Positions 1-64,000 of a DNA stretch of 64,000 nt are shown one piece after another (the stretch's first letter is position 1; the number at the start of each line of letters is the position of its first letter). The notes below the pieces were generated by a model. The model made no database searches. It was not told the origin of the DNA and saw nothing but the letters and a program-made list of their open reading frames with translations. The position numbers and the translations under genes are program-made. This DNA comes from a bacterium (GTDB lineage: Bacteria > Actinomycetota > Thermoleophilia > Solirubrobacterales > 70-9), in assembly GCA_023251935.1 (NCBI GenBank), contig JAHEXV010000001.1, positions 1-64,000 of the forward strand. Reading direction: 5' to 3'.

Positions 1-685
1 TGGCCAGCACCCCCTTCTCGAGCTCCCCGGCCCGGATCCGGCCCACCCCCAGTGCGACGGAGCGCTCAAACCGCTCGGGGGGTAGCGCGCTGGCGATCCG
101 GGCCTCTGCGGTGGGGTGCGGGTCGGCGAGCGGCAGCGCCCCCTCCCGCAGGGCGCCCAGCCGGGCCCTCAGGCGGGTCGCCGTGACCGCGGCGTCGGTT
201 CCCGGGCCAGCGATCGCGCAGAGCGTCAGATGGGTGCGGCCATCGGCTCGGTGGAGGACCAGCTCGGGCATCACCAGGAGCGCCGGCGGAAACGAGGACC
301 ACTGCGGCTCCCGAGCGCCCTCGGCATCGAACGAGAACCCGCCGACCCACACGGGCCCGGCGCCGGCAGGCAGGCTTGGCGGCTCCGCCGCCAGCCGGTC
401 CCGGGTCACCTCGGCGCAGGCCCCGGCGACGTCACGAAAACGCCCCCCTCCCCGCGAGACCACCTCGTGGGCGCTGCCGAGCGCCGCGATCGCGAACCCG
501 TCGCGATCCGGCTGCTCCCAGCAGAACCACCGATCCCCGGCGAGCCGCGAGCCAAAGACCGCCGCGCTCGGATCCCCCGGCTCGACCGACGCCGTGGCAC
601 TGACCAGCCGCCGCCTCCCCCCCGCCTCGATGAGCAGCGCCTCGACCGAGTCAAGCAGCGCAGCTGTTACAGACGAGTCGATCAA
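1..685 (-). CDS. menF: Isochorismate synthase (MenF-like), partial, runs off left edge
   Basis: Hand translation of the minus strand from TTG at 685 gives an open frame LIDSSVTAALLDSVEALLIEAGG...VWVGGFSFDAEG...LPPERFERSVALGVGRIRAGELEKGVLA, typical of the chorismate-binding family N-terminal half. Not in the supplied ORF list, probably because it is edge-truncated. In-frame TAG at 701-703 upstream. Confidence 0.8.
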   Translation of the reverse strand, partial: MIDSSVTAALLDSVEALLIEAGGRRRLVSATASVEPGDPSAAVFGSRLAGDRWFCWEQPDRDGFAIAALGSAHEVVSRGGGRFRDVAGACAEVTRDRLAAEPPSLPAGAGPVWVGGFSFDAEGAREPQWSSFPPALLVMPELVLHRADGRTHLTLCAIAGPGTDAAVTATRLRARLGALREGALPLADPHPTAEARIASALPPERFERSVALGVGRIRAGELEKGVLA

Positions 686-780
686 GGAGCCTCGTCCGAG
701 CTAGCGACGACGTCGCGGTTAGGAGGTGTCCGACCTGCCGCCACGCCGGAACCCTAGCCCGGCGGCAGCGGACGCGAAGC

Positions 781-824
781 GGAGCAGCCGCCGGTTGGAT
801 TCGGAGCAGCCGCCGGTTGGATTC
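781..824. repeat. Perfect 22-bp tandem duplication (2 copies of GGAGCAGCCGCCGGTTGGATTC)
   Basis: 781-802 and 803-824 identical; directly abuts the ilvN stop codon (825-827). Confidence 0.95.
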
Positions 825-1376
825 CTACTGGTCGGGGCGGGAGCGGGCGATGGCGACTTCGCCGGTCCTGGCCATCTCGATCAGGCCGTGGGGGCGAACC
901 ATCCGCTCGAAGGCGTCGATCTTGTCGTTCGACCCGGTCACCTCGATGGTCAGCGTGCGCCGGGAGACGTCGACGATCTTGGCCCGGAAGATCTCCGCGA
1001 AGTGCATGATCTCGGCGCGGCCGTCGACCGCCGCCTGGACCCGGAACAGGGCCATCTCCCGGGAGATCGTCTGATCCGGCTCCATGTCGCGGATCTTGAG
1101 CACATTGACCAGCTTGTGGAGCTGCTTGGTGACCTGGTCGATCGGATGCACCGCCCCGTCCAGGGTCAGGGTGATCCTGGAGACATCGGGGTCGTCGGTC
1201 GGCCCGACCGCGAGGGTGTCGATATTGAAGCCACGGCGGCTGAACAGGCCGGCGATTCGGGCCAGCACGCCCGGCTTGTTCTCGACCAGCAGCGAGAGCA
1301 CGTGCTTGCGCCCGGTCAGGGCGCGCGACGCCTCGAGGTCCTCGAGCTTGACGAGCTCTGGTGTTCCGGCTTCCAT
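825..1376 (-). CDS. ilvN: Acetolactate synthase small subunit
   Basis: ACT domain signature: HVLSLLVENKPGVLARIAGLFSRRGFNIDTLAVGPTDDPDVSRITL. Confidence 0.95.
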   Translation of the reverse strand: MEAGTPELVKLEDLEASRALTGRKHVLSLLVENKPGVLARIAGLFSRRGFNIDTLAVGPTDDPDVSRITLTLDGAVHPIDQVTKQLHKLVNVLKIRDMEPDQTISREMALFRVQAAVDGRAEIMHFAEIFRAKIVDVSRRTLTIEVTGSNDKIDAFERMVRPHGLIEMARTGEVAIARSRPDQ

Positions 1377-1394
1377 CTCTACCCGCTCCTTCCC

Positions 1395-3074
1395 TCAACC
1401 CACCATGTCCCGGGCGGCGGCGCCGGCCGGGATCATCGGGAAGCAGTTCTCCGTTTTCGACACCTGGACGTCGAGCAGCGCCGGGCCCTCCGCATCGAGG
1501 GTCGCGCGCATCGCGTCCTTGAGCTGGCGCTTGTCGGCGCAGCGCATCCCGGTCCACCCGAAGGCCTCGGCCAGTTTCACCCAGTCCGGGCTGTCGCCCA
1601 TCTCGACCGATGAGTAGCGCCCGTCCCAGAACAGCTCCTGCCACTGGCGGACCATGCCGAAGTGGCCGTTGTTCATCAGGAACACCTTCACCGGGATGTC
1701 GTGCACGGCGGCGGTGGCGAACTCCTGGCAGACCATCACCAGGCTGCCGTCGCCGGCCAGGCAGACGACCGTGTCGTCCGGGCGCGCGACCTTGGCGCCG
1801 ATCGCCGCCGGCAGGCCGAAGCCCATCGTCCCGAGACCTCCTGAGTTGATCCACTGGCGCGGCCGCGAGAAGTGGTAGTACTGCGCCGCCCACATCTGGT
1901 GCTGGCCGACGTCGGAGGTGATGATCGCCTCGCCCTCGGTCGCCTCGTACATCGCCTCGATCATGAACTGCGGCTTGATCTCCGAGTCGCTCGAGTCCTC
2001 GTAGCCCAGCGGGTATTCCGCCTGCCAGGCGCGAATCTGCTTCCACCAGTCGTCGAGTCGCGCCGAGTCGGCCTTCAGCGCCCGGTACTCGCGGGTCAGC
2101 TTCGCGAGCACGTCCCTGGCGTCGCCGACGATCGGGATGTGGGCGGGGACGTTCTTGGAGATCTCGGCCGGGTCGATGTCGACGTGGACGAACTTCGCCC
2201 GCGGCGCGAACTCCGACAGCTTGCCGGTGATCCGGTCGTCGAAGCGGGCGCCGATCGCGAGGATCAGGTCAGCGTTGTCCATCGCGTAGTTGGCGGTTCG
2301 GGTGCCGTGCATGCCGAGCATCCCGAGCCACTGGTCGTGCGGCGCCGGGAAGGCGCCGAGCCCCATCACCGTCAGGGTCACGGGGAGCTTGTCCGAGGTC
2401 GCGAACTCGATCAGCTCCGCTGACGCGTCGGCGTTGACGATCCCGCCGCCGGCGTAGACCACCGGCCGCTGCGCGTTGGCCAGCGCCTTTGCGGCGAGGC
2501 GGATCTGCTTGATGTTGCCCTCGGTCGGGGGCTTGTATCCGGGCAGGTTGGGGCGACCTTCGGCCGGTTCGTACTCGATGTCGGCGCGCGAGAGGTCCTG
2601 CGGGACGTCGACCAGCACCGGGCCGGGGCGGCCGGTGGAGGCGATGTGGAAGGCCGCGTGGATGTACTCGGGGATCTGGCGGGGATCGGTGACCAGGAAG
2701 GAGTGCTTGACGATCGGCAGCGTGATCCCGGTCACGTCGGCCTCCTGGAAGCCGTCGGTGCCGATCAGGTCGGTGCGCACCTGGCCAGTGATGAACACGG
2801 TCGGGACCGAGTCCAGCATCGCGTCGGTGATCGCCGTGACCAGGTTGGTCGCCCCGGGTCCCGAGGTCGCGAAGGCGACCCCCACCCGCCCCGAGGCCTT
2901 GGCGTAGCCCTCGGCGGCGTGACCGGCGCCCTGCTCGTGGCGCGCCTGGATGTGGGTGAACTCGGCATCGTAGATCGCGTCGTAGGTCGGCAGGTTGGCG
3001 CCGCCGGGGATGCCGAAGACGTGTTCGACCCCCTCTGCCTTCAGCGCTTCACACAATGCATCCGCGGCCCGCAT
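1395..3074 (-). CDS. ilvB: Acetolactate synthase large subunit
   Basis: ThDP enzyme: VFGIPGGANLPTYDAIYD...RHEQGAGHAAEGYAKASGRVGVAFATSGPGATNLVT...GDGSLVMVCQEFATA. Confidence 0.97.
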   Translation of the reverse strand: MRAADALCEALKAEGVEHVFGIPGGANLPTYDAIYDAEFTHIQARHEQGAGHAAEGYAKASGRVGVAFATSGPGATNLVTAITDAMLDSVPTVFITGQVRTDLIGTDGFQEADVTGITLPIVKHSFLVTDPRQIPEYIHAAFHIASTGRPGPVLVDVPQDLSRADIEYEPAEGRPNLPGYKPPTEGNIKQIRLAAKALANAQRPVVYAGGGIVNADASAELIEFATSDKLPVTLTVMGLGAFPAPHDQWLGMLGMHGTRTANYAMDNADLILAIGARFDDRITGKLSEFAPRAKFVHVDIDPAEISKNVPAHIPIVGDARDVLAKLTREYRALKADSARLDDWWKQIRAWQAEYPLGYEDSSDSEIKPQFMIEAMYEATEGEAIITSDVGQHQMWAAQYYHFSRPRQWINSGGLGTMGFGLPAAIGAKVARPDDTVVCLAGDGSLVMVCQEFATAAVHDIPVKVFLMNNGHFGMVRQWQELFWDGRYSSVEMGDSPDWVKLAEAFGWTGMRCADKRQLKDAMRATLDAEGPALLDVQVSKTENCFPMIPAGAAARDMVG

Positions 3075-3119
3075 GGCAGAGATTGTAGGGCCCCATCCGA
3101 GCGGGTCTTTTCGGGGTCG

Positions 3120-4322
3120 CTAGCGGGGACGCGGGGCTCGAAGAGCGGCGATCTCGGGCACCTCGAGCTCGCCCGGCTTCCACTGCGTGCTGGGGAGGAT
3201 CGCCCGCTCGATCACCCGATCCCGATGGCGCTCGATCGTCTCGAGCATCGAGCGAACCAGCTCCTCACCCAGATGGTGCGGCTTCAACCCCAGGTCGAGC
3301 AGCTTCGTGTTGACCGCGTTGTAGTAGTGCTGCTCGGCCTCGACCCTGGGGTTCGGGTACTTGCGGACCTCGACCTCGTAGCCGACCTCGGCGGCGCTGC
3401 GACGGACGAGCTCGGCGAGCTCCGAGACGCTGAACTGCTCGGTGAACTGGTTGAAGACCCGGTACTCGCCGAGTTCCGGAGGGTTGCCGATCGCGAGCTC
3501 GACGCACTGAAGCGTGTCGCGGATGTTGAGGAAGCCGCGCGTCTGGCCACCCTCCCCGTAGACGGTCAGCGGATGGCCGATCACCGCCTGGACGCAGAAG
3601 CGGTTGAGCACCGTCCCGAACACCTCGTCGTAGTCGAACCGGGTGGTGAGCCGCTCGTCGAGGGCCGTCTCGTCGGTCTCCACGCCGTAGACGACGCCCT
3701 GGTTGAGGTCGGTGGAGCGCAGGCCCCAGATCCGGCAGGCGAAGTGGATGTTGTGCGAGTCGTGGACCTTGGACAGGTGGTACAGCGAGCCGGGCATCTT
3801 CGGGAACGGAAGCGTGTCCTTGCGTCCCTTGTGCTCGATCTCGATGAACCCCTCCTCGATGTCGATCTCGGGGGTGCCGTACTCGCCCATCGTCCCGAGC
3901 TTGACCAGGTGGCAGTCGGGGACCTTGTCGCGGATCCCGAACAGCAGGTTGAGCGTCCCGAGCACGTTGGTGCGCTGGGTCTCGAGCGCATGCTTGCGCG
4001 AGATCATCGAGAACGGCGCCGATGGCTGCTCGCCGTAGTGGACGATCGTCTCCGGCGCGGTGTCGGTGAGCACCGCGTCGATGAACTCGGCGTCCTCGAT
4101 GCTGCCGACGAAGCTCGAGATCTCGTTGCCGGAGACCTCCCGCCAGGCGTCGATCCGCTCGGCGAGGGGGCGAACCGGGATCAGCGAGTCGGTCGAGTGC
4201 TGGACGTGCCAGCGCCGCCGCGAGAAGTTGTCGACGACGGAGACCTCGTGGCCCCGCGCCGAGAGCCGCATCGCGGTGGGCCAGCCCAGGTATCCGTCAC
4301 CCCCGAGGATCAGGATCCGCAT
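3120..4322 (-). CDS. sqdB: UDP-sulfoquinovose synthase (SQD1/SqdB family), NAD-dependent epimerase fold
   Basis: MRILILGGDGYLGWPTAMRLS...HYGEQPSAPFSMI...YHLSK (YxxxK)...VFGTVLNRFCVQAVIGHPLTVYGEGGQTRGFLNIRDTLQCVELAI...VFNQFTEQFSVSELA...NPRVEAEQHYYNA closely resembles plant/cyanobacterial SQD1 as I recall it. Confidence 0.88.
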   Translation of the reverse strand: MRILILGGDGYLGWPTAMRLSARGHEVSVVDNFSRRRWHVQHSTDSLIPVRPLAERIDAWREVSGNEISSFVGSIEDAEFIDAVLTDTAPETIVHYGEQPSAPFSMISRKHALETQRTNVLGTLNLLFGIRDKVPDCHLVKLGTMGEYGTPEIDIEEGFIEIEHKGRKDTLPFPKMPGSLYHLSKVHDSHNIHFACRIWGLRSTDLNQGVVYGVETDETALDERLTTRFDYDEVFGTVLNRFCVQAVIGHPLTVYGEGGQTRGFLNIRDTLQCVELAIGNPPELGEYRVFNQFTEQFSVSELAELVRRSAAEVGYEVEVRKYPNPRVEAEQHYYNAVNTKLLDLGLKPHHLGEELVRSMLETIERHRDRVIERAILPSTQWKPGELEVPEIAALRAPRPR

Positions 4323-4370
4323 GATCGCGCGAGGGTAGCGGACCGACCCCCCATCTATTCTCTTGCGGCC

Positions 4371-5447
4371 GTGGAATCGGCGATCTTGCAGGCGAATCTC
4401 CTTCCCCCCGAGCTGACCGCGATCCGCGCGGTCGGCCTCGGCCTCGCCGTGCTGATCGCCGCCTTCGCGATCTGGCGGCGGCGATCGCTGCGCAACGCCG
4501 ACGTCCTGATCCTGCTCGTGATCGCCCTCGGCTTGGCGATCGTCTCCGGCACCCAGCTCCTCGACACGATCCTCAGCGCCTTCTCGTTCAAGCGCTCCAA
4601 CGGAACCCGGATCGTCGGCGTCGCGGTGTTCGCGATCCTGATCCTGTTCCTGCTCGTCGTCCGCGCCCTCGCGCAGGGATCGCGGATCACCCGCGAGCTC
4701 TCCGAGGTGCTCGAGGGGCTCGCCTGGGAGCAGTTCAAGGCCAGCGGGCACCCGGAGCGGTTCCGGGGCCGGATCGGCGTCCTGGTGCCCGCCTACAACG
4801 AGGCGGAGAGCATCGGCTGGGTGCTCGATCGGATCCCGGCGCGGGTGTGCGACGTCGAAACCGCGGTGCTGGTGGTCGACGACGGCTCGCGCGACGCGAC
4901 CGGCGAGATGGCGGCCGAACGCGGCGCCGTCGTGGCCCGCCACGTGATCAACCGAGGGGGCGGCGCCGCCCTGCGGACCGGCTACCGGCTGCTCGCCGAC
5001 TCGGGGGCGACGGTGGTCGTCACCCTGGACGCGGACGGTCAGCATCTGCCCTCCGAGATGGAGCGCCTCGTCGAGCCAGTCGTCTCGGGGGAGGTCGCGG
5101 TCGCCCACGGGTCCCGCGTGCTGGGCAGGGCTGACCCCAACCACTACTCCCGCGAGCTGGGGATCGTCTTCTTCAACCGAACGGTGTCGTTGATCACCCG
5201 GACCAAGGTCAGCGACTGCTCGAACGGCTACCGGGCCGTGCGCAGCGACGTGCTGCCGCAGCTCGTCCTGCGCCAGGAGCAGTTCCACACCTCGGAGTTC
5301 CTGATCGAGGCGATCAAGCGCGGCATCCCCGCCAAGGAGGTCCCCGTGACGGTCGCGAACCGCCGCCACGGGCACTCGAAGAAGCCCGCCGTCGTCCGCT
5401 ACGGCCTCGGGTTCGCGAACGCGATCGTCCGGACGTGGCTCAGGTGA
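4371..5447 (+). CDS. Membrane-anchored glycosyltransferase family 2 (DUF2304-like N-terminus + DPM1-like GT2)
   Basis: GTG start 4371; N-terminal TM segments, then GVLVPAYNEAESIGWVLDRIPARVCDVETAVLVVDDGSRDATGEMA...VVVTLDADGQHLPSEM...SDCSNGYRAVRSD. Confidence 0.82.
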   Translation: MESAILQANLLPPELTAIRAVGLGLAVLIAAFAIWRRRSLRNADVLILLVIALGLAIVSGTQLLDTILSAFSFKRSNGTRIVGVAVFAILILFLLVVRALAQGSRITRELSEVLEGLAWEQFKASGHPERFRGRIGVLVPAYNEAESIGWVLDRIPARVCDVETAVLVVDDGSRDATGEMAAERGAVVARHVINRGGGAALRTGYRLLADSGATVVVTLDADGQHLPSEMERLVEPVVSGEVAVAHGSRVLGRADPNHYSRELGIVFFNRTVSLITRTKVSDCSNGYRAVRSDVLPQLVLRQEQFHTSEFLIEAIKRGIPAKEVPVTVANRRHGHSKKPAVVRYGLGFANAIVRTWLR

Positions 5448-5448
5448 T

Positions 5449-5628
5449 GGCTGGGTAGGGGAAGGCGATCACGCCCAGGGCCGATTCACGACTCCGCGCG
5501 CCGCCGGGTGCGTTCCGTACGCGAATTCCGCCGAGAGGAACTTTGTGCATGGCATAGGTGCATATGCGTCCCCTCGACTACCTGGACTCCCCAACGCTGG
5601 ACCGCCAGCACCATCCCCTTACCCAGCC
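5449..5628. repeat. Short element bounded by near-perfect terminal inverted repeats GGCTGGGTA(A)GGGGA (MITE-like candidate)
   Basis: GGCTGGGTAGGGGA at 5449-5462 and TCCCCTTACCCAGCC at 5614-5628 (inverted, one extra base); the same 14-mer inverted (TCCCCTACCCAGCC) is at 36325-36338. Confidence 0.5.
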
Positions 5629-5924
5629 TTCTGCGGGCCAGCCGCGCTCGGCTGGCGGACCTCGGAGGGGTCGGGCAGGTAGAGGTCGGTGCCGCAGCGG
5701 GTGCAGACCTGGACGTAGAGCTTGTGGACCTTGCCGCAGCGGGGGCAGCGGCGCTCGGGCTCCTCGGTCTCGCCCCGATAGAAGATCACGGCGACCAGGC
5801 CGATCACCGGCAGGACCGAGCCGACCAGCAGCCAGATGAAGAAGGAGCTGCCCTTGGCGCGCCCGATGATCCCCGTGGCGATCCCAAAGCTGAGCGCGAT
5901 CACTACGTAGGGGGCGCCGGACAT
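5619..5924 (-). CDS. Small membrane protein with C-terminal zinc-ribbon
   Basis: MSGAPYVVIALSFGIATGIIGRAKGSSFFIWLLVGSVLPVIGLVAVIFYRGETEEPERRCPRCGKVHKLYVQVCTRCGTDLY; CPRC-x10-CTRC zinc ribbon. Confidence 0.75.
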   Translation of the reverse strand: MSGAPYVVIALSFGIATGIIGRAKGSSFFIWLLVGSVLPVIGLVAVIFYRGETEEPERRCPRCGKVHKLYVQVCTRCGTDLYLPDPSEVRQPSAAGPQKAG

Positions 5925-5944
5925 GGCCGAATTGTGACGCTCGA

Positions 5945-7267
5945 TCAGTCCAGCGGGCGGTGGGTCCCACCGCGCGCATACTCCTCCGCGCGCAGGGGCC
6001 GAGGATGGCCGATCGATCCGACCTCGGCCACGTCGCGCCGGAACGGAAGCCCGACGGTCCAATCGGCGACCGCGCGGATCTTTCGCGCCAGGCCCGGGAT
6101 CCGGCTCATGTGGTAGGTGCGCGCCATCCACCAGGCCACGAAGCCGCGGAACTTCTGCGGTCCGAGACGGCCGACCGCCTTGTGGCGGCCGAGGTTGACG
6201 AACGCGACCCGAGTCCGGTACCGAAACGGCTTCGCGGTGCCGATCCCGAGCTCGGCGGCGATGTTGCGCGCCGCCAGCGGCCCCTGGCGGACCGCGTGCT
6301 GGGCGGTGGGCGGGCTGGGCGCCTTCCCCCCGGTTCGGGGGTCGGGCACCGCGGCACAGTCGCCGACCGCCCAGACGCCGTCCATCCCCTCCACCCGGAG
6401 GTGGCTGTCGACCAGCACCCGGCCCCGCCCGTCGAGCGGAAGGCCGAGCGACGAGAGGCTGGGATGCGGGATCACCCCGGTGGTCCAGACGATCGTGCGG
6501 GTGGGGATCCACTCGCCGGTCGAGAGGCGCACGCCGTCCGCCCCCGCCTCCTCGAGCCGGGTGCCGAGGCGGATGTCGATCCCCCGCGCCCGCAGCTCCG
6601 TCGCCGCGTAGTCGGCGAGGTCGGGATCGATCTCGGGCAGCACCCGGTCGGTCGCCTCGACCAGGATCCAGTGCATCCCGTGCAGGCGCGCCCGCGGGTA
6701 TCGCTCGATCGCGTCGACGGCGAAGTCCTGAAGCTCGGCCAGCGCTTCGAGGCCGGCGTATCCGCCACCGACGAATACGTAGGTCAGCAGCTCCTCGCGT
6801 CGGGCGGGATGCTCGCTGGCGTTCGCGGCCTCGAGCGTCTCGACGATGTGGTTCCGCAGCCAGATCGCGTCCGCGAGGCTCTTGAAGCCGACCGCGTGCT
6901 CCGCCAGTCCCGGCACCGGCAGCAGCCGCGACACCGACCCGAGCGCCAGCAGGAGCTGGTCGTAGCGCAGCTCCTCGACCTCGTCCTCGTGGCTGGTCAG
7001 CTGCACGGTGCGGGCCGCCGGGTCGTGCCCGGTGACGGCGCCCAGGCGCAGGTAGGTGCGGTGCAGGATGTCGCGCAGCGGGGTGACGACGTGCCGCGGC
7101 TCGAGCGTCCCCGCCGCCGCCTCGGGGAGAAACGGCGTGTAGAGCAGGAAGTTGACGTCGTTGACGAGCACCAGCCGGGCCGCCTGCCGCGGGATCAGCC
7201 GCTCGAGCTTCCGGGCCGCCGACGCCCCGGCAAACCCGCCACCGACGATCACCACGTTCCAGGCCAC
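5945..7267 (-). CDS. ndh: Type II NADH dehydrogenase / NAD(P)/FAD-dependent oxidoreductase
   Basis: VVIVGGGFAGASAARKLERLIP...VFVGGGYAGLEALAELQDF...GVWAVGDCAAVPDPRTGGKAPSPPTAQHAVRQGPLAARNI. Confidence 0.9.
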   Translation of the reverse strand: MAWNVVIVGGGFAGASAARKLERLIPRQAARLVLVNDVNFLLYTPFLPEAAAGTLEPRHVVTPLRDILHRTYLRLGAVTGHDPAARTVQLTSHEDEVEELRYDQLLLALGSVSRLLPVPGLAEHAVGFKSLADAIWLRNHIVETLEAANASEHPARREELLTYVFVGGGYAGLEALAELQDFAVDAIERYPRARLHGMHWILVEATDRVLPEIDPDLADYAATELRARGIDIRLGTRLEEAGADGVRLSTGEWIPTRTIVWTTGVIPHPSLSSLGLPLDGRGRVLVDSHLRVEGMDGVWAVGDCAAVPDPRTGGKAPSPPTAQHAVRQGPLAARNIAAELGIGTAKPFRYRTRVAFVNLGRHKAVGRLGPQKFRGFVAWWMARTYHMSRIPGLARKIRAVADWTVGLPFRRDVAEVGSIGHPRPLRAEEYARGGTHRPLD

Positions 7268-7283
7268 GGGCCCAGTATTACAC

Positions 7284-7304
7284 CTTGTAACAGTTTGTTA
7301 CAAG
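7284..7304. promoter_or_regulatory. Operator-like perfect inverted repeat CTTGTAACA-GTT-TGTTACAAG upstream of ndh
   Basis: 9-bp arms, 3-nt spacer, 17 nt upstream of the ndh start (7267, minus strand); AT-rich against a high-GC background. Confidence 0.7.
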
Positions 7305-7315
7305 TGCGTCCCGTG

Positions 7316-8764
7316 CTAAGCGGCGCCGAGCTTCTCTCGGATCAGCCGCGTCACCTCGCCACCGTCCGCACGGCCCTTGGTCTCGCGCATCACCGCGCCG
7401 ACGATCGGGCCGATCGCCTTCGGGTTGCCCGACCTGACCTTCTCGGCCGCCGCCGGCTCGGCCTCGATCGCCCGCTCGACGATCGCCTCGAGCTCGCTGG
7501 AGTCCGAGACCGCCGCCAGTTGACGGCTCTCGACGACCTCCTCCGGGTCGCCGATCGACGAGCCCGGGTCGACCAGTGCGTCGAGCACCTCACGGCCGCT
7601 GGCGTGGGTGATCCGCTTCTCGACCACCATCCGCGCCACCGCGACCAGGTGCGCGGGGGCGACCTCCCGTCCGTCGGCGCCGAAGTGGCGGCGGGCCGCG
7701 GCGAGGTCGCCGGTCACCCAGTTGGCGATCACGCTCGGCTCCACTCCGTCGCCGGCCTCCAGCGCCCCCTCGAAGTAGGTCCCGAGCTCGGCGTCGAAGG
7801 CGAGCTGGCGGGCGGTGACCTCGGGAACGCCGAACTCGGCCTCGTAGCGCCGTCGCCGTTGATCGGGGAGCTCGGGCAGGGCCTCGCGGGCCTCGCGCAG
7901 CATCTGCTCGGTCGGCGCCAGCGGCACCAGGTCGGGCTCGGGGAGGTAGCGGTAGTCGTGCGCGTACTCCTTCGAGCGAAGCGGCGTCAGCGATCCAGTC
8001 CGGGGGTCGAAGTGGAAGGTCTCCTGGGCCACCTCGCCCCCCGCCTCGAGTACCGAGGCCTGACGCTCGAGCTCGGCGGCGATGCCCCGTTCGAGGAAGC
8101 GGAAGCTGTTCATGTTCTTGAGCTCGGTCTTCGTCCCGAGCTCCTCGGCGCCCGGCGGCCGGATCGAGACGTTGGCGTCGCAGCGCAGGCTCCCCTCCTC
8201 CATGTTCACGTCGGAGACGCCGAGCTGCTCGACCGTGGTCCGCAGCAGCTGCGCCCACTGCCGGGCCTCGCCCGGGTCGTGCAGGTCGGGCTCGGTGACG
8301 ATCTCCACCAGCGGGGTGCCGCCGCGATTGAAGTCGACCAGCGAGGCGGCCGAGCCGTGGATGCGGCCGGACTCGCCGAGGTGGACCATCTTCGCGGCGT
8401 CCTCCTCGAGGTGGACGCGGTGGATGCGGACCCCCGCCAGGCTCCCGTTGGCGGCCAGCGGGATGTCGTACTGGCTGATCTGGTAGCCCTTCGGGCTGTC
8501 GGGGTAGAAGTAGTTCTTGCGGTGGAAGATCGACCGCGGGGCGACCTCACAGCCGAGCGCCAGGGCGATCTGAAGCGCGTACCGGACCGCCCGCTCGTTG
8601 ACGACCGGCAGGGTTCCCGGGTGGGCGAGACAGACCGGACAGGTGTGGACGTTCGGCTGGTCGCCGAACGAGAGGGCGCAGCCGCAGAACATCTTCGTCT
8701 GAGTGCTCAGCTGGACGTGGATCTCGAGCCCGATCACCGCCTCGTATCCGCTCGGAACGCTCAT
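7316..8764 (-). CDS. gatB: Asp-tRNA(Asn)/Glu-tRNA(Gln) amidotransferase subunit B
   Basis: MSVPSGYEAVIGLEIHVQLSTQTKMFCGC...KNYFYPDSPKGYQISQYDIPL...DVNMEEGSLRCDANVSIRP. Confidence 0.97.
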   Translation of the reverse strand: MSVPSGYEAVIGLEIHVQLSTQTKMFCGCALSFGDQPNVHTCPVCLAHPGTLPVVNERAVRYALQIALALGCEVAPRSIFHRKNYFYPDSPKGYQISQYDIPLAANGSLAGVRIHRVHLEEDAAKMVHLGESGRIHGSAASLVDFNRGGTPLVEIVTEPDLHDPGEARQWAQLLRTTVEQLGVSDVNMEEGSLRCDANVSIRPPGAEELGTKTELKNMNSFRFLERGIAAELERQASVLEAGGEVAQETFHFDPRTGSLTPLRSKEYAHDYRYLPEPDLVPLAPTEQMLREAREALPELPDQRRRRYEAEFGVPEVTARQLAFDAELGTYFEGALEAGDGVEPSVIANWVTGDLAAARRHFGADGREVAPAHLVAVARMVVEKRITHASGREVLDALVDPGSSIGDPEEVVESRQLAAVSDSSELEAIVERAIEAEPAAAEKVRSGNPKAIGPIVGAVMRETKGRADGGEVTRLIREKLGAA

Positions 8765-10224
8765 CCGCCACCGAGCCCTGGCGTCGCGTCGAATCCGATC
8801 GCGCCCTCGATCGCGTGCGCCGCGTCGAGCAGGCGCGACTCGGCGAACGCGGGAGCGGCGATCTGCAGGCCGACCGGGAGCTCTGGCCCTCCGCCGTCCG
8901 GCTCGGCGAGTCCGGCGGGGATCGAGATCGTCGGGATCCCGGCCAGCGACATCGGCACCGTGCAGTAGTCGGACAGGTACATGGCCAGCGGGCTGTCTGT
9001 CCTGGCGCCGAGCTCGAAGGCCACCGTCGGCGAGGTCGGCGTGACCAGGTAGTCGAACCGACCGAAGGCGCCCGCGAAGTCCTCGACGATCCTGGTCCGC
9101 ACTCGCTGGGCGCGACCATAGTAAGCCTCGTAGTAGCCCGACGAGAGAGCGTAGGTGCCGAGCATGATCCGCCGCTTGACCTCGGCGCCGAACCCCGCGT
9201 CCCGAGTGCGCTCGTACATGTTGAGGAGGTCGGCGTCGCCGTCGGCCCGCAGGCCGAACCGCACCCCGTCGTAGCGGGCGAGATTGGCGGATGCCTCCGC
9301 CGGGGCGAGCACGTAGTAGGCGGACAGGCCGTGGGCCGCGTGCGGGAGCTCGCACTCGTCGACCTCGCCGCCAAGCTCGCGAATCAGGCCGAGCGCCCGC
9401 TCGAAGGCCGCCGAGACACCCGCCTCCAGACCCTCGGCGTCGGCCGACAGCTCGCGCGGGACACCGAAGCGGAGCCCCTCCAGGTCCTCGCGCGAGGGGA
9501 GCTCGACCCCCCCTTCGATCCCGACCGAGGTCGAGTCGCAGCGGTCGCGACCCTCCATCGCGCGCAGCAGCAGGGCGGCGTCGGCGACGTCGCGGGTCAA
9601 CGTTCCGCATTGGTCGAGCGAGGAGGCGAAGGCGATCATCCCCTGGCGCGAGATCGCGCCGTAGGTGGGCTTGAGGCCGACGATCCCGCACAGCGAGGCG
9701 GGCTGGCGGACCGAGCCACCGGTGTCGGTGCCGATCGCGCAGGGCGCCAGCCGAGCCGCGACCGCCGCCGCCGAGCCCCCCGAGGACCCCCCGGGCACAC
9801 GCCGGCGATCCCACGGGTTGAGGACCGGGCCGTAGCCGGAGTTCTCGTTCGAGGAGCCCATCCCGAACTCGTCCAGGTTCGTCTTTCCGAGCACCAGGGC
9901 GCCGGCATCGGTCAGCTTGCGGACCGCGGTGGCGGTGTACGGAGGCCGGTAGCCCTCCAGGATCCTCGACCCTGCGGTGGTCGGGACGTCCTCGGTGCAG
10001 AACAGGTCCTTGACCGCGACGGGAACTCCTCCCAGCGGCGCGTCGGCCGGGCGATCGCGCCCTCCCCCCCGCCCACCGTTTGGATCCTCCCGCCACAGGT
10101 AGGCGTTCAGCTCTTCACCTGCCGCCGCCTCGGCGTAGGCGTCGAGGTACTCGTCGGCGCCGAGCTCGCCGGCCTCGATCTGGCGAGCGGCCTGAGCGGC
10201 GGTGAGCTCCAGCACGTCCGTCAT
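8761..10224 (-). CDS. gatA: Asp-tRNA(Asn)/Glu-tRNA(Gln) amidotransferase subunit A
   Basis: Amidase signature: FGMGSSNENSGYGPVLNPWDRRRVPGGSSGGSAAAVAARLAPCAIGTDTGGSVRQPASLCGIVGLKPTYG; 4-nt overlap with gatB. Confidence 0.97.
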   Translation of the reverse strand: MTDVLELTAAQAARQIEAGELGADEYLDAYAEAAAGEELNAYLWREDPNGGRGGGRDRPADAPLGGVPVAVKDLFCTEDVPTTAGSRILEGYRPPYTATAVRKLTDAGALVLGKTNLDEFGMGSSNENSGYGPVLNPWDRRRVPGGSSGGSAAAVAARLAPCAIGTDTGGSVRQPASLCGIVGLKPTYGAISRQGMIAFASSLDQCGTLTRDVADAALLLRAMEGRDRCDSTSVGIEGGVELPSREDLEGLRFGVPRELSADAEGLEAGVSAAFERALGLIRELGGEVDECELPHAAHGLSAYYVLAPAEASANLARYDGVRFGLRADGDADLLNMYERTRDAGFGAEVKRRIMLGTYALSSGYYEAYYGRAQRVRTRIVEDFAGAFGRFDYLVTPTSPTVAFELGARTDSPLAMYLSDYCTVPMSLAGIPTISIPAGLAEPDGGGPELPVGLQIAAPAFAESRLLDAAHAIEGAIGFDATPGLGGG

Positions 10225-10233
10225 CGCCCTGCG

Positions 10234-10518
10234 CTAAGCCTGCGGAGACGGCACGCGGAAGGCGCCCCCGGAGGGATCGGGCGCGCCGTCGAGGATCCGG
10301 TCTCGCTCCCAGCTCGGCCGTGGCTCGTCGGCGCGCAGCACGTTCTCGAGCGCCACCACGTGGGAGGTGGGCTCGACGCCGTCGAGGTCGAGCTCGTTCA
10401 TGCGCTCCACGTGCTCGAGGATCGCGGGCAGCTCCCCCGACATCCGCTCGATCTCCTCGTCGGTGAGCGCCAGGCGCGCGAGCCGGGCGACGTGCAGGAC
10501 CTGGTCGCGATCGATCAC
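10234..10518 (-). CDS. gatC: Asp-tRNA(Asn)/Glu-tRNA(Gln) amidotransferase subunit C
   Basis: GTG start 10518; MIDRDQVLHVARLARLALTDEEIERMSGELPAILEHVERMNELDLDGVEPTSH. Confidence 0.93.
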   Translation of the reverse strand: MIDRDQVLHVARLARLALTDEEIERMSGELPAILEHVERMNELDLDGVEPTSHVVALENVLRADEPRPSWERDRILDGAPDPSGGAFRVPSPQA

Positions 10519-10576
10519 TCCCTGATCATAGGTACAGCGGGCCGAGCGGCAGACGGCGGTTAGGATCACCCCGCCA

Positions 10577-11020
10577 ATGACCGGAGCGCGCGCGGAGCGG
10601 TTCGTCGTCCTCAACCTCCGTCTGCTGGCGGCGAGCTTCGCCGTCGTCGGGGTCCTGTTCATCGCGGTGCCGAACGGGGTGCTCGACGTGATCAGCGACC
10701 TCGGGGACGAGATCGGCAGCTTCACCACCGCACCGGAGACGGTCGAGAAGCTGTGGCTGGCGCTCGCCTTCGCCTACATGGTGGTGATCACTGGGATCTG
10801 CCTCGTCGTACAGGCGGACGTGCTCCGCTACCGGCCCCTGCTCCTGGTGCTCGCCGCCGGCAAGACCGCCTCCTCGCTGGCCGCGCTCGGCTTCTACGTC
10901 TTCGACTCCGACGTCTTCATCTACCTGCTCAACTTCCTGGTCGACGGCTTCCTGGTCGGCGTGTCCCTGCTGCTCTGGTCGGTCGCCGGCCGGATCGGAG
11001 CGCCCGCCGCTCCGTCCTGA
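10577..11020 (+). CDS. Hypothetical multi-pass membrane protein
   Basis: 147 aa with about four hydrophobic helices; divergent from gatC. Confidence 0.7.
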   Translation: MTGARAERFVVLNLRLLAASFAVVGVLFIAVPNGVLDVISDLGDEIGSFTTAPETVEKLWLALAFAYMVVITGICLVVQADVLRYRPLLLVLAAGKTASSLAALGFYVFDSDVFIYLLNFLVDGFLVGVSLLLWSVAGRIGAPAAPS

Positions 11021-11125
11021 AGGGCCCCGCCGGGGCTCGGTGCCGCCGAGCTCGCGGTCGCGCCTGCCCGCCGATCCGCCCTCAGCGCCGGTGAGACGCG
11101 GATTCTGCGCGCCTTCGCCGAGGCG

Positions 11126-13006
11126 ATGGCGCCCGGCTTCGGCGCCCTGCCGCCGGCCGCCGGGCCCGATCGCCCGGGGAGTCCCCGACGCCTCGACGCG
11201 GTCGATGTCGCGGAGCCGCTCGACGGCTTCCTGGCCAACCTGCCGAAGCGAAGCCTGAGGCAGGTTCGCCTCGCGCTCCGGGCGCTCGACTGGCTCCCCT
11301 TCCCGTGGCGGTTCAGCCGCGCGAGCCTCGACGCCCGTCAGGACTTCCTGCGCCGCCTCGAGGGCTCCAATCTCCGCCTCGCCGGCGACCTGCTGCTGTT
11401 CCTGAAGGTCCTCGCCGGGCTTGGCTACGGGAGCGACCCCCGGGTGCGGGCCGCGGTCGGCTATGAGATGCGCTGCGAGGTCTCCGAGCCGGCGCCGGTG
11501 AGCGACCGGGCGCCGAGCGACCTCGGCGACATGCGGCCGCCGGTCGGCGGTGAGGAGTGCGACGTGGCGATCGTCGGCTCGGGCGCTGGCGGCGCCGTGG
11601 CGGCCGCGCTTCTGGCCGAGGCGGGGCTCGAGGTCGTGGTGCTCGAAGCGGGTCGCCACCTCGACCACCGCAGCTACCCGGAGGAGCCGCTCGCGGCGCT
11701 CGGCGCCCTTTACCGCGACGGCGGCCTGACGATCGCCGAAGGCCGTCCGGCGATCCCGACGCCAGTCGGTCGCGCGGTCGGCGGGACGACGGTCATCAAC
11801 TCGGGCACCTGCTTCCGGGCGCCGGACACCGTCCTCGCCGGTTGGAGCTCCGAGCACGGGATCGGGTGGGCGACGGAGCTCGAGGGCGACTACGCGGAGG
11901 CCGAGGAGATGCTCGACGTGCAGCCGGTCGACCCCGAGCGGATGGGCCGCAACGGCCAGCTCCTGCGGGAGGGCGCCGAGGCCCTGAGGGCTCGCCACGA
12001 GCCGCTGAGCAGGAACGCCGGCCGCTGCTTTCAATGCAGCTCCTGCCCCGCCGGGTGTCGCCTCGACGCCAAGCGGGCGATGCACGTCTCCTACCTGCCC
12101 CGTGCCGTGGCCGCGGGGGCCCGGCTACGCGCCGAGACCGAGGCGCGCCGGATCGCGTTTCGGCGCGGCAGCGCGACGGGGCTCGACTGCGTCGTCCGGG
12201 TCGACGGCAGGACGCGCGCCTTTCAGGTCCGTGCGAGGCGCGCGGTGGTGCTCGCGGGTGGAGCGTTCGGAACCCCCGAGCTGCTCCTGCGCTCGGGCTT
12301 TAGCTCGTCCGGCGGGGCGCTCGGCCGCAACCTGCGGATCCACCCCGCCTGCTGGGTCGGGGCGCGGTTCGCCGAACAGGTGCGCGGCTGGGATGGCGTG
12401 ATGCAGAGCTACGCGGTGCGCGAGTGGGAGGACCGGGGACTGCTGCTCGAGGCGACCTTCACCCCGCTGGCGTTCGGCGCCCAATGGCTCCCCGGCACCG
12501 GGGTCGAGCATCAGGAGAGGGTGCTGGCCTATGACCGGATCGCCTCGACCGGCGTTCACCTCTCCGACCGCTCCAGCGGTCGCGTCGGGCTCGCCCGGGA
12601 CGGCTCGCTGCGGATCACCTACCGGCTGACGGACGACGACGGGGCCCGGCTGGCGTACGGCATCGCTCGCGCCGCGGAGCTCTTCTACGCGGCCGGCGCC
12701 CTGGAGGTGTACCCGCAGATCGCCGGAATCCCCACCATCCCGAGGGACCGGATCGCGGAGCTCGAGGCCTCGCCGCCGAGCACCTCGGCGCTGCGCCTGG
12801 AGGCCTTTCACCCGATGGGGACGGCGCGCATGGATGCCGACCCGGCGGCGGGCGTTGTCGGCATCGACGGCGCCGTCCACGGCGTCGACGGCCTTTACAT
12901 CGCCGACGGAAGCCTCCTCCCCAGCTCGCTCGGCGTCAACCCGATGATGACGATCATCGCGATGACCTCCCGCGTCGCCCGCCAGCTCGCGGATCGCCTC
13001 AACTAG
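11126..13006 (+). CDS. GMC-family FAD-dependent oxidoreductase (long-chain alcohol oxidase/cholesterol oxidase-like)
   Basis: CDVAIVGSGAGGAVAAALLAEAGLEVVVLEAGRHL...VGGTTVINSGTCFR...HPMGTARMDADPAAGVVGIDGAVHGVDGLYIADGSLLPSSLGVNPMMTIIAMTSRVA. Confidence 0.88.
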   Translation: MAPGFGALPPAAGPDRPGSPRRLDAVDVAEPLDGFLANLPKRSLRQVRLALRALDWLPFPWRFSRASLDARQDFLRRLEGSNLRLAGDLLLFLKVLAGLGYGSDPRVRAAVGYEMRCEVSEPAPVSDRAPSDLGDMRPPVGGEECDVAIVGSGAGGAVAAALLAEAGLEVVVLEAGRHLDHRSYPEEPLAALGALYRDGGLTIAEGRPAIPTPVGRAVGGTTVINSGTCFRAPDTVLAGWSSEHGIGWATELEGDYAEAEEMLDVQPVDPERMGRNGQLLREGAEALRARHEPLSRNAGRCFQCSSCPAGCRLDAKRAMHVSYLPRAVAAGARLRAETEARRIAFRRGSATGLDCVVRVDGRTRAFQVRARRAVVLAGGAFGTPELLLRSGFSSSGGALGRNLRIHPACWVGARFAEQVRGWDGVMQSYAVREWEDRGLLLEATFTPLAFGAQWLPGTGVEHQERVLAYDRIASTGVHLSDRSSGRVGLARDGSLRITYRLTDDDGARLAYGIARAAELFYAAGALEVYPQIAGIPTIPRDRIAELEASPPSTSALRLEAFHPMGTARMDADPAAGVVGIDGAVHGVDGLYIADGSLLPSSLGVNPMMTIIAMTSRVARQLADRLN

Positions 13007-13007
13007 C

Positions 13008-13490
13008 TCACGGGGTTGGAGGGGACGGGCCGGACGACGTTTCCTCCTCCCGCATCGCCATGTAGCCGCCGGCGGCCACCCCCGCGGCCGCGATCAGCCC
13101 CAGCCACACGCCGATCTTTCGCTCGTGGTCGATGCCGGGGCCGGAGACGTCGACGCCGCCCAGGTTGGGCGGGCTGATGATGCTGATGACCACCAGGAGA
13201 ACCGAGAGGAGGCCGAGGCCGGCGACGATCGCGCTCGCGGCCGGCAGCCGCACCTCGCGCTCGGAGGCAGCCAGAAGCGCCAGCCCGATCGCGGCAAGCG
13301 CGGAGATGAACAGCACGATGTCCGTGAAGTCGTATGAGCCCCAAGCGTCGCCGGTGATCTCGTTCGGCAGCGCGACCACTCCAGCCTCGAGCTTGAGGCC
13401 GAACCAGTTGAAGGCGAACATGAACACGACCAGGAGGACCCCGGATACACCCGCGACCCTCTCGCCCTGACCGAGTCTGGCGAAGTCCAT
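13008..13490 (-). CDS. Four-TM membrane protein, paralogue of 13584..14171
   Basis: MDFARLGQGERVAGVSGVLLVVFMFAFNWFGLKL... aligns along its length with MDFTRLSQGEKVAGVSGILLILFMFIFKWFGLKI... Confidence 0.75.
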   Translation of the reverse strand: MDFARLGQGERVAGVSGVLLVVFMFAFNWFGLKLEAGVVALPNEITGDAWGSYDFTDIVLFISALAAIGLALLAASEREVRLPAASAIVAGLGLLSVLLVVISIISPPNLGGVDVSGPGIDHERKIGVWLGLIAAAGVAAGGYMAMREEETSSGPSPPTP

Positions 13491-13519
13491 GGCGCGCAGC
13501 CTATAGCGGAGAAGGAAGC

Positions 13520-13548
13520 GCGACGGCCGCCTCAGGGGCGGCCGTCGC
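13520..13548 (-). terminator. Terminator-like hairpin GCGACGGCCGCC-TCAGG-GGCGGCCGTCGC
   Basis: Perfect 12-bp stem between the two paralogues, downstream of the 13584..14171 gene. Confidence 0.7.
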
Positions 13549-13583
13549 TTGCAGGGTGTCGGGGCCGATGCCCCGAGCCGGTC

Positions 13584-14171
13584 CTATGGGTTCGAGGGCG
13601 GTGGGCTGGACGGCGGGGGCGCGCTGGAGGTGGGTGGAGGAGGCGGAGGAGGCGGTGAGCCGGCGCCCGCGTCGCCACCGCCGCCGAAGCGGCCAGCCTC
13701 GCCGCCGAACGAGGTCCCCTCCTCCTGCATCGCCATGTAGCCGCCTATGGCCACTCCCGCCGCCGCGATCAATCCGAGGAAGACCCCGATTTTGCGAGTG
13801 TGCTCGATCCCGGTGCCGGACAGATCGGCTCCCCAGTCGGGCGGGCTGATGATGCTGATGATCACCAGGACGACCGAGAGGATGCCGAGGCCGGCGACGA
13901 TCGCGCTCGCGGCAACCGGCAGCCCCATCTCGCTCTCGGAGGCAGCCAGAAGCGCCAGCCCGATCGCGGCCAGCGCGGTGATGAACAGCACGATGTCGAT
14001 GAAGCCGTACGAGCCCCATGCGTTCTGTGAGCCCTCGACCGAGACGGCAAACGTGCCCGCGCCGCCGCTGATCTTGAGACCGAACCACTTGAAGATGAAC
14101 ATGAACAGGATCAGGAGGATCCCGGATACACCCGCGACCTTCTCGCCCTGACTGAGTCTGGTGAAGTCCAT
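13584..14171 (-). CDS. Four-TM membrane protein with Gly/Pro-rich C-terminal tail, paralogue of 13008..13490
   Basis: MDFTRLSQGEKVAGVSGILLILFMFIFKWFGLKISGG...GGGGDAGAGSPPPPPPPPTSSAPPPSSPPPSNP. Confidence 0.75.
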   Translation of the reverse strand: MDFTRLSQGEKVAGVSGILLILFMFIFKWFGLKISGGAGTFAVSVEGSQNAWGSYGFIDIVLFITALAAIGLALLAASESEMGLPVAASAIVAGLGILSVVLVIISIISPPDWGADLSGTGIEHTRKIGVFLGLIAAAGVAIGGYMAMQEEGTSFGGEAGRFGGGGDAGAGSPPPPPPPPTSSAPPPSSPPPSNP

Positions 14172-14264
14172 AGACCCTCCTCTTATGGGTGACTTCCGCT
14201 GTTCGCTGCGCCTGTATCGCAGATCCGTCGGATGGAACGGCTATCGACAGATGCGCCCTGCTGC

Positions 14265-15119
14265 TCAAGCCCGTCGCCCGCGGGCGGCTCGGACCGTGTT
14301 CTGAAGCAGCATCGCGATCGTCATCGGGCCGACACCGCCGGGGACCGGCGTGATCGCCCCGGCGACCTCGCTTACGGCGGCGAAGTCGACGTCGCCGACC
14401 AGGCCGTCGTCAGTTCGGTTCATGCCGACGTCGATCACCGCCGCCCGGGGCTTCACCCAGTCCGCGCGGACCAGCCGGGGCGAGCCGACCGCGGCCACCA
14501 GGATGTCGGCCCGGCGACAGACCGCGGCGAGGTCGGCGGTCCGCGAGTGGCAGACGGTGACGGTGGCGTTGGCGTTCAGCAGCAGGCTGGCGAGCGGCCT
14601 GCCGACCAGGATCGAGCGCCCGACGACCACCGCCTCGGCGCCGTCGGGGTCGGCCCCCGCATGAGCGAGGAGCTCCATCACCCCCTGCGGCGTGCAGGGA
14701 ACGAGGCCCGGGCGGCCCTGGGCAAGCAGGCCGGCGCTGCCCACGGTCAGCCCGTCGACGTCTTTGGCTGGATCGATCGCGGCGATCACCGCGTCCTGGT
14801 CGATCTGCTCGGGCAGCGGAAGCTGGACCAGGATGCCGTCCACCTCGTCGTCGGCGTTCAAGTCGGCGACCAGATCGACGAGCTCCGGTTCGGTCGCCGA
14901 GGCGCCGAGCCCGTGATGGATCGAGTGCATCCCGACCTCCTCGGTGCCCTTTCGCTTGTTGGCCACGTAGACCTCGGAGGCGGGGTCGTCCCCGACCAGG
15001 ACGGTGGCCAGCCCCGGGACCCGGCCGTGGTCGGCGGCCGCGAGCTCACGAACCTCGTGGGCGACGCGCTCCCGCACCTCGGCGGCGACCGCCCTGCCGT
15101 CGATCACGACCGCGCTCAT
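14265..15119 (-). CDS. folD: Methylenetetrahydrofolate dehydrogenase/cyclohydrolase
   Basis: [31 protein letters not shown]...[11 protein letters not shown]...[28 protein letters not shown]...[18 protein letters not shown]. Confidence 0.97.
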
Positions 15120-15163
15120 CCTCGCCCTCGGGCGGTGAGCGCCCCGCGCCTCGCGGCCCGCAC

Positions 15164-17434
<2,271 letters not shown>

Positions 17435-17486
17435 CGGTCGAGCATAGCTGCGGCCCCGGCCAGGCTCGGGGGCGGCCCGAAGCGCC

Positions 17487-18227
17487 TCAGCCGCCGGCCG
17501 AGGAGGGTCCCTGCTTCGGGCGCAGCTCGCGCACGTCGCCTTCGGTCGGCTTGCCGTCCAGCTCGGCGATCCGGGTCTCCAGCGCGGCGATTCGCTCGGC
17601 GAGGCCCTTGATCGCGTCGGCGACCGGGTCCGGCAGGTGGATCCAGTCCGCGTCCGGGCCCTCGACCCGCCGGCCCTCGACCCGGACTGGGTGGCCGGGG
17701 TTGCCGACCACGGTCGAGTCCATCGGCACGTCGTCGATCACCACGGTGTTCGCTCCCACCTTGGCGCAGTGGCCGACCGTGACCGGGCCGAGGAGCTTGG
17801 CGCCCGAGCCGATCGTGACGTCGTCCTCGATCGTCGGGTGTCGCTTGCCGCGCGCGAACCCCGTCCCCCCCAGGGTCACCCCCTGGTAGAGCGTCACCCG
17901 ATCGCCAATCTCGGCCGTCTCGCCGATCACGACCCCGGAGCCGTGGTCGATGAAGAAGTCCTCGCCGATCTGGGCCGCGGGGTGGATCTCGACCCCGGTC
18001 ACCGCCCGACTCGCGTACGACAGCGCCATCGGCGCCACCGGAACCCCGGCCTCCTGGAGCGCGTGGGCGACCCGGTAGGCGAGGATCGCCTGGACGCCCC
18101 CCCAGTTGATCAGGATCTCGAGGCTGCCCACCCCGCGGGCCGCGGGGTCTCGATCTCGCGCCGACGCGATGTCCGACCTGATCTCTCGGGCGACGCGCCG
18201 GAGGGTGTCGAATCCGGCCATGGCCAA
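17487..18227 (-). CDS. cysE: Serine O-acetyltransferase
   Basis: VEIHPAAQIGEDFFIDHGSGVVIGETAEIGDRVTLYQGVTLGGTGFARGKRHPTIEDDVTIGSGAKLLGPVTVG. Confidence 0.93.
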   Translation of the reverse strand: MAMAGFDTLRRVAREIRSDIASARDRDPAARGVGSLEILINWGGVQAILAYRVAHALQEAGVPVAPMALSYASRAVTGVEIHPAAQIGEDFFIDHGSGVVIGETAEIGDRVTLYQGVTLGGTGFARGKRHPTIEDDVTIGSGAKLLGPVTVGHCAKVGANTVVIDDVPMDSTVVGNPGHPVRVEGRRVEGPDADWIHLPDPVADAIKGLAERIAALETRIAELDGKPTEGDVRELRPKQGPSSAGG

Positions 18228-18276
18228 AGCGTACGGGGTAAGGACGAAGTCCTGGTAAGGGCGAGTACGACCTGCC

Positions 18277-18286
18277 GTTACGTAAC
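18277..18286. promoter_or_regulatory. GTTACGTAAC perfect palindrome in cysK-cysE intergenic region
   Basis: 10-bp perfect palindrome at the 3' end of the mini-ORF 18278..18343, upstream of cysE. Confidence 0.45.
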
Positions 18287-18343
18287 AGGCCCTGACCCGC
18301 CGCCCCCGGACGCGAAGCGGAGGATGTCGGCGAAGTTGTTCAT
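18278..18343 (-). CDS. Putative 21-aa mini-ORF overlapping the cysK stop (ATGA junction)
   Basis: [21 protein letters not shown]; its ATG (18343-18341) overlaps the cysK TGA (18342-18340). Confidence 0.4.
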
Positions 18344-19299
18344 TCCGGGGCGAAGAACGGGAGCGACATGTAGCGCTCCCCGCAGTCGGGGACGATCACC
18401 ACGATTCGCTTTCCGGCCAGCTCCGGCCGAGCGGCGAGCTCGAGCGCGGCCTCGATCGCGGCGCCGGCCGAGATCCCGACCAGGAGCCCCTCCCGCGCCG
18501 CCGCCTCCCTGGCGCGGGCCAGCGCCGTCTCGTCGTCGACGGCGATCACCTCGTCGATCACCTCGCGGTCGAGCACCTTGGGCACGAACCCGGCCCCGAT
18601 CCCCTGGATCTTGTGCGGCCCGGGGAGCCCGCCGGAGAGGACGGCGGAGGCCGCGGGCTCGACCGCCACCACCCGCACCCCCGGGCGACGCTCCTTGAGC
18701 ACCTGCCCGACGCCGGTGATCGTGCCACCCGTGCCCACCCCGCAGACCAGGCAATCCACCTCGCCATCGAGGTCACGCCAGATCTCCTCGGCGGTGGTGC
18801 GTCGATGGATCTCAGGGTTGGCCGGGTTGTTGAACTGTTGGGGCATGAACCCCCCGCGCTCGGCGACGATGCGCTCGGCGAGCTCCACCGCCTCGTTCAT
18901 CCCCCCTAGGGACGGCGTCTCGTGGACCTCGGCGCCGTAGGTGCGGAGCAGCGAGGTTCGCTCACGGGTCATCCCCTCGGGCAGCGTCAACACCAGCTCG
19001 TAGCCCCGCGCCGCGCAGACCATGGCCAGGGCGATCCCGGTGTTGCCGCTGGTCGGCTCGACGATCAACGAGCTTCCGGGCTCGATCAACCCGTCGCGCT
19101 CCGCGGCGTCGATCATCGCCACCCCGATCCGATCCTTGACCGAGCCGCCCGGGTTCAGGTACTCGAGCTTGGCGACCACCCCGGCTCCCAGCTCCTCCCC
19201 CATCCGCCGGATGGCGACCAACGGCGTGTCGCCCACGGCGCCCGAGGCCTGCTGGGCCACCGCCGGGCGGCCCTGGGTTGCTCGTCCCTCTGGGTCCAC
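18340..19299 (-). CDS. cysK: Cysteine synthase (O-acetylserine sulfhydrylase)
   Basis: [19 protein letters not shown]...[45 protein letters not shown]...[17 protein letters not shown]. Confidence 0.95.
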
Positions 19300-19367
19300 G
19301 TCAAGGCCAAGGTATAGGCTGCGGCGCGATCGTCGCGCATCGTGTTGTTCAAGGGAGGTTCCGTCTC

Positions 19368-19799
19368 ATGCTCTTGTCCCGGCTCACAGGCAGGCTCAAT
19401 CCGCGCCTGACGCTGACCGCGCTGCTCCTCGCGACCGCCACGCTCACCCTGGCGGCCTGCGGCGATAACACCACGACCGTGGTCACCACCGGCGCCACCA
19501 CCGCCCCGACGACGACCACCGCGCCGACCACGACCCCGACCACAAGCACCACGACCTCCTCGACGGCAACCTCCTCGGGCGCCACCACCACGAGCGACCT
19601 GCGGAACGCCTTCGACACTGCCCTTCGCCAGAACCTCGTCCAGCAGCAGAACCTCAGCACCGCGCAGGCCAACTGCGTCCTGGACGAGCTCCACAAGACC
19701 CTCCCCGACTCCCAGATCGAGGCGACCGTCTCCGGTCAGGTTCCGAAGGCGGTCACCAACGCGGCCTTCAAGGCCGGCCTCACCTGCGCCAACAAGTAG
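19368..19799 (+). CDS. Putative lipoprotein with Thr-rich linker
   Basis: RBS AAGGGAGG upstream; lipobox LTLAAC; TTTVVTTGATTAPTTTTAPTTTPTTSTTTSS linker; conserved-looking C-terminal domain. Confidence 0.8.
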   Translation: MLLSRLTGRLNPRLTLTALLLATATLTLAACGDNTTTVVTTGATTAPTTTTAPTTTPTTSTTTSSTATSSGATTTSDLRNAFDTALRQNLVQQQNLSTAQANCVLDELHKTLPDSQIEATVSGQVPKAVTNAAFKAGLTCANK

Positions 19800-19915
19800 T
19801 CGGCGAGCGCCGCCGCGTCAAGGCGTAAGCAGGGTCGAGCTGAGCATCACGGCGATCGCGACCGAAACGCTCCTCTGAGGAGTCACGGCGCTCGCCGCTT
19901 TGGCTTAGAGCGGGC

Positions 19916-20065
19916 CTAATCGCCCCCGCCAGTGCCTGCAAGGTCGTGCGTGATCGACCACACGTCGATCAACACGAGCAGGATCAGCGCGAGCACGGCG
20001 ATGGCGAGCAGCAGCAGAACGATGAGCAGGGTTTGAGGAAGCCAGCGTGGCGCCCAGCCGGTCAT
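19916..20065 (-). CDS. Small single-TM protein (49 aa)
   Basis: Hand translation: MTGWAPRWLPQTLLIVLLLLAIAVLALILLVLIDVWSITHDLAGTGGGD*; below the ORF-list size cutoff. Confidence 0.5.
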   Translation of the reverse strand: MTGWAPRWLPQTLLIVLLLLAIAVLALILLVLIDVWSITHDLAGTGGGD

Positions 20066-20227
20066 CGCCGCTTCAGCCTAGCCCTAAATGTGGTACGTCC
20101 CGAGGAGTGTCACCACGGGACACCACCCGACACGGGCTAGCGAGTCGGAACCGGCTCCGCGATGCGGTTTACGCCCAGTCGGCCTCGAGCACATTCTCGT
20201 TGTGTTCGGTGGCTATTGCAGGATGAG

Positions 20228-21067
20228 TTATTGAACGATCGACTTCCTCGACGGGACGCAGAGCAGGAACCGCTCAACGGCGGTGAACTGCCGCCGGCCG
20301 AACTGGTTCAGGAGCGAAACCACCGGGCCGTGGCCGGCTGGGAAACGGAACGGCGAGATCGTGTAGCAGACCAGGTGCTGGTTCAAGTGCAGGATCGGGA
20401 ACGTCTGCATCCCCCGCTTCTTCGCCGCCGGGTTGCAGATCAGGACGGCCTTCTGGACCACGACGGGGCCACCGGACCACTGGTCCTGCACAATGACCTG
20501 CTGGTCGATCGCCACCGGCTTCGTCTTGTAGCACTTGAAGTGATTGATGTCGGTGGGCGGCGGCAGTGAGCCCTTCTGAGTCGGGACCAGGACCAGCGGG
20601 TGGTTCGGGTACACAGCCGTCCCGGGGTCGGTGACCAGGTTCGGGGCACCGCTCGCCGGGGCCTTCTGGAACTGGTTGTTGACCCGCAGCTTCCGCGGCG
20701 GGACCCTGCCGTCGAGCCCGTAGGCGGTCAGGTGGTTGTTGGGGTGGACGATCGGGAAGGTTCCGACGCCGGGGTGCTGCTTCTCGGCCGGGTTGCAGAA
20801 CCACCGGGGTGGGCCGACCTTGTGCGCCACCGGCCGGGTCGAGAACTCGTCCTTGAGGGTGATGGAGGCCCCGACCGCGGTCGAGGGCTTGAAAGCGCCC
20901 TGGTAGCAGAGGAAGTGGTCGAGCGGCTTGGCGGGCGCCGCGTGTGCGGCGCTACCGCCGCCCCCCCCGCCGGAGGGGCCGAAGAGAAGCCAGGCCGCGA
21001 CGCCGAGCCCCACAAGCGCAGTTGCAACCGCCAAATTGCGCCGACTTCTGCTCCGTGCAATTTCCAT
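20228..21067 (-). CDS. Secreted/anchored protein with two tandem homologous domains (DUF7450-like)
   Basis: Signal/TM N-terminus; internal repeat LDHFLCYQ...WFCNPAEKQHPGVGTFPIVHPNNHLTAYGL / INHFKCYK...LICNPAAKKRGMQTFPILHLNQHLVCYTI. Confidence 0.75.
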   Translation of the reverse strand: MEIARSRSRRNLAVATALVGLGVAAWLLFGPSGGGGGGSAAHAAPAKPLDHFLCYQGAFKPSTAVGASITLKDEFSTRPVAHKVGPPRWFCNPAEKQHPGVGTFPIVHPNNHLTAYGLDGRVPPRKLRVNNQFQKAPASGAPNLVTDPGTAVYPNHPLVLVPTQKGSLPPPTDINHFKCYKTKPVAIDQQVIVQDQWSGGPVVVQKAVLICNPAAKKRGMQTFPILHLNQHLVCYTISPFRFPAGHGPVVSLLNQFGRRQFTAVERFLLCVPSRKSIVQ

Positions 21068-21397
21068 CACGCCGACCTCCGTTGAGCACATCCTCCATCT
21101 CGCGCCCACTGTCTCACTCGGGGGCGGTCGCGTCAACCCCCGGCGGCGAGGTTTCTCGACCGATTAACAACCAATGTGGGGCGCGGCGGGCTCAACTCTG
21201 ACCCTAACCTCGGCTGGCCGTGACCCGGGCCGGCGAGCGGCTCCAGCAGGCGGGCTAGTTCCAGGGCGGTCCGAGCGGGCCCTAGTCAACCTCGCCAGGG
21301 TCCGGCGATTCCTGCGGGAGCTGCGTCGTCTGGGACCCATCGGGGACGGCCTGGCGGGCGACATCGCCAGCGCAGTATCCCGCGCCGTGTCACGCGG

Positions 21398-21619
21398 CTA
21401 GTCCGTGACGCACTGACGCCAGGCCGGCCAGACCCGATCAAGCGCCTCGGCGACCACCGCGTCCGGGTCCGCACTTGCGTCCAGCCTGAGGTCGAATACG
21501 AGCCAGCCGTCGCGTTGGAGGTCGGCGAGGATACCCCGCGATCGCAACTGCGCCACCGCCTCTTGCGCCTGGCCGAGGCAGCTCGGGATCACCTTTCGCC
21601 GCCACTCCTGCGGGGCCAT
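21398..21619 (-). CDS. Hypothetical protein (73 aa)
   Basis: ORF MAPQEWRRKVIPSCLGQAQEAVAQLRSRG...; no family recognised. Confidence 0.4.
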   Translation of the reverse strand: MAPQEWRRKVIPSCLGQAQEAVAQLRSRGILADLQRDGWLVFDLRLDASADPDAVVAEALDRVWPAWRQCVTD

Positions 21620-21684
21620 GAGTCGAGGGTACTCTCGCGACGGCGCCTACTTCTGCAGCCCGGGGCTTCGAGGGCTTGTCCGTC

Positions 21685-22581
21685 TTAGCGCGAGCGAAAC
21701 GAGCGGGCCACTCGCCCTGCCGCCCGCAGTGGTCGGGTGACCCTCCAACTCAGGGACTGCTCGTGGGCTTTCAGGGACTGCTCGTGGGCTTGCTGCTCGA
21801 GCTCAATCTCGCGCTGGACCTGACGGAGGTTGTGGCGAAGGGCCGCGAACTCTCGCGGGCCGTCCTCCGGCCGCTCCAGCTCCTCGGTCGTGAGCTCGAT
21901 GTCGCGCTTTCGCATCAGCGCCCAACTCTGGCCATGGATCAGCGGCTCGACCTCGAGGATCTCGAAGGCTCGTCCCCAGTGGGCGCGGACCCACCAGTCA
22001 GACATCAGGGCTACCGGGCCTCCCAGGCTCCAGTCCTGGTCGTGCCGCAGGACGTTCATTCCTACCCGATCCTCGTCCCACGGCTCGCCCGCGAGCGCCT
22101 CGGAGGTCCAGCGGCCCATGTAGGTGGCGATCAACAGGCCCTTCGGCTTGAGGAGGCGGTGAAGCTCCAGAAGCCACGGGATCGAGTTGTCGGTCAGATG
22201 GGTGAACACCGAAAGCGCCCAGATGAGGTCGAAGGAGCCGTGCTCCAATCCGAGCGGCGGGTCGACCTCGCACCGCAGGACGTGAAGCGGCGGGCAGAGG
22301 GCCTCTTGGAGCCAATCGATGCTTGCGGCGTCGATGTCAGCGCCCCAGAGCTCCCCGGCCTCGGCCTCCGACAGAAAATGCCGCAGCGTGCGACCGGCGC
22401 CGCAGCCGAAGTCAAGGGCGCGCTTTCCCTCGAACGACCACTGATCGGGCAGGAGCCCAACCAGCGCAGTCCTGGTCTCGGCGCCGAGCTGTTCGTAGGC
22501 GGTGAACGGATCACCACGGCCCTCGAGGGAGCACACGCGGTCCGCGAGCTTGAGAGGCGGGTAGGGGTGGTCCTGCGACAT
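21685..22581 (-). CDS. Class I SAM-dependent methyltransferase
   Basis: KRALDFGCGAGRTLRHFLSEAEAGELWGADIDAASIDWLQ...FDLIWALSVFTHLTDN; C-terminal SWRVTRPLRAAGR motif. Confidence 0.85.
   Translation of the reverse strand: MSQDHPYPPLKLADRVCSLEGRGDPFTAYEQLGAETRTALVGLLPDQWSFEGKRALDFGCGAGRTLRHFLSEAEAGELWGADIDAASIDWLQEALCPPLHVLRCEVDPPLGLEHGSFDLIWALSVFTHLTDNSIPWLLELHRLLKPKGLLIATYMGRWTSEALAGEPWDEDRVGMNVLRHDQDWSLGGPVALMSDWWVRAHWGRAFEILEVEPLIHGQSWALMRKRDIELTTEELERPEDGPREFAALRHNLRQVQREIELEQQAHEQSLKAHEQSLSWRVTRPLRAAGRVARSFRSR
21751..21792. repeat. In-frame 21-bp tandem duplication (AHEQSLK/S x2) in the methyltransferase gene
   Basis: CAGGGACTGCTCGTGGGCTT(T/G) twice. Confidence 0.9.
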
Positions 22582-22639
22582 CGCCCGCGCAGTATCTCGG
22601 CGAAGTCTCCGCGTGAGCTACGCGAGACGCTCCATCGAG

Positions 22640-23029
22640 CTATGGCAGCGCCCAGACGACGGCTGCCGGCTCGCAGACTTTGCGGCGATGATGGATGCGG
22701 AACGCGCTCTTGGTGACTACCGCCTTGACGCGGTCTGCCCCCGAAAGGTCCGCCTTCGTCGCCCAAGCGCCACGTATGCTCGTGAGAGCGGCATCGAGCA
22801 GTTGCGCACTCCCATCCGGGTAGTGGCCGATCAGCTTCATAGCCCGGAGCAGAGAACAGAGGCGATACGACGACGTCACGTGGCCGCTGACGATGGTTTC
22901 GCCTCCGGGCAGCGTCACCGAGCCGTCGTGGGTGATCTTGGTCGGAAAGGACGTTCGCGCACTCGCCGTGGCAACCCCGAGGATTCCGACGACGGCGGCG
23001 ACAAACAAGATCGAGATCGCTCGCTTCAT
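22640..23029 (-). CDS. Hypothetical secreted protein
   Basis: MKRAISILFVAAVVGILGVATASA signal peptide, 129 aa. Confidence 0.6.
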   Translation of the reverse strand: MKRAISILFVAAVVGILGVATASARTSFPTKITHDGSVTLPGGETIVSGHVTSSYRLCSLLRAMKLIGHYPDGSAQLLDAALTSIRGAWATKADLSGADRVKAVVTKSAFRIHHRRKVCEPAAVVWALP

Positions 23030-23336
23030 TCCCGACTCCTTCGTTGGTTGGACCGACCCTACCGCCCGACCCCGGCGTATAGCAATCCCTGTGGAGCTAC
23101 ACAGACCGGCAATAGCGTGTCAGGGGTAGGGTCCTTACCCCCGGCCGCCCGCGCCGCGAAGGGGTGGGCGCCCTGCGCGTGCGCGACGGGATGGGAATGA
23201 GATCGGGATCTCGCCACGATTTGCCTCTCTGTTGCTCGGGTCGGTCTGCTCCTAACCGGGTACAGGAAGTGTGAAGCCGCCACCCGCGCGATTCTGCCGG
23301 GAGGGGTGGCACGGGTTCGACGCCGCGCAACCGGAT

Positions 23337-23368
23337 GCGCCAGTAATGCGCCAGTCCGCGCCAGTAAC
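23337..23368. repeat. Three direct repeats of GCGCCAGT with 10-11 bp period
   Basis: GCGCCAGTAAT-GCGCCAGTCC-GCGCCAGTAAC. Confidence 0.75.
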
Positions 23369-23433
23369 AACCGGGTTCCAGGGGCCCCCAGAGGGGTATT
23401 TCGTGCCTGCGCGGCCGCGGCCGTGCGTGGCTC

Positions 23434-23832
23434 TTAGATGTGGTACATGCCCGCGCCTGCCTCCTCCGACTCGCGGCGGGCGATGTCGGCGATCGTCGTC
23501 GAGCGAAATACATCGCGCAGCGACTCGACTCCCTCTGCCCAGATCCCGCCCGCCTCCTTGCCCTCCTGCCCCAGCCTGCCGTCGAGCGACTGCACCACCT
23601 CGAGCACGTTGATCTCGGCGGCGGGGCGCGCCAGCGTGTAGCCGCCCTTGACGCCGCGATGGCTCTGGAGGAGCCCGTCGCGGCGCAGGGTCGTGAACAG
23701 CTGCTCCAGGAACTGCACCGGCATCCGCCGGCGCTCGGCAATCTGGGCGATCGGGACCGGGCGCTCGCCGGAGCGGGCCAGCTCGGCCATCGCGACCACC
23801 GCGTAGCGGGACTTCGAGGTGACGGAGATCAT
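23434..23832 (-). CDS. Rrf2-family transcriptional regulator, CymR-like, lacking cysteines
   Basis: MISVTSKSRYAVVAMAELARSGERPVPIAQIAERRRMPVQFLEQLFTTLRRDGLLQSHRGVKGGYTLARPAAEINVLEVVQSLDG...RDVFRSTTIADIARRESEEAGAGMYHI. Confidence 0.88.
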   Translation of the reverse strand: MISVTSKSRYAVVAMAELARSGERPVPIAQIAERRRMPVQFLEQLFTTLRRDGLLQSHRGVKGGYTLARPAAEINVLEVVQSLDGRLGQEGKEAGGIWAEGVESLRDVFRSTTIADIARRESEEAGAGMYHI

Positions 23833-24009
23833 CGCCGTCTGTTGTATCGGACTCGGCGGCGACGGAAAAGCTCGCTGTTTCCGCCCAACGCCCCACCGGA
23901 CCTCGGCGGCGCCGCTAGGATGCGACCGGCCGGCTCGGACTGGTCAATATCGTGCACCGGGGCGCACGAGGCCGTACCGCACCGGGGAACCGCGTCCGGA
24001 TCGAGAGAA

Positions 24010-24633
24010 GTGAACGAGGGCCGACGCTGCCTGGTGATAGACCCGCACCCCACCGTTCGTCTCGGGGTGCGCGAGGCGCTTGCCAACCGCTATGAGGTCG
24101 AGGAGGCCGAGGACGGGAGCGGCGCGCTCGAGCTCTTGACCTCGATCGGCGACTTCGACGTCGTCGTCGTCGACCTGTGCCGCGGGAACGGCAACGACCC
24201 GGACGGTCTCCGCGGCACGGGGACGATCCAGGCGCTGCGCAAGGTACAGCCAGGGATCGGGATCGTCGCCCACGGACCTCACGCCCAGCAGCATGCCGCG
24301 ACCGAGGCGATGCGGGCGGGCGCCACGGCCTACGTGGTCAAGAGCTCGCCGGTTGAGGCGCTCAGCGAGGCGGTGGACGCCGCCGCTGACTCGGAGCGGT
24401 TTGTCGATCCCGCCGCCAGGGAGCGGGCCCGGGGGCGTGCGGCGCTGACCCGGCGCCAGCGCCAGATCCTCCAGCTCTACGCCGACGGCCAGTCGACGGC
24501 GACGGTCGCCAGGCGGCTCGGCCTCAGCGCCGAGACCATCCGGACGCACACCAAGGGGGTCCTCGCCCGATTGAGCGCTCGCGACCGCGCCCACGCCGTC
24601 GCGATCGCCCTCCGGTCGTCCTTGATCGAGTAG
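24010..24633 (+). CDS. NarL/LuxR-type response regulator (receiver-like domain + HTH)
   Basis: GTG start; CLVIDPHPTVRLGVREAL...VVVVDL...YVVKSS...LTRRQRQILQLYADGQSTATVARRLGLSAETIRTHTKGVLARLSARDRAHAVAIAL. Confidence 0.85.
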   Translation: MNEGRRCLVIDPHPTVRLGVREALANRYEVEEAEDGSGALELLTSIGDFDVVVVDLCRGNGNDPDGLRGTGTIQALRKVQPGIGIVAHGPHAQQHAATEAMRAGATAYVVKSSPVEALSEAVDAAADSERFVDPAARERARGRAALTRRQRQILQLYADGQSTATVARRLGLSAETIRTHTKGVLARLSARDRAHAVAIALRSSLIE

Positions 24634-24639
24634 GCGACC

Positions 24640-25776
24640 TCAGATCCAGCCGTGATCGCGCGCGATCAGGACGGCCTGGGCGCGATCCACGGCGCCGATC
24701 TTGCGGTAGACGTTGTGCAGGTGGGTGCGGATCGTGCTCACCGAGAGCGACAGCTCCTGGGCGATCTGCTTGTACACCTTGCCCTCGGCCAAGCCGCGCA
24801 GCGCGTCCACCTCGCGCACCGAGAGCGGGCAGGGGTCCGAGGCGCGCCGGCGCGGCGTGCTCGAGTGGGGGAACTCGTACAGAAGCGGCGCCAACCGATC
24901 GCGATCGAGCCCGATCCCGTCGGCGGCGCGGATCAGCGCCTCCGTCGGGGCCGGCTCGCCGCTCGTGTAGTGGACCACCAGGTCGGCGAGCCGGATCGCG
25001 GCGGCGTGTCCCTGGGCCTGCGGCGAGTGATGGCGCTCGACCGCCATCGCGATGCTCGACGACATCCCCCAGCGACGCACCAGAACCGCGCCGACCAGGG
25101 CGTGATCGATGCCGAGCTCGCGCCGCTCTCGGCGGATCCGCTCGTCGGGCGTCGCGTCGTGGTCGTCCAGCTCGAAGTCCCCGTAGAGCTCGGCGAGTAC
25201 ACGGCGGCCCACGTCGTGGAGGAGCGCGGCCACCGCCAGCTCGTCGCGGGCGGTCAGGCGGGCCAGCTCGGCGATCCGGTCGGCGGCGTGACGGGTCCCG
25301 ACCGCGTGGCGCCGGAACCGCTCCTGGCGCTCCGCCCAGGCGGTCGGCGCCGCCAACGGGTCGTAGCTCTCGATCGACGCCCCGACCGCCCGCAGGCCCG
25401 CCGGGCCCAACGTCTCGACCGCCTGACGCACCCCCCCGCCGTCGGCGGGTTCGCCGCCGTCGCCGGCGGCCCGCATCACCGCGATCGTCAGCGCGACATC
25501 GGATTCGACCGCGTCGGCGACCTCGCCGGCCGGTGGCCTCCCGCCCTCGCAGGCGAGCAGCAGGCGCCGGCGGGACTCCGCCAGCACCGGCATGCTGGAG
25601 ACGGCGTCGAACGCGTCCGAGAGTCGGCGCCCTCCCTGCCCGATGCGCTGCTCCGCGGTCGCCGCCTGCTTCGAGCCCGCCGTGCCGCGGCTCGCCTTCC
25701 TGGCCGCGGGGCGCCGCGACTTGACGGCGCGACGGCTCCGCTTTCGGGTGCGTGACTTGGTGGCGACCTGGCTCAT
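24640..25776 (-). CDS. HDOD domain protein with C-terminal LuxR HTH and Lys/Arg-rich N-terminal tail
   Basis: KSRTRKRSRRAVKSRRPAARKASRG tail; AVAALLHDVGRRVLAELYG...VRRWGMSSSIAMAVERHHSP (HDOD-like); LSVREVDALRGLAEGKVYKQIAQELSLSVSTIRTHLHNVYRKIGAVDRAQAVLIA. Confidence 0.82.
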   Translation of the reverse strand: MSQVATKSRTRKRSRRAVKSRRPAARKASRGTAGSKQAATAEQRIGQGGRRLSDAFDAVSSMPVLAESRRRLLLACEGGRPPAGEVADAVESDVALTIAVMRAAGDGGEPADGGGVRQAVETLGPAGLRAVGASIESYDPLAAPTAWAERQERFRRHAVGTRHAADRIAELARLTARDELAVAALLHDVGRRVLAELYGDFELDDHDATPDERIRRERRELGIDHALVGAVLVRRWGMSSSIAMAVERHHSPQAQGHAAAIRLADLVVHYTSGEPAPTEALIRAADGIGLDRDRLAPLLYEFPHSSTPRRRASDPCPLSVREVDALRGLAEGKVYKQIAQELSLSVSTIRTHLHNVYRKIGAVDRAQAVLIARDHGWI

Positions 25777-25880
25777 GGGTGTCCCTACCCGAGTAGATGA
25801 TCGGCACGGGGAAGCCGCGGATTTAGCTCCGCCACGCAAATCGCATCCCCGCTGGGCGCGGAGGCGCCGGCCGCCGGCGC

Positions 25881-27278
25881 TCAGCCGGCCAGCTCCGCCA
25901 GGGCGCGCTCGATGCGCGTCACCGACGTCTCGCGCCCCAGCGCGGCAAGCGAATCGAAGATCCCGGGCGAGATGGTGGTGCCGGTGATCGCCACCCTGAT
26001 CGGCTGGTAGACGTCCTTCGGCCTGCGGCCCGAGCGCTCGACCGCCGCCGTCAGCGCGGCCTCGATCGAGGCGACGTCGAAGCCGTCCAGGGCACGCAAC
26101 GCCTCCAGCCCCTCGGCCAGCGCCGGGCCGGCGTCACCCTTCATCACCTTCCCCCAGGCCGCGGGATCCCGAGCCGGCTCGACGAACAGGAACCGGACCA
26201 GCGGCCAGATCTCGTCGAGGGTCTGGGCCTTGTCCCGGACGATCTCGCAGGCGGCGCGGCGGCGCGCAGGCGCCGCGGCGGCGAAGGCGTCCGCCTCGTC
26301 GGGCGACCGCTGCCGCAGATGATCGGCGAGCCGGGCCTCGTACTCGGAGAGCGGCAGGGCGCGCATGAAGCGGCCGTTCATCCAGCGCAGCTTCCGCTCG
26401 TCGAAGATCGCCGCGGAGCGACCCACCCGCTCGATCGAGAACCGATCCACGAGTTCATCCGTGGCGAGGATCGTCTCGTCGTCCACCGTCCCCCAGCCGA
26501 GCAGGGCGAGGTAGTTGCGGACCGCCGCGGGCAGGTACCCGAGGTCACGGAGCTCTTGGACCGAGGCGGCGCGGTCGCGCTTCGACAGCTTGCGCCCATC
26601 GGGGCCGTGCAGGAGCGGCAGGTGCGCGTAGCGAGGTGGCCGGACCCCGAGGGCCTCCAGGACCAGCAGCTGCTTCGGCGTGTTGGAGAGATGATCGTCG
26701 CCCCGGACGACGTCGGTGATCCCCATCTCCGCGTCGTCCACCGCGACCGCGAGGTTGTACAGGGGGGTGCCGTCCCCGCGAGCGATCACGAAGTCGTCCT
26801 GGGTGTCGTTCGCGAACCGCACCTCGCCCCGGATCAAGTCGTCGACCACCATCTCGCCCCGGTCGGGGACGCGGAGGCGGACGGCGGCGCCGGGCTCCTC
26901 GCTTGGCTGGCCCCGGTAGCCGATCCCGCCATGGCTCTTCTTCCAGGCGCGGACGTCGGCGGCGGTCGCCGGATCGTGGTAGGCGTGACCGGCCTCGACC
27001 AGCTCCGCGAGACGCTGGGTGTGGCGCTCGCGGCACTCGTACTGGCTGACCGGCCCCTCGTCCCAGTCGAGCTCCAGCCAGCGAAGGGCGTCGAGGATCT
27101 GCTCCGTGTTCTCGGGCGTCGAGCGCTCCCGATCGGTGTCCTCGATCCGCAGCACCAGCGCGCCGCCCGACCCCCTCGCCAGCAGCCAGTTGTAAAGCGC
27201 CGTCCTGGCGCCCCCGATGTGCAGGGCACCGGTCGGCGAGGGCGCGAAGCGAAATCGAGGCGGCGAGGGGGCGTTCAC
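25881..27278 (-). CDS. gltX: Glutamyl-tRNA synthetase
   Basis: RFRFAPSPTGALHIGGARTALYNWLLAR...LLHGPDGRKLSKRDRAASVQELRDLGYLPAAVRNYLALLGW. Confidence 0.95.
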   Translation of the reverse strand: MNAPSPPRFRFAPSPTGALHIGGARTALYNWLLARGSGGALVLRIEDTDRERSTPENTEQILDALRWLELDWDEGPVSQYECRERHTQRLAELVEAGHAYHDPATAADVRAWKKSHGGIGYRGQPSEEPGAAVRLRVPDRGEMVVDDLIRGEVRFANDTQDDFVIARGDGTPLYNLAVAVDDAEMGITDVVRGDDHLSNTPKQLLVLEALGVRPPRYAHLPLLHGPDGRKLSKRDRAASVQELRDLGYLPAAVRNYLALLGWGTVDDETILATDELVDRFSIERVGRSAAIFDERKLRWMNGRFMRALPLSEYEARLADHLRQRSPDEADAFAAAAPARRRAACEIVRDKAQTLDEIWPLVRFLFVEPARDPAAWGKVMKGDAGPALAEGLEALRALDGFDVASIEAALTAAVERSGRRPKDVYQPIRVAITGTTISPGIFDSLAALGRETSVTRIERALAELAG

Positions 27279-27348
27279 GGTCGCGGGTTGCGGATACCAA
27301 CAATAGAGTGCCGCGAATGGCTTGGGAATGCCGGAAACGGGCGGCCCC

Positions 27349-28209
27349 ATGCTGATCGGCGCCCATGTCTCGACGGCGGGTGGGCTGGCGAAGGCGGTCG
27401 AGCGCGGGGTCGAGCGCGATTGCGACGCGATCCAGATCTTCCACCAGAGCCCGCGGATGTGGCGGCCGACCGCCTACGGCCCCGGCGACTTCGAGGCCTT
27501 CCGCGAAGCCATCGACCGCTCGCGGATCGAATCGGTGGTCATCCACGCCGTCTACCTGATCAACTGCGCGAGCAAGGAGTCGGCGATTCGTCGTAAGTCG
27601 CTGGCCTCACTCGAGCAGGCGCTTCGGGTCGGCGACGGGATCGGCGCGGACGGGGTCGTCCTGCACGCCGGGGCCCGCAAGGGGGAGCCGTACGCGCCGT
27701 CGGTGAGGCGGGCCGGAAAGCTGATCCGTGAGGCGCTCGGGCGCTCGGAGCGCTGTTCGCTGCTGCTCGAGAACACCGCCGGCACCCAGGGGCCCCTCGG
27801 CCGCGACTTCGACGAGCTCGCCGAGCTGATCCACGCCGCCGGGGGCGGCGAGCGACTCGGGGCCTGTCTGGACTGCTGCCACCTGCTCGCGGCGGGATTC
27901 GAGATCCGCTCGGGCGAGGCGCTCGGCGAGGTGATCGACGACTTCGACGCCAAGGTCGGGCTGGAGCGCCTTCAGTGCATCCATGTCAACGACTCAAAGG
28001 TCCCACTGGGGGCCAACCGCGACCGCCACGCCAATCTCGGCCGAGGCGAGCTCGGGCCCAGGGGCCTGCGCGTCTTCCTGTCCGAGAGGCGCTTCGAGGG
28101 ACTCCCGGCGCTGATCGAGACGCCCGGGCCGGACGGCAGGGGCCCGGACCGCAAGGAGGTCCGGACGGCGAAGCGCCTCCGCCGCGAGGGGATCAAGCGA
28201 CTCAGCTAG
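27349..28209 (+). CDS. nfo: Deoxyribonuclease IV / endonuclease IV family
   Basis: MLIGAHVSTAGGLAKAVERG...DAIQIFHQSPRMW...LLLENTAGTQGPLGRDFDELAELI...LGACLDCCHLLAAG...IHVNDSKVPLGANRDRHANLGRGELG. Confidence 0.93.
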   Translation: MLIGAHVSTAGGLAKAVERGVERDCDAIQIFHQSPRMWRPTAYGPGDFEAFREAIDRSRIESVVIHAVYLINCASKESAIRRKSLASLEQALRVGDGIGADGVVLHAGARKGEPYAPSVRRAGKLIREALGRSERCSLLLENTAGTQGPLGRDFDELAELIHAAGGGERLGACLDCCHLLAAGFEIRSGEALGEVIDDFDAKVGLERLQCIHVNDSKVPLGANRDRHANLGRGELGPRGLRVFLSERRFEGLPALIETPGPDGRGPDRKEVRTAKRLRREGIKRLS

Positions 28210-28214
28210 GGAAC

Positions 28215-28610
28215 CTACGCGAGGGCGTCGCGGAGGTCGAAGGCGGGCTCCCGCCCGTCCTCGGCGTCGAAGAAGCCCGGGTTGACGCACTCGTGGCCGG
28301 GCTCGGCGCGCTCGTAGGCGGGCTCGACCCGGAACTGGCACTGCGGCAGCGGCTCGCCGGTCATCTTGATTCCGCCATAGCCGCCGTTTCGCTCCTGGGC
28401 TTCGAACATCGCCACGTCGATCTCGGCCCGAAACACCTTGCGCATGCAGCCCATGTAGAGGCCGCCGCGGAACGGGTCGACGTAGCTGTAGAGGTAGGAG
28501 CACCGAAGCTCGAGGCATCCGCGGGGCTCGACGAGCCGATCGCAGAAGGTGCGGCACTGCCGGCACTCGCCGACCGCGGACCCGGGCTCTCCTCGCTCGG
28601 CGAGCGGCAT
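28215..28610 (-). CDS. Cysteine-rich conserved hypothetical protein
   Basis: CRQCRTFCDRLVEPRGCLELRCSYLYSYVDPFRGGLYMGCMRKVF...PQCQF...HECVNPGFF; 9 Cys in 131 aa. Confidence 0.7.
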   Translation of the reverse strand: MPLAERGEPGSAVGECRQCRTFCDRLVEPRGCLELRCSYLYSYVDPFRGGLYMGCMRKVFRAEIDVAMFEAQERNGGYGGIKMTGEPLPQCQFRVEPAYERAEPGHECVNPGFFDAEDGREPAFDLRDALA

Positions 28611-28630
28611 GCGGAGAAGTCTAGACCCGC

Positions 28631-31600
28631 TCAGGCCGCCAAAGCCCGAGGGCCGAGCAGCTGGTCGAGCTCGGCCCGCAGCGCCGCCGACGGCGTGACG
28701 CGGTGCTCGTCGCCGAACCGGAGTCGCCGCGTCCCCTCGCGGGTCTCCATCTCGAGCAGGACCTCGCAGTCGCCGGGGAAGGACTCGAACAGCGACCTCA
28801 GCTCCTCGACCAGCTGAGGGCCGAACTCGGCGGCTCGGACACGGAGCAGGATCCGCTCCGGCTCGCGAGTCTTCGCCTTCGCGCGCGCCGCCGCCAGCTC
28901 GTCCTCGCCCGGCTCGAACGACTCCGCCTCGGCGACCACGAGACTCATCTCACCGCGCCCCTTGTGGTCGACCCGGCCCCGGACCAGGATCACCCGATCG
29001 AGCTGGACCTGCTCGGCCGCCTCGCTCGCCGCGTCGCGCACGAACAGCTCGGCCCTTCCCTCCAGGTCATCGAGGGTGGCGAACATCACGTAGGCGCCGC
29101 TCCGGGTTCGGACCCGCTTGGCCTCGCTGACGATCCCGCCGACGGTCACCCAGGCGCCGTCCTCCCTGGACGCCACCTCGGCGAGGCTGCAGTCGACCCG
29201 CTCCCGAAGCGCGTCGCGGACCTCGCCCAGCGGGTGGGCGGACAGGAAGGTCCCGAGCGTCTCCTTCTCGAGCCGGAGCAGCTCACGCTGGTCGAACTCG
29301 TCGGCGGGGATCGAGGGGCGGTGGACGCCCAGCGCCTCGCCCTGGGGAGCGTCAACCGGCTGCTCGCCACCCAGGTCGAAGATCGAGCCCTGGCCGTTGC
29401 GGGCATCCTCTTGCGACTTGGAGGCGCTCGCCTGGGCCGCGGAGAGCACCTCGAGCATCCCCTTGCGGCCATCGCCAGTGGAGTCCAGGGCGCCGCACTT
29501 GACCAGGCACTCGACGGCGCGCTTGTTCACGGCTCGAGCGTCGACCCGCTCGCAGAAGTCCCAGATCGAGGAGAACGGGCCGCCGCGATCCCGCGCCGCG
29601 ATGATCGCCTCGACCGCCGCGTGGCCAACGTTCTTGACCGCGTCCAGCCCGAACCGGATCGACTTGCCACTGACCACGAAACCGTGGTCGGAGGAGCTGA
29701 CGTCCGGAGGCAGGACCTCAATCCCCATCTCCTCGCACCGATTGACGAAGAACGGCACCTTGTCCTTGGTCGACATCACGGAGGAGATCACCGCCGCCAT
29801 GTACTCGGCCGGGAAGTTGGCTCGAAGGTAGGCGGTGCGGTAGGCGATCAGCGCGTAGCAGGCGGCGTGCGAGCGGTTGAAGGAGTAGTCGGCCGCCGCG
29901 GTCATCAGCGACCACAGGTCCTGAGCGACGCGCCGATCGGTCCCGGACTCGGCGAGGCCGGCGAGGAACTTGTCCTTCATCTGGGCCATCAGGTCGCGCT
30001 TCTTCTTCCCCACCGCCTTGCGCAGGTCGTCGGCCTCGGCGGGGCTGAACCCGGCCATCTGCTTGGCGATCTCCATCAGCTGCTCCTGGTAGATGCAGCA
30101 GCCGTACGTGGACTCGGTGATCGGGCGCAGGCGAGGGTCCGCGTACCTGACCGAGGTCGGGTCGCGCTTGCCGCTCGCGTAGTCGTCGATGAACCGCATC
30201 GCGCCCGGCCTGTACAGCGAGACGAGCGCGACGATGTCGTTGAAGTCGGTCGGGCGCACCCGGCGAAGCGCGTCGCGCATCCCGTCGGACTCGAGCTGGA
30301 AGACCCCGATCGAGTCCCCGCGGGCGAGCATCTCGAAGGTCTTCGGATCGTCCAGCGGGATGCCCTCGATGTCGACCGAGGCTCCCCGAGAACGCTCGAT
30401 GATCGCGACCGCGTCCTCGATCACGTCGAGGTTCCGCAGCCCGAGGAAGTCCATCTTCAGGAGGCCGATCTCCTCGATCGGGCCCATCGAGTACTGGGTG
30501 ACGATCTTGTAGGAGCGCTCGGGCTTGCCATTGGCCCCGCGCTCGCCCCCGGTGGCGCGATCCTCGGCCAGCTGGAGCGGGACGATCTCCGCCAGCGGTC
30601 GGTCGGCGATCACCACCGCCGCCGCGTGGATCGAGTTGTTGCGGACGATGCCCTCGAGCCCCTGGGCGACGTCGAGGATGCGCCTCGCGTCGGCATCCGA
30701 GTCGTAGGTGCGCTTCAGCTCCTCGCCGTCCTTCAGGCACTCCGTGAAGCTCGGGTTCCTGCCCAGCACGGGCTCCGGGATCTGCTTCGCGATTCGGTCG
30801 CCGGTCGCGTAGTCGAAGCCGAGCACCCGGGCCGCGTCGCGGGTGGCGGCCCGCGGCGCCATCTTCCCGAAGGTGATGATCTGGGCCACCGACTCGCGCC
30901 CGTACTTGTCCGCCACGTAGCGGATCACCCGCTCCCGCCCGCGGACCGAGAAGTCGATGTCGATGTCGGGCATCGACTTGCGGGCGGGGTTCAGGAAGCG
31001 CTCGAAGAGCAGCCCGTTGGCGAGCGGGTCGAGGTCGGTGATGTTGAGGCAGTAGGCGACGATCGAGCCCGCCGCCGATCCGCGCCCGGGGCCGACCGCG
31101 ATCCCGTTGTCCTTCGCGTACTTGACGAAGTCCCAGACGATCAGGAAGTAGGACTCGAACCCCATCTCGTCGATCACCCCGAGCTCGAACTCGAGCCTCT
31201 CCACCGCCTCGGCCGGCGGGGGATCGCCGTAGAGGCGTCGCAGGCCCTCGGTGGCCAGCCGCCGGAGCAGCGCGCCCGGCTCCTCTCCCTCCGGAGTCGG
31301 GAAGCTGGGCAGCAGCAGCTGGCCGAGCTCGACCTCGACCTCGCAGCGATCAGCGATCTCGAGCGTCGTCGCAACCGACTCCGGCCAGCGCGAGAACGAC
31401 TCCGCCATCTCGTCCGAGCTCTTGAGGAAGAACTCGTTGGTTTCGAAGCGGAGCTTTGGCCGCTCGACCGTCGACTTCGTCTGCACGCAGAGCAGCGCGG
31501 CGTGGTTCGAGTAGTCCTCGCGGCGCAGATAGTGAACGTCGGCGGTGGCCACCAGGGGCCGGCCGAGCTCGCCCGCGATCCGGACGATCCCCTCGTTCGC

Positions 31601-32152
31601 CTTCTCCTGTTCCGGCAGCCCGTTGGCCTGGATCTCGAAGTAGACGTTGTCGACGCCGAAGATGCCGACCAGCTCGTCGAGATGGGCGCGCGCATCCTTC
31701 GGGCGAGCCGAGATCAGCCGCTGGCAGAATCGCGACTGCAGGCACCCGGTGAGCGCGATCACGCCATCGGAGTGGCGGTCGAGGAGCTCGGGATCGACGC
31801 TTGGTTTCCCGCGCGCGAACCCCTCCAGGAAGCCCAGCGAGGTGAGCTTGACCAGGTTTCGAAACCCGGCCTCGCTGGCCGCGAGGAGGGTGAGATGGTT
31901 GCGCTCGCCGGGAGGGTCGGCGCGGCGGTCGTCGACCAGGTAGGCCTCGAGGCCGACGATCGGCTTGATCCCGTTCGCTTTGCAGGCCTTGTAGTGCTCG
32001 ACGGCCCCGTTCATGACCCCGTGGTCGGTCAGCCCCAGAGCCGGCATCTCGAGCTCCGCGGCCCGCGCCGCCATCGACCTGATCTTGCAGGCGCCGTCGA
32101 GCAGCGAGTACTCGCTGTGGACATGGAGGTGGACGGCCCCGGGGCTCGGCAT
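28631..32152 (-). CDS. dnaE: DNA polymerase III subunit alpha
   Basis: VHLHVHSEYSLLDGACKIRSMAARA...GPGRGSAAGSIVAYCLNITDLDPL...PDIDIDFSVRGRERVIRYVADKYG. Confidence 0.97.
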   Translation of the reverse strand: MPSPGAVHLHVHSEYSLLDGACKIRSMAARAAELEMPALGLTDHGVMNGAVEHYKACKANGIKPIVGLEAYLVDDRRADPPGERNHLTLLAASEAGFRNLVKLTSLGFLEGFARGKPSVDPELLDRHSDGVIALTGCLQSRFCQRLISARPKDARAHLDELVGIFGVDNVYFEIQANGLPEQEKANEGIVRIAGELGRPLVATADVHYLRREDYSNHAALLCVQTKSTVERPKLRFETNEFFLKSSDEMAESFSRWPESVATTLEIADRCEVEVELGQLLLPSFPTPEGEEPGALLRRLATEGLRRLYGDPPPAEAVERLEFELGVIDEMGFESYFLIVWDFVKYAKDNGIAVGPGRGSAAGSIVAYCLNITDLDPLANGLLFERFLNPARKSMPDIDIDFSVRGRERVIRYVADKYGRESVAQIITFGKMAPRAATRDAARVLGFDYATGDRIAKQIPEPVLGRNPSFTECLKDGEELKRTYDSDADARRILDVAQGLEGIVRNNSIHAAAVVIADRPLAEIVPLQLAEDRATGGERGANGKPERSYKIVTQYSMGPIEEIGLLKMDFLGLRNLDVIEDAVAIIERSRGASVDIEGIPLDDPKTFEMLARGDSIGVFQLESDGMRDALRRVRPTDFNDIVALVSLYRPGAMRFIDDYASGKRDPTSVRYADPRLRPITESTYGCCIYQEQLMEIAKQMAGFSPAEADDLRKAVGKKKRDLMAQMKDKFLAGLAESGTDRRVAQDLWSLMTAAADYSFNRSHAACYALIAYRTAYLRANFPAEYMAAVISSVMSTKDKVPFFVNRCEEMGIEVLPPDVSSSDHGFVVSGKSIRFGLDAVKNVGHAAVEAIIAARDRGGPFSSIWDFCERVDARAVNKRAVECLVKCGALDSTGDGRKGMLEVLSAAQASASKSQEDARNGQGSIFDLGGEQPVDAPQGEALGVHRPSIPADEFDQRELLRLEKETLGTFLSAHPLGEVRDALRERVDCSLAEVASREDGAWVTVGGIVSEAKRVRTRSGAYVMFATLDDLEGRAELFVRDAASEAAEQVQLDRVILVRGRVDHKGRGEMSLVVAEAESFEPGEDELAAARAKAKTREPERILLRVRAAEFGPQLVEELRSLFESFPGDCEVLLEMETREGTRRLRFGDEHRVTPSAALRAELDQLLGPRALAA

Positions 32153-32266
32153 CGTCGCCTGATCATGTCAATCCGCTCAGATGCCACCGGCCCGGGATCT
32201 CGCAGCGTGGGAGGATTCGGTGCGATCGGTCGAGCCCCGTCTCGCGACCACTAAGCTGCCCGCCCC

Positions 32267-33208
32267 ATGAAGGCCCTGGTCAGCGGCGGAGCGGGTTTCA
32301 TCGGCTCCCACCTGGTCGACGCGCTGGTGGAGCGAGGAGACCAGGTGACCGTGGTCGACGACCTCTCGACCGGGCGACGGGAGAACCTCGAGACCCCCAC
32401 CGGCCGGCGGGCCGAGCTGGTCGAGGTTGACGTCACCGACGCGGCCGCGATCGCGGACACGTTCGAGCGCCGGGGCCCGGAGCTGGTCTTCCACCTCGCC
32501 GCCCAGATCGATGTGCGACGCTCGGTCACCGATCCGGTCTTCGACCTGAACGTCAACGTCGGGGGGACGCTCAACCTGCTCGAGGCGGCACGGACGACGG
32601 GCGCCCGGGGGTTCTTGCTGGCCTCCACCGGAGGCGCGGTCTACGGCGAGGGCGCCGGCCTCGCGCTGCCCCTCGACGAGAGCGCCGCGTGCCGGCCCGA
32701 CGCGCCCTACGGGCAGAGCAAGTTCGCGGCCGAGGGCTACGCCTCGCTGTTCGGGCGCCTGTACGGACTGCGAGCCACCGCGCTTCGGCTCGGCAACGTG
32801 TACGGGCCGCGCCAGGATCCCCTCGGGGAGGCCGGGGTGGTGGCGATCTTCTGCGGGGCACTGCTCACCGACGGCACCCCCCGCGTGTTCGGCGACGGCC
32901 ACCAGACCCGGGACTACATCTACGTCGGCGACGTGGTCGAGGCATTCCTGGCCGCGGGCGCATCCGAGGCGTCCGGGACCTACAACGTGGGCACCGGAGT
33001 CGAGACCAGTGTGCTCGAGCTCGGCGAGCTGATCGGCGGCGTCTGCGAGCGCCCGTTCGAGCCCGAGCTGGCGCCCGCGCGGGCGGGCGAGGTCCAGCGG
33101 ATCGCGATCGACTCAAGCCGGGCCGCGGCCGACTTCGGCTGGAGCGCGCGCACCGCGCTCGTCGACGGCCTCCGGACTACGGCGGCATCGTTCGCGACCG
33201 CTAGCTGA
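32267..33208 (+). CDS. galE: NAD-dependent epimerase/dehydratase (UDP-glucose 4-epimerase-like)
   Basis: MKALVSGGAGFIGSHLVDALVERGDQVTVVDDLSTGRRENL...YGQSKFAAEGY...RLGNVYGPRQDP. Confidence 0.88.
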   Translation: MKALVSGGAGFIGSHLVDALVERGDQVTVVDDLSTGRRENLETPTGRRAELVEVDVTDAAAIADTFERRGPELVFHLAAQIDVRRSVTDPVFDLNVNVGGTLNLLEAARTTGARGFLLASTGGAVYGEGAGLALPLDESAACRPDAPYGQSKFAAEGYASLFGRLYGLRATALRLGNVYGPRQDPLGEAGVVAIFCGALLTDGTPRVFGDGHQTRDYIYVGDVVEAFLAAGASEASGTYNVGTGVETSVLELGELIGGVCERPFEPELAPARAGEVQRIAIDSSRAAADFGWSARTALVDGLRTTAASFATAS

Positions 33209-33995
33209 GCGGCCCGCCGGCCGACTCGTCGTCCGGCTCCGCTAGCCCGAGGAGCCGGCGCTCGGCATCCTGGATCCGGCGAGCGACCTCGGCCTCGGTC
33301 CGGGCGGCGGCGGTCATCCGCGCCTCCCAGTCGACGGCGCGGGCGGCGGTCTCCGCGGCCTCCGCCATCCGCCCCTCCATCCGGGCGGCCCGCTCCTCGA
33401 CCCCCCGCACCCGACGCTCGGTCTCGCCAACCTCGGCGATCGCGCGCTCGATCCGCGCGGTCGCCTGCTCGACTCTGGCCACGGCATCCTCCGTGTGGCG
33501 CTCGGTCCCGGCGAGCGTCTCGGTCGCCTCGGAGATGAACCGAACCGCCCTCGACTCGGCTTCCCGGATCGAGGCGAGCGCATCCCCCACGGCGCGTTCG
33601 AGGAGATCGCGCTGGGCACCGGCGTCGACGCCCGGCCCGGCGGATCGGCCGGCCAGCTCTTCGAGCTGGACCTGGGCCGCGCCCAGCCGCTCTCCGACCT
33701 CGGCGGCGAGGCGCTCGATCGCCATCTCGAGGCGCCGCTCGACCTCGCCCTGGAGCTGCCCCTTCTCGACACCCAGCCGGATCAGGGCGTCGTCGACCCG
33801 CTCGGCGGCGATCCGGCTGAGCCGGTCCTCGGCGGCGCGCAGGGCGGCCCGCTCCTGCTGCTCGAGTCGCTCCATCGCCTCGCGCAGCATCTCGCCGATC
33901 GACGTCCGCGCGGCGGCGACCCTGTCGCGCAGGCGATCGTCGGCCCCTCCTGACCCCTCGCCGGGCTCGAACGGCTCGCGCTTCTCGTCGCCCAC
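33201..33995 (-). CDS. Coiled-coil protein of unknown function
   Basis: 264 aa, Ala/Glu/Arg-rich heptad-like sequence; 8-nt convergent overlap with the galE-like gene. Confidence 0.65.
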   Translation of the reverse strand: MGDEKREPFEPGEGSGGADDRLRDRVAAARTSIGEMLREAMERLEQQERAALRAAEDRLSRIAAERVDDALIRLGVEKGQLQGEVERRLEMAIERLAAEVGERLGAAQVQLEELAGRSAGPGVDAGAQRDLLERAVGDALASIREAESRAVRFISEATETLAGTERHTEDAVARVEQATARIERAIAEVGETERRVRGVEERAARMEGRMAEAAETAARAVDWEARMTAAARTEAEVARRIQDAERRLLGLAEPDDESAGGPLS

Positions 33996-34084
33996 GGCCC
34001 GCGAATGGTCCTATACGCATCGGTCGGCCCGAAGCGGGCGAGGTCCCGTCGCTCCTCCGCCCGTCCGAACGCTAGCTTGAGCCG

Positions 34085-36097
34085 GTGCGCGCGCTCCCCG
34101 ACGCCCCCAGCGGCGCCCCCGGCGAAGGCAGCGCTCGGCGGTCCGCTCGGCTCGAGCCGGCCGCGCTGCTGCCGCTGGTCGTCCTGACCGTCGTGTGGTG
34201 CTGGTGGAGCGCCAAGTCGGGCGGGTTCTTCGGCACCGTGCTGCTCCCGGGCACGGTGGTCCTCTGCGCGACGCTCGCCCTGCTCGCCTGGATCGCCCCC
34301 TGGCGGGGCAACCTGCGCGCCTCGCCGGCGGTGGCGGTGGCCGCGGGAGCGCTGATCGCGCTCGGCGGGTGGGCCGCCCTCTCGGCCGCCTGGAGCCCGG
34401 CTCCCGAGATCGCGATCGCCGATGCGCAGCGCATCCTCGCCTACGCGGTCGCCTTCGGCCTCGGCCTCGGCCTCGGCGACCTGCTGGGTGGCCGCGTCCA
34501 CCTGGCGCTCGTCCCGCTGACGGTCGCGGGGATGCTCGCTGGAGCGATCGCCGTGATCGGCATGCACGGCGGCGACAACCCGGGTCACTACCTGGACACC
34601 GACGGGACGCTCGAGTTCCCGTTCGGCTATCGGAACGCGAACGCCGCCTTCTTCTTGATCGCGCTGTGGCCGGCGCTCGGTCTCGCGGCGCGTCGCGGCG
34701 GGCTCGTGATCGGGCGCGCCGCGGCGCTGGCGAGCGCCACCCTCTGCCTCTGCATGGGGATGCTGAGCCAGAGCCGCGGGTCGATGATCGCCGGGGCGCT
34801 CGCCCTCTGCGTGTATGTGGCCTTCTCGCGCGACCGGGCCCGGCGCCTCGCCTGGCTGGCCGCGGCGGTGCTCCCAGCGTTGATCGTCCTCCCGGCGCTG
34901 ACCGACCTCTATCAGGCGGCGAACGGCGGCGCCCCGCTCCACTCGCTCGGCGGGGAGCTTCGGCGCGCCGCGAACGCGGCGGCCTTGAGCACCGCGGTCG
35001 CGCTGGTCGTCGGGGCGGCGCTGGCCTGGCTCGAGACGCGCCTCCCGGCCTCCGCGCGGGCCGGCAGGGCCGCCGATCGGATCGCGCTCGGGGGCCTGGT
35101 CGCGATCGTCCTCGGCGGGTCGATCACCTTCGTCGCCGTCGTCGGCGACCCGCTCGACTGGCTCGGCCGGAGGGCATCCGAGTTTCGCGCCGGGGAGTCC
35201 TCGCAGCCGATCGGCAAGGCAAGCCGGTTCACCCTCAACGCTCGCACCGGCCGAGGCGAGCTGTGGCGGATCGCGCTGCTCAACTTCCGACACCACCCGG
35301 TGCTCGGCGACGGCGCCGGCGGGTACCGCTACACCTATCTGCGGGAACGGCGGGCGGATGCACCGCCGGCGGTTCGCGATGCCCACAGCGTCGAGCTCGA
35401 GAACCTGTCCGAGCTCGGGATCGTGGGGCTGGCCCTGTTCGCGAGCGCGATCGCCGGGGCCGGGGCCGGGGCCGTCCGGGCCCGGAGGATCGGCCCGGCC
35501 GCGGCCTGGGTGTCGGCGTTCGCGCTCACCGCCGGCGCCTACTGGCTGGCCCACTCTTCGCTCGACTGGTTCTGGCCCTATCCGGCGGTGACCGCGCCGG
35601 TCTTCGCCCTGCTCGGCTCGGCCTGCGCGCCTGCGGTGGGGGCCGATCGGCCCGCTCCCGGGCGGGGCCGATGGCGCCTGATCGCGGCCGCCGGGGCGAT
35701 CGCGCTGGCGGTGTCGACCGTGCCCCCGTTCCTCAGCCAGCGCTACGTCGACGACGCCTACGACACCTGGCGGTCGGATCCCGCCCGTGCCTACGACGAC
35801 CTCGACCGAGCGCGCTCGCTCAACCCCCTGAGCGTCGATCCGCTGCTCGCCGAGGGCGCGATCGCCCGCGCCAACGGGGATCGCGAGCGCGCCATCGACG
35901 CTTTCCGCGATGCGATCGCGAAGCGCCCCGAGGAGTGGGTGTCGTACTACCTGCTCGCGGTGCTCCACGAGCGCGGGGATCCGGCGCTGGCGCGCCGCGA
36001 GCTGGCCGCAGCGCGGGCCCGCGATCCCCACAACGCCGAGGTCGCGGCGCTGGCCGACAAGCTGCGTTCCAGTTCCCCCGACAATGCGAGGCAATGA
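34085..36097 (+). CDS. O-antigen ligase/polymerase family membrane protein with C-terminal TPR-like region
   Basis: GTG start; many TM helices; NPGHYLDTDGTLEFPFGYRNANAAFFLIALWPALGL...LNFRHHPVLGDGAGGYRYTYLRERR...AHSVELENLSELGIVGLALF. Confidence 0.82.
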   Translation: MRALPDAPSGAPGEGSARRSARLEPAALLPLVVLTVVWCWWSAKSGGFFGTVLLPGTVVLCATLALLAWIAPWRGNLRASPAVAVAAGALIALGGWAALSAAWSPAPEIAIADAQRILAYAVAFGLGLGLGDLLGGRVHLALVPLTVAGMLAGAIAVIGMHGGDNPGHYLDTDGTLEFPFGYRNANAAFFLIALWPALGLAARRGGLVIGRAAALASATLCLCMGMLSQSRGSMIAGALALCVYVAFSRDRARRLAWLAAAVLPALIVLPALTDLYQAANGGAPLHSLGGELRRAANAAALSTAVALVVGAALAWLETRLPASARAGRAADRIALGGLVAIVLGGSITFVAVVGDPLDWLGRRASEFRAGESSQPIGKASRFTLNARTGRGELWRIALLNFRHHPVLGDGAGGYRYTYLRERRADAPPAVRDAHSVELENLSELGIVGLALFASAIAGAGAGAVRARRIGPAAAWVSAFALTAGAYWLAHSSLDWFWPYPAVTAPVFALLGSACAPAVGADRPAPGRGRWRLIAAAGAIALAVSTVPPFLSQRYVDDAYDTWRSDPARAYDDLDRARSLNPLSVDPLLAEGAIARANGDRERAIDAFRDAIAKRPEEWVSYYLLAVLHERGDPALARRELAAARARDPHNAEVAALADKLRSSSPDNARQ

Positions 36098-36113
36098 GGG
36101 AGGAGGTGCCGGG

Positions 36114-36226
36114 GAACTGCGGCGGATCGTGTCCGGTGGACGGACGCGACGGGGACGCAGTTCGGATCGCTGGCCGAATTGTGGCGCGGCGTGTCCGGTG
36201 GACGGACGCAACGGGACACGGTTCGG
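36114..36226. repeat. Tandem pair of imperfect hairpin repeats sharing the 19-nt core GTGTCCGGTGGACGGACGC
   Basis: Core at 36129-36147 and 36191-36209; outer arms GAACTGCG/CGCAGTTC (36114-36121/36156-36163) and CCGAATTGTG/CACGGTTCGG (36174-36183/36217-36226, two G.U). Confidence 0.75.
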
Positions 36227-36262
36227 TTGGCGGGCGCGCCCCGGCGCTTTCGCACCATCGAT

Positions 36263-36299
36263 GGCCGAGTTGCGTCGACTAGACGAACGCAACTCGGCC
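36263..36299. repeat. Perfect 13-bp inverted repeat hairpin GGCCGAGTTGCGT-N11-ACGCAACTCGGCC
   Basis: Direct inspection; no U-tract follows. Confidence 0.9.
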
Positions 36300-36384
36300 C
36301 TCGGCGAGGCCTACGCAGCCTCGCTCCCCTACCCAGCCCTAAGCAATTCGATCGCGCTCGTGCCCGTGGCCAGCGCAGCCGCCC

Positions 36385-36978
36385 TCAGGCGATGTCGATC
36401 ATCCCGCCCTGGAGCGCGAGCGCCACCGCCTGCGCCCGGGTGCGCGCGCCGAGCTTCGCCTTCGCGTTGCGAACGTGCGTCTGGACGGTGGCGGGCGAAA
36501 GCTCGAGCATCCCCGCGATCTGCTCGTCGGTGGCCCCCGCGGCGAGCAGCGCGAGCACCTCGCGCTCCCGCGAGGTCGGGCCACCGCGAGTGAAGCGCGA
36601 CACGTGGTTGGCGGGCTGGCTCTTGCGATTCGGCTCCGGCTGGGCCTCGGGCTCGCTGATCCTGGCCCCGCCGGGCGAGAGGATCAGCAGGTGGCGCCCT
36701 GGCAGCACGTTGGCGGTCACGGTGATGTGGACCTCGTCGGTGGCGGCGGCCTGCGAGCTGAGCTCGAACGGCCCCGCGTGCCCGCCGCCTTCGCGGAAGG
36801 CCCGCCAGACGTGGTCGACCCGCGAGCGCATGCCCGTGGCAAGGAAGTCGTCGAAGGTCCGGCCGACCACCGCCCTGCGCGGCAGTCCCAGCAGGCGGCA
36901 CGCCGCCAGGTTCGCCTCCAGGCACCGGCGATCGTCGTCGACGACCATGATCGCGAGCTGGGCCGGCACCCCGGCCAT
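36385..36978 (-). CDS. PAS-like sensor with C-terminal LuxR HTH
   Basis: IMVVDDDRRCLEANLAACRLLGLPRRAVVGRTFDDFLA (PAS-like); LTSREREVLALLAAGATDEQIAGMLELSPATVQTHVRNAKAKLGARTRAQAVALAL (first residues as TSRER in translation). Confidence 0.82.
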   Translation of the reverse strand: MAGVPAQLAIMVVDDDRRCLEANLAACRLLGLPRRAVVGRTFDDFLATGMRSRVDHVWRAFREGGGHAGPFELSSQAAATDEVHITVTANVLPGRHLLILSPGGARISEPEAQPEPNRKSQPANHVSRFTRGGPTSREREVLALLAAGATDEQIAGMLELSPATVQTHVRNAKAKLGARTRAQAVALALQGGMIDIA

Positions 36979-37009
36979 CGCCCCGCCGCCGCTTGAACTG
37001 GCGCCCCGC

Positions 37010-38482
37010 CTAGTCACTGGCCTCGCCGACAATGAACCTCCGTTCCGGCGCCCGCAGCGCTCGATGAGCGTCGCGACCCGCCTCGAAGAGGGTCTCGACG
37101 ATGATCAGCCAGTCCGCGAGCACGGACCGGCGCTTGACATAGAAGAGGTCGTGGCACAGCTTCCACGCCGTGCCGAGCTCGGATCCCGCGTAGCCGCAGC
37201 GCAGCTGCGCCCAGCCGGTGATCCCGGGCTTGACGAGGTGGCGGCGCGTGTAGTGAGGAAAGCGCCGCTCGAGATCGGTGACGATCTCGGGCCGTTCGGG
37301 CCGTGGGCCGACCAGGGTCATCTCCCCCCGCAGGACGTTCCAGAGCTGGGGGATCTCGTCGAGATGCGTCCTGCGCAGCATCCTCCCGAGCCGGGTCACC
37401 CGCTCGTCGCCCGGCGCGCACCACTGCGGACCGGCGGCCTCTGCGTCAGGCACCATCGTCCGCAGCTTGAGGACGTAGAACTCGCGCCCCCGCTCCCCGA
37501 CCCGCCGCTGCCGATAGAGCACCGGGCCCGAATCCGTGAGCTTGATCGCGATCGCCAGCACGGCGACGAAGGGAAGCGCCAGGATCGCGGACGGCAAGGC
37601 GATCGCGAGGTCGGAGGCGCGCTTCCAAAGCGGGGAGGTCGGCCGGAAGCGCGGGTGCATCATGTAGCGGAACCACGCCGAGTCGATCGTCCCGAGCGGC
37701 ACGTGACCGAGCGCCTCCTCGTACAGCTGAGAAGCCTCGATCATCCTCACCGGCAGGTCGAGGCAGGCATCGGCGATCAGCGCGCAGGGATCGACACCCC
37801 CGTCGGCGCCGCCGCGCTGCTCGCTGGGCTCCTCCCGGGCCCAGACGAGCAACTCGATCCTCCGCGCGATCACCGCCGCGCGGACCCCATCGAGCGTGCC
37901 GAGGCACTCGAGCCCGCTCGAGTGCTCGGCAGGCGCGGCGGCGCCGAACCATCCGACCACCTCGTACCCCCGAATCCCGGCCGCCCGGAGCTCGGCCGCG
38001 AGGTCGGACGCGAACCCTGCCGATCCGACCACCGCCACCCGCGCCGGGCGACCCTCCTGGAAATGCACCGTCATCCATGCCCCGAGCGCCAATACGAGCC
38101 AGGCGCCGATGACCGACGGCTCCAGGGGTCCCAGAGCCACGTGGTCGCCGGCGCCCAGCTCGAGCACCAAAGCCAGCAAGGCGCCAAGAACGGGCGCCAC
38201 CAGGGCGAGCGCGATTCGCGCCGCCGGCATCAGGTCGAGCGGCAGCGCGCAGCGCTCCACCAGCTGCAGCGTGACCAGCATCGCGGCCGCCAGCACCACC
38301 GCGTAACCGACTTGCCCCAGGTGCAGATAGGCGATCACCCCGGCGGCCAGGGCCGGCATCACCTTCAGCGCGATCAGGTCGAGAAGGCGCTGGGCCTCGA
38401 GCGCGCGCAGCGCGCGGGGGGGCCGATCGTCGGCCAACGGATAACCGTTGGTGTCAGCGATTACGCCTTCCCTGGCGGACAC
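37010..38482 (-). CDS. Exopolysaccharide sugar phosphotransferase (undecaprenyl-phosphate glycosylphosphotransferase, WbaP/WcaJ-like)
   Basis: [62 protein letters not shown]...[30 protein letters not shown]...[16 protein letters not shown]. Confidence 0.92.
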
Positions 38483-38538
38483 GATCTGCTCCTCGGGTCT
38501 GGTCTCGTTCGCGGTTGCCGTGATCTGGTGGCCTTGGG

Positions 38539-38862
38539 CTAGGAAGACGAACGCTTTGCCGGATCGGACAGGCGTCGCAGGGCGAAGCCAGCGCCGAGCA
38601 GGGCGGCCGCCGCGAGCGCCAGGACGCCGATGTCGAGCCCGGTGAAGGGCAGATTGCCGATCGTGCTGCGACTCGGCGCGGAGGGCCCGCTGCCGCCGCC
38701 TCCGCCCACAGAGATCTGGTGGTTCTGGGGCTCATACTGGGCGTGGCTGGGCGATGCGGCCGTGGCCATCGACGGAGCCGCAAGCGCAAGGACAAGCAGC
38801 CCGGCGGCGAGCCACACGGCGGGACGACGTCGTCTGGACGAACCAAAGTGCCGGTTGATCAT
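38539..38862 (-). CDS. Small LPXTG-type (LPFTG) sortase-substrate surface protein
   Basis: Signal peptide MINRHFGSSRRRRPAVWLAAGLLVLALAAPSMATAA; GNLPFTG + hydrophobic LDIGVLALAAAALLGAGFAL + RRLSDPAKR. Confidence 0.85.
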   Translation of the reverse strand: MINRHFGSSRRRRPAVWLAAGLLVLALAAPSMATAASPSHAQYEPQNHQISVGGGGGSGPSAPSRSTIGNLPFTGLDIGVLALAAAALLGAGFALRRLSDPAKRSSS

Positions 38863-38900
38863 TGAGATGATTGCTCCTGCCGCTATGCAAACGGCTGTAC

Positions 38901-38958
38901 GCCACACGACCCTGTCGCCCCGGATCAAAGGGACCCGGATACGACCGGGTCGTGTGGC
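38901..38958 (-). promoter_or_regulatory. Long-range inverted repeat (12-bp perfect arms) in leader of the LPFTG gene
   Basis: GCCACACGACCC (38901-38912) / GGGTCGTGTGGC (38947-38958). Confidence 0.65.
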
Positions 38959-39116
38959 CGGGCCAACCCGACCTGGGCCGACCCAACTTGTTTTCGGGAC
39001 GTCGCCACTCTGCCTGACCACTAGCGAAAGTCAAGGATTCAGGGCTGGGAATACCCAGAAATCGTTGCTGCATTACCGCAATGCGGGTAGTGCTAGCCTC
39101 GCAAACGACTAAGCTC

Positions 39117-40025
39117 ATGGACGAGCGGAGCCGCGAGACTCAGACTGTGAACGAGAACGAGAACCGATCCACTCGCGGCCGTGGTGGTCCATCCGGGGTG
39201 GCATCCGAAGACCGCGATGCTCGGCCCGGCGGACGTCGGGTGGCCGGCGCGCCGCTGTCCACGCGTGAGCGCGAGATCCTCGGCCTGCTCGCCGGCGGGG
39301 TGAGCGGCGCCCAGATCGCGGAGAGCCTCGTGCTCTCGCCCGAGACCGTGCGCACGCACATTCGCAACGCGATGGCGAAGCTGGGCGCCTCGAGCCGGGC
39401 CCAGGCGGTGGCCCTCGCGGTGAAGCGCCAGGAGATCGAGCCGCACGCCGAGGTCGCCGACGGACAGCCGCACGCCGCCCCGGCTCCGGCCCCTGCGGCG
39501 GGCAGCGCCCGGGCCCGGGCTCGCGCGGCCCTCGCCGCGGGAGAGTCGGATGCGATGCTGGCCGCCCTCCTCGGCGGGTTGGTATCCCTGTACGACGTCG
39601 AGGGCGGGATGATCTTCCTCGCCGACGAGGACGGGCTGGCGATGAGGCGCGCCGCCGTCATGGGCGAGGAGGACGAGCCGGACGGCGTGCAGGCGCCCGA
39701 GCGGATCGCGGTTGGCGAGGGCGCCCTGGGGCGGGCGGCGCTCGAGCGCCGAGCGCAGCTCGTTCACAGCTCGGGATCGCAGGGCGCCAACCTCGGCAGA
39801 ACGTCGATCTGCGCGCCGATGGTCACCGCGGGGAAGCTGGTCGGCGTGATCTACCTCACCACCCGACCGAGCCGGCTGACCGGGCGCACGGAGCTGCTCT
39901 TGCTACAGGCGTTCTCGAACCGGGTCGGCGAGATCCTGGTCGGCGGGAGCTCCGACGAGGGGCCCCTGAGGGACTCGCTGCAGCGCTTCCGGACCGCCTG
40001 GTCATCGGCCAGCGGCTCCGGCTAG
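39117..40025 (+). CDS. N-terminal LuxR HTH with C-terminal GAF-like domain
   Basis: APLSTREREILGLLAGGVSGAQIAESLVLSPETVRTHIRNAMAKLGASSRAQAVALAV then GGMIFLADEDGLAMRRAAVMGEE...SICAPMVTAGKLVGVIYLTTR. Confidence 0.82.
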   Translation: MDERSRETQTVNENENRSTRGRGGPSGVASEDRDARPGGRRVAGAPLSTREREILGLLAGGVSGAQIAESLVLSPETVRTHIRNAMAKLGASSRAQAVALAVKRQEIEPHAEVADGQPHAAPAPAPAAGSARARARAALAAGESDAMLAALLGGLVSLYDVEGGMIFLADEDGLAMRRAAVMGEEDEPDGVQAPERIAVGEGALGRAALERRAQLVHSSGSQGANLGRTSICAPMVTAGKLVGVIYLTTRPSRLTGRTELLLLQAFSNRVGEILVGGSSDEGPLRDSLQRFRTAWSSASGSG

Positions 40026-40055
40026 CCCCGGCGGTCCGCCCCAGCCGCCGGCGGC

Positions 40056-40421
40056 CTACTCGCCGGGGTCGCGCAGCACCTCTACCGCGGCCTCGACGGT
40101 GGCGTCCATCGGGGCGACTTCCTCGATGTCGCACAGATCCAGCACCCGCCGCATCGGCGCCTGAGCCGGAACCACCAGCCGGAGCCGCTGCCGGTGGGAC
40201 CGCAACCGGCGCGCGAGATCGAACAGCAGCTCAACTCCAGCGCTGTCGAGGTACGCGGCGTCGGTGAGGTCGAGCACCAGCCCGGGGCTGTCGTTGGTGA
40301 GTCGCTGCGCGAGCGCACCCCGCAGCTGGTGGGCGTTGACGCTCTCGATCTCGCCCTCGATCCGCCCGACCAGGACGCTGTCGATCTCGTCGAAGCTGAG
40401 CTGGACCAGCGGATCCCTCAT
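40056..40421 (-). CDS. STAS-domain anti-sigma factor antagonist
   Basis: LVLDLTDAAYLDSAGVELLFDLARRLRSHRQRLRLVVPAQAPMRRVLDLCDIEEVAPM. Confidence 0.88.
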   Translation of the reverse strand: MRDPLVQLSFDEIDSVLVGRIEGEIESVNAHQLRGALAQRLTNDSPGLVLDLTDAAYLDSAGVELLFDLARRLRSHRQRLRLVVPAQAPMRRVLDLCDIEEVAPMDATVEAAVEVLRDPGE

Positions 40422-41653
40422 CGCTCGCCACCCTCCCGGAGTCGTCGTCGCATGGTCACCGTCGTGCCCTCGGCGCCGGGCTCGATCTTCACCTCGTCCA
40501 TCAGCTCCCGCATCAACGGCAGGCCCCGGCCGCGCCCCTGCTCGGCCGGGGGGCGCCAGCTGCCACCGTCGCTGACGACGATCTGGATCTGTGGCCCGTC
40601 GCGCTCCGCCCTGACCTCGAACTGCGAGTCGGAGATCGCCGAGTGGGCATGGGCGACGGCATTGGCGCTAGCCTCCCCGCAGGCGACCAGCATCTCGTAG
40701 ACCTCCGCCTCGCTGGCCCCGGAGAGCCGGAGCCACTGCGCCACCGCCCGGCGCATCGAGGCGAGCGACGACGGCTTCGCCGGCAGAGCCAGGGAGAGGA
40801 CCTCGCCGGGGGGGGTGAGCTGGATCGCCAGCAGGGCGAGATCGTCTCGAGACCCACCCCTCGAGTCGACGGTGGCCAGCAGGGCCCGACACAGTCCCTC
40901 GGGCTCGGGCGGGCAGTCCTCGGCGGCGCTACGGAGGCCGTCCAGCCCCTCGCCGAGTGGCAGATCGGGAGCCTCAACGAGCCCGTCCGTGTACAGGAGC
41001 ACGGTCGACCAAGGGTCGAGCGTCGCCATGCTCTCCGCGTAGGAGGGAAAGCGGTTGACGCCGAGCGGGCTCCCCGCGGGAGCCTCGGCGAAGGTGGGGC
41101 CGTCCTCCGGGCGCAGGACCAGCGGCGGCGGGTGGCCGGCGGTCGCGACCTGCAGGGTGGAGGCGTCCGGATCGACGATCGCGTACAGCAGGGTGACCAT
41201 CCCGCCCTTCTCCCCTTCGAGCACGAAGCTGTTCATCCGCTCGAGCACCAACTCCGGTCGCAGGGCCTCGAGCGCGTATGCGCGCAGCGCGCTCTGCAGG
41301 TGGGCCATCCGCGCCGCGGCCTCGACCCCCCGGCCGACCACGTCCCCGATCGCGATCCCCACCTTGCCGCCCCGCAGCGGGATCGCGTCGTACCAGTCGC
41401 CGCCGATCCGGGTCTCGGCGCTTCCCGGCCGGTAGCGAGCCGCAAGCTGAAGGCCCGGGATGGCGGGTAGCTTCGGAAGCAGGCTCCGCTGCAGAGTCTC
41501 CGCCACTTCGCGCTCGATCTCCACCCCGTGAGCCGCCCGCTTGAGGGCATCGATCGTCGCGCCGAGGATCGGGTCGCCCTCGGCGGGCTCGCCCAGCTCA
41601 TCTGGGGGCGCGGCCCGCTCCGGGGCCGCTCCCTCTGCCTCCGGATCGACCAT
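40418..41653 (-). CDS. PP2C SpoIIE-type phosphatase fused to HATPase (RsbW-like)
   Basis: LQRSLLPKLPAIPGLQLAARYRPGSAETRIGGDWYDAIPLRGGKVGIAIGDVVGRGVEAAARMAHLQSALRAYA...LLYTDGLVEAPD...ACGEASANAVAHAHS. Confidence 0.92.
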   Translation of the reverse strand: MVDPEAEGAAPERAAPPDELGEPAEGDPILGATIDALKRAAHGVEIEREVAETLQRSLLPKLPAIPGLQLAARYRPGSAETRIGGDWYDAIPLRGGKVGIAIGDVVGRGVEAAARMAHLQSALRAYALEALRPELVLERMNSFVLEGEKGGMVTLLYAIVDPDASTLQVATAGHPPPLVLRPEDGPTFAEAPAGSPLGVNRFPSYAESMATLDPWSTVLLYTDGLVEAPDLPLGEGLDGLRSAAEDCPPEPEGLCRALLATVDSRGGSRDDLALLAIQLTPPGEVLSLALPAKPSSLASMRRAVAQWLRLSGASEAEVYEMLVACGEASANAVAHAHSAISDSQFEVRAERDGPQIQIVVSDGGSWRPPAEQGRGRGLPLMRELMDEVKIEPGAEGTTVTMRRRLREGGER

Positions 41654-41712
41654 CGTCGTAGTGCGCGAGTGTATCCGCGGTGGCGACTGGGGCGTAGGCT
41701 ACGTTTCGGCGC

Positions 41713-42654
41713 GTGCACCCAGTGGCGACCGCGACGAGCTCCGATCCCTCCGCGGACCAGCTCGCCAAGGCGTGGCTCGTCGGGGTGATCGAGCGGACGC
41801 CGCTCGACCAGGTCCCGGAGCTCGATCTCGACGTCTTGACCAGCCAGGCGACCCCGCTGATCGCCGCCATCCTCGACGGCCTCGACCCCGGCCGCCGCGT
41901 CCCGCCCGAGCTGGCTCCCGATGCCAGCGGGCGAGCGCGTGAGCTGGGCAGATTGCGGCCTGCCGCTCGTGCCTGCGCCGAGGTCCCGCGCGACCTGGCC
42001 GTGCTGCAGTCGGTGCTGATCACCTCGCTGCACCGCGGAGGCCCCGGGGGGCGGTCGTCTGACTTCGGGCGCGCCGTCCAGCGCCTCGCCGAGATCTTCG
42101 GCGCGCTGCACGGGGCGGTCGCCGAGGGGCTGGTTCATGAGCGTGATCTCGCCGACTCTCCCGAGCGACCGGCCGCGCCGCCGGGGAGCGCCGACCTCGA
42201 AGGGTGGCTCGCCGTTCTGGTCGCGGAGCATCGACGCTACGGGCGCCCGTTCGCCGTCGCCCTGCTCGAGCTCGACGGCCTCGGGCCGATCGTCGAGGCC
42301 CACGGCCGTCGGTCGGGCGAGTTGATGTCGACCGCCGCGACCACGGTGATCCGCAGCCAGATCCGGATCGTGGACCACGCGTTCCGGGTCGACGACGACA
42401 GGTTCTGCGTGCTCGCCCCCAACGTGGACGCCGGGCGCCTGCGCCGGATGGCGGACCGCCTGGCGCGCGTGGTCGAGGCCTCCCAGGCCGCCGACGGCCC
42501 TCGGATCGCGATCTCGGCCGGGGTCTCCGCCTGCCCGGAGCACGGCCACGACGCAAGCCGGCTGCTCGAGGTCGCCGGCGACGCGCTCGACGTCGCCAAG
42601 GCCGCCGGCGAGCCCGTCCAGATCGCTGCCCGGAACGGCTCCCGCTCCCCGTAG
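41713..42654 (+). CDS. GGDEF-like domain protein with degenerate active site
   Basis: GTG start; RYGRPFAVALLELDGLGPIVEAHGRRSGELM...HAFRVDDDRFCVLAPNVDAG...ISAGVSACPEHGHDASRLLEVAGDALDVAKAAG; RVDDDRF where RxGGDEF is expected. Confidence 0.75.
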   Translation: MHPVATATSSDPSADQLAKAWLVGVIERTPLDQVPELDLDVLTSQATPLIAAILDGLDPGRRVPPELAPDASGRARELGRLRPAARACAEVPRDLAVLQSVLITSLHRGGPGGRSSDFGRAVQRLAEIFGALHGAVAEGLVHERDLADSPERPAAPPGSADLEGWLAVLVAEHRRYGRPFAVALLELDGLGPIVEAHGRRSGELMSTAATTVIRSQIRIVDHAFRVDDDRFCVLAPNVDAGRLRRMADRLARVVEASQAADGPRIAISAGVSACPEHGHDASRLLEVAGDALDVAKAAGEPVQIAARNGSRSP

Positions 42655-42961
42655 AGTTGGCCGAAGCTGCGAAAAGCGGCCTCTAGTTGCGAAGAGCTCC
42701 ACTCGATCATCGGCGAGCCCCGGTGGGCAACCGTGCCAACTATCCCCGAGGCATCCCCCAGGCGCTAACCTCGCTTCATACTGGGTATCGCGTACGGAAG
42801 CTAGGTATGGATGAGCGGCTTTCCACGACACGTCTGGCGGCCGGCGCACCCCCCCTTGCGAAGGGGTGGACGGAACACGTCGGCCGGCGCACCACAGGCG
42901 TCAAGTGGTCTAGGAAGTGGAAGCCGCGCTCAAGTTCTCGCGGCTTCGGGTCGAGACGCAT

Positions 42962-43195
42962 ATGCAGGATCAACCAATGGAAGGACGAACGAAACTTCTG
43001 AATGTCGGCCAGGCGGCAGCGTACCTCGGAGTCAGCGCCGCCTCGCTGCGCAAGTGGTCGAACCAGGGGCTGGTTCCCGTCTATAGGACGCCGGGTGGCC
43101 AGCGCCGCTTCTCCACCAGCGACCTCGACGAGTTCATGCGCTCGATGAGACAGCCCTCCGCCGACACACGTCGCGCCGCCGGCGCTCGCGGCTAG
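42962..43195 (+). CDS. BldC-like / MerR-type HTH DNA-binding protein
   Basis: LLNVGQAAAYLGVSAASLRKWSNQGLVPVYRTPGGQRRFSTSDLDEFM. Confidence 0.88.
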   Translation: MQDQPMEGRTKLLNVGQAAAYLGVSAASLRKWSNQGLVPVYRTPGGQRRFSTSDLDEFMRSMRQPSADTRRAAGARG

Positions 43196-43204
43196 CCCCC
43201 GACC

Positions 43205-44602
43205 ATGCCCACACGTCCCAGCAGGAGGGTGATCGGCCTCGAACTGGTCGCGCTCGGGCTGGCGGTGGCGGTGGCGGTCTGGCGCAACTGGGACGGCAGC
43301 ACCGACTGGAACCTGCCGCTCTTCGGACTTCTGCTGGCGGTATCGGTCGCGGGGGACGTGACCGCCCTCGAGACGTCCGCCACCCGGGTCAAGGCGTCGA
43401 GCAGCTTCCTGGCGATCGTCACCGCGATCGTCTTCCTCGGCGAAACCCCGGCGGCGCTGATCGGGGTGGTGACGATCATGATCGGCTGGGCACGCTCTCG
43501 CTACCCGCGCGAGGACCTGCTGATCAACCTCGTCACCTACACCTGGTTCCCGCTGCTCGCCGGGATCGGCTTCGACACGGTGATGAGCTCGACCGCGACG
43601 GGGCGTGGGGACGACGCGTTCTATCTGCTCGTCTTCTGCCTCTTCCTCGTTGCTTTGCTGCTCGACTTCGTCCTGATCGCCGCCTACTCGTCCTACGTGG
43701 AGGGGACTCGGCTGTCGACCAAGGTGCGGCGGGTCCTCGTCCCGGTCCTCCCCTCCGAGCTCGCCTCGGCGCTGCTGGGGGTCGGGATCGCCTACCTCTA
43801 TGTCGAGATCGGCCTCGCGACGGTGGCCCTGTTCGCGATCGTCTTGATCACCTTCCAGTACCTGCTCGGCGCCCTGGTCCTCTCCCAGAAGCGCGCCGAC
43901 GAGCTCGAGCTCAAGGCCAAGCAGCTCGCCGGCTTCCAGGTCGCCCTGCTAGGCGCGCTGCTCCGCACCCTCGACCTGCGCGATCGGATGACGGCACGTC
44001 ACAGCGCGGCGGTCGCCCGCTACTCGCGCGAGATCGCCGCCGCCGCCGGACTCCCCGAACCCGATCAGGAGCTCGTCCACACGGCCGGCCTGCTGCACGA
44101 CATCGGAAAGTTCGTGCTCCCCGACCGAATCCTGAAGGGCGATGTCGAGCTCACCGAGTCCGACTGGGAGGAGATCAAGAAGCACCCCTACGAGGGTGCG
44201 CGAATCGTCTCCCAGATCGACGGCTACCAGCCGGTCGGCGAGATCGTCCTCGCGCACCACGAGCGGATGGACGGGCTCGGCTACCCGCGCGGCCTCCAGG
44301 GTGCCGAGATCCCGGTCCTGGCGCGGATCATCGCGGTGGCCGACACCTACGACGTGCTCACCGCCCGCGATTCCTACCGCGAGCCGGTGAGCTCATTCGA
44401 GGCGATCACCGAACTGCGGCGCGTCTCGGGCACCCAGCTCGATGGCGGCTTCGTCGAGATCCTCAACGACATGCTGGCCGACAAGGGGTTCTCCTATCGG
44501 CACGGACAGGATGCCGACTTCGAGGCCGAGCTGGCGCTCGACAAGCGGATCCATGACTACGTCACCGGGGGCACCACCGCGAGCCCCAGACTCCCGCTCT
44601 AG
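43205..44602 (+). CDS. HD-GYP domain protein with N-terminal multi-TM sensor
   Basis: About seven TM helices, then LLHDIGKFVLPDRIL...EIKKHPYEGARIVSQI...EIVLAHHERMDGLGYPRGLQGAEIPVLARIIAVADTYDVLTA. Confidence 0.9.
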   Translation: MPTRPSRRVIGLELVALGLAVAVAVWRNWDGSTDWNLPLFGLLLAVSVAGDVTALETSATRVKASSSFLAIVTAIVFLGETPAALIGVVTIMIGWARSRYPREDLLINLVTYTWFPLLAGIGFDTVMSSTATGRGDDAFYLLVFCLFLVALLLDFVLIAAYSSYVEGTRLSTKVRRVLVPVLPSELASALLGVGIAYLYVEIGLATVALFAIVLITFQYLLGALVLSQKRADELELKAKQLAGFQVALLGALLRTLDLRDRMTARHSAAVARYSREIAAAAGLPEPDQELVHTAGLLHDIGKFVLPDRILKGDVELTESDWEEIKKHPYEGARIVSQIDGYQPVGEIVLAHHERMDGLGYPRGLQGAEIPVLARIIAVADTYDVLTARDSYREPVSSFEAITELRRVSGTQLDGGFVEILNDMLADKGFSYRHGQDADFEAELALDKRIHDYVTGGTTASPRLPL

Positions 44603-44624
44603 GGGCGGGTCCGCGACTCAAAGA

Positions 44625-44648
44625 AAGGGGCGCCGAGCGGCGCCCCTT
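44625..44648 (+). terminator. Terminator-like hairpin AAGGGGCGCC-GAGC-GGCGCCCCTT
   Basis: Perfect 10-bp stem just downstream of the HD-GYP gene. Confidence 0.75.
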
Positions 44649-44958
44649 CGTGAACGACCACGCGCCCGGTCGCTCCTGGCGACCGAGCGCAACAAGTCAT
44701 CTCTGGTCTGTCTACGTCGCTTGACTAACCGCGGCGAAAGCCCATTGATGCCTCCTGGCCAATTCGGGAACGCTTGATTCCGCCGGGAGGCTACACGAAC
44801 CGGGTGAAACTTGCAAATAGCATCGAAGCGGCGCTCAAACTTGAACGAGAATATGCAAATGAGGTAGTCGCTGCGCAAATGAGGTACCCCACGTCGGCTG
44901 ACCGTGAGGCGGATGTGCAAGCCGATCGCCCGGCGAGCAGCGAGCCTCCGCTGACGAA

Positions 44959-45009
44959 CGAATTGAGTCCCGGTACGTCCGTCCTCCGGACACGAGGGGA
45001 CGCGGTTGG
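44959..45009. repeat. Fourth copy of hairpin repeat family (inverted orientation)
   Basis: GTCCGTCCTCCGGACAC (44977-44993) vs GTCCGTCCACCGGACAC (reverse complement of the 36.1 kb core): 16/17 match; similar flank GGGACTCAATTCG vs GGGACGCAGTTCGG. Confidence 0.7.
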
Positions 45010-45090
45010 TGGCCCCGGGCGCTACCCGCGCCGGTTCGCTAGTGCCTCAATCGTGGGCCGGATAGCGCGCTGGTTCGTGGAGCCCAGGCG

Positions 45091-46161
45091 CTACTGGGCG
45101 CATTCCCAGGCGCTGGCCCCGGAATCCGCCCAGATCTGGGCGGCAACCTGGCTCTGCTGCTGCGGCGAGGCGTCCTGGGGCGCCCCGCTGCCTCCGTACA
45201 GGCGCCAGGTCGAGGGCAGGATCTGGTAGGCCCCACCGGCCCCCGAGGAGGGGTTGACCGCGTTGAAGTTGCCGCCCGACTCGCACATCACGATCGCCTG
45301 CGGGATCGCCCATTGGCCGACCCAACTGGAGACCGTCTGCTGCGCCTGGGCGGCGGCGGCCTGCTGGCTTTGCTGCGCCTGGATCTGCTGAAGCTGCGTG
45401 ACCTGCTGCTCCCACCCCGCGACTTGTGAGCGCAGGCTCGAGGCCGCGGCCGCCTCCTGCTGGCGGGCCTGGTCGAGCTGGGCCGCCTGGGCCTCGGCGT
45501 TGGCCCGGACCGAGGCGATCTGGTCGCGGGCGGTGGCGATGCGCTGATTGAACGCGATCTGCTCGGCCCTCGCCTGCCGGACCTGGGTGAGCTGGGCCGC
45601 GACCACGTTGCGCAGCTGGCGCACGCGGGCGGCGAGCGACGCGTCCGCGTCCTCGATTCGGCCGACCAGCTCCGCCCGGTTGGCGAGATCGTCGAAGCCC
45701 CTGGCGCTGAGCAGCAGCTCGGTCAGGTCGGGCGCGTCGCCCTGGTAGATCGAGACCAACCGTTGCGACAGGGCCGTCAGCGCGCGGCGCAAGCTGGCCC
45801 GAGCCCTGGCCAGCCGCGCCTGGGTCTGCGCGACTCGGGCCTCGAGCTCGGCCTGGCGCTGCTCGCCCTGCGCGAGCACGCCCGAGAGCTGGGCCTCTCG
45901 TTGGGCGGCCGCCGCGGCCTGCTGGCGCGCCGCCGCGACCTGGCCCGCCTTGGCGTCGATGTCCGCCGCCAGGCTCTGTGCCTGCGACTGGGCGGAGGAG
46001 ATCTGCGAGTTGAGCTCGGTGACGCTCTGCGCACCGGCGCTGGCGGCCGCGAGGGCCAGGACCGCGCCCGCCGCGAGAGCTGCGAGCAGCATGACGACGC
46101 CCCCCCGAAACCTGGCCGGGCGGCGACCACTGGGCGAACGCGTGTAGCTCTTCGACTCCAT
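45091..46161 (-). CDS. Coiled-coil cell-wall protein with C-terminal Rpf/transglycosylase-like domain
   Basis: Signal peptide; coiled-coil (LNSQISSAQSQAQSLAADIDAKAGQ...); C-term WAIPQAIVMCESGGNFNAVNPSSGAGGAYQILPSTWRLYGGSGAPQDASPQQQSQVAAQIWADSGASAWECA. Confidence 0.85.
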   Translation of the reverse strand: MESKSYTRSPSGRRPARFRGGVVMLLAALAAGAVLALAAASAGAQSVTELNSQISSAQSQAQSLAADIDAKAGQVAAARQQAAAAAQREAQLSGVLAQGEQRQAELEARVAQTQARLARARASLRRALTALSQRLVSIYQGDAPDLTELLLSARGFDDLANRAELVGRIEDADASLAARVRQLRNVVAAQLTQVRQARAEQIAFNQRIATARDQIASVRANAEAQAAQLDQARQQEAAAASSLRSQVAGWEQQVTQLQQIQAQQSQQAAAAQAQQTVSSWVGQWAIPQAIVMCESGGNFNAVNPSSGAGGAYQILPSTWRLYGGSGAPQDASPQQQSQVAAQIWADSGASAWECAQ

Positions 46162-46162
46162 C

Positions 46163-46340
46163 CTTCGTATGCCTACGGGGTTAGCTGTCGGGCTCGCGCC
46201 GAAGGACTGGCGCTACGCGGCGGTGGCCGCGATTCGCCCCCGGGGCATCTCCGCGTCAGCGGTGCCTGGCCCCAGCGGTTCCCCCGCTCCCTCGGGATGG
46301 GCCCAAAGGATTCGGCGGTGAAAGGCGAGCGGCATCCTAG
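46163..46340 (-). ncRNA. Cyclic di-AMP riboswitch (ydaO/yuaA leader)
   Basis: Minus strand: CGCCGAATCC...GGGAGCGGGGGAACCGCTGGGG...CTTCGGCGCGAGCCCGACAGCTAACCCCGTAGGCATACGAAGGATGG matches the remembered consensus CCGAAUCC..GGGGGAACC..GGGG...CCGUCAGCUAACCUCGUAGGCGU..; ends just before the ATG of an Rpf-like gene, the classic actinobacterial context. Confidence 0.88.
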
Positions 46341-46365
46341 CGAATCGTTAGCGAGTTATGAATCC

Positions 46366-46385
46366 AGGGCCCGCCGGCGGGCCCT
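46366..46385 (-). terminator. 20-nt perfect palindrome AGGGCCCGCCGGCGGGCCCT (terminator-like)
   Basis: Downstream of minus-strand gene 46439..46633; adjacent second hairpin TGCAGGA-GG-TCCTGCA. Confidence 0.6.
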
Positions 46386-46438
46386 TGCAGGAGGTCCTGC
46401 AGGCACGCCGAGGCGGCCTGCGCGGGGGCGCGCCCGGT

Positions 46439-46633
46439 TCAGCCCTCGGGCGGCTCGCGGGTCATCGCCACGTAGCCTGCGACCGCCGCGGCGGCGATGC
46501 CGAGCGCGGCCGCGATTCGGATCTGTCGCCGGTAGCGGACCCGAACGAACCAGACCACGAGACGTCCGAGCAGGCGACCCCGGATCACCCGCATCACCAG
46601 GCGTCCAATCAGCTCGTAGATGGCGGCCGTCAT
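46439..46633 (-). CDS. Small membrane protein
   Basis: MTAAIYELIGRLVMRVIRGRLLGRLVVWFVRVRYRRQIRIAAALGIAAAAVAGYVAMTREPPEG; overlaps argG end by 4 nt. Confidence 0.65.
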   Translation of the reverse strand: MTAAIYELIGRLVMRVIRGRLLGRLVVWFVRVRYRRQIRIAAALGIAAAAVAGYVAMTREPPEG

Positions 46634-47919
46634 TCGCCTTCCCCCTTCCGACCGTGATCGCTCGCTCGGGCCCGGATCCGGTGCGCCATCCGGCTCTGGA
46701 GCGTGAACAGCTCGATGAACCCGGGGCTCGCGGCCTGGCTGAACTCGCCCTCGGACTCGCCGAACGAGGCCAGCGAGCGGTCATAGAGCGCGTGCGGGGA
46801 GCTCCGCGCCACCGGCGTCGCCGACCCCTTGTAGAGCCTCATCGCGACCTCCCCGGTGACCAGCTGGTTGGCCGAGTCCATGTAGGCGTCGAGGTCGAGG
46901 CGCAGCGGCTCATGCCAGAGCCCGGCGTAGCACAGGTACGCCCACTTGTCCTCGAGCGCGCGCTTGAAGTTGTTCTGGTGAATCGTCGAGACCAGCTTCT
47001 CGAGCTCGCGATGGGCCGGCAGGATGATCGCAGCCGCGGGCACCTCGTACACGTCCCGGATCTTCAGGCCGACGATGCGGTCCTCGACCTGGTCGACGAT
47101 CCCCACTCCGTGCCGCATGCCGAGCTCGGCGGCCCGCTCGAGCAGCTCGACGAGCCCGAGCTCGGCGCCGTCGAGGGTCACTGGGCAGCCTCGCTCGAAG
47201 CCGACCCGGACGAGCTCGGGCTCGTCCGGGGCTTCGGTCGGCAGGGTGACCAGACGGAAGACGTCGTCGGGCGTCGGCGCGTTGAGGTCCTCGATCGCCC
47301 CTCCTTCCGAGGAGCGTCCCCAGAGGTTGTCGTCGATCGAGTAGGGCGGGGCCTCCGTCCCGCCCTTGACCGGAATGCCGTGGGCGCGCGCGTAGGTGAT
47401 CTCCTCCTCGCGACCCATCCGCCACTCGCGGACCGGCGCGATCACCTTCAGCTCGGGGTCGAGCGTCGCCACCGTCGCCTCGATGCGCACCTGGTCGTTG
47501 CCCTTGCCCGTGCAACCGTGGGCGACCGTGTCGCACCCCTTCGCACGGGCGTGCTCGACCGCGAGCTTGGCGATCAGGGGGCGCCCGAGCGCCGTGAACA
47601 GGGGGTAGCCCCCGCCATAGAGGGCGTTCGCCTTGATCGCCGGCGACACGTAGTCGCGGGCGAACTCCTCGCGGGCATCGACGACGATCGCGTCGACGAC
47701 CCCGAGGTCTCGCGCCTTGCCGACCACCACGTCCCAGTCCTCCGCCGGCTGGCCGAGGTCGACGGTCAGGGTGACCACCTCGGCGCCGTACCGCTCCTGG
47801 ATCCAGTGCAGCATGACCGAGGTGTCGAGTCCGCCCGAGTAGAGCAGCAGGACCCGCCCGACCCACTCCGGGTCGGCTTCGTAGGAGGCGGTCCGCTGCG
47901 TGGGTGGCCGGTCGCTCAT
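46630..47919 (-). CDS. argG: Argininosuccinate synthase
   Basis: RVLLLYSGGLDTSVMLHWIQERYGAEVVTLTVDLGQ...TVAHGCTGKGNDQVR...IPVKGGTEAPPYSIDDNLWGRSSEGG. Confidence 0.96.
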   Translation of the reverse strand: MSDRPPTQRTASYEADPEWVGRVLLLYSGGLDTSVMLHWIQERYGAEVVTLTVDLGQPAEDWDVVVGKARDLGVVDAIVVDAREEFARDYVSPAIKANALYGGGYPLFTALGRPLIAKLAVEHARAKGCDTVAHGCTGKGNDQVRIEATVATLDPELKVIAPVREWRMGREEEITYARAHGIPVKGGTEAPPYSIDDNLWGRSSEGGAIEDLNAPTPDDVFRLVTLPTEAPDEPELVRVGFERGCPVTLDGAELGLVELLERAAELGMRHGVGIVDQVEDRIVGLKIRDVYEVPAAAIILPAHRELEKLVSTIHQNNFKRALEDKWAYLCYAGLWHEPLRLDLDAYMDSANQLVTGEVAMRLYKGSATPVARSSPHALYDRSLASFGESEGEFSQAASPGFIELFTLQSRMAHRIRARASDHGRKGEGE

Positions 47920-47995
47920 CGCGGTGGCGAAGTCTCGCATGCGGTGGGCGCCCGTACGGGCGCGGTACGACGAGGCCGTGCGCCATGATCCCGGA

Positions 47996-48679
47996 ATGCA
48001 CCGGTTGCTTCGGGTCGCGTCCGTGGCGCTGATCACCGCCGGGGTGGTGATCCTCGCCGACGTGGCCGCCACCCTGGGCTGGAGGGAGCCCGTCTCGAGC
48101 CTCTACGGCTCGATCCAGCAGCACAAGGCGGCGAGCGAGCTCGCCGACCTCGAGGCCAGCTTTCCGAGCTCGGCCGGCGTCCGCAGGGCGGCGACGGTAA
48201 AGAGCCGACACCGCAAGGTCGGGGTGCTCGCGGACCTGTTCTCGAACCGGGTCCATGAGGGCCAGGCGATCGGCCGGATCGTGATCCCGAGCATCGACCT
48301 CGACGTGATCGCGGTCCAGGGCACCGACACCGCAAGCCTCCAGAAGGGCCCGGGCCACTACCCCGAGACCCCGTTTCCCGGCCAGGGGGGGACGACGGCG
48401 TTCGCCGGTCATCGCACCACCTATCTGGCCCCTTTCCGTCACCTCGATCAGCTCGGGGCCGGCGACGCGATCGAGGTCGAGATGCCGTACGCGACCTTCA
48501 CCTATCGGGTTCAGGGCACCCGGGTGGTCGCCCCCTTCGACCTCGGGATCATCCACCGGGTGAGCTACGACCGACTCGTGCTGACGGCCTGCCATCCCCT
48601 GTACTCGGCGTCCGAGCGGATCGCCGCGTTCGCCAAGCTTCAGCGGGTCAGCGACGTCTTGGCCGGCCCCGGCGGGTAG
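47996..48679 (+). CDS. Class E-type sortase
   Basis: N-terminal TM; IGRIVIPSIDLDVIAVQGTDTASLQKGPGHYPETPFPGQGGTTAFAGHRTTYLAPFRHLDQL...DRLVLTACHPLYSASERIAAFAKL (catalytic His, Cys, Arg). Confidence 0.9.
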   Translation: MHRLLRVASVALITAGVVILADVAATLGWREPVSSLYGSIQQHKAASELADLEASFPSSAGVRRAATVKSRHRKVGVLADLFSNRVHEGQAIGRIVIPSIDLDVIAVQGTDTASLQKGPGHYPETPFPGQGGTTAFAGHRTTYLAPFRHLDQLGAGDAIEVEMPYATFTYRVQGTRVVAPFDLGIIHRVSYDRLVLTACHPLYSASERIAAFAKLQRVSDVLAGPGG

Positions 48680-48702
48680 GGCCGCCGTGGCCCAGCGGCC
48701 GC

Positions 48703-49431
48703 CTAGCGCCGCGGGCCGAGGAGCTCGTCGACGATCGGGGCGGGGTCGCGTATCGCGAGCTCGGCCGCCAGCGCCCGCTCGATCTCCTCGCGCGAGCTCC
48801 CCGCGACCGCCATCTGCGCCGCCCGCAGCAGCGCCGTCTCGCGCCCGTGCGAGCTCGAGCGCCGCGGTGAATCGGGCGCCGCGGCGCCCTCGGCCTGGCC
48901 CGAGACCGGTCGATCGGGCTGCTCGGATCCGGGACCGGGCTCGACCCTCTCCCCCTGCTCGGGCGTTGGCCCCGGGGAAGCCGGCGGCGCCTGCGGGGAT
49001 GAGGCGGGTGACAGCTCCCGGCGGCGATCGAGCTCCGGCGGGATCCGCCCGAGCACGGCGGCGATCTCCTCGAGCTCGGCGATCATCGCCTCGGTGAGCT
49101 CCTTGAGCCGGTCCTCCTGCTGGCCCAGGAGCTCCGCGAGCCCCTTGAGGTCGGCGCTCCAGGCGTCGATCGCCCGCTCGACCTCCTCGCGGCGCCCGTC
49201 CACGTAGCGCGCCGCATCGGCCTCGGCCTCGGCGAGGATTCCCGAGGCCACCCTTTCGGCCCCGTCGACGATCTCGTCGACTCGCTGCGCCGCCGCGTCC
49301 ACGACCCGCTTCAGCTCCGACCCCGACCCGGCGCCCGGCGATCGCGCCGGCGGGGCCGGCGAGCTTGCGGCAGCCTGCTCGGCCCCGAGTTCGGGCTCCG
49401 TCCTCTGCTCTGCGCGGTTGAAGATCGCCAC
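48703..49431 (-). CDS. Coiled-coil / Pro-rich hypothetical protein
   Basis: Coiled-coil middle ELKRVVDAAAQRVDEIVDGAERVASGILAEAEADAARYVDGRREEVERAID; no family assigned. Confidence 0.6.
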   Translation of the reverse strand: MAIFNRAEQRTEPELGAEQAAASSPAPPARSPGAGSGSELKRVVDAAAQRVDEIVDGAERVASGILAEAEADAARYVDGRREEVERAIDAWSADLKGLAELLGQQEDRLKELTEAMIAELEEIAAVLGRIPPELDRRRELSPASSPQAPPASPGPTPEQGERVEPGPGSEQPDRPVSGQAEGAAAPDSPRRSSSHGRETALLRAAQMAVAGSSREEIERALAAELAIRDPAPIVDELLGPRR

Positions 49432-49592
49432 TTCCCCTGAAACAACGGGTGGCGAGCGATTCTACTCGCGGCTCGCAAGCCGGATTGCGGTTCTCGTGCC
49501 CGCCCGCGCCGGATCCGAGATCTATTCAGGACGACCGAAAACGACGCACGCGGGGTTTCCTCGACTGTCACAATCACCCCGCACGAGGAGCT

Positions 49593-51221
49593 TTGGCGCA
49601 ACGCGAATCACAGCGAGGCATGGGCCCATCCGGTGCGGACTGGCTGCAGCCGCCCGCGCAGGAGAAGGGCCTCGCGGGCTACGTGCAGACCCTGCGCGAG
49701 CGCCTCTGGCTGATCGTGCTCGCGGTCGTGGTCACGACCGGGGCGTCGATCCTCTACGTCGCCACCGCCTCGAAGACCTATGAGGCCGAGTCGGACATCC
49801 TGGTGACGCCGGTGCCGCAGCAGAGCGATCTGCTGTCAAGCCTGGGGCTGATCCAGCAATCCGCCGATCCGGTGCGCGAGATCGAGACCGTCGCCCGGTT
49901 CATCGACACCAACGAGGTCGCTGCGCAGGCCCAGAAGAAGATGCCCCCCGGGATCCCCGAGGCAGCGGAAACCCCCCAGAACCTGCTCGATCACATCAGC
50001 ACCGAGCCGGTCGCCGACAGCAACATCGTCGCGGTGACCGCCAAGGCGTCGACCGCCGACGACGCCGCCGAGCTGGCGAACGTCTTCGTCAGCTCGGCGA
50101 TCAGCTACCGGACCGCCCAGCTCCATGACCGGGTCGCGACCGCTGCCCAGGGGATCGAGGCCCAGCTGAAGCAGAACCCTCCGGACGCGAGGAGCCTCGA
50201 GGCCCAGCTCTCGCAGCTGAACCGGCTCGAGAACAGCCCCGATCCGACCGTCCAGGCGGCCACCAAGGCGGTGCCGCCGACCTCCCCGTCGTCCCCGAGA
50301 CCCGTGCTCAGCATCGCCGGTGGGCTGCTGGTCGGCCTGGTGCTGGGAATCGGGGGGGCCTTCGCCTACCAGGCGCTCGATCCCCGGTTGAGCCGCGAGG
50401 AGCAGCTCCGCGCCCGATTCAGGCTGCCGATCCTGGCCCGGGTCCCAAGGGAGTCGCGGGCACAGCGCAATCAGCCGATCTCCCCGGAGGGCCTGTCGCC
50501 CGGAGCGACCGAGGCCTACCGCGCGCTGCGTGCCTCGCTGGGCAAGGGTCGCGCCAACGACGGGCGGGCCCAGGCGGTCCTGGTCACCAGTCCGTCGGCC
50601 TCGGAGGGCAAGACGACCACCGCGATCAACCTGGCGGCGTCGCTCGCCGTCGCCGGGCGCAACGTGATCCTGATCGACGGCGATCTTCGAAAGCCCGAGG
50701 TGGGCCCGGCCCTGGGGGTGGAGAGCCCCCAAGGCCTGGTCGCCGTCCTGCTCGGCGAGGCGAGCCTGGACGACGCTCTGGTCGCCTCCCCCGAGCTGCC
50801 GAACCTGAAGCTGCTGCTGGCCGAGCAGACGGCCCCCTGGACCTCCGAGATCTTCTCGCTGCCGACCACCCAGCCGCTCGTGGACGAGGCACGGTCGCGC
50901 GCCGACTTCGTGGTCATCGACTCCTCCCCCTTGAGCGAGGTGATCGACGCCCTGCCCCTGGCGGAGGCGGTCAACACCGTGCTGGTCGTCGTCAAGCTCG
51001 GCAGGACACGGATGGGCCAGCTGACCGAGCTCGGTGAGCTGATGGCCGAGAACGGGATCAAGCCGGCTGGGTTCGCCGTGGTCAGCGCCCCGAAGGCCGC
51101 CCGCTCCGACTACCACCAGTACGCGGGACGGCCGAAGATCGTCCGTTCCGACGACGGCCGGGTGCCGGAGCCAAAGCGAAAGGCCTCACCGGCCGGAGCC
51201 CGACCCGGCGCGCCGGGTTAG
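49593..51221 (+). CDS. Polysaccharide copolymerase (Wzz) fused to BY-type tyrosine kinase
   Basis: TTG start preceded by GAGGAG (alternative ATG 49620); LRERLWLIVLAVVVTTGASILYVA; Walker A SASEGKTTTAINLAASLA, Walker A' VILIDGDLRKPE, Walker B FVVIDSSP. Confidence 0.9.
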   Translation: MAQRESQRGMGPSGADWLQPPAQEKGLAGYVQTLRERLWLIVLAVVVTTGASILYVATASKTYEAESDILVTPVPQQSDLLSSLGLIQQSADPVREIETVARFIDTNEVAAQAQKKMPPGIPEAAETPQNLLDHISTEPVADSNIVAVTAKASTADDAAELANVFVSSAISYRTAQLHDRVATAAQGIEAQLKQNPPDARSLEAQLSQLNRLENSPDPTVQAATKAVPPTSPSSPRPVLSIAGGLLVGLVLGIGGAFAYQALDPRLSREEQLRARFRLPILARVPRESRAQRNQPISPEGLSPGATEAYRALRASLGKGRANDGRAQAVLVTSPSASEGKTTTAINLAASLAVAGRNVILIDGDLRKPEVGPALGVESPQGLVAVLLGEASLDDALVASPELPNLKLLLAEQTAPWTSEIFSLPTTQPLVDEARSRADFVVIDSSPLSEVIDALPLAEAVNTVLVVVKLGRTRMGQLTELGELMAENGIKPAGFAVVSAPKAARSDYHQYAGRPKIVRSDDGRVPEPKRKASPAGARPGAPG

Positions 51222-51239
51222 GGCTCTCGAGGAGGGGCC

Positions 51240-52634
51240 GTGGCCGCCCTCCGGCTGGACACCGAGCGATCCCTGCTGGCGTTCGGCTTCGCCGCCGTCT
51301 GCCTCGTCTTCGGCGTCCTCGCCGGCCTCAATCCGCAGCTGGCGATCGGCGGCGCGCTCGCGCTGGGGTTCCTCGCCCTGGCGATCGCCGACCTCACCGC
51401 CGGGCTGATCGTCTTCGCGCTGCTCGCCTACTTCGCCCTCACGCCAGGGGCGGTCGGATCCTACGTCAGCGCCCAGGCGGCGAGCCTGGTGCTCGCCCTC
51501 TCGTGGCTGGCTCGGATCGCGACCCGCGCCACGCCGGCCGACTTCTTCTGGTCGCGGCACCCGGCGATCTCCTGGCTCGCCGTCGCCTTCCTGGCCTGGG
51601 TGGCGCTGAGCTCGCTGTGGGCCGAGAACGCCGGCGACACCTCCGCCGTCCTGCTCAAGTACGGCCTCGACGCCCTGCTGTTCGTGATCGTGTTCGAGGC
51701 GGTGCGCACCCCGGCCCACGTCAAGGGGCTGCTCGCCGCCCTGGTCGCGGGCGGCACGGTGGCGGCCGCCTACGGGATCGTCGCCTCTCCGAACCTGTCG
51801 AGCCTGGCCGGAAGCCCGACCGCGGCGACCGATCTCGATCGCCTCGGCGGCACGATCGCCGACCCGAACCTGCTCGCCGCCGTGCTGGTGGTGGCCTTCG
51901 TCCTCGCCGTCGCCCTGGCGGTGACGACCAGCTCGCCAGCGGCGCGGGTGGCGCTCATCAGCGCCGGCGGGTTGGCGCTCTTGAGCGTCTTCTTGACGGC
52001 TTCTCGAGGCGGGCTGGTCGGGCTGATCGCGGCGCTCGGAACGGGGATCGTCCTCGCGCGAGGGCGTCGTGGGGCCGCGATCGGCGTCGCCCTCGTGGTG
52101 GTGGCGGCGAGCGTCGTCTACGTGGGCCTGTTCGACCCCGGGGTCGCGCAGAGGTACTCGACCGCCGACGGGGGCAACGGGCGAACCGACCTCTGGAAAG
52201 TCGGATGGAGGATGGCCGAGGCCAATCCCGTGCGGGGCGTCGGGGCCGGGAACTTCCGCGACTCGTCAGCCCACTACGTGCTCGCCGAGCCGGGCTCGAT
52301 CGAGGACAGCCAGTTCATCATCGACCAGCCCCGCTTCGCCCACAACGTCTATCTCGAGATCCTCGCGGAGCTCGGGGTGGTGGGGCTGGCGCTCTTCCTC
52401 GCCCTGGTCGGCGCGGCGATCGGCACCGGTGTCCAGGCCGCGCGCCGGTTCGCCCGGGTCGGCGACTCGAGCATGGAGCTGCTCAGCCGCGCCGTGGTGG
52501 TGGCGCTCATCGCCCTGCTGGCGATGGACTTCTTCCTCTCCGACCAGTTCAGCAAGCAGCTGTGGCTGCTGCTCGCCCTCTGCCCCGCCCTGCTGGCGAT
52601 CGCCAGCAGGCGGCCCGATTCCGAGGCTCCCTGA
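51240..52634 (+). CDS. O-antigen ligase/polymerase family protein
   Basis: GTG start with GAGGAGG RBS; multi-TM; GRTDLWKVGWRMAEANPVRGVGAGNFRDSSAHYV...FAHNVYLEILAELGVVGLALFLALV. Confidence 0.87.
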   Translation: MAALRLDTERSLLAFGFAAVCLVFGVLAGLNPQLAIGGALALGFLALAIADLTAGLIVFALLAYFALTPGAVGSYVSAQAASLVLALSWLARIATRATPADFFWSRHPAISWLAVAFLAWVALSSLWAENAGDTSAVLLKYGLDALLFVIVFEAVRTPAHVKGLLAALVAGGTVAAAYGIVASPNLSSLAGSPTAATDLDRLGGTIADPNLLAAVLVVAFVLAVALAVTTSSPAARVALISAGGLALLSVFLTASRGGLVGLIAALGTGIVLARGRRGAAIGVALVVVAASVVYVGLFDPGVAQRYSTADGGNGRTDLWKVGWRMAEANPVRGVGAGNFRDSSAHYVLAEPGSIEDSQFIIDQPRFAHNVYLEILAELGVVGLALFLALVGAAIGTGVQAARRFARVGDSSMELLSRAVVVALIALLAMDFFLSDQFSKQLWLLLALCPALLAIASRRPDSEAP

Positions 52635-52662
52635 GCGCCGGCCAGGCGGCGGGGGCCGGAAT

Positions 52663-53820
52663 CTAGGCCGGGCCGGCTCGAGCGCGCAGAAAATCGGCCA
52701 CCCGCCGCACCTCGCCGCTGGCGGTGCGCGGCGCCGCGTAGTCGTGGCCGGCCTCGACCAGCCGCCTCCGCAGATCCGGATCGGCGACGACCGCCTCGAG
52801 CTCGGCGGCCGCCGCCGCGGCGTCGCCCGCGGGTACCAGGCGCGCGGCCTCCCCGACCGCGTCCCGGATCCCGCCGACGTCAGTCGCCACCACCGGGACC
52901 CCGGCCGCGAATCCCTCGACCAGGACCTGGGGCAGGCCCTCCGTCCAGGAGGTGTGGAGTAGCGCGTGGCTCGAGCGGTAGAGCTCCACCAGCCGCGGCC
53001 CGTACGGCACGTAGCCGGGCAGCTCGGCCCGCTCGGCCACGCCCAGCTCGCGCAGTCGGTCCGCGAGCGCATCTCGAAGCGAGCCGTCGCCGCAGACGAG
53101 CAGGCGCCAGGGACGCCCGCCGTCCACCAATCGGCGGAAGACGTCAGCGATCAGCAACGGGTTCTTCTCCGGATCGAGCCGCCCGACGCTGATCAGGGTC
53201 AGCTCGCCGCCGTACGGGCGGGCGGCCGCCACCTCGGGCGAGACGACGTCGTCGGCGTCGATCAGCGAGACGGTGATCTCCAGCAGCGCCCTGGCACCCC
53301 GGTATCGGCGCGCCAGCTCGGGCCCGACCACGATCACGCCGCGCCGCCGGGCGAGGAGCCGAAACGCGGCCTCGAGCGCGGTCGCCGCGGCGCTCATCAA
53401 CCGGCGACCGGGACGCCGGTTTCGGACGTACGCGGGCAGGTCCTGGCGGACGCCCAGCACCACGCGCCTGCGGCGCACGGCGGCGAGGACCGCGAACGCC
53501 ACAGCGAGCGGATGGGGGCCCAGCAACCAGACCACCTCGACGTCTCGGAGCGCCCGCCAGAACCGCGTCAGCGAACCGGCGGCGGCGCGGACGACGCCGG
53601 CCGGGTGGGCGAGGCTCTCGTAGTACGGGAGCGGGACGAACTCGACCCCGTCGCCGCACGGATAAGGGGTGAGCTCCGGCGAGGGGCTGAGGCGCCCGAT
53701 CAGGACCAGGCGATCGAACTCCCGCGCGAGCCTGGCGGCGAACAGCGCGAAGGAGACCTCGGCGCTCAGCTCCGCGTTCTCGAGGTGGTAGGAGTAGTCG
53801 CCGTAGACGAGCAGGCGCAC
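52663..53820 (-). CDS. Glycosyltransferase family 4/1
   Basis: SVGRLDPEKNPLLIADVFRRL...LLVCGDGSLRDALADRLRELGV...LLHTSWTEGLPQVLVEGFAAGVPVVATDVGGIRDAV. Confidence 0.88.
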   Translation of the reverse strand: MRLLVYGDYSYHLENAELSAEVSFALFAARLAREFDRLVLIGRLSPSPELTPYPCGDGVEFVPLPYYESLAHPAGVVRAAAGSLTRFWRALRDVEVVWLLGPHPLAVAFAVLAAVRRRRVVLGVRQDLPAYVRNRRPGRRLMSAAATALEAAFRLLARRRGVIVVGPELARRYRGARALLEITVSLIDADDVVSPEVAAARPYGGELTLISVGRLDPEKNPLLIADVFRRLVDGGRPWRLLVCGDGSLRDALADRLRELGVAERAELPGYVPYGPRLVELYRSSHALLHTSWTEGLPQVLVEGFAAGVPVVATDVGGIRDAVGEAARLVPAGDAAAAAAELEAVVADPDLRRRLVEAGHDYAAPRTASGEVRRVADFLRARAGPA

Positions 53821-53824
53821 GGCG

Positions 53825-54997
53825 TCAGCCCCCTCGCCGGGCGGCTGCGTACAGCTCCTCGTAGAGCTCGCCGATCCGGCGGGCGGTGACATCGAGGTCG
53901 AACTCCTCGCGCCGGCGCCGCCGGCCGCGGCGGCCCATCTCGGCGGCACGACCGGGGTCGCGAAGCAGCTCGGCGACCGCTGCGGCGATCGCCTCGGGCT
54001 CCCCCGGCGGCACCAGCACCCCCTCCACCCCGCTGGAGATCATGTCCGGTATCCCCCCCACGCGGGTGGCCACCACGGGCAGCTCGGCCTCCATGTACTC
54101 CATCACCGACAGCGGGCTCCCCTCCCAGTCCGACGAGCAGACGGCGACGTCGAGTGCCCGCAGGAAGTCGGGAATGTCCCCCCTGCCCCCCAGCAGGGTG
54201 ACCGTCTCGCGCAGGCCGAGCTGGTCGATCGCGGATTCCACTCGCGCGCGGTCGGGCCCCTCACCGGCGATCAGCACCCTGAGGTCCGGGAAGTTCTCGA
54301 CCAGCGCCGCGGCTGCCCGGACCAGCACCTCCAGCGCCTTCTCGGGCCGCAGCGTGCACGCGGTGCCGATCACCGGCGCCCCGTCTTCGATCCCGAGCTC
54401 CGTCCGGACGTCGGCCCCGGGAGTCGCGGCCGGCGTCGCGATCCCGAGCGGGACGAAGCGAATCCGCTGCGGGTCGATCCCCTCGAGCTCGATCATCCCC
54501 CGACGGGTCTCCCGGGAGACGGCGAGGAAGGTGTCGGCGCGATTCGCGATCACGTGCCGGTCCACGAAGCGGCGCAGCCGCTGGCCCTCGAAGGACCAGT
54601 TGTGCTCGTGGGCGATCACGACCGGCGTACCGGCCATCCTGCCCAGGATCGATGCCCAGAAGTTGGACCCGAACTGATGGCTGTGGAGAACGTCGATCCG
54701 TTCGGCGCGCAGCAGAGAGAGGAGCGGCGCCCAGGCCCAGACCGCGAGCCTCGAGTGGCGCTTGATCCCGACGATCCTCACCCCCGCTTCACGCAGGGCG
54801 CGGGCCCTGGGCGCGATCAGGGGATCGGCCTCCTCCTCGGCAGTCCAGCGGCTGACGCAGAGGGTCCGCTCGAAACGGTCCGGGTCGAGGCGCCTGACGA
54901 CCTCGGTCGCGACCCGCTCCGCCCCTCCGGTGATCCCCAGCTGGTCGATCAGGGTCACGACACGCAGCTTTCGCCCCTCTTGCGGCCGAGCCGCCAT
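53825..54997 (-). CDS. Glycosyltransferase family 4
   Basis: LIDQLGITGGAERVATEVVRRL...DVLHSHQFGSNFWA...TLRPEKALEVLVRAAAALVENFPDLRVLIAGEGPDRARVE...VATRVGGIPDMISSGVEGVLVPPGEPEA. Confidence 0.9.
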   Translation of the reverse strand: MAARPQEGRKLRVVTLIDQLGITGGAERVATEVVRRLDPDRFERTLCVSRWTAEEEADPLIAPRARALREAGVRIVGIKRHSRLAVWAWAPLLSLLRAERIDVLHSHQFGSNFWASILGRMAGTPVVIAHEHNWSFEGQRLRRFVDRHVIANRADTFLAVSRETRRGMIELEGIDPQRIRFVPLGIATPAATPGADVRTELGIEDGAPVIGTACTLRPEKALEVLVRAAAALVENFPDLRVLIAGEGPDRARVESAIDQLGLRETVTLLGGRGDIPDFLRALDVAVCSSDWEGSPLSVMEYMEAELPVVATRVGGIPDMISSGVEGVLVPPGEPEAIAAAVAELLRDPGRAAEMGRRGRRRRREEFDLDVTARRIGELYEELYAAARRGG

Positions 54998-55076
54998 CAG
55001 GCTCTAGTTTCTCGAAAGTGGGGGTCATGAGACGCGACGCTCCCCGGCCCGATCACGCCGGGTCGGGTGGTGAGGA

Positions 55077-56648
55077 ATGACTGAGCAGGGCGGCGAGAGC
55101 CTGACCGGCCGCGTGCTCCGGGGGGTCGGGCTGGCCGGCTCGGGCTACGCGCTGACCCAGCTGATCACGCTGGCGACCTACCTCGTCCTCGCGCGCCTGA
55201 CGACCCCGCTGGCCTTCGGCCAGTACGCGGAGGCGGCGGTGCTGGTCGGGGTCGGGCTCCTGTTCACCGAATCGGGCATGCTCGCGGCGCTGATCCAGCG
55301 CCGCGAGCGGATCGCCGAGGCGGCCAACACGGTGCTGATCTCGACCCTGGCGAGCGGCGTGGCCGTCAGCCTGCTGGCGCTCGCCGTCGCGCCCCTGATC
55401 GGCCACTTCTTCCGAAGTGACACGGTTGGCGCGGTCGCGGCGGCGATCTCCGGCCAGCTCTTCCTGCGCTCCGCGACCGTCGTCCCCAACGCGATGATGG
55501 AGCGCGAGCTCGCCTTTCTTCGGCGCACCGTGGTCGAGCCCCTGGCGGCGATCGCCTTCGCGGCGGCGGCGATCGTGGCGATGGCCAACGGGCTCGGGGT
55601 CTGGGGGCTGGTGATCGGCAACTACGTCCAGATCGCCGTCGACGCGGTGCTCACCTGGGTGCTGGCCCGGTGGCGGCCCCGGCCACGCCTCGCCTCGCTC
55701 GGGATGTGGCGAGAGCTGGTTCGCTTCGGCAGGCACGTGATCGCCGCGGGGATCGTGCAGCGGGTCGGCGAGCAGGCCGATCGGGTGCTGGTTGGGCGCT
55801 TCGTCGGCACCGCCGCGCTGGGCCAGTACCAGTACGCCCTGCGTTTGGCGATGGCCCCGTTCGAGGCGACGCTCTCGGTCGCCTCCCACGTCCTGTTCCC
55901 GGCCTTCGCGCGCATCTCCCACGACCGCGAACGGCTCGGCTCGGCCTACCTGCGCTCGCTCCGCTGGGTGATGGTCGCCGCGATGCCGGCCTCCCTGATC
56001 CTTCTCCCGCTTGGCGAGCCGCTCACCGTGGTCCTGTTCGGAGACGTGTGGCGACCGGCCGGGCAGGCGCTGATGGCGATGTGCCTGTTCGCGGCGGGCA
56101 ACTCGCTGCTGTCGATCTGCCTGGAGGGCGCGAAGGCGTACGGACGGCCCGCGGTGCTGGCGCGTGTTCACCTGTTCATGGTGCTGGTCACGGTGGCGGC
56201 GATGGTGGCGCTGCTGCCGCTGGGGCTGAACGGCGTCGCGGCCGGCCTCTCGGTGGGCGCCGTCGCCGGTGGCGTCTACGCGGCGCTCTCCTTCTCGCGG
56301 ATCGTCTCGATGCCGATCGGCAGGATCTGGGCCCAGGTCTGGGCGCCGGCGCTGGCCGCCGTGGTGATGGCGGCCTGTCTCTATCCGGTCGAGCACCTGG
56401 TCATCCATGCAGACGAGCACGGGACGCTCGCCGGCCTCGGCCTGCTCGCGGTCGAGGGCCTGCTGGGGGTGGCCCTCTACGTGGCCTCGCTCTCGCTGCT
56501 CGCGCCGGCGACCGGCCGCGCGATCGTCAGACTGCCGGCGATGATCCTCCGCCGCGCCCGCAGCCGCCGCGGGGGCGCCGGCCCGGGGCCCGGGGGCGGC
56601 GGCGACCCCCGGAGCGATGTCCTCGACCGAACGGGTGAGGGTGTCTGA
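55077..56648 (+). CDS. Lipopolysaccharide/teichoic-acid-type flippase (Wzx/MATE-like)
   Basis: Multi-TM; SGYALTQLITLATYLVLARLTTPLAFGQYAEAAVLVGVGLLFTESGMLAALIQRRE...QVGEQADRVLVGRFVGTAALGQYQYALRLA-type motifs. Confidence 0.87.
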   Translation: MTEQGGESLTGRVLRGVGLAGSGYALTQLITLATYLVLARLTTPLAFGQYAEAAVLVGVGLLFTESGMLAALIQRRERIAEAANTVLISTLASGVAVSLLALAVAPLIGHFFRSDTVGAVAAAISGQLFLRSATVVPNAMMERELAFLRRTVVEPLAAIAFAAAAIVAMANGLGVWGLVIGNYVQIAVDAVLTWVLARWRPRPRLASLGMWRELVRFGRHVIAAGIVQRVGEQADRVLVGRFVGTAALGQYQYALRLAMAPFEATLSVASHVLFPAFARISHDRERLGSAYLRSLRWVMVAAMPASLILLPLGEPLTVVLFGDVWRPAGQALMAMCLFAAGNSLLSICLEGAKAYGRPAVLARVHLFMVLVTVAAMVALLPLGLNGVAAGLSVGAVAGGVYAALSFSRIVSMPIGRIWAQVWAPALAAVVMAACLYPVEHLVIHADEHGTLAGLGLLAVEGLLGVALYVASLSLLAPATGRAIVRLPAMILRRARSRRGGAGPGPGGGGDPRSDVLDRTGEGV

Positions 56649-57594
56649 CCCCGCGCATACGGTGATCGTCCCCGCGTACAACGCGGAGGGCACGATCGAG
56701 CAGGCGATCCGCTCCGTCCAAGCCCAGACCACCAGCAGCTTCGAGGTGATCGCGGTCGACGACGGCTCGCGCGACGCGACGCCGGAGCTGCTGGAGCGGA
56801 TGGCCGGCGACGACGACCGGATCACCGTGGTTCGCCAGCGAAACGCCGGGCCGAGCGCCGCCCGCAACGCCGCCATCGGCCGGGCGGCGGGCGACTACCT
56901 GACCTTCCTCGACAGCGACGACCTGCTGATGCCCCCGTACCTGGAGACGATGGCAGCGGCGTTCGCGAGGGAACCGCGGGTCGGCCTGGCCCACGCCCGG
57001 GCGTGGGTGCTCGACGAGGCCGCCGGCGGCGGCAGGGTGAGGCGCGAGATCTGGCCTCCCCCCGGATACGTCACCGGTTCGAGCGCCGAGCCCGCCGAGC
57101 CCGCCGAGGCGGTGGTCGCGCTGGCGTCCGGCAATTACGTCGGGGCCGTGCAGACGGCGAGCCGCGCCGCGCTCGAGCGCGCCGGGGACCTCGACGACGA
57201 CCTTCACCAGGCCGAGGACTACGACCTCTGGGTGCGGATCGCGATCGCGGGGTTTCGGGTCGTCGCCGCGCCGGGGACGCTCGCGGTGATCCGCAATCGC
57301 CCCGGGTCGCTGTCGAAGGACGAGCTCGAGCTCACGCGGGGCGTGCGCTCCGTCTGCGAGCGGCTGCTGTCCGTCTACGACGTCTCCGACCAGGCGCGGG
57401 CCGCGGCCGCCGGTCAGCTGCGGGTGGCCGACCGCCAGATCGAGCTGCTGAGCGGAGGGGCCCCCGGGCGCGCGGCGCTGAGGCGGATGCGACTTGCCCT
57501 GGGCAGGATCAAGCGCCGCGTCCTCGCCGGGCGCCTCTGGTACCGGGAGCCCCCGCCCGAGGTGGCGGAGGCGTTTCCGGAGCTCGTCGGCTAG
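56617..57594 (+). CDS. Glycosyltransferase family 2
   Basis: AHTVIVPAYNAEGTIEQAIRSVQAQTTSSFEVIAVDDGSRDATPELLERMAGDDDRITVVRQRNAGPSAARNAAIGRAAGDYLTFLDSDDLLMP. Confidence 0.92.
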   Translation: MSSTERVRVSDPAHTVIVPAYNAEGTIEQAIRSVQAQTTSSFEVIAVDDGSRDATPELLERMAGDDDRITVVRQRNAGPSAARNAAIGRAAGDYLTFLDSDDLLMPPYLETMAAAFAREPRVGLAHARAWVLDEAAGGGRVRREIWPPPGYVTGSSAEPAEPAEAVVALASGNYVGAVQTASRAALERAGDLDDDLHQAEDYDLWVRIAIAGFRVVAAPGTLAVIRNRPGSLSKDELELTRGVRSVCERLLSVYDVSDQARAAAAGQLRVADRQIELLSGGAPGRAALRRMRLALGRIKRRVLAGRLWYREPPPEVAEAFPELVG

Positions 57595-57693
57595 CTGGAA
57601 CGTCGTTCACGGCCGACAGGACACTTGAGCACCTATACGGTGCGGAACGTTCCTCTCGTCGGAGCCGAGACGCCCGCGGCCTGGTCCCACCTG

Positions 57694-58053
57694 CTACGGG
57701 CCTGGGGTTCCCCCGCTGCCGCCCGTGGTCGTCGTGGTCGTCGTGGTGGTGGTCGCGGTGCTGGTGGTGATCGAGGTCGTCGTGGTCGGGGTGGTGGTGG
57801 TCGTGGTCGGCTGAGTCGCGGTGGTCGTCGGGGGAACGGTCGAGGTCGTCACCGAGCTCGTGCTCGTGCTGCCGCCCCCACTGTCGGAGGAGGCGACCAG
57901 GGCCAGGGCGACCCCGAGGCCGATCACGACGGCGACCAGCACGGCGATCGCCCACTTGACGCCGCGGCTCATGCCCCCCGACGGCGGCTGCTCGGCCGGC
58001 GGCGGGCCCGGGCCGTCGGGCGGACCCATGTGGCGGGTGGGATCCTCGTGCAT
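57694..58053 (-). CDS. Single-TM protein with poly-Thr extracytoplasmic tail
   Basis: GVKWAIAVLVAVVIGLGVALALVASSDSGGGSTSTSSVTTSTVPPTTTATQPTTTTTTPTTTTSITTSTATTTTTTTTTTGGSGGTPGP. Confidence 0.7.
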   Translation of the reverse strand: MHEDPTRHMGPPDGPGPPPAEQPPSGGMSRGVKWAIAVLVAVVIGLGVALALVASSDSGGGSTSTSSVTTSTVPPTTTATQPTTTTTTPTTTTSITTSTATTTTTTTTTTGGSGGTPGP

Positions 58054-58065
58054 CAGCGGGCGAGT

Positions 58066-59136
58066 CTAGCCGCCGCCGGGGCGCTCCCGCTCGGCCCGCC
58101 GATCTCCCGGCCTGACGAGCAGGGCCACCGCCCGCAGCGGCGCTCCGAAGCGGCCCGCGCCGACCAGGAATCCGCACCCCCAGCTCAAGTGCATGGTGGC
58201 CAGCACGATCGGCAGCCAGCATGCGTCGCGGACGCCGACCCGAAGCCGAGAGGCAGCGGTCGCGGCCAAAGCGGCGAGATAGGCCGCGATCCCCACCCGG
58301 GCCAGCCGCGACGCTCGCCCTCCGGGCAGCGCCGCGATCGGGAGCGTCAGCACCAAGGCCGGTGGGAGCAGGTGCGAGCGCCGCATGCTCTCGGGGTGGG
58401 CGCGGCAGGTCTTGGCCCGGTAGATCCCGTAGCGCCAGTATTGGCGCACGAGCGCTCGAAGGCTGTCACGGGGGGCGTACTGCGCCGCCATCTCGGGGAT
58501 GCAGACGATCCGCCCGCCTGCCTCGCGGATCCGGGCGGCCAGCTCGCCGTCCTCGTTGATCGGCCAACGTTGATCCCAGCCTCCGTGGCGCAGCAGGGTC
58601 TCCCGGCGCCAGATCCCCGTGTAGCCGGCGTCGACGTCGATCTCGTGCCGCGCGTTGCGGAAGGCGGCCCCGCCGATCCCGAGCCGCGTGCCGAGCGCGA
58701 GCGCGATCCGGCGCGACCACCTGCCGACCCCGTGCGGGAGCTGCGGGCCGCTCACCCACTGGACGTCGCCGCGGCGCAGGCGCTCGAGGCCGCGGGCGAG
58801 GTAGTCGCGCGGGTAGAGGGTGTGGGCGTCCATGCGGGCCACGAACTCGCCGCGAGCGTTCTCGAGCCCGATGTTGAGCGCGAACGGGATCGCCCGGTGC
58901 GGGTTGTCGAGGATCCGGATCCGTGGGTCGTCGCCGGCGAGGCGCTCCAGCACCGATCGGGTGGCATCGTCGGAACGTCCGTCCATGAACAGGAACTCGA
59001 CCCTCTGGTCGAGGCGCTGCGCCTGCAGGCACCGCACCGTCTCGACGATGTGCACCTCCTCGTTCAGGGTCGGTATGAGGACGCTCACCGCCACCGCCCG
59101 CCGGCCGTTCCGAGATCGCCTCTCTGAGCTCACCAC
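58066..59136 (-). CDS. Glycosyltransferase family 2 (ExoA-like) with C-terminal TM region
   Basis: GTG start; AVSVLIPTLNEEVHIVETVRCLQAQRLDQRVEFLFMDGRSDDATRSVLERLAGDDPRIRILDNPHRAIPFALNIGLENARGEFVARMDAHTLYP. Confidence 0.9.
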   Translation of the reverse strand: MVSSERRSRNGRRAVAVSVLIPTLNEEVHIVETVRCLQAQRLDQRVEFLFMDGRSDDATRSVLERLAGDDPRIRILDNPHRAIPFALNIGLENARGEFVARMDAHTLYPRDYLARGLERLRRGDVQWVSGPQLPHGVGRWSRRIALALGTRLGIGGAAFRNARHEIDVDAGYTGIWRRETLLRHGGWDQRWPINEDGELAARIREAGGRIVCIPEMAAQYAPRDSLRALVRQYWRYGIYRAKTCRAHPESMRRSHLLPPALVLTLPIAALPGGRASRLARVGIAAYLAALAATAASRLRVGVRDACWLPIVLATMHLSWGCGFLVGAGRFGAPLRAVALLVRPGDRRAERERPGGG

Positions 59137-59215
59137 GCGCCCGAACGGTAGCGGCGCCAGAAGCGCCAAACGCGGCGCCGGACCGGGCCGCCAACCGGTT
59201 CGCCGAGCCCGCCGC

Positions 59216-60304
59216 TCAGCCGCGGTTGGCCTGGCGCTGGCGTAGGCGGACGGCACCGGTGATCGCCGCCCCCGCGAGTCGGCCACCGGCCGAGGCCATC
59301 GGGATCGCCATGGTGACGATCGGCCTGCTGTCCGGCCACAACCTGTTGACGAGCTCGTTGTCCGGCTGCACGCAGGAGTCCATCCAGGCGGCGTCCTGGT
59401 CGCGGTCGAACCACGACAGGTGATCGAGCACCAGCTGGGCGCCGGGGGAATAGCGGCGCCAGCGTTCGTCGAAGGCGATCTTGAGGCAGAAGATCCCGTC
59501 GGCGGCGCGCAGGTTGCAGGCCATCGCGACCCGCTGGCCGTCGGCCTGCAGCGACAGGAGGTGAAGGCGCCCGAGCTCGCGGAAGGAAGCGCAGACCGCG
59601 CGGAAGAACTCGGCGTCTCGCGCAAGAGAGGCGACGGCTGTCCCGCTCCGCCCCTTCCAGCCCGACGCCTCCAGCTCCAGGAACCCCTCGACGGCCCCGG
59701 CGTCGTCCGCCAGGTCGACCATCGCAAGTGGGGCGCCGAGCTCCTCCTCGAAACGCCTTCGCTTGCGTTCCAGCTCGCGCCTTTGCTTGCCCTTCACGGC
59801 GAGAGGCGCCTCCCCCGCCGCCCGGCGCCGCAGCACGGCACGCCGGTGCTGATTGACCGGCAGCTCGTCGGCGCCCTGATGCTCGATCGCCAGCCGCAGG
59901 GCCTCCCGCACCGGACCCTCGTCGGCCAGGGCGTCGAGGCCCACGTAGGAGGCCCAGCGCTGGCGCATCAGCTCGCGAGCCATCGCGGGAATCGCCGCCT
60001 CGACCCGGTCGGAGCGGACCAGTGGCGTGCCGAGGAAGCAGTACCTGTGCTGCCACGTGGCGACGCACCCGAGCGGCACCCGGTGCCAGCTTCGCGGCCG
60101 GTGGATCGGCAGGCAGGCCGACCAGCCGTCGGCCCCCCGCACCACCACCACGCCCAAGCGGCGCCCGCCGATCAGCTCCGCGGCGGGAAGCGCGTACTCG
60201 GGCTCGAAGAAGGGGTTCGGCTCTGCGGCCTGCGCGGCCAAAGCCCTCCACCGCTCCAGATCTTGGTCCGAGAGATCGCGAAGCCCCAGGATCGAAGCGC
60301 GCAC
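59216..60304 (-). CDS. GNAT/FemAB-like (CelD/BioF2-type) acyltransferase
   Basis: NPFFEPEYALPAAELIGG...RRELERKRRRFEEELGAPLAMVDLADDAGAVEGFLELEASGWKGRSGTAVASLARDAEFFRAVCASFRELGRLHLLSLQADGQRVAMACNLRAADGIFCLKIAFDERW. Confidence 0.85.
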   Translation of the reverse strand: MRASILGLRDLSDQDLERWRALAAQAAEPNPFFEPEYALPAAELIGGRRLGVVVVRGADGWSACLPIHRPRSWHRVPLGCVATWQHRYCFLGTPLVRSDRVEAAIPAMARELMRQRWASYVGLDALADEGPVREALRLAIEHQGADELPVNQHRRAVLRRRAAGEAPLAVKGKQRRELERKRRRFEEELGAPLAMVDLADDAGAVEGFLELEASGWKGRSGTAVASLARDAEFFRAVCASFRELGRLHLLSLQADGQRVAMACNLRAADGIFCLKIAFDERWRRYSPGAQLVLDHLSWFDRDQDAAWMDSCVQPDNELVNRLWPDSRPIVTMAIPMASAGGRLAGAAITGAVRLRQRQANRG

Positions 60305-60360
60305 AGGCCCTGCAGTATTACTCGACCGGCGGCCGAGGTCCCCCGGTCAATCCGCCGAGG

Positions 60361-60774
60361 TCAATCCCCGCCGCGCTTCGGGGCTCCCCCGGTCGGCCCC
60401 GGAACCTGCCTAGTCACGGTCGCCGTCGAGGTCACGGTTGACAGCTCGGTGACCGTCTTGGTGGTCTTGGTGATCGTCGTCGTGATCGTGGGAACGGTGG
60501 TGAGCACGGTCGTGACCGTCGTCGGCCGGCTGGTGCTGACGCTGGTCGTGGTCCGAATCACCGTCTTCTTCTCCGGTCCCGACGCGACGATCGCCGCCAC
60601 CGCGACGCCGAGGCCCAGGGCCAGCGCCGCGACCACGACCAGCACCACCCTCACCCGTCGGCTCGACGGCGGCCCGCCGGAAGGCGCCGGCGTGGCCTGG
60701 GGTGGGGTCGTCCGCCCCTCGGCTAGCACCCGCCTCGGGTCCGCCGGCGGCGGTGGGCCCTCAGCCGAGGACAC
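60361..60774 (-). CDS. Single-TM protein with Thr/Val-rich extracytoplasmic tail
   Basis: RRVRVVLVVVAALALGLGVAVAAIVASGPEKKTVIRTTTSVSTSRPTTVTTVLTTVPTITTTITKTTKTVTELSTVTSTATVTRQVPGPTGG; overlaps argD stop by 14 nt. Confidence 0.7.
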   Translation of the reverse strand: MSSAEGPPPPADPRRVLAEGRTTPPQATPAPSGGPPSSRRVRVVLVVVAALALGLGVAVAAIVASGPEKKTVIRTTTSVSTSRPTTVTTVLTTVPTITTTITKTTKTVTELSTVTSTATVTRQVPGPTGGAPKRGGD

Positions 60775-61936
60775 GAGCCAGGATCGCCCCCGCTTCGTCG
60801 ACCTCCTCCGGGCCGATCGTCAGCGGCGGCAGGAAGCGGAGCATGCCCGGTCCGGGCACGTTGATCACCAGTCCCTCGTCGAGGGCGCGTCGAGCCGCTC
60901 CGGCGGCGTCGGTGCCGGCCGCCAGGCTGACTCCGACCATCAGGCCGCGACCCCGGACCTCGGCGACCCGGTCGAGGCCCGCCAGCCCCCCCATGAAGCG
61001 GGCGCCGAGCTCACGGGTGCGTCGCAGGAGCTCCGGATCGTCGATCACCTTGATCGCCGCCAGCGCCGCCGCGCCGGCGACGGGCGCGCCGGCGAACGTC
61101 GAGCCGTGATCACCGCGCTCCAGCACGTCGCCGAGCTCCGGGGAGGTCACGCAGGCGCCGACCGGAAGGCCGCCGCCGAGCGCCTTCGCCGCCGTGATCA
61201 GGTCCGGGGCCACCGGCAGCTGCTGGTAGGCCCACAGCGATCCCGTTCGCCCCATCCCCGATTGGATCTCGTCGAAGACGAGCAGCGCCCCCGACTCGGC
61301 GCAGGCCTCCCGCGCCGCGACCAGGACGTCGTCGCCGATCGGGAACACCCCGGCCTCGCCCTGAATCGGCTCGATCATCACCGCCGCGGTCCGCTCGCCG
61401 ACCGCGTCGCGCAGCGCCGCCGGCGACTCGCGCGGAACGGCGAGGTAGCCGGCCGGCAGCGGTCCAAAGAGGTCGTCGCGGGCGAGCCGCGGGGTCGCGG
61501 CGAGCGTGCCCAGGGTCCGGCCGTGGAAGGCGCCGTCGAGGACGACGATCTCCGGGGCCGCTATCCCGCGGCCGTGGGCGTGCTTGCGAGCCAGCTTGAT
61601 CGCGCACTCGTTGGCCTCGGCCCCCGAGTTACACAGGAACACCTTGCCCCCGAGGCTCGATTCCGCCAGGCGCTCGCACAACCGCATCCCGGGCTCCGTG
61701 TAGTAGAGGTTGGAGACGCCCGCCAGGCGCCCCACCTGCTCGCGGATCGCGGCCACGATCCTCGGATGGCAGTGACCGGCGTTGTGGACCGAGAGCCCCG
61801 CGAAGAAGTCGAGGTACTCCCTACCGTCGGCGTCCCAGAGCCGAGCGCCCTCGCCGCGCACGAACTCCACCGGCGCTCGCGCATAGGTCGGCATCGCATA
61901 CCGCTCCTCCAACTCCTGCAGCTCGGCGAGGCTCAC
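60761..61936 (-). CDS. argD: Acetylornithine aminotransferase
   Basis: FFAGLSVHNAGHCHPRIVAAIREQ...CNSGAEANECAIKLARKHAHGRG...LLVFDEIQSGMGRTGSLWAYQQLPVAPDLITAAKALGGGLPVGA. Confidence 0.95.
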   Translation of the reverse strand: MSLAELQELEERYAMPTYARAPVEFVRGEGARLWDADGREYLDFFAGLSVHNAGHCHPRIVAAIREQVGRLAGVSNLYYTEPGMRLCERLAESSLGGKVFLCNSGAEANECAIKLARKHAHGRGIAAPEIVVLDGAFHGRTLGTLAATPRLARDDLFGPLPAGYLAVPRESPAALRDAVGERTAAVMIEPIQGEAGVFPIGDDVLVAAREACAESGALLVFDEIQSGMGRTGSLWAYQQLPVAPDLITAAKALGGGLPVGACVTSPELGDVLERGDHGSTFAGAPVAGAAALAAIKVIDDPELLRRTRELGARFMGGLAGLDRVAEVRGRGLMVGVSLAAGTDAAGAARRALDEGLVINVPGPGMLRFLPPLTIGPEEVDEAGAILARVLG

Positions 61937-62796
61937 GGCACGACCATTGTTCCGATGCCGGCATCCGTGAACAGCTCGAGCAGCAGCGAATGCGGCTGGG
62001 AACCGTCGATGATGTGGGCGGAGGAGACGCCGCCCCGAATCGCCTCGACGCAGGCGCCCAGCTTCGGCCGCATGCCGCCGCTGACGCCGTCGAGGGCGCC
62101 AGCCACCTCGTCGACTCGCGCCCGCGAGACCAGCGACCCGGGATCGGCGGGATCGGCGAGCCAGCCGGCGATGTCGGTGAGAAAGATCGCCTTATGGGCG
62201 GGCAGCGCCGCCGCGACCTTGCCGGCGGCGGTGTCCGCGTTGACGTTGTAGGAGTTGCCTTCGCCGTCGGTGCCCGCGGAGGCGATCACCGGGATGTAGT
62301 CCTCGGCGATGTGGTTGAGGACATCGACGTGAACGCGCTCGACGTCGCCGACCAGGCCGACCCGCTCGGCGTCCGGATGGGGGCGGATCTCGAACAGCGT
62401 CCCGTCCTCGCCCGATAGCCCCACCGACGGCTGGCCGTGGCGGTTCAATCGGCTGACGATATCGGCGTTCACCTTGCCGAGCAGGACCATCTTCGCGACC
62501 TCAACGGTCTCGGGGTCGGAGACCCGCACGCCCTCGACGAAGCGGACCTCCATCCCGAGACGCTCCATGTAGGTCGTGATCTCCGGGCCCCCACCGTGGA
62601 CGATCACCGGGTTGAGCCCGACGTACTTGAGCAGCACCACGTCGGTCGCGAAGCCCTCCCGCAGTGCCTCGTCCCGCATCGCGGCGCCGCCGTACTTGAT
62701 CACCACCGTGCGGCCGTGGAAGTCCCGGATGTAGGGCAGCGCCTCCAGCAGGGTCTCAACCCGGACGTTGGGATCCGGCTCTCGCTGCCCGCTCAC
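61933..62796 (-). CDS. argB: Acetylglutamate kinase
   Basis: GTG start; GRTVVIKYGGAAMRDEALREGFATDVVLLKYVGLNPVIVHGGGPEITTYMERLG...DGSQPHSLLLELFTDAGIGTMVVP. Confidence 0.97.
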   Translation of the reverse strand: MSGQREPDPNVRVETLLEALPYIRDFHGRTVVIKYGGAAMRDEALREGFATDVVLLKYVGLNPVIVHGGGPEITTYMERLGMEVRFVEGVRVSDPETVEVAKMVLLGKVNADIVSRLNRHGQPSVGLSGEDGTLFEIRPHPDAERVGLVGDVERVHVDVLNHIAEDYIPVIASAGTDGEGNSYNVNADTAAGKVAAALPAHKAIFLTDIAGWLADPADPGSLVSRARVDEVAGALDGVSGGMRPKLGACVEAIRGGVSSAHIIDGSQPHSLLLELFTDAGIGTMVVP

Positions 62797-63947
62797 GTCG
62801 TGTACTCCGAGTTCAGCTTCACGTAGGCCTCGCCGAGGTCCGAGAAGTAGACCTGCGAGGCGCCGTCGCCGCGCTCGAGGCGCAGGGAGACCTCGGCCTC
62901 GAAGACGTCCGAGCTCAGCTCGGCGGCCTCGATCGCCTCCGGTCCGATCTCGTCGAGCTCCTCGCCCGCCAGGGCCATCCCCGCGGCCTGGGCGATCCGG
63001 CCCCAGTTGGGGTCGCGGCCGTGCAGCGCCGTCTTGACCAGCGGCGAGTTGGCGATCGCCCGGGCGACCCGCTCGGCCTCCTCCGCGGAGGCGGCCCCGG
63101 TGACCCCGATCCGTCCCACCCTGGTCGCGCCCTCGCCGTCGGCGACCACCTCGAGTGCGAGCTGCAGCAGGATCGCGTCCAGGAGGCCCGCCGGCAGCGG
63201 GCGCCCGGACGACCCGGTCGCCTGAAGCACGATCGTGTCGTTGGTGCTCATCTGGCCGTCGACGGTGATCCGCTCGAACGACCGGGAGACGGCGGAGCGA
63301 AGGGTCGCGTCGGGGTCGTCGATCTGGGCATCGGTCTGGATGAAGCACAGCATGGTCGCCAGCGCGGGCTGGATCATCCCAGCGCCCTTCGCCTGGGCCG
63401 AGATGGTGACGCCGTCGGCCCGCACCGCGCAGCTCTTGCGGTCGCGATCGGTCGTCATGATCGCCCGCGCGAACTCCTCGCCGCCGCCCACCGACAGCGC
63501 CTTCGCCGCATCGGCGATGCCGGCGCGGACCGCGTCGATCGCCAGCGGCACGCCGATCGTCCCCGTCTCCGCCACCGCCACCGAGCGCGGCTCGAGGTCG
63601 AGCGCCGCGGCGGCCGCGTCGCGCATCTCGAGCGCGTCGCGATAGCCAGGGGCGCCGGTCGCCGCGTTGGCGTTGCCGGAGTTGACGACCACGGCCTTGA
63701 CCCCGGCGCGATCGGTCCGCTCCCGGCAGACCCTGACCGGTGCGGCCGCGGCGGCGTTGCGGGTCAGAAGCAGCGCCGAGGCCACCTCGGCCTCGCAGGC
63801 CAGCAGCCCGACGTCGGTGCCCCCTCCGCCCTTCAGCCCGCAGGCCACCCCCGCGGCGCGAAACCCAGGCGCCAGCTGGGCTGGATCGAGCTCCTCGAGC
63901 TCGGCCGGCGCCTGCACCCACCGGGATCTGAAGAAGCCGCCCATCAA
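62793..63947 (-). CDS. argJ: Bifunctional glutamate N-acetyltransferase/amino-acid acetyltransferase
   Basis: VVVNSGNANAATGAPGYRDALEMRDAAAAAL...VAETGTIGVPL...QAKGAGMIQPALATMLCFIQTDAQ...VDGQMSTNDTIVLQATGSSG. Confidence 0.96.
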   Translation of the reverse strand: MMGGFFRSRWVQAPAELEELDPAQLAPGFRAAGVACGLKGGGGTDVGLLACEAEVASALLLTRNAAAAAPVRVCRERTDRAGVKAVVVNSGNANAATGAPGYRDALEMRDAAAAALDLEPRSVAVAETGTIGVPLAIDAVRAGIADAAKALSVGGGEEFARAIMTTDRDRKSCAVRADGVTISAQAKGAGMIQPALATMLCFIQTDAQIDDPDATLRSAVSRSFERITVDGQMSTNDTIVLQATGSSGRPLPAGLLDAILLQLALEVVADGEGATRVGRIGVTGAASAEEAERVARAIANSPLVKTALHGRDPNWGRIAQAAGMALAGEELDEIGPEAIEAAELSSDVFEAEVSLRLERGDGASQVYFSDLGEAYVKLNSEYTT

Positions 63948-64000
63948 CCCAACCCCTCGGTCTCGGGCAGGCCGAGCATCAGGTTGAGGTTCTGGATCGC
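63944..64000 (-). CDS. argC: N-acetyl-gamma-glutamyl-phosphate reductase, C-terminal 18 aa only (runs off right edge)
   Basis: Minus-strand translation AIQNLNLMLGLPETEGLG*; typical ArgC C-terminus, overlaps argJ start (ATGA). Confidence 0.88.
   Translation of the reverse strand, partial: AIQNLNLMLGLPETEGLG

What the first reader, a model, noticed from the sequence alone, without database searches (positions are those of the whole stretch)
5449..5628. MITE/REP-like element with inverted ends GGCTGGGTA(A)GGGGA, related to a block at 36.26-36.34 kb
GGCTGGGTAGGGGA (5449-5462) recurs inverted at 5614-5628 (one extra A) and as an exact 14-mer inverted at 36325-36338. Read inward from the end, both loci share the same order: 14-mer end, then a small hairpin (GGCG-ATCA-CGCC at 5.46 kb; GCGAGGC-N7-GCCTCGC at 36.3 kb), then AGGGCCGA, then a TGCGTTC-containing inverted repeat. 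No ORF explains the block. The right end overlaps the TAA stop of the zinc-ribbon gene and the left end starts 1 nt after the GT2 stop, as expected for an element tolerated between genes. Being a mobile element is inference.
Basis: partly seen in the sequence, partly recalled or inferred. Interest (0 to 1): 0.62.

Follow-up and report, generated by a model that had tools for sequence, protein, structure and literature searches.

The report
Lineage-specific intergenic palindromic repeat elements
The block is one copy of a small non-coding repeat with matching inverted ends around a hairpin; it has multiplied between genes in this soil bacterium's genome and, in an altered form, in one sister species, but is missing from the same gene junctions in close relatives, so it behaves like a miniature mobile element of a known general sort but of an undescribed family.

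Summary
GGCTGGGTAGGGGA (up to 1 mismatch) occurs 27 times in this 2.49 Mb Solirubrobacterales-like MAG (reversed control: 1) and is not amplified in 60 relatives. Nearly all copies are intergenic, often just after a stop codon. Many face an inverted copy about 100-180 nt inward, with a strong hairpin between. Ends and hairpins are conserved; the arms between them are not. Hairpins fall into at least six classes (A-F). Five junctions carrying the element are syntenic in same-genus species that lack it. One same-genus species has its own set: a diverged end GGGCAAGTAGGGGA (22 copies, control 1), mostly different stems, same layout. No target-site duplication, autonomous partner or Y1 transposase was found in the carriers, both incomplete genomes. 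Best reading: non-autonomous, probably mobile intergenic palindromes of the REPIN/ERIC type that may also act as mRNA 3'-end hairpins. New variant of a known kind; mover and function are inferred.

The parts
5449..5462 (+). left end motif T of the element, exact GGCTGGGTAGGGGA
5532..5576 (+). class D hairpin core (CGAGAGGAACTTTGTGCATGGCATAGGTGCATATGCGTCCCCTCG)
   Evidence: shared with window 57615-57658 and with L060, L073 and L265 elsewhere in the genome
5614..5628 (-). inverted right end, GGCTGGGTAAGGGGA (one extra A)
   Evidence: overlaps the stop of the zinc-ribbon ORF
5449..5628 (.). whole T..T' element between convergent GT2 and zinc-ribbon genes
   Evidence: absent from the syntenic junction in G003 (L157) and more distant genomes; fold z -4.3
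36325..36338 (-). end motif T of the second element, exact
36259..36303 (.). class B hairpin core (CGATGGCCGAGTTGCGTCGACTAGACGAACGCAACTCGGCCCTCG)
   Evidence: one of about 33 class B palindromic sites in the genome
36114..36215 (.). two class F palindromic repeats next to the class B hairpin (direct repeat, 36114-36153 and 36176-36215)
57615..57658 (-). lone class D hairpin without recognisable T ends

Best explanation
The block is a copy of a non-autonomous, probably mobile, intergenic palindromic repeat. The unit is an end motif with core GTAGGGGA, a variable arm, a strong class-specific hairpin, a second variable arm and the inverted end motif; copies missing one end are common. It spreads by an unidentified enzyme acting in trans on the ends and/or the hairpin, without duplicating its target, and is kept mostly just after stop codons, where, when transcribed, it folds into a stem-loop that probably ends or protects mRNA 3' ends. 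Shown: copy number, inverted ends, hairpins, intergenic bias, absence at five syntenic junctions, and a diverged counterpart set in one sister species. Inferred: mobility as the cause, the unknown enzyme, any effect on RNA.
For: 27 copies vs 1 in the reversed control; not amplified in 60 relatives, and the exact motif at most once in any other of 232 genomes of the order. Inverted end inward 7 of 26 vs 1 outward; strong palindrome inward 14 vs 2 outward; the same in G003, 6 of 22 vs 0 and 8 vs 0 (pooled p 8e-4 and 2e-6). Five syntenic junctions lack the element in same-genus genomes. G003 has 22 copies of the diverged end GGGCAAGTAGGGGA with the same layout. Only 1 of 27 ends lies inside a called gene; 13 of the 14 with an outer neighbour within 60 nt abut that gene's 3' end.
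Against: No mover found: no Y1 transposase in G000 or G003, no IS with these ends. The same-genus relatives are only about 70-90% identical in protein, so the empty sites do not give base-exact insertion points and loss in the relatives is not excluded. Arms are not copied along with ends and hairpins, which is unusual for recent transposition. G003 has other sequence of similar length at two of the junctions. The function at mRNA 3' ends has no expression evidence.
Confidence: 0.6

Rival explanations
1. They are primarily functional 3'-end hairpins (transcription terminators or mRNA stabilisers) kept by selection; copies share sequence through recombination or gene conversion rather than transposition.
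For: Placement after stop codons and enrichment of class B between convergent genes, 13 of 27 vs 15 of 168 other regions (p 4e-6). At the same GT2 junction some relatives have unrelated hairpins of their own, one of them single-copy.
Against: No U-tract terminator at the window element. Some class B copies lie between divergent genes (4 of 27). Inverted T ends around unrelated hairpins, and the switch of the end motif between sister species, are not explained.
Confidence: 0.2
2. True REPINs: REP doublets moved by a RAYT (Y1) transposase that was lost or is missing from the incomplete assemblies.
For: GTAG core in both end variants; paired inverted ends with a variable, hairpin-forming spacer, as described for REPINs (PMC3116915); no target duplication.
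Against: No Y1_Tnp in G000 (84% complete) or G003 (72% complete), while G002, which has one, lacks the T-ended elements. No palindrome directly beside GTAG.
Confidence: 0.14
3. Conventional MITEs derived from a DDE insertion sequence with these terminal inverted repeats.
For: Inverted ends, 100-180 nt size, multiple intergenic copies, absence at orthologous junctions.
Against: No target-site duplication of 3-9 nt in any of 14 two-ended copies; interiors not homologous between classes; no full-length IS with these ends seen among the listed places.
Confidence: 0.06

Closest known systems
REPINs / REP-BIME elements with RAYT transposases (PMC3116915, PMC8266576, PMC3733652)
   Same: Short conserved inverted ends with GTAG, variable spacer able to form a hairpin, intergenic and mostly downstream of genes, lineage-specific sequence, no target duplication.
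   Different: Here GTAG is inside a 14-nt end with no palindrome directly beside it; the central hairpins are separate, interchangeable families; no Y1/RAYT gene found in the carriers; tens rather than hundreds of T copies.
ERIC / RU, Correia (NEMIS) and YPAL elements (PMC2229807)
   Same: Non-coding intergenic elements of about 100-180 nt that fold into long stem-loops.
   Different: As reviewed there most carry a terminal TA and duplicate their target (YPAL lacks the TA but still duplicates); here there is no duplication, and only the ends and hairpins are conserved, not the whole unit.
BOX elements of pneumococcus (PMC3049150; modular anatomy from own knowledge)
   Same: Modular: conserved outer parts with inner modules, folding into a stem-loop.
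   Different: BOX uses one A-B-C module series; here unrelated hairpin classes share one end motif.

Membership tests
REPIN/REP | palindrome directly preceded by the tetranucleotide GTAG | tested here: not met
   GTAG is in the end motif, but the 34 nt after it fold no better than shuffled sequence
REPIN/REP | two conserved inverted ends around a variable, hairpin-forming spacer | tested here: met
   about a quarter of T copies keep a recognisable inverted partner
REPIN/REP | RAYT (Y1) transposase in the genome | tested here: inconclusive
   none in G000 (84% complete) or G003 (72% complete)
MITE (DDE-type) | target-site duplication | tested here: not met
   no perfect duplication of 3-9 nt in 14 two-ended copies, no excess over permuted flanks
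MITE (DDE-type) | autonomous element with the same terminal repeats | tested here: inconclusive
   no suitable end pair among the 27 listed places, assembly 84% complete in 114 contigs
mobile element in general | empty sites at orthologous positions | tested here: met
   five junctions in same-genus genomes; not base-exact because of divergence
intrinsic terminator | GC-rich hairpin followed by a T-run | tested here: not met
   0 terminator-like sites in window 5300-5800; other copies not scanned with that tool
known structured RNA | match to an Rfam family | tested here: not met
   only a c-di-AMP riboswitch at 46155-46327 in the window

The most novel reading that the evidence does not exclude
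A modular mobile system in which one end motif (core GTAGGGGA) packages interchangeable ssDNA hairpin cores, many with a TAT/ATA apex, and moves them without target duplication through an enzyme other than a known HUH/Y1 transposase, the end motif being rewritten between sister species.
Probability: 0.15. Interest if true: 0.65.

Novelty: new variant of a known kind. Interest (0 to 1): 0.42.

Why it matters
It gives a poorly known, mostly uncultured actinobacterial order a clear case of species-specific REP/ERIC-like repeats. Two sister species share one layout with different ends, a third (G002) has one of the hairpin types without the ends, and a fourth (G001) shows neither in the part sampled: a natural series for asking what moves such repeats and how the ends and the recognising enzyme change together. 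It also warns against reading these hairpins as gene-specific regulators.

Tried and rejected
Shared interior order between the two window loci: rejected, different hairpin classes (D and B) and no conserved hairpin next to the end. Whole element as one long covarying hairpin: own left and right arms pair no better than arms of different copies (p 0.57). Class B as a strongly covarying RNA: mostly conserved sequence on both arms, only a modest excess of pairing (492 of 588 cells vs 471, sd 5, in permutations). RAYT partner: not found. Viral origin: no hit for the two-ended pattern in viral contigs. Idea that unrelated hairpins at the same junction in other genomes are multicopy too: the L163 hairpin is single-copy; a second hand-made pattern for L167/L170 failed even on its own source and says nothing. 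Literature searches found no description in Solirubrobacterales; the library holds open-licence papers only.

Full report
CHECK. GGCTGGGTAGGGGA lies at 5449-5462, inverted with one extra A at 5614-5628, and exactly inverted at 36325-36338. The left end begins one nucleotide after the stop of a GT2 glycosyltransferase and the right end overlaps the stop of a convergent small zinc-ribbon protein. In the window alone the 14-mer is only mildly over-represented, but in the whole assembly (G000, 2,485,352 bases, 84% complete) it has 27 places at up to one mismatch, 11 of them exact, against 1 for the reversed control.

DISTRIBUTION. In 60 relatives the same pattern has 0-5 hits, about the level of the control, and in 232 genomes of the order the exact motif occurs 11 times here and at most once elsewhere. 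Titles of related records place the organism in Solirubrobacterales.

ANATOMY. About 0.63 Mb of the genome was read, biased on purpose to contigs with copies. Two-ended copies read: end T, a variable arm, a strong hairpin, a variable arm, inverted T, in all 103-180 nt. An inverted end (at least 11 of 14) lies inward in 7 of 26 copies and outward in 1; a strong palindrome lies inward in 14 and outward in 2. In 351 intergenic regions there are 44 strong palindromes and none after shuffling. Many belong to recurring classes: A (GAAGCCTTTGGTACC..), B (CCGAGTTGCG..), C (TTGTCGCCTTACTCGG..), D (CGAGAGGAACGTT..), E (GTGGCGCGTTTGTGGCG..), and F (GTGTCCGGTGGACGGACGC). Class B is the largest, about 33 palindromic sites genome-wide, and occurs with or without T ends. 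The 5.45 kb element carries class D; the 36.3 kb one carries class B beside two class F units and has no recognisable second end; a lone class D hairpin sits at 57615-57658. Arms show no excess complementarity, and the first bases inside the end form no conserved hairpin, so only ends and hairpins look constrained.

PLACEMENT. One of 27 ends lies inside a called gene. Of the 14 whose outer neighbour is within 60 nt, 13 lie at that gene's 3' end. Class B hairpins sit between convergent genes in 13 of 27 cases, against 15 of 168 other intergenic regions of at least 100 nt (p 4e-6), and T ends avoid divergent pairs (p 6e-4). Gene calls come from a simple codon-usage script and single placements can be wrong.

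SITES WITHOUT THE ELEMENT. The GT2/zinc-ribbon junction is kept in same-genus G003 (L157) and in several more distant genomes without the element. Four further junctions are syntenic in same-genus species: infB/DUF503 is short in G001 and G002; the junction before pheA is short in G001, G002 and G003; ABC permease/hemB is short in G002; nadE/thioesterase nearly abuts in G002 and G003. G003 has other sequence of similar length at infB/DUF503 and at hemB; the latter includes a short counterpart, GGGCAAGTAGGGGA..CCCCTTACCCAGCC.

SISTER SPECIES. That variant end has 22 copies in G003 (control 1), 4 in G000 and at most 3 elsewhere. Its copies repeat the layout, with inverted right ends such as CCTACTTGCCC, and mostly different stems; the inward partner is seen in 6 of 22 vs 0 outward, palindromes in 8 vs 0. 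Both end variants share GTAGGGGA. Many hairpins in G000, G002 and G003 have a TAT/ATA apex (classes B, D, E and several in G003), but classes C and F do not. Class E-type hairpins also occur in G002, without T ends; in the 0.22 Mb of G001 sampled neither was seen.

MECHANISM. Lineage-specific amplification, a diverged set in one sister species and element-free syntenic sites are what a non-autonomous mobile repeat gives. Lack of a target duplication argues against DDE transposition. REPIN-style single-strand movement would fit the paired GTAG ends, but no Y1 gene is found in either carrier, so the mover is open. Placement after stop codons and hairpin strength suggest a secondary role at mRNA 3' ends; there is no U-tract at the window copy and no RNA evidence.

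COMPARISON. REPINs share paired conserved ends and a variable hairpin-forming spacer (PMC3116915), and REPs lie mainly downstream of genes (PMC3733652). The REP definition, a palindrome directly preceded by GTAG (PMC8266576), is not met. ERIC/Correia-type elements share size and placement but mostly duplicate the target (PMC2229807). I therefore call this a new variant of a known kind, not a member of a named family.

Noticed in passing
window 46155-46327 (-): c-di-AMP riboswitch (ydaO/yuaA leader, RF00379), 69 bits, the only Rfam hit in the window.
   Followed up: no
window 36114-36153, 36176-36215 and 44975-44993; L139:9398: Class F palindromic repeat GTGTCCGGTGGACGGACGC: three copies in the window and one elsewhere in the sampled genome.
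   Followed up: partly
L279:14770, L281:8261, L286:15373, L287:13488, L289:18112, L292:7935 (G002); L058:6336 and L141:8066 (G000); L297:15379 and L252 (G003): A hairpin with a five-base ATA/TAT loop (TGGCG.GTTTGTGGCG-CATAG-CGCCACAAA..CGCCA type) recurs in three species of the genus with different stems; every such hairpin found was intergenic.
   Followed up: partly
L275:1315-1878 (G002): A Y1 (IS200-like) transposase ORF in same-genus G002, which lacks the T-ended elements.
   Followed up: partly
L157 and L163, just downstream of the GT2 gene: Relatives have unrelated hairpins of their own at the same convergent junction; the one in L163 is single-copy in its genome.
   Followed up: partly
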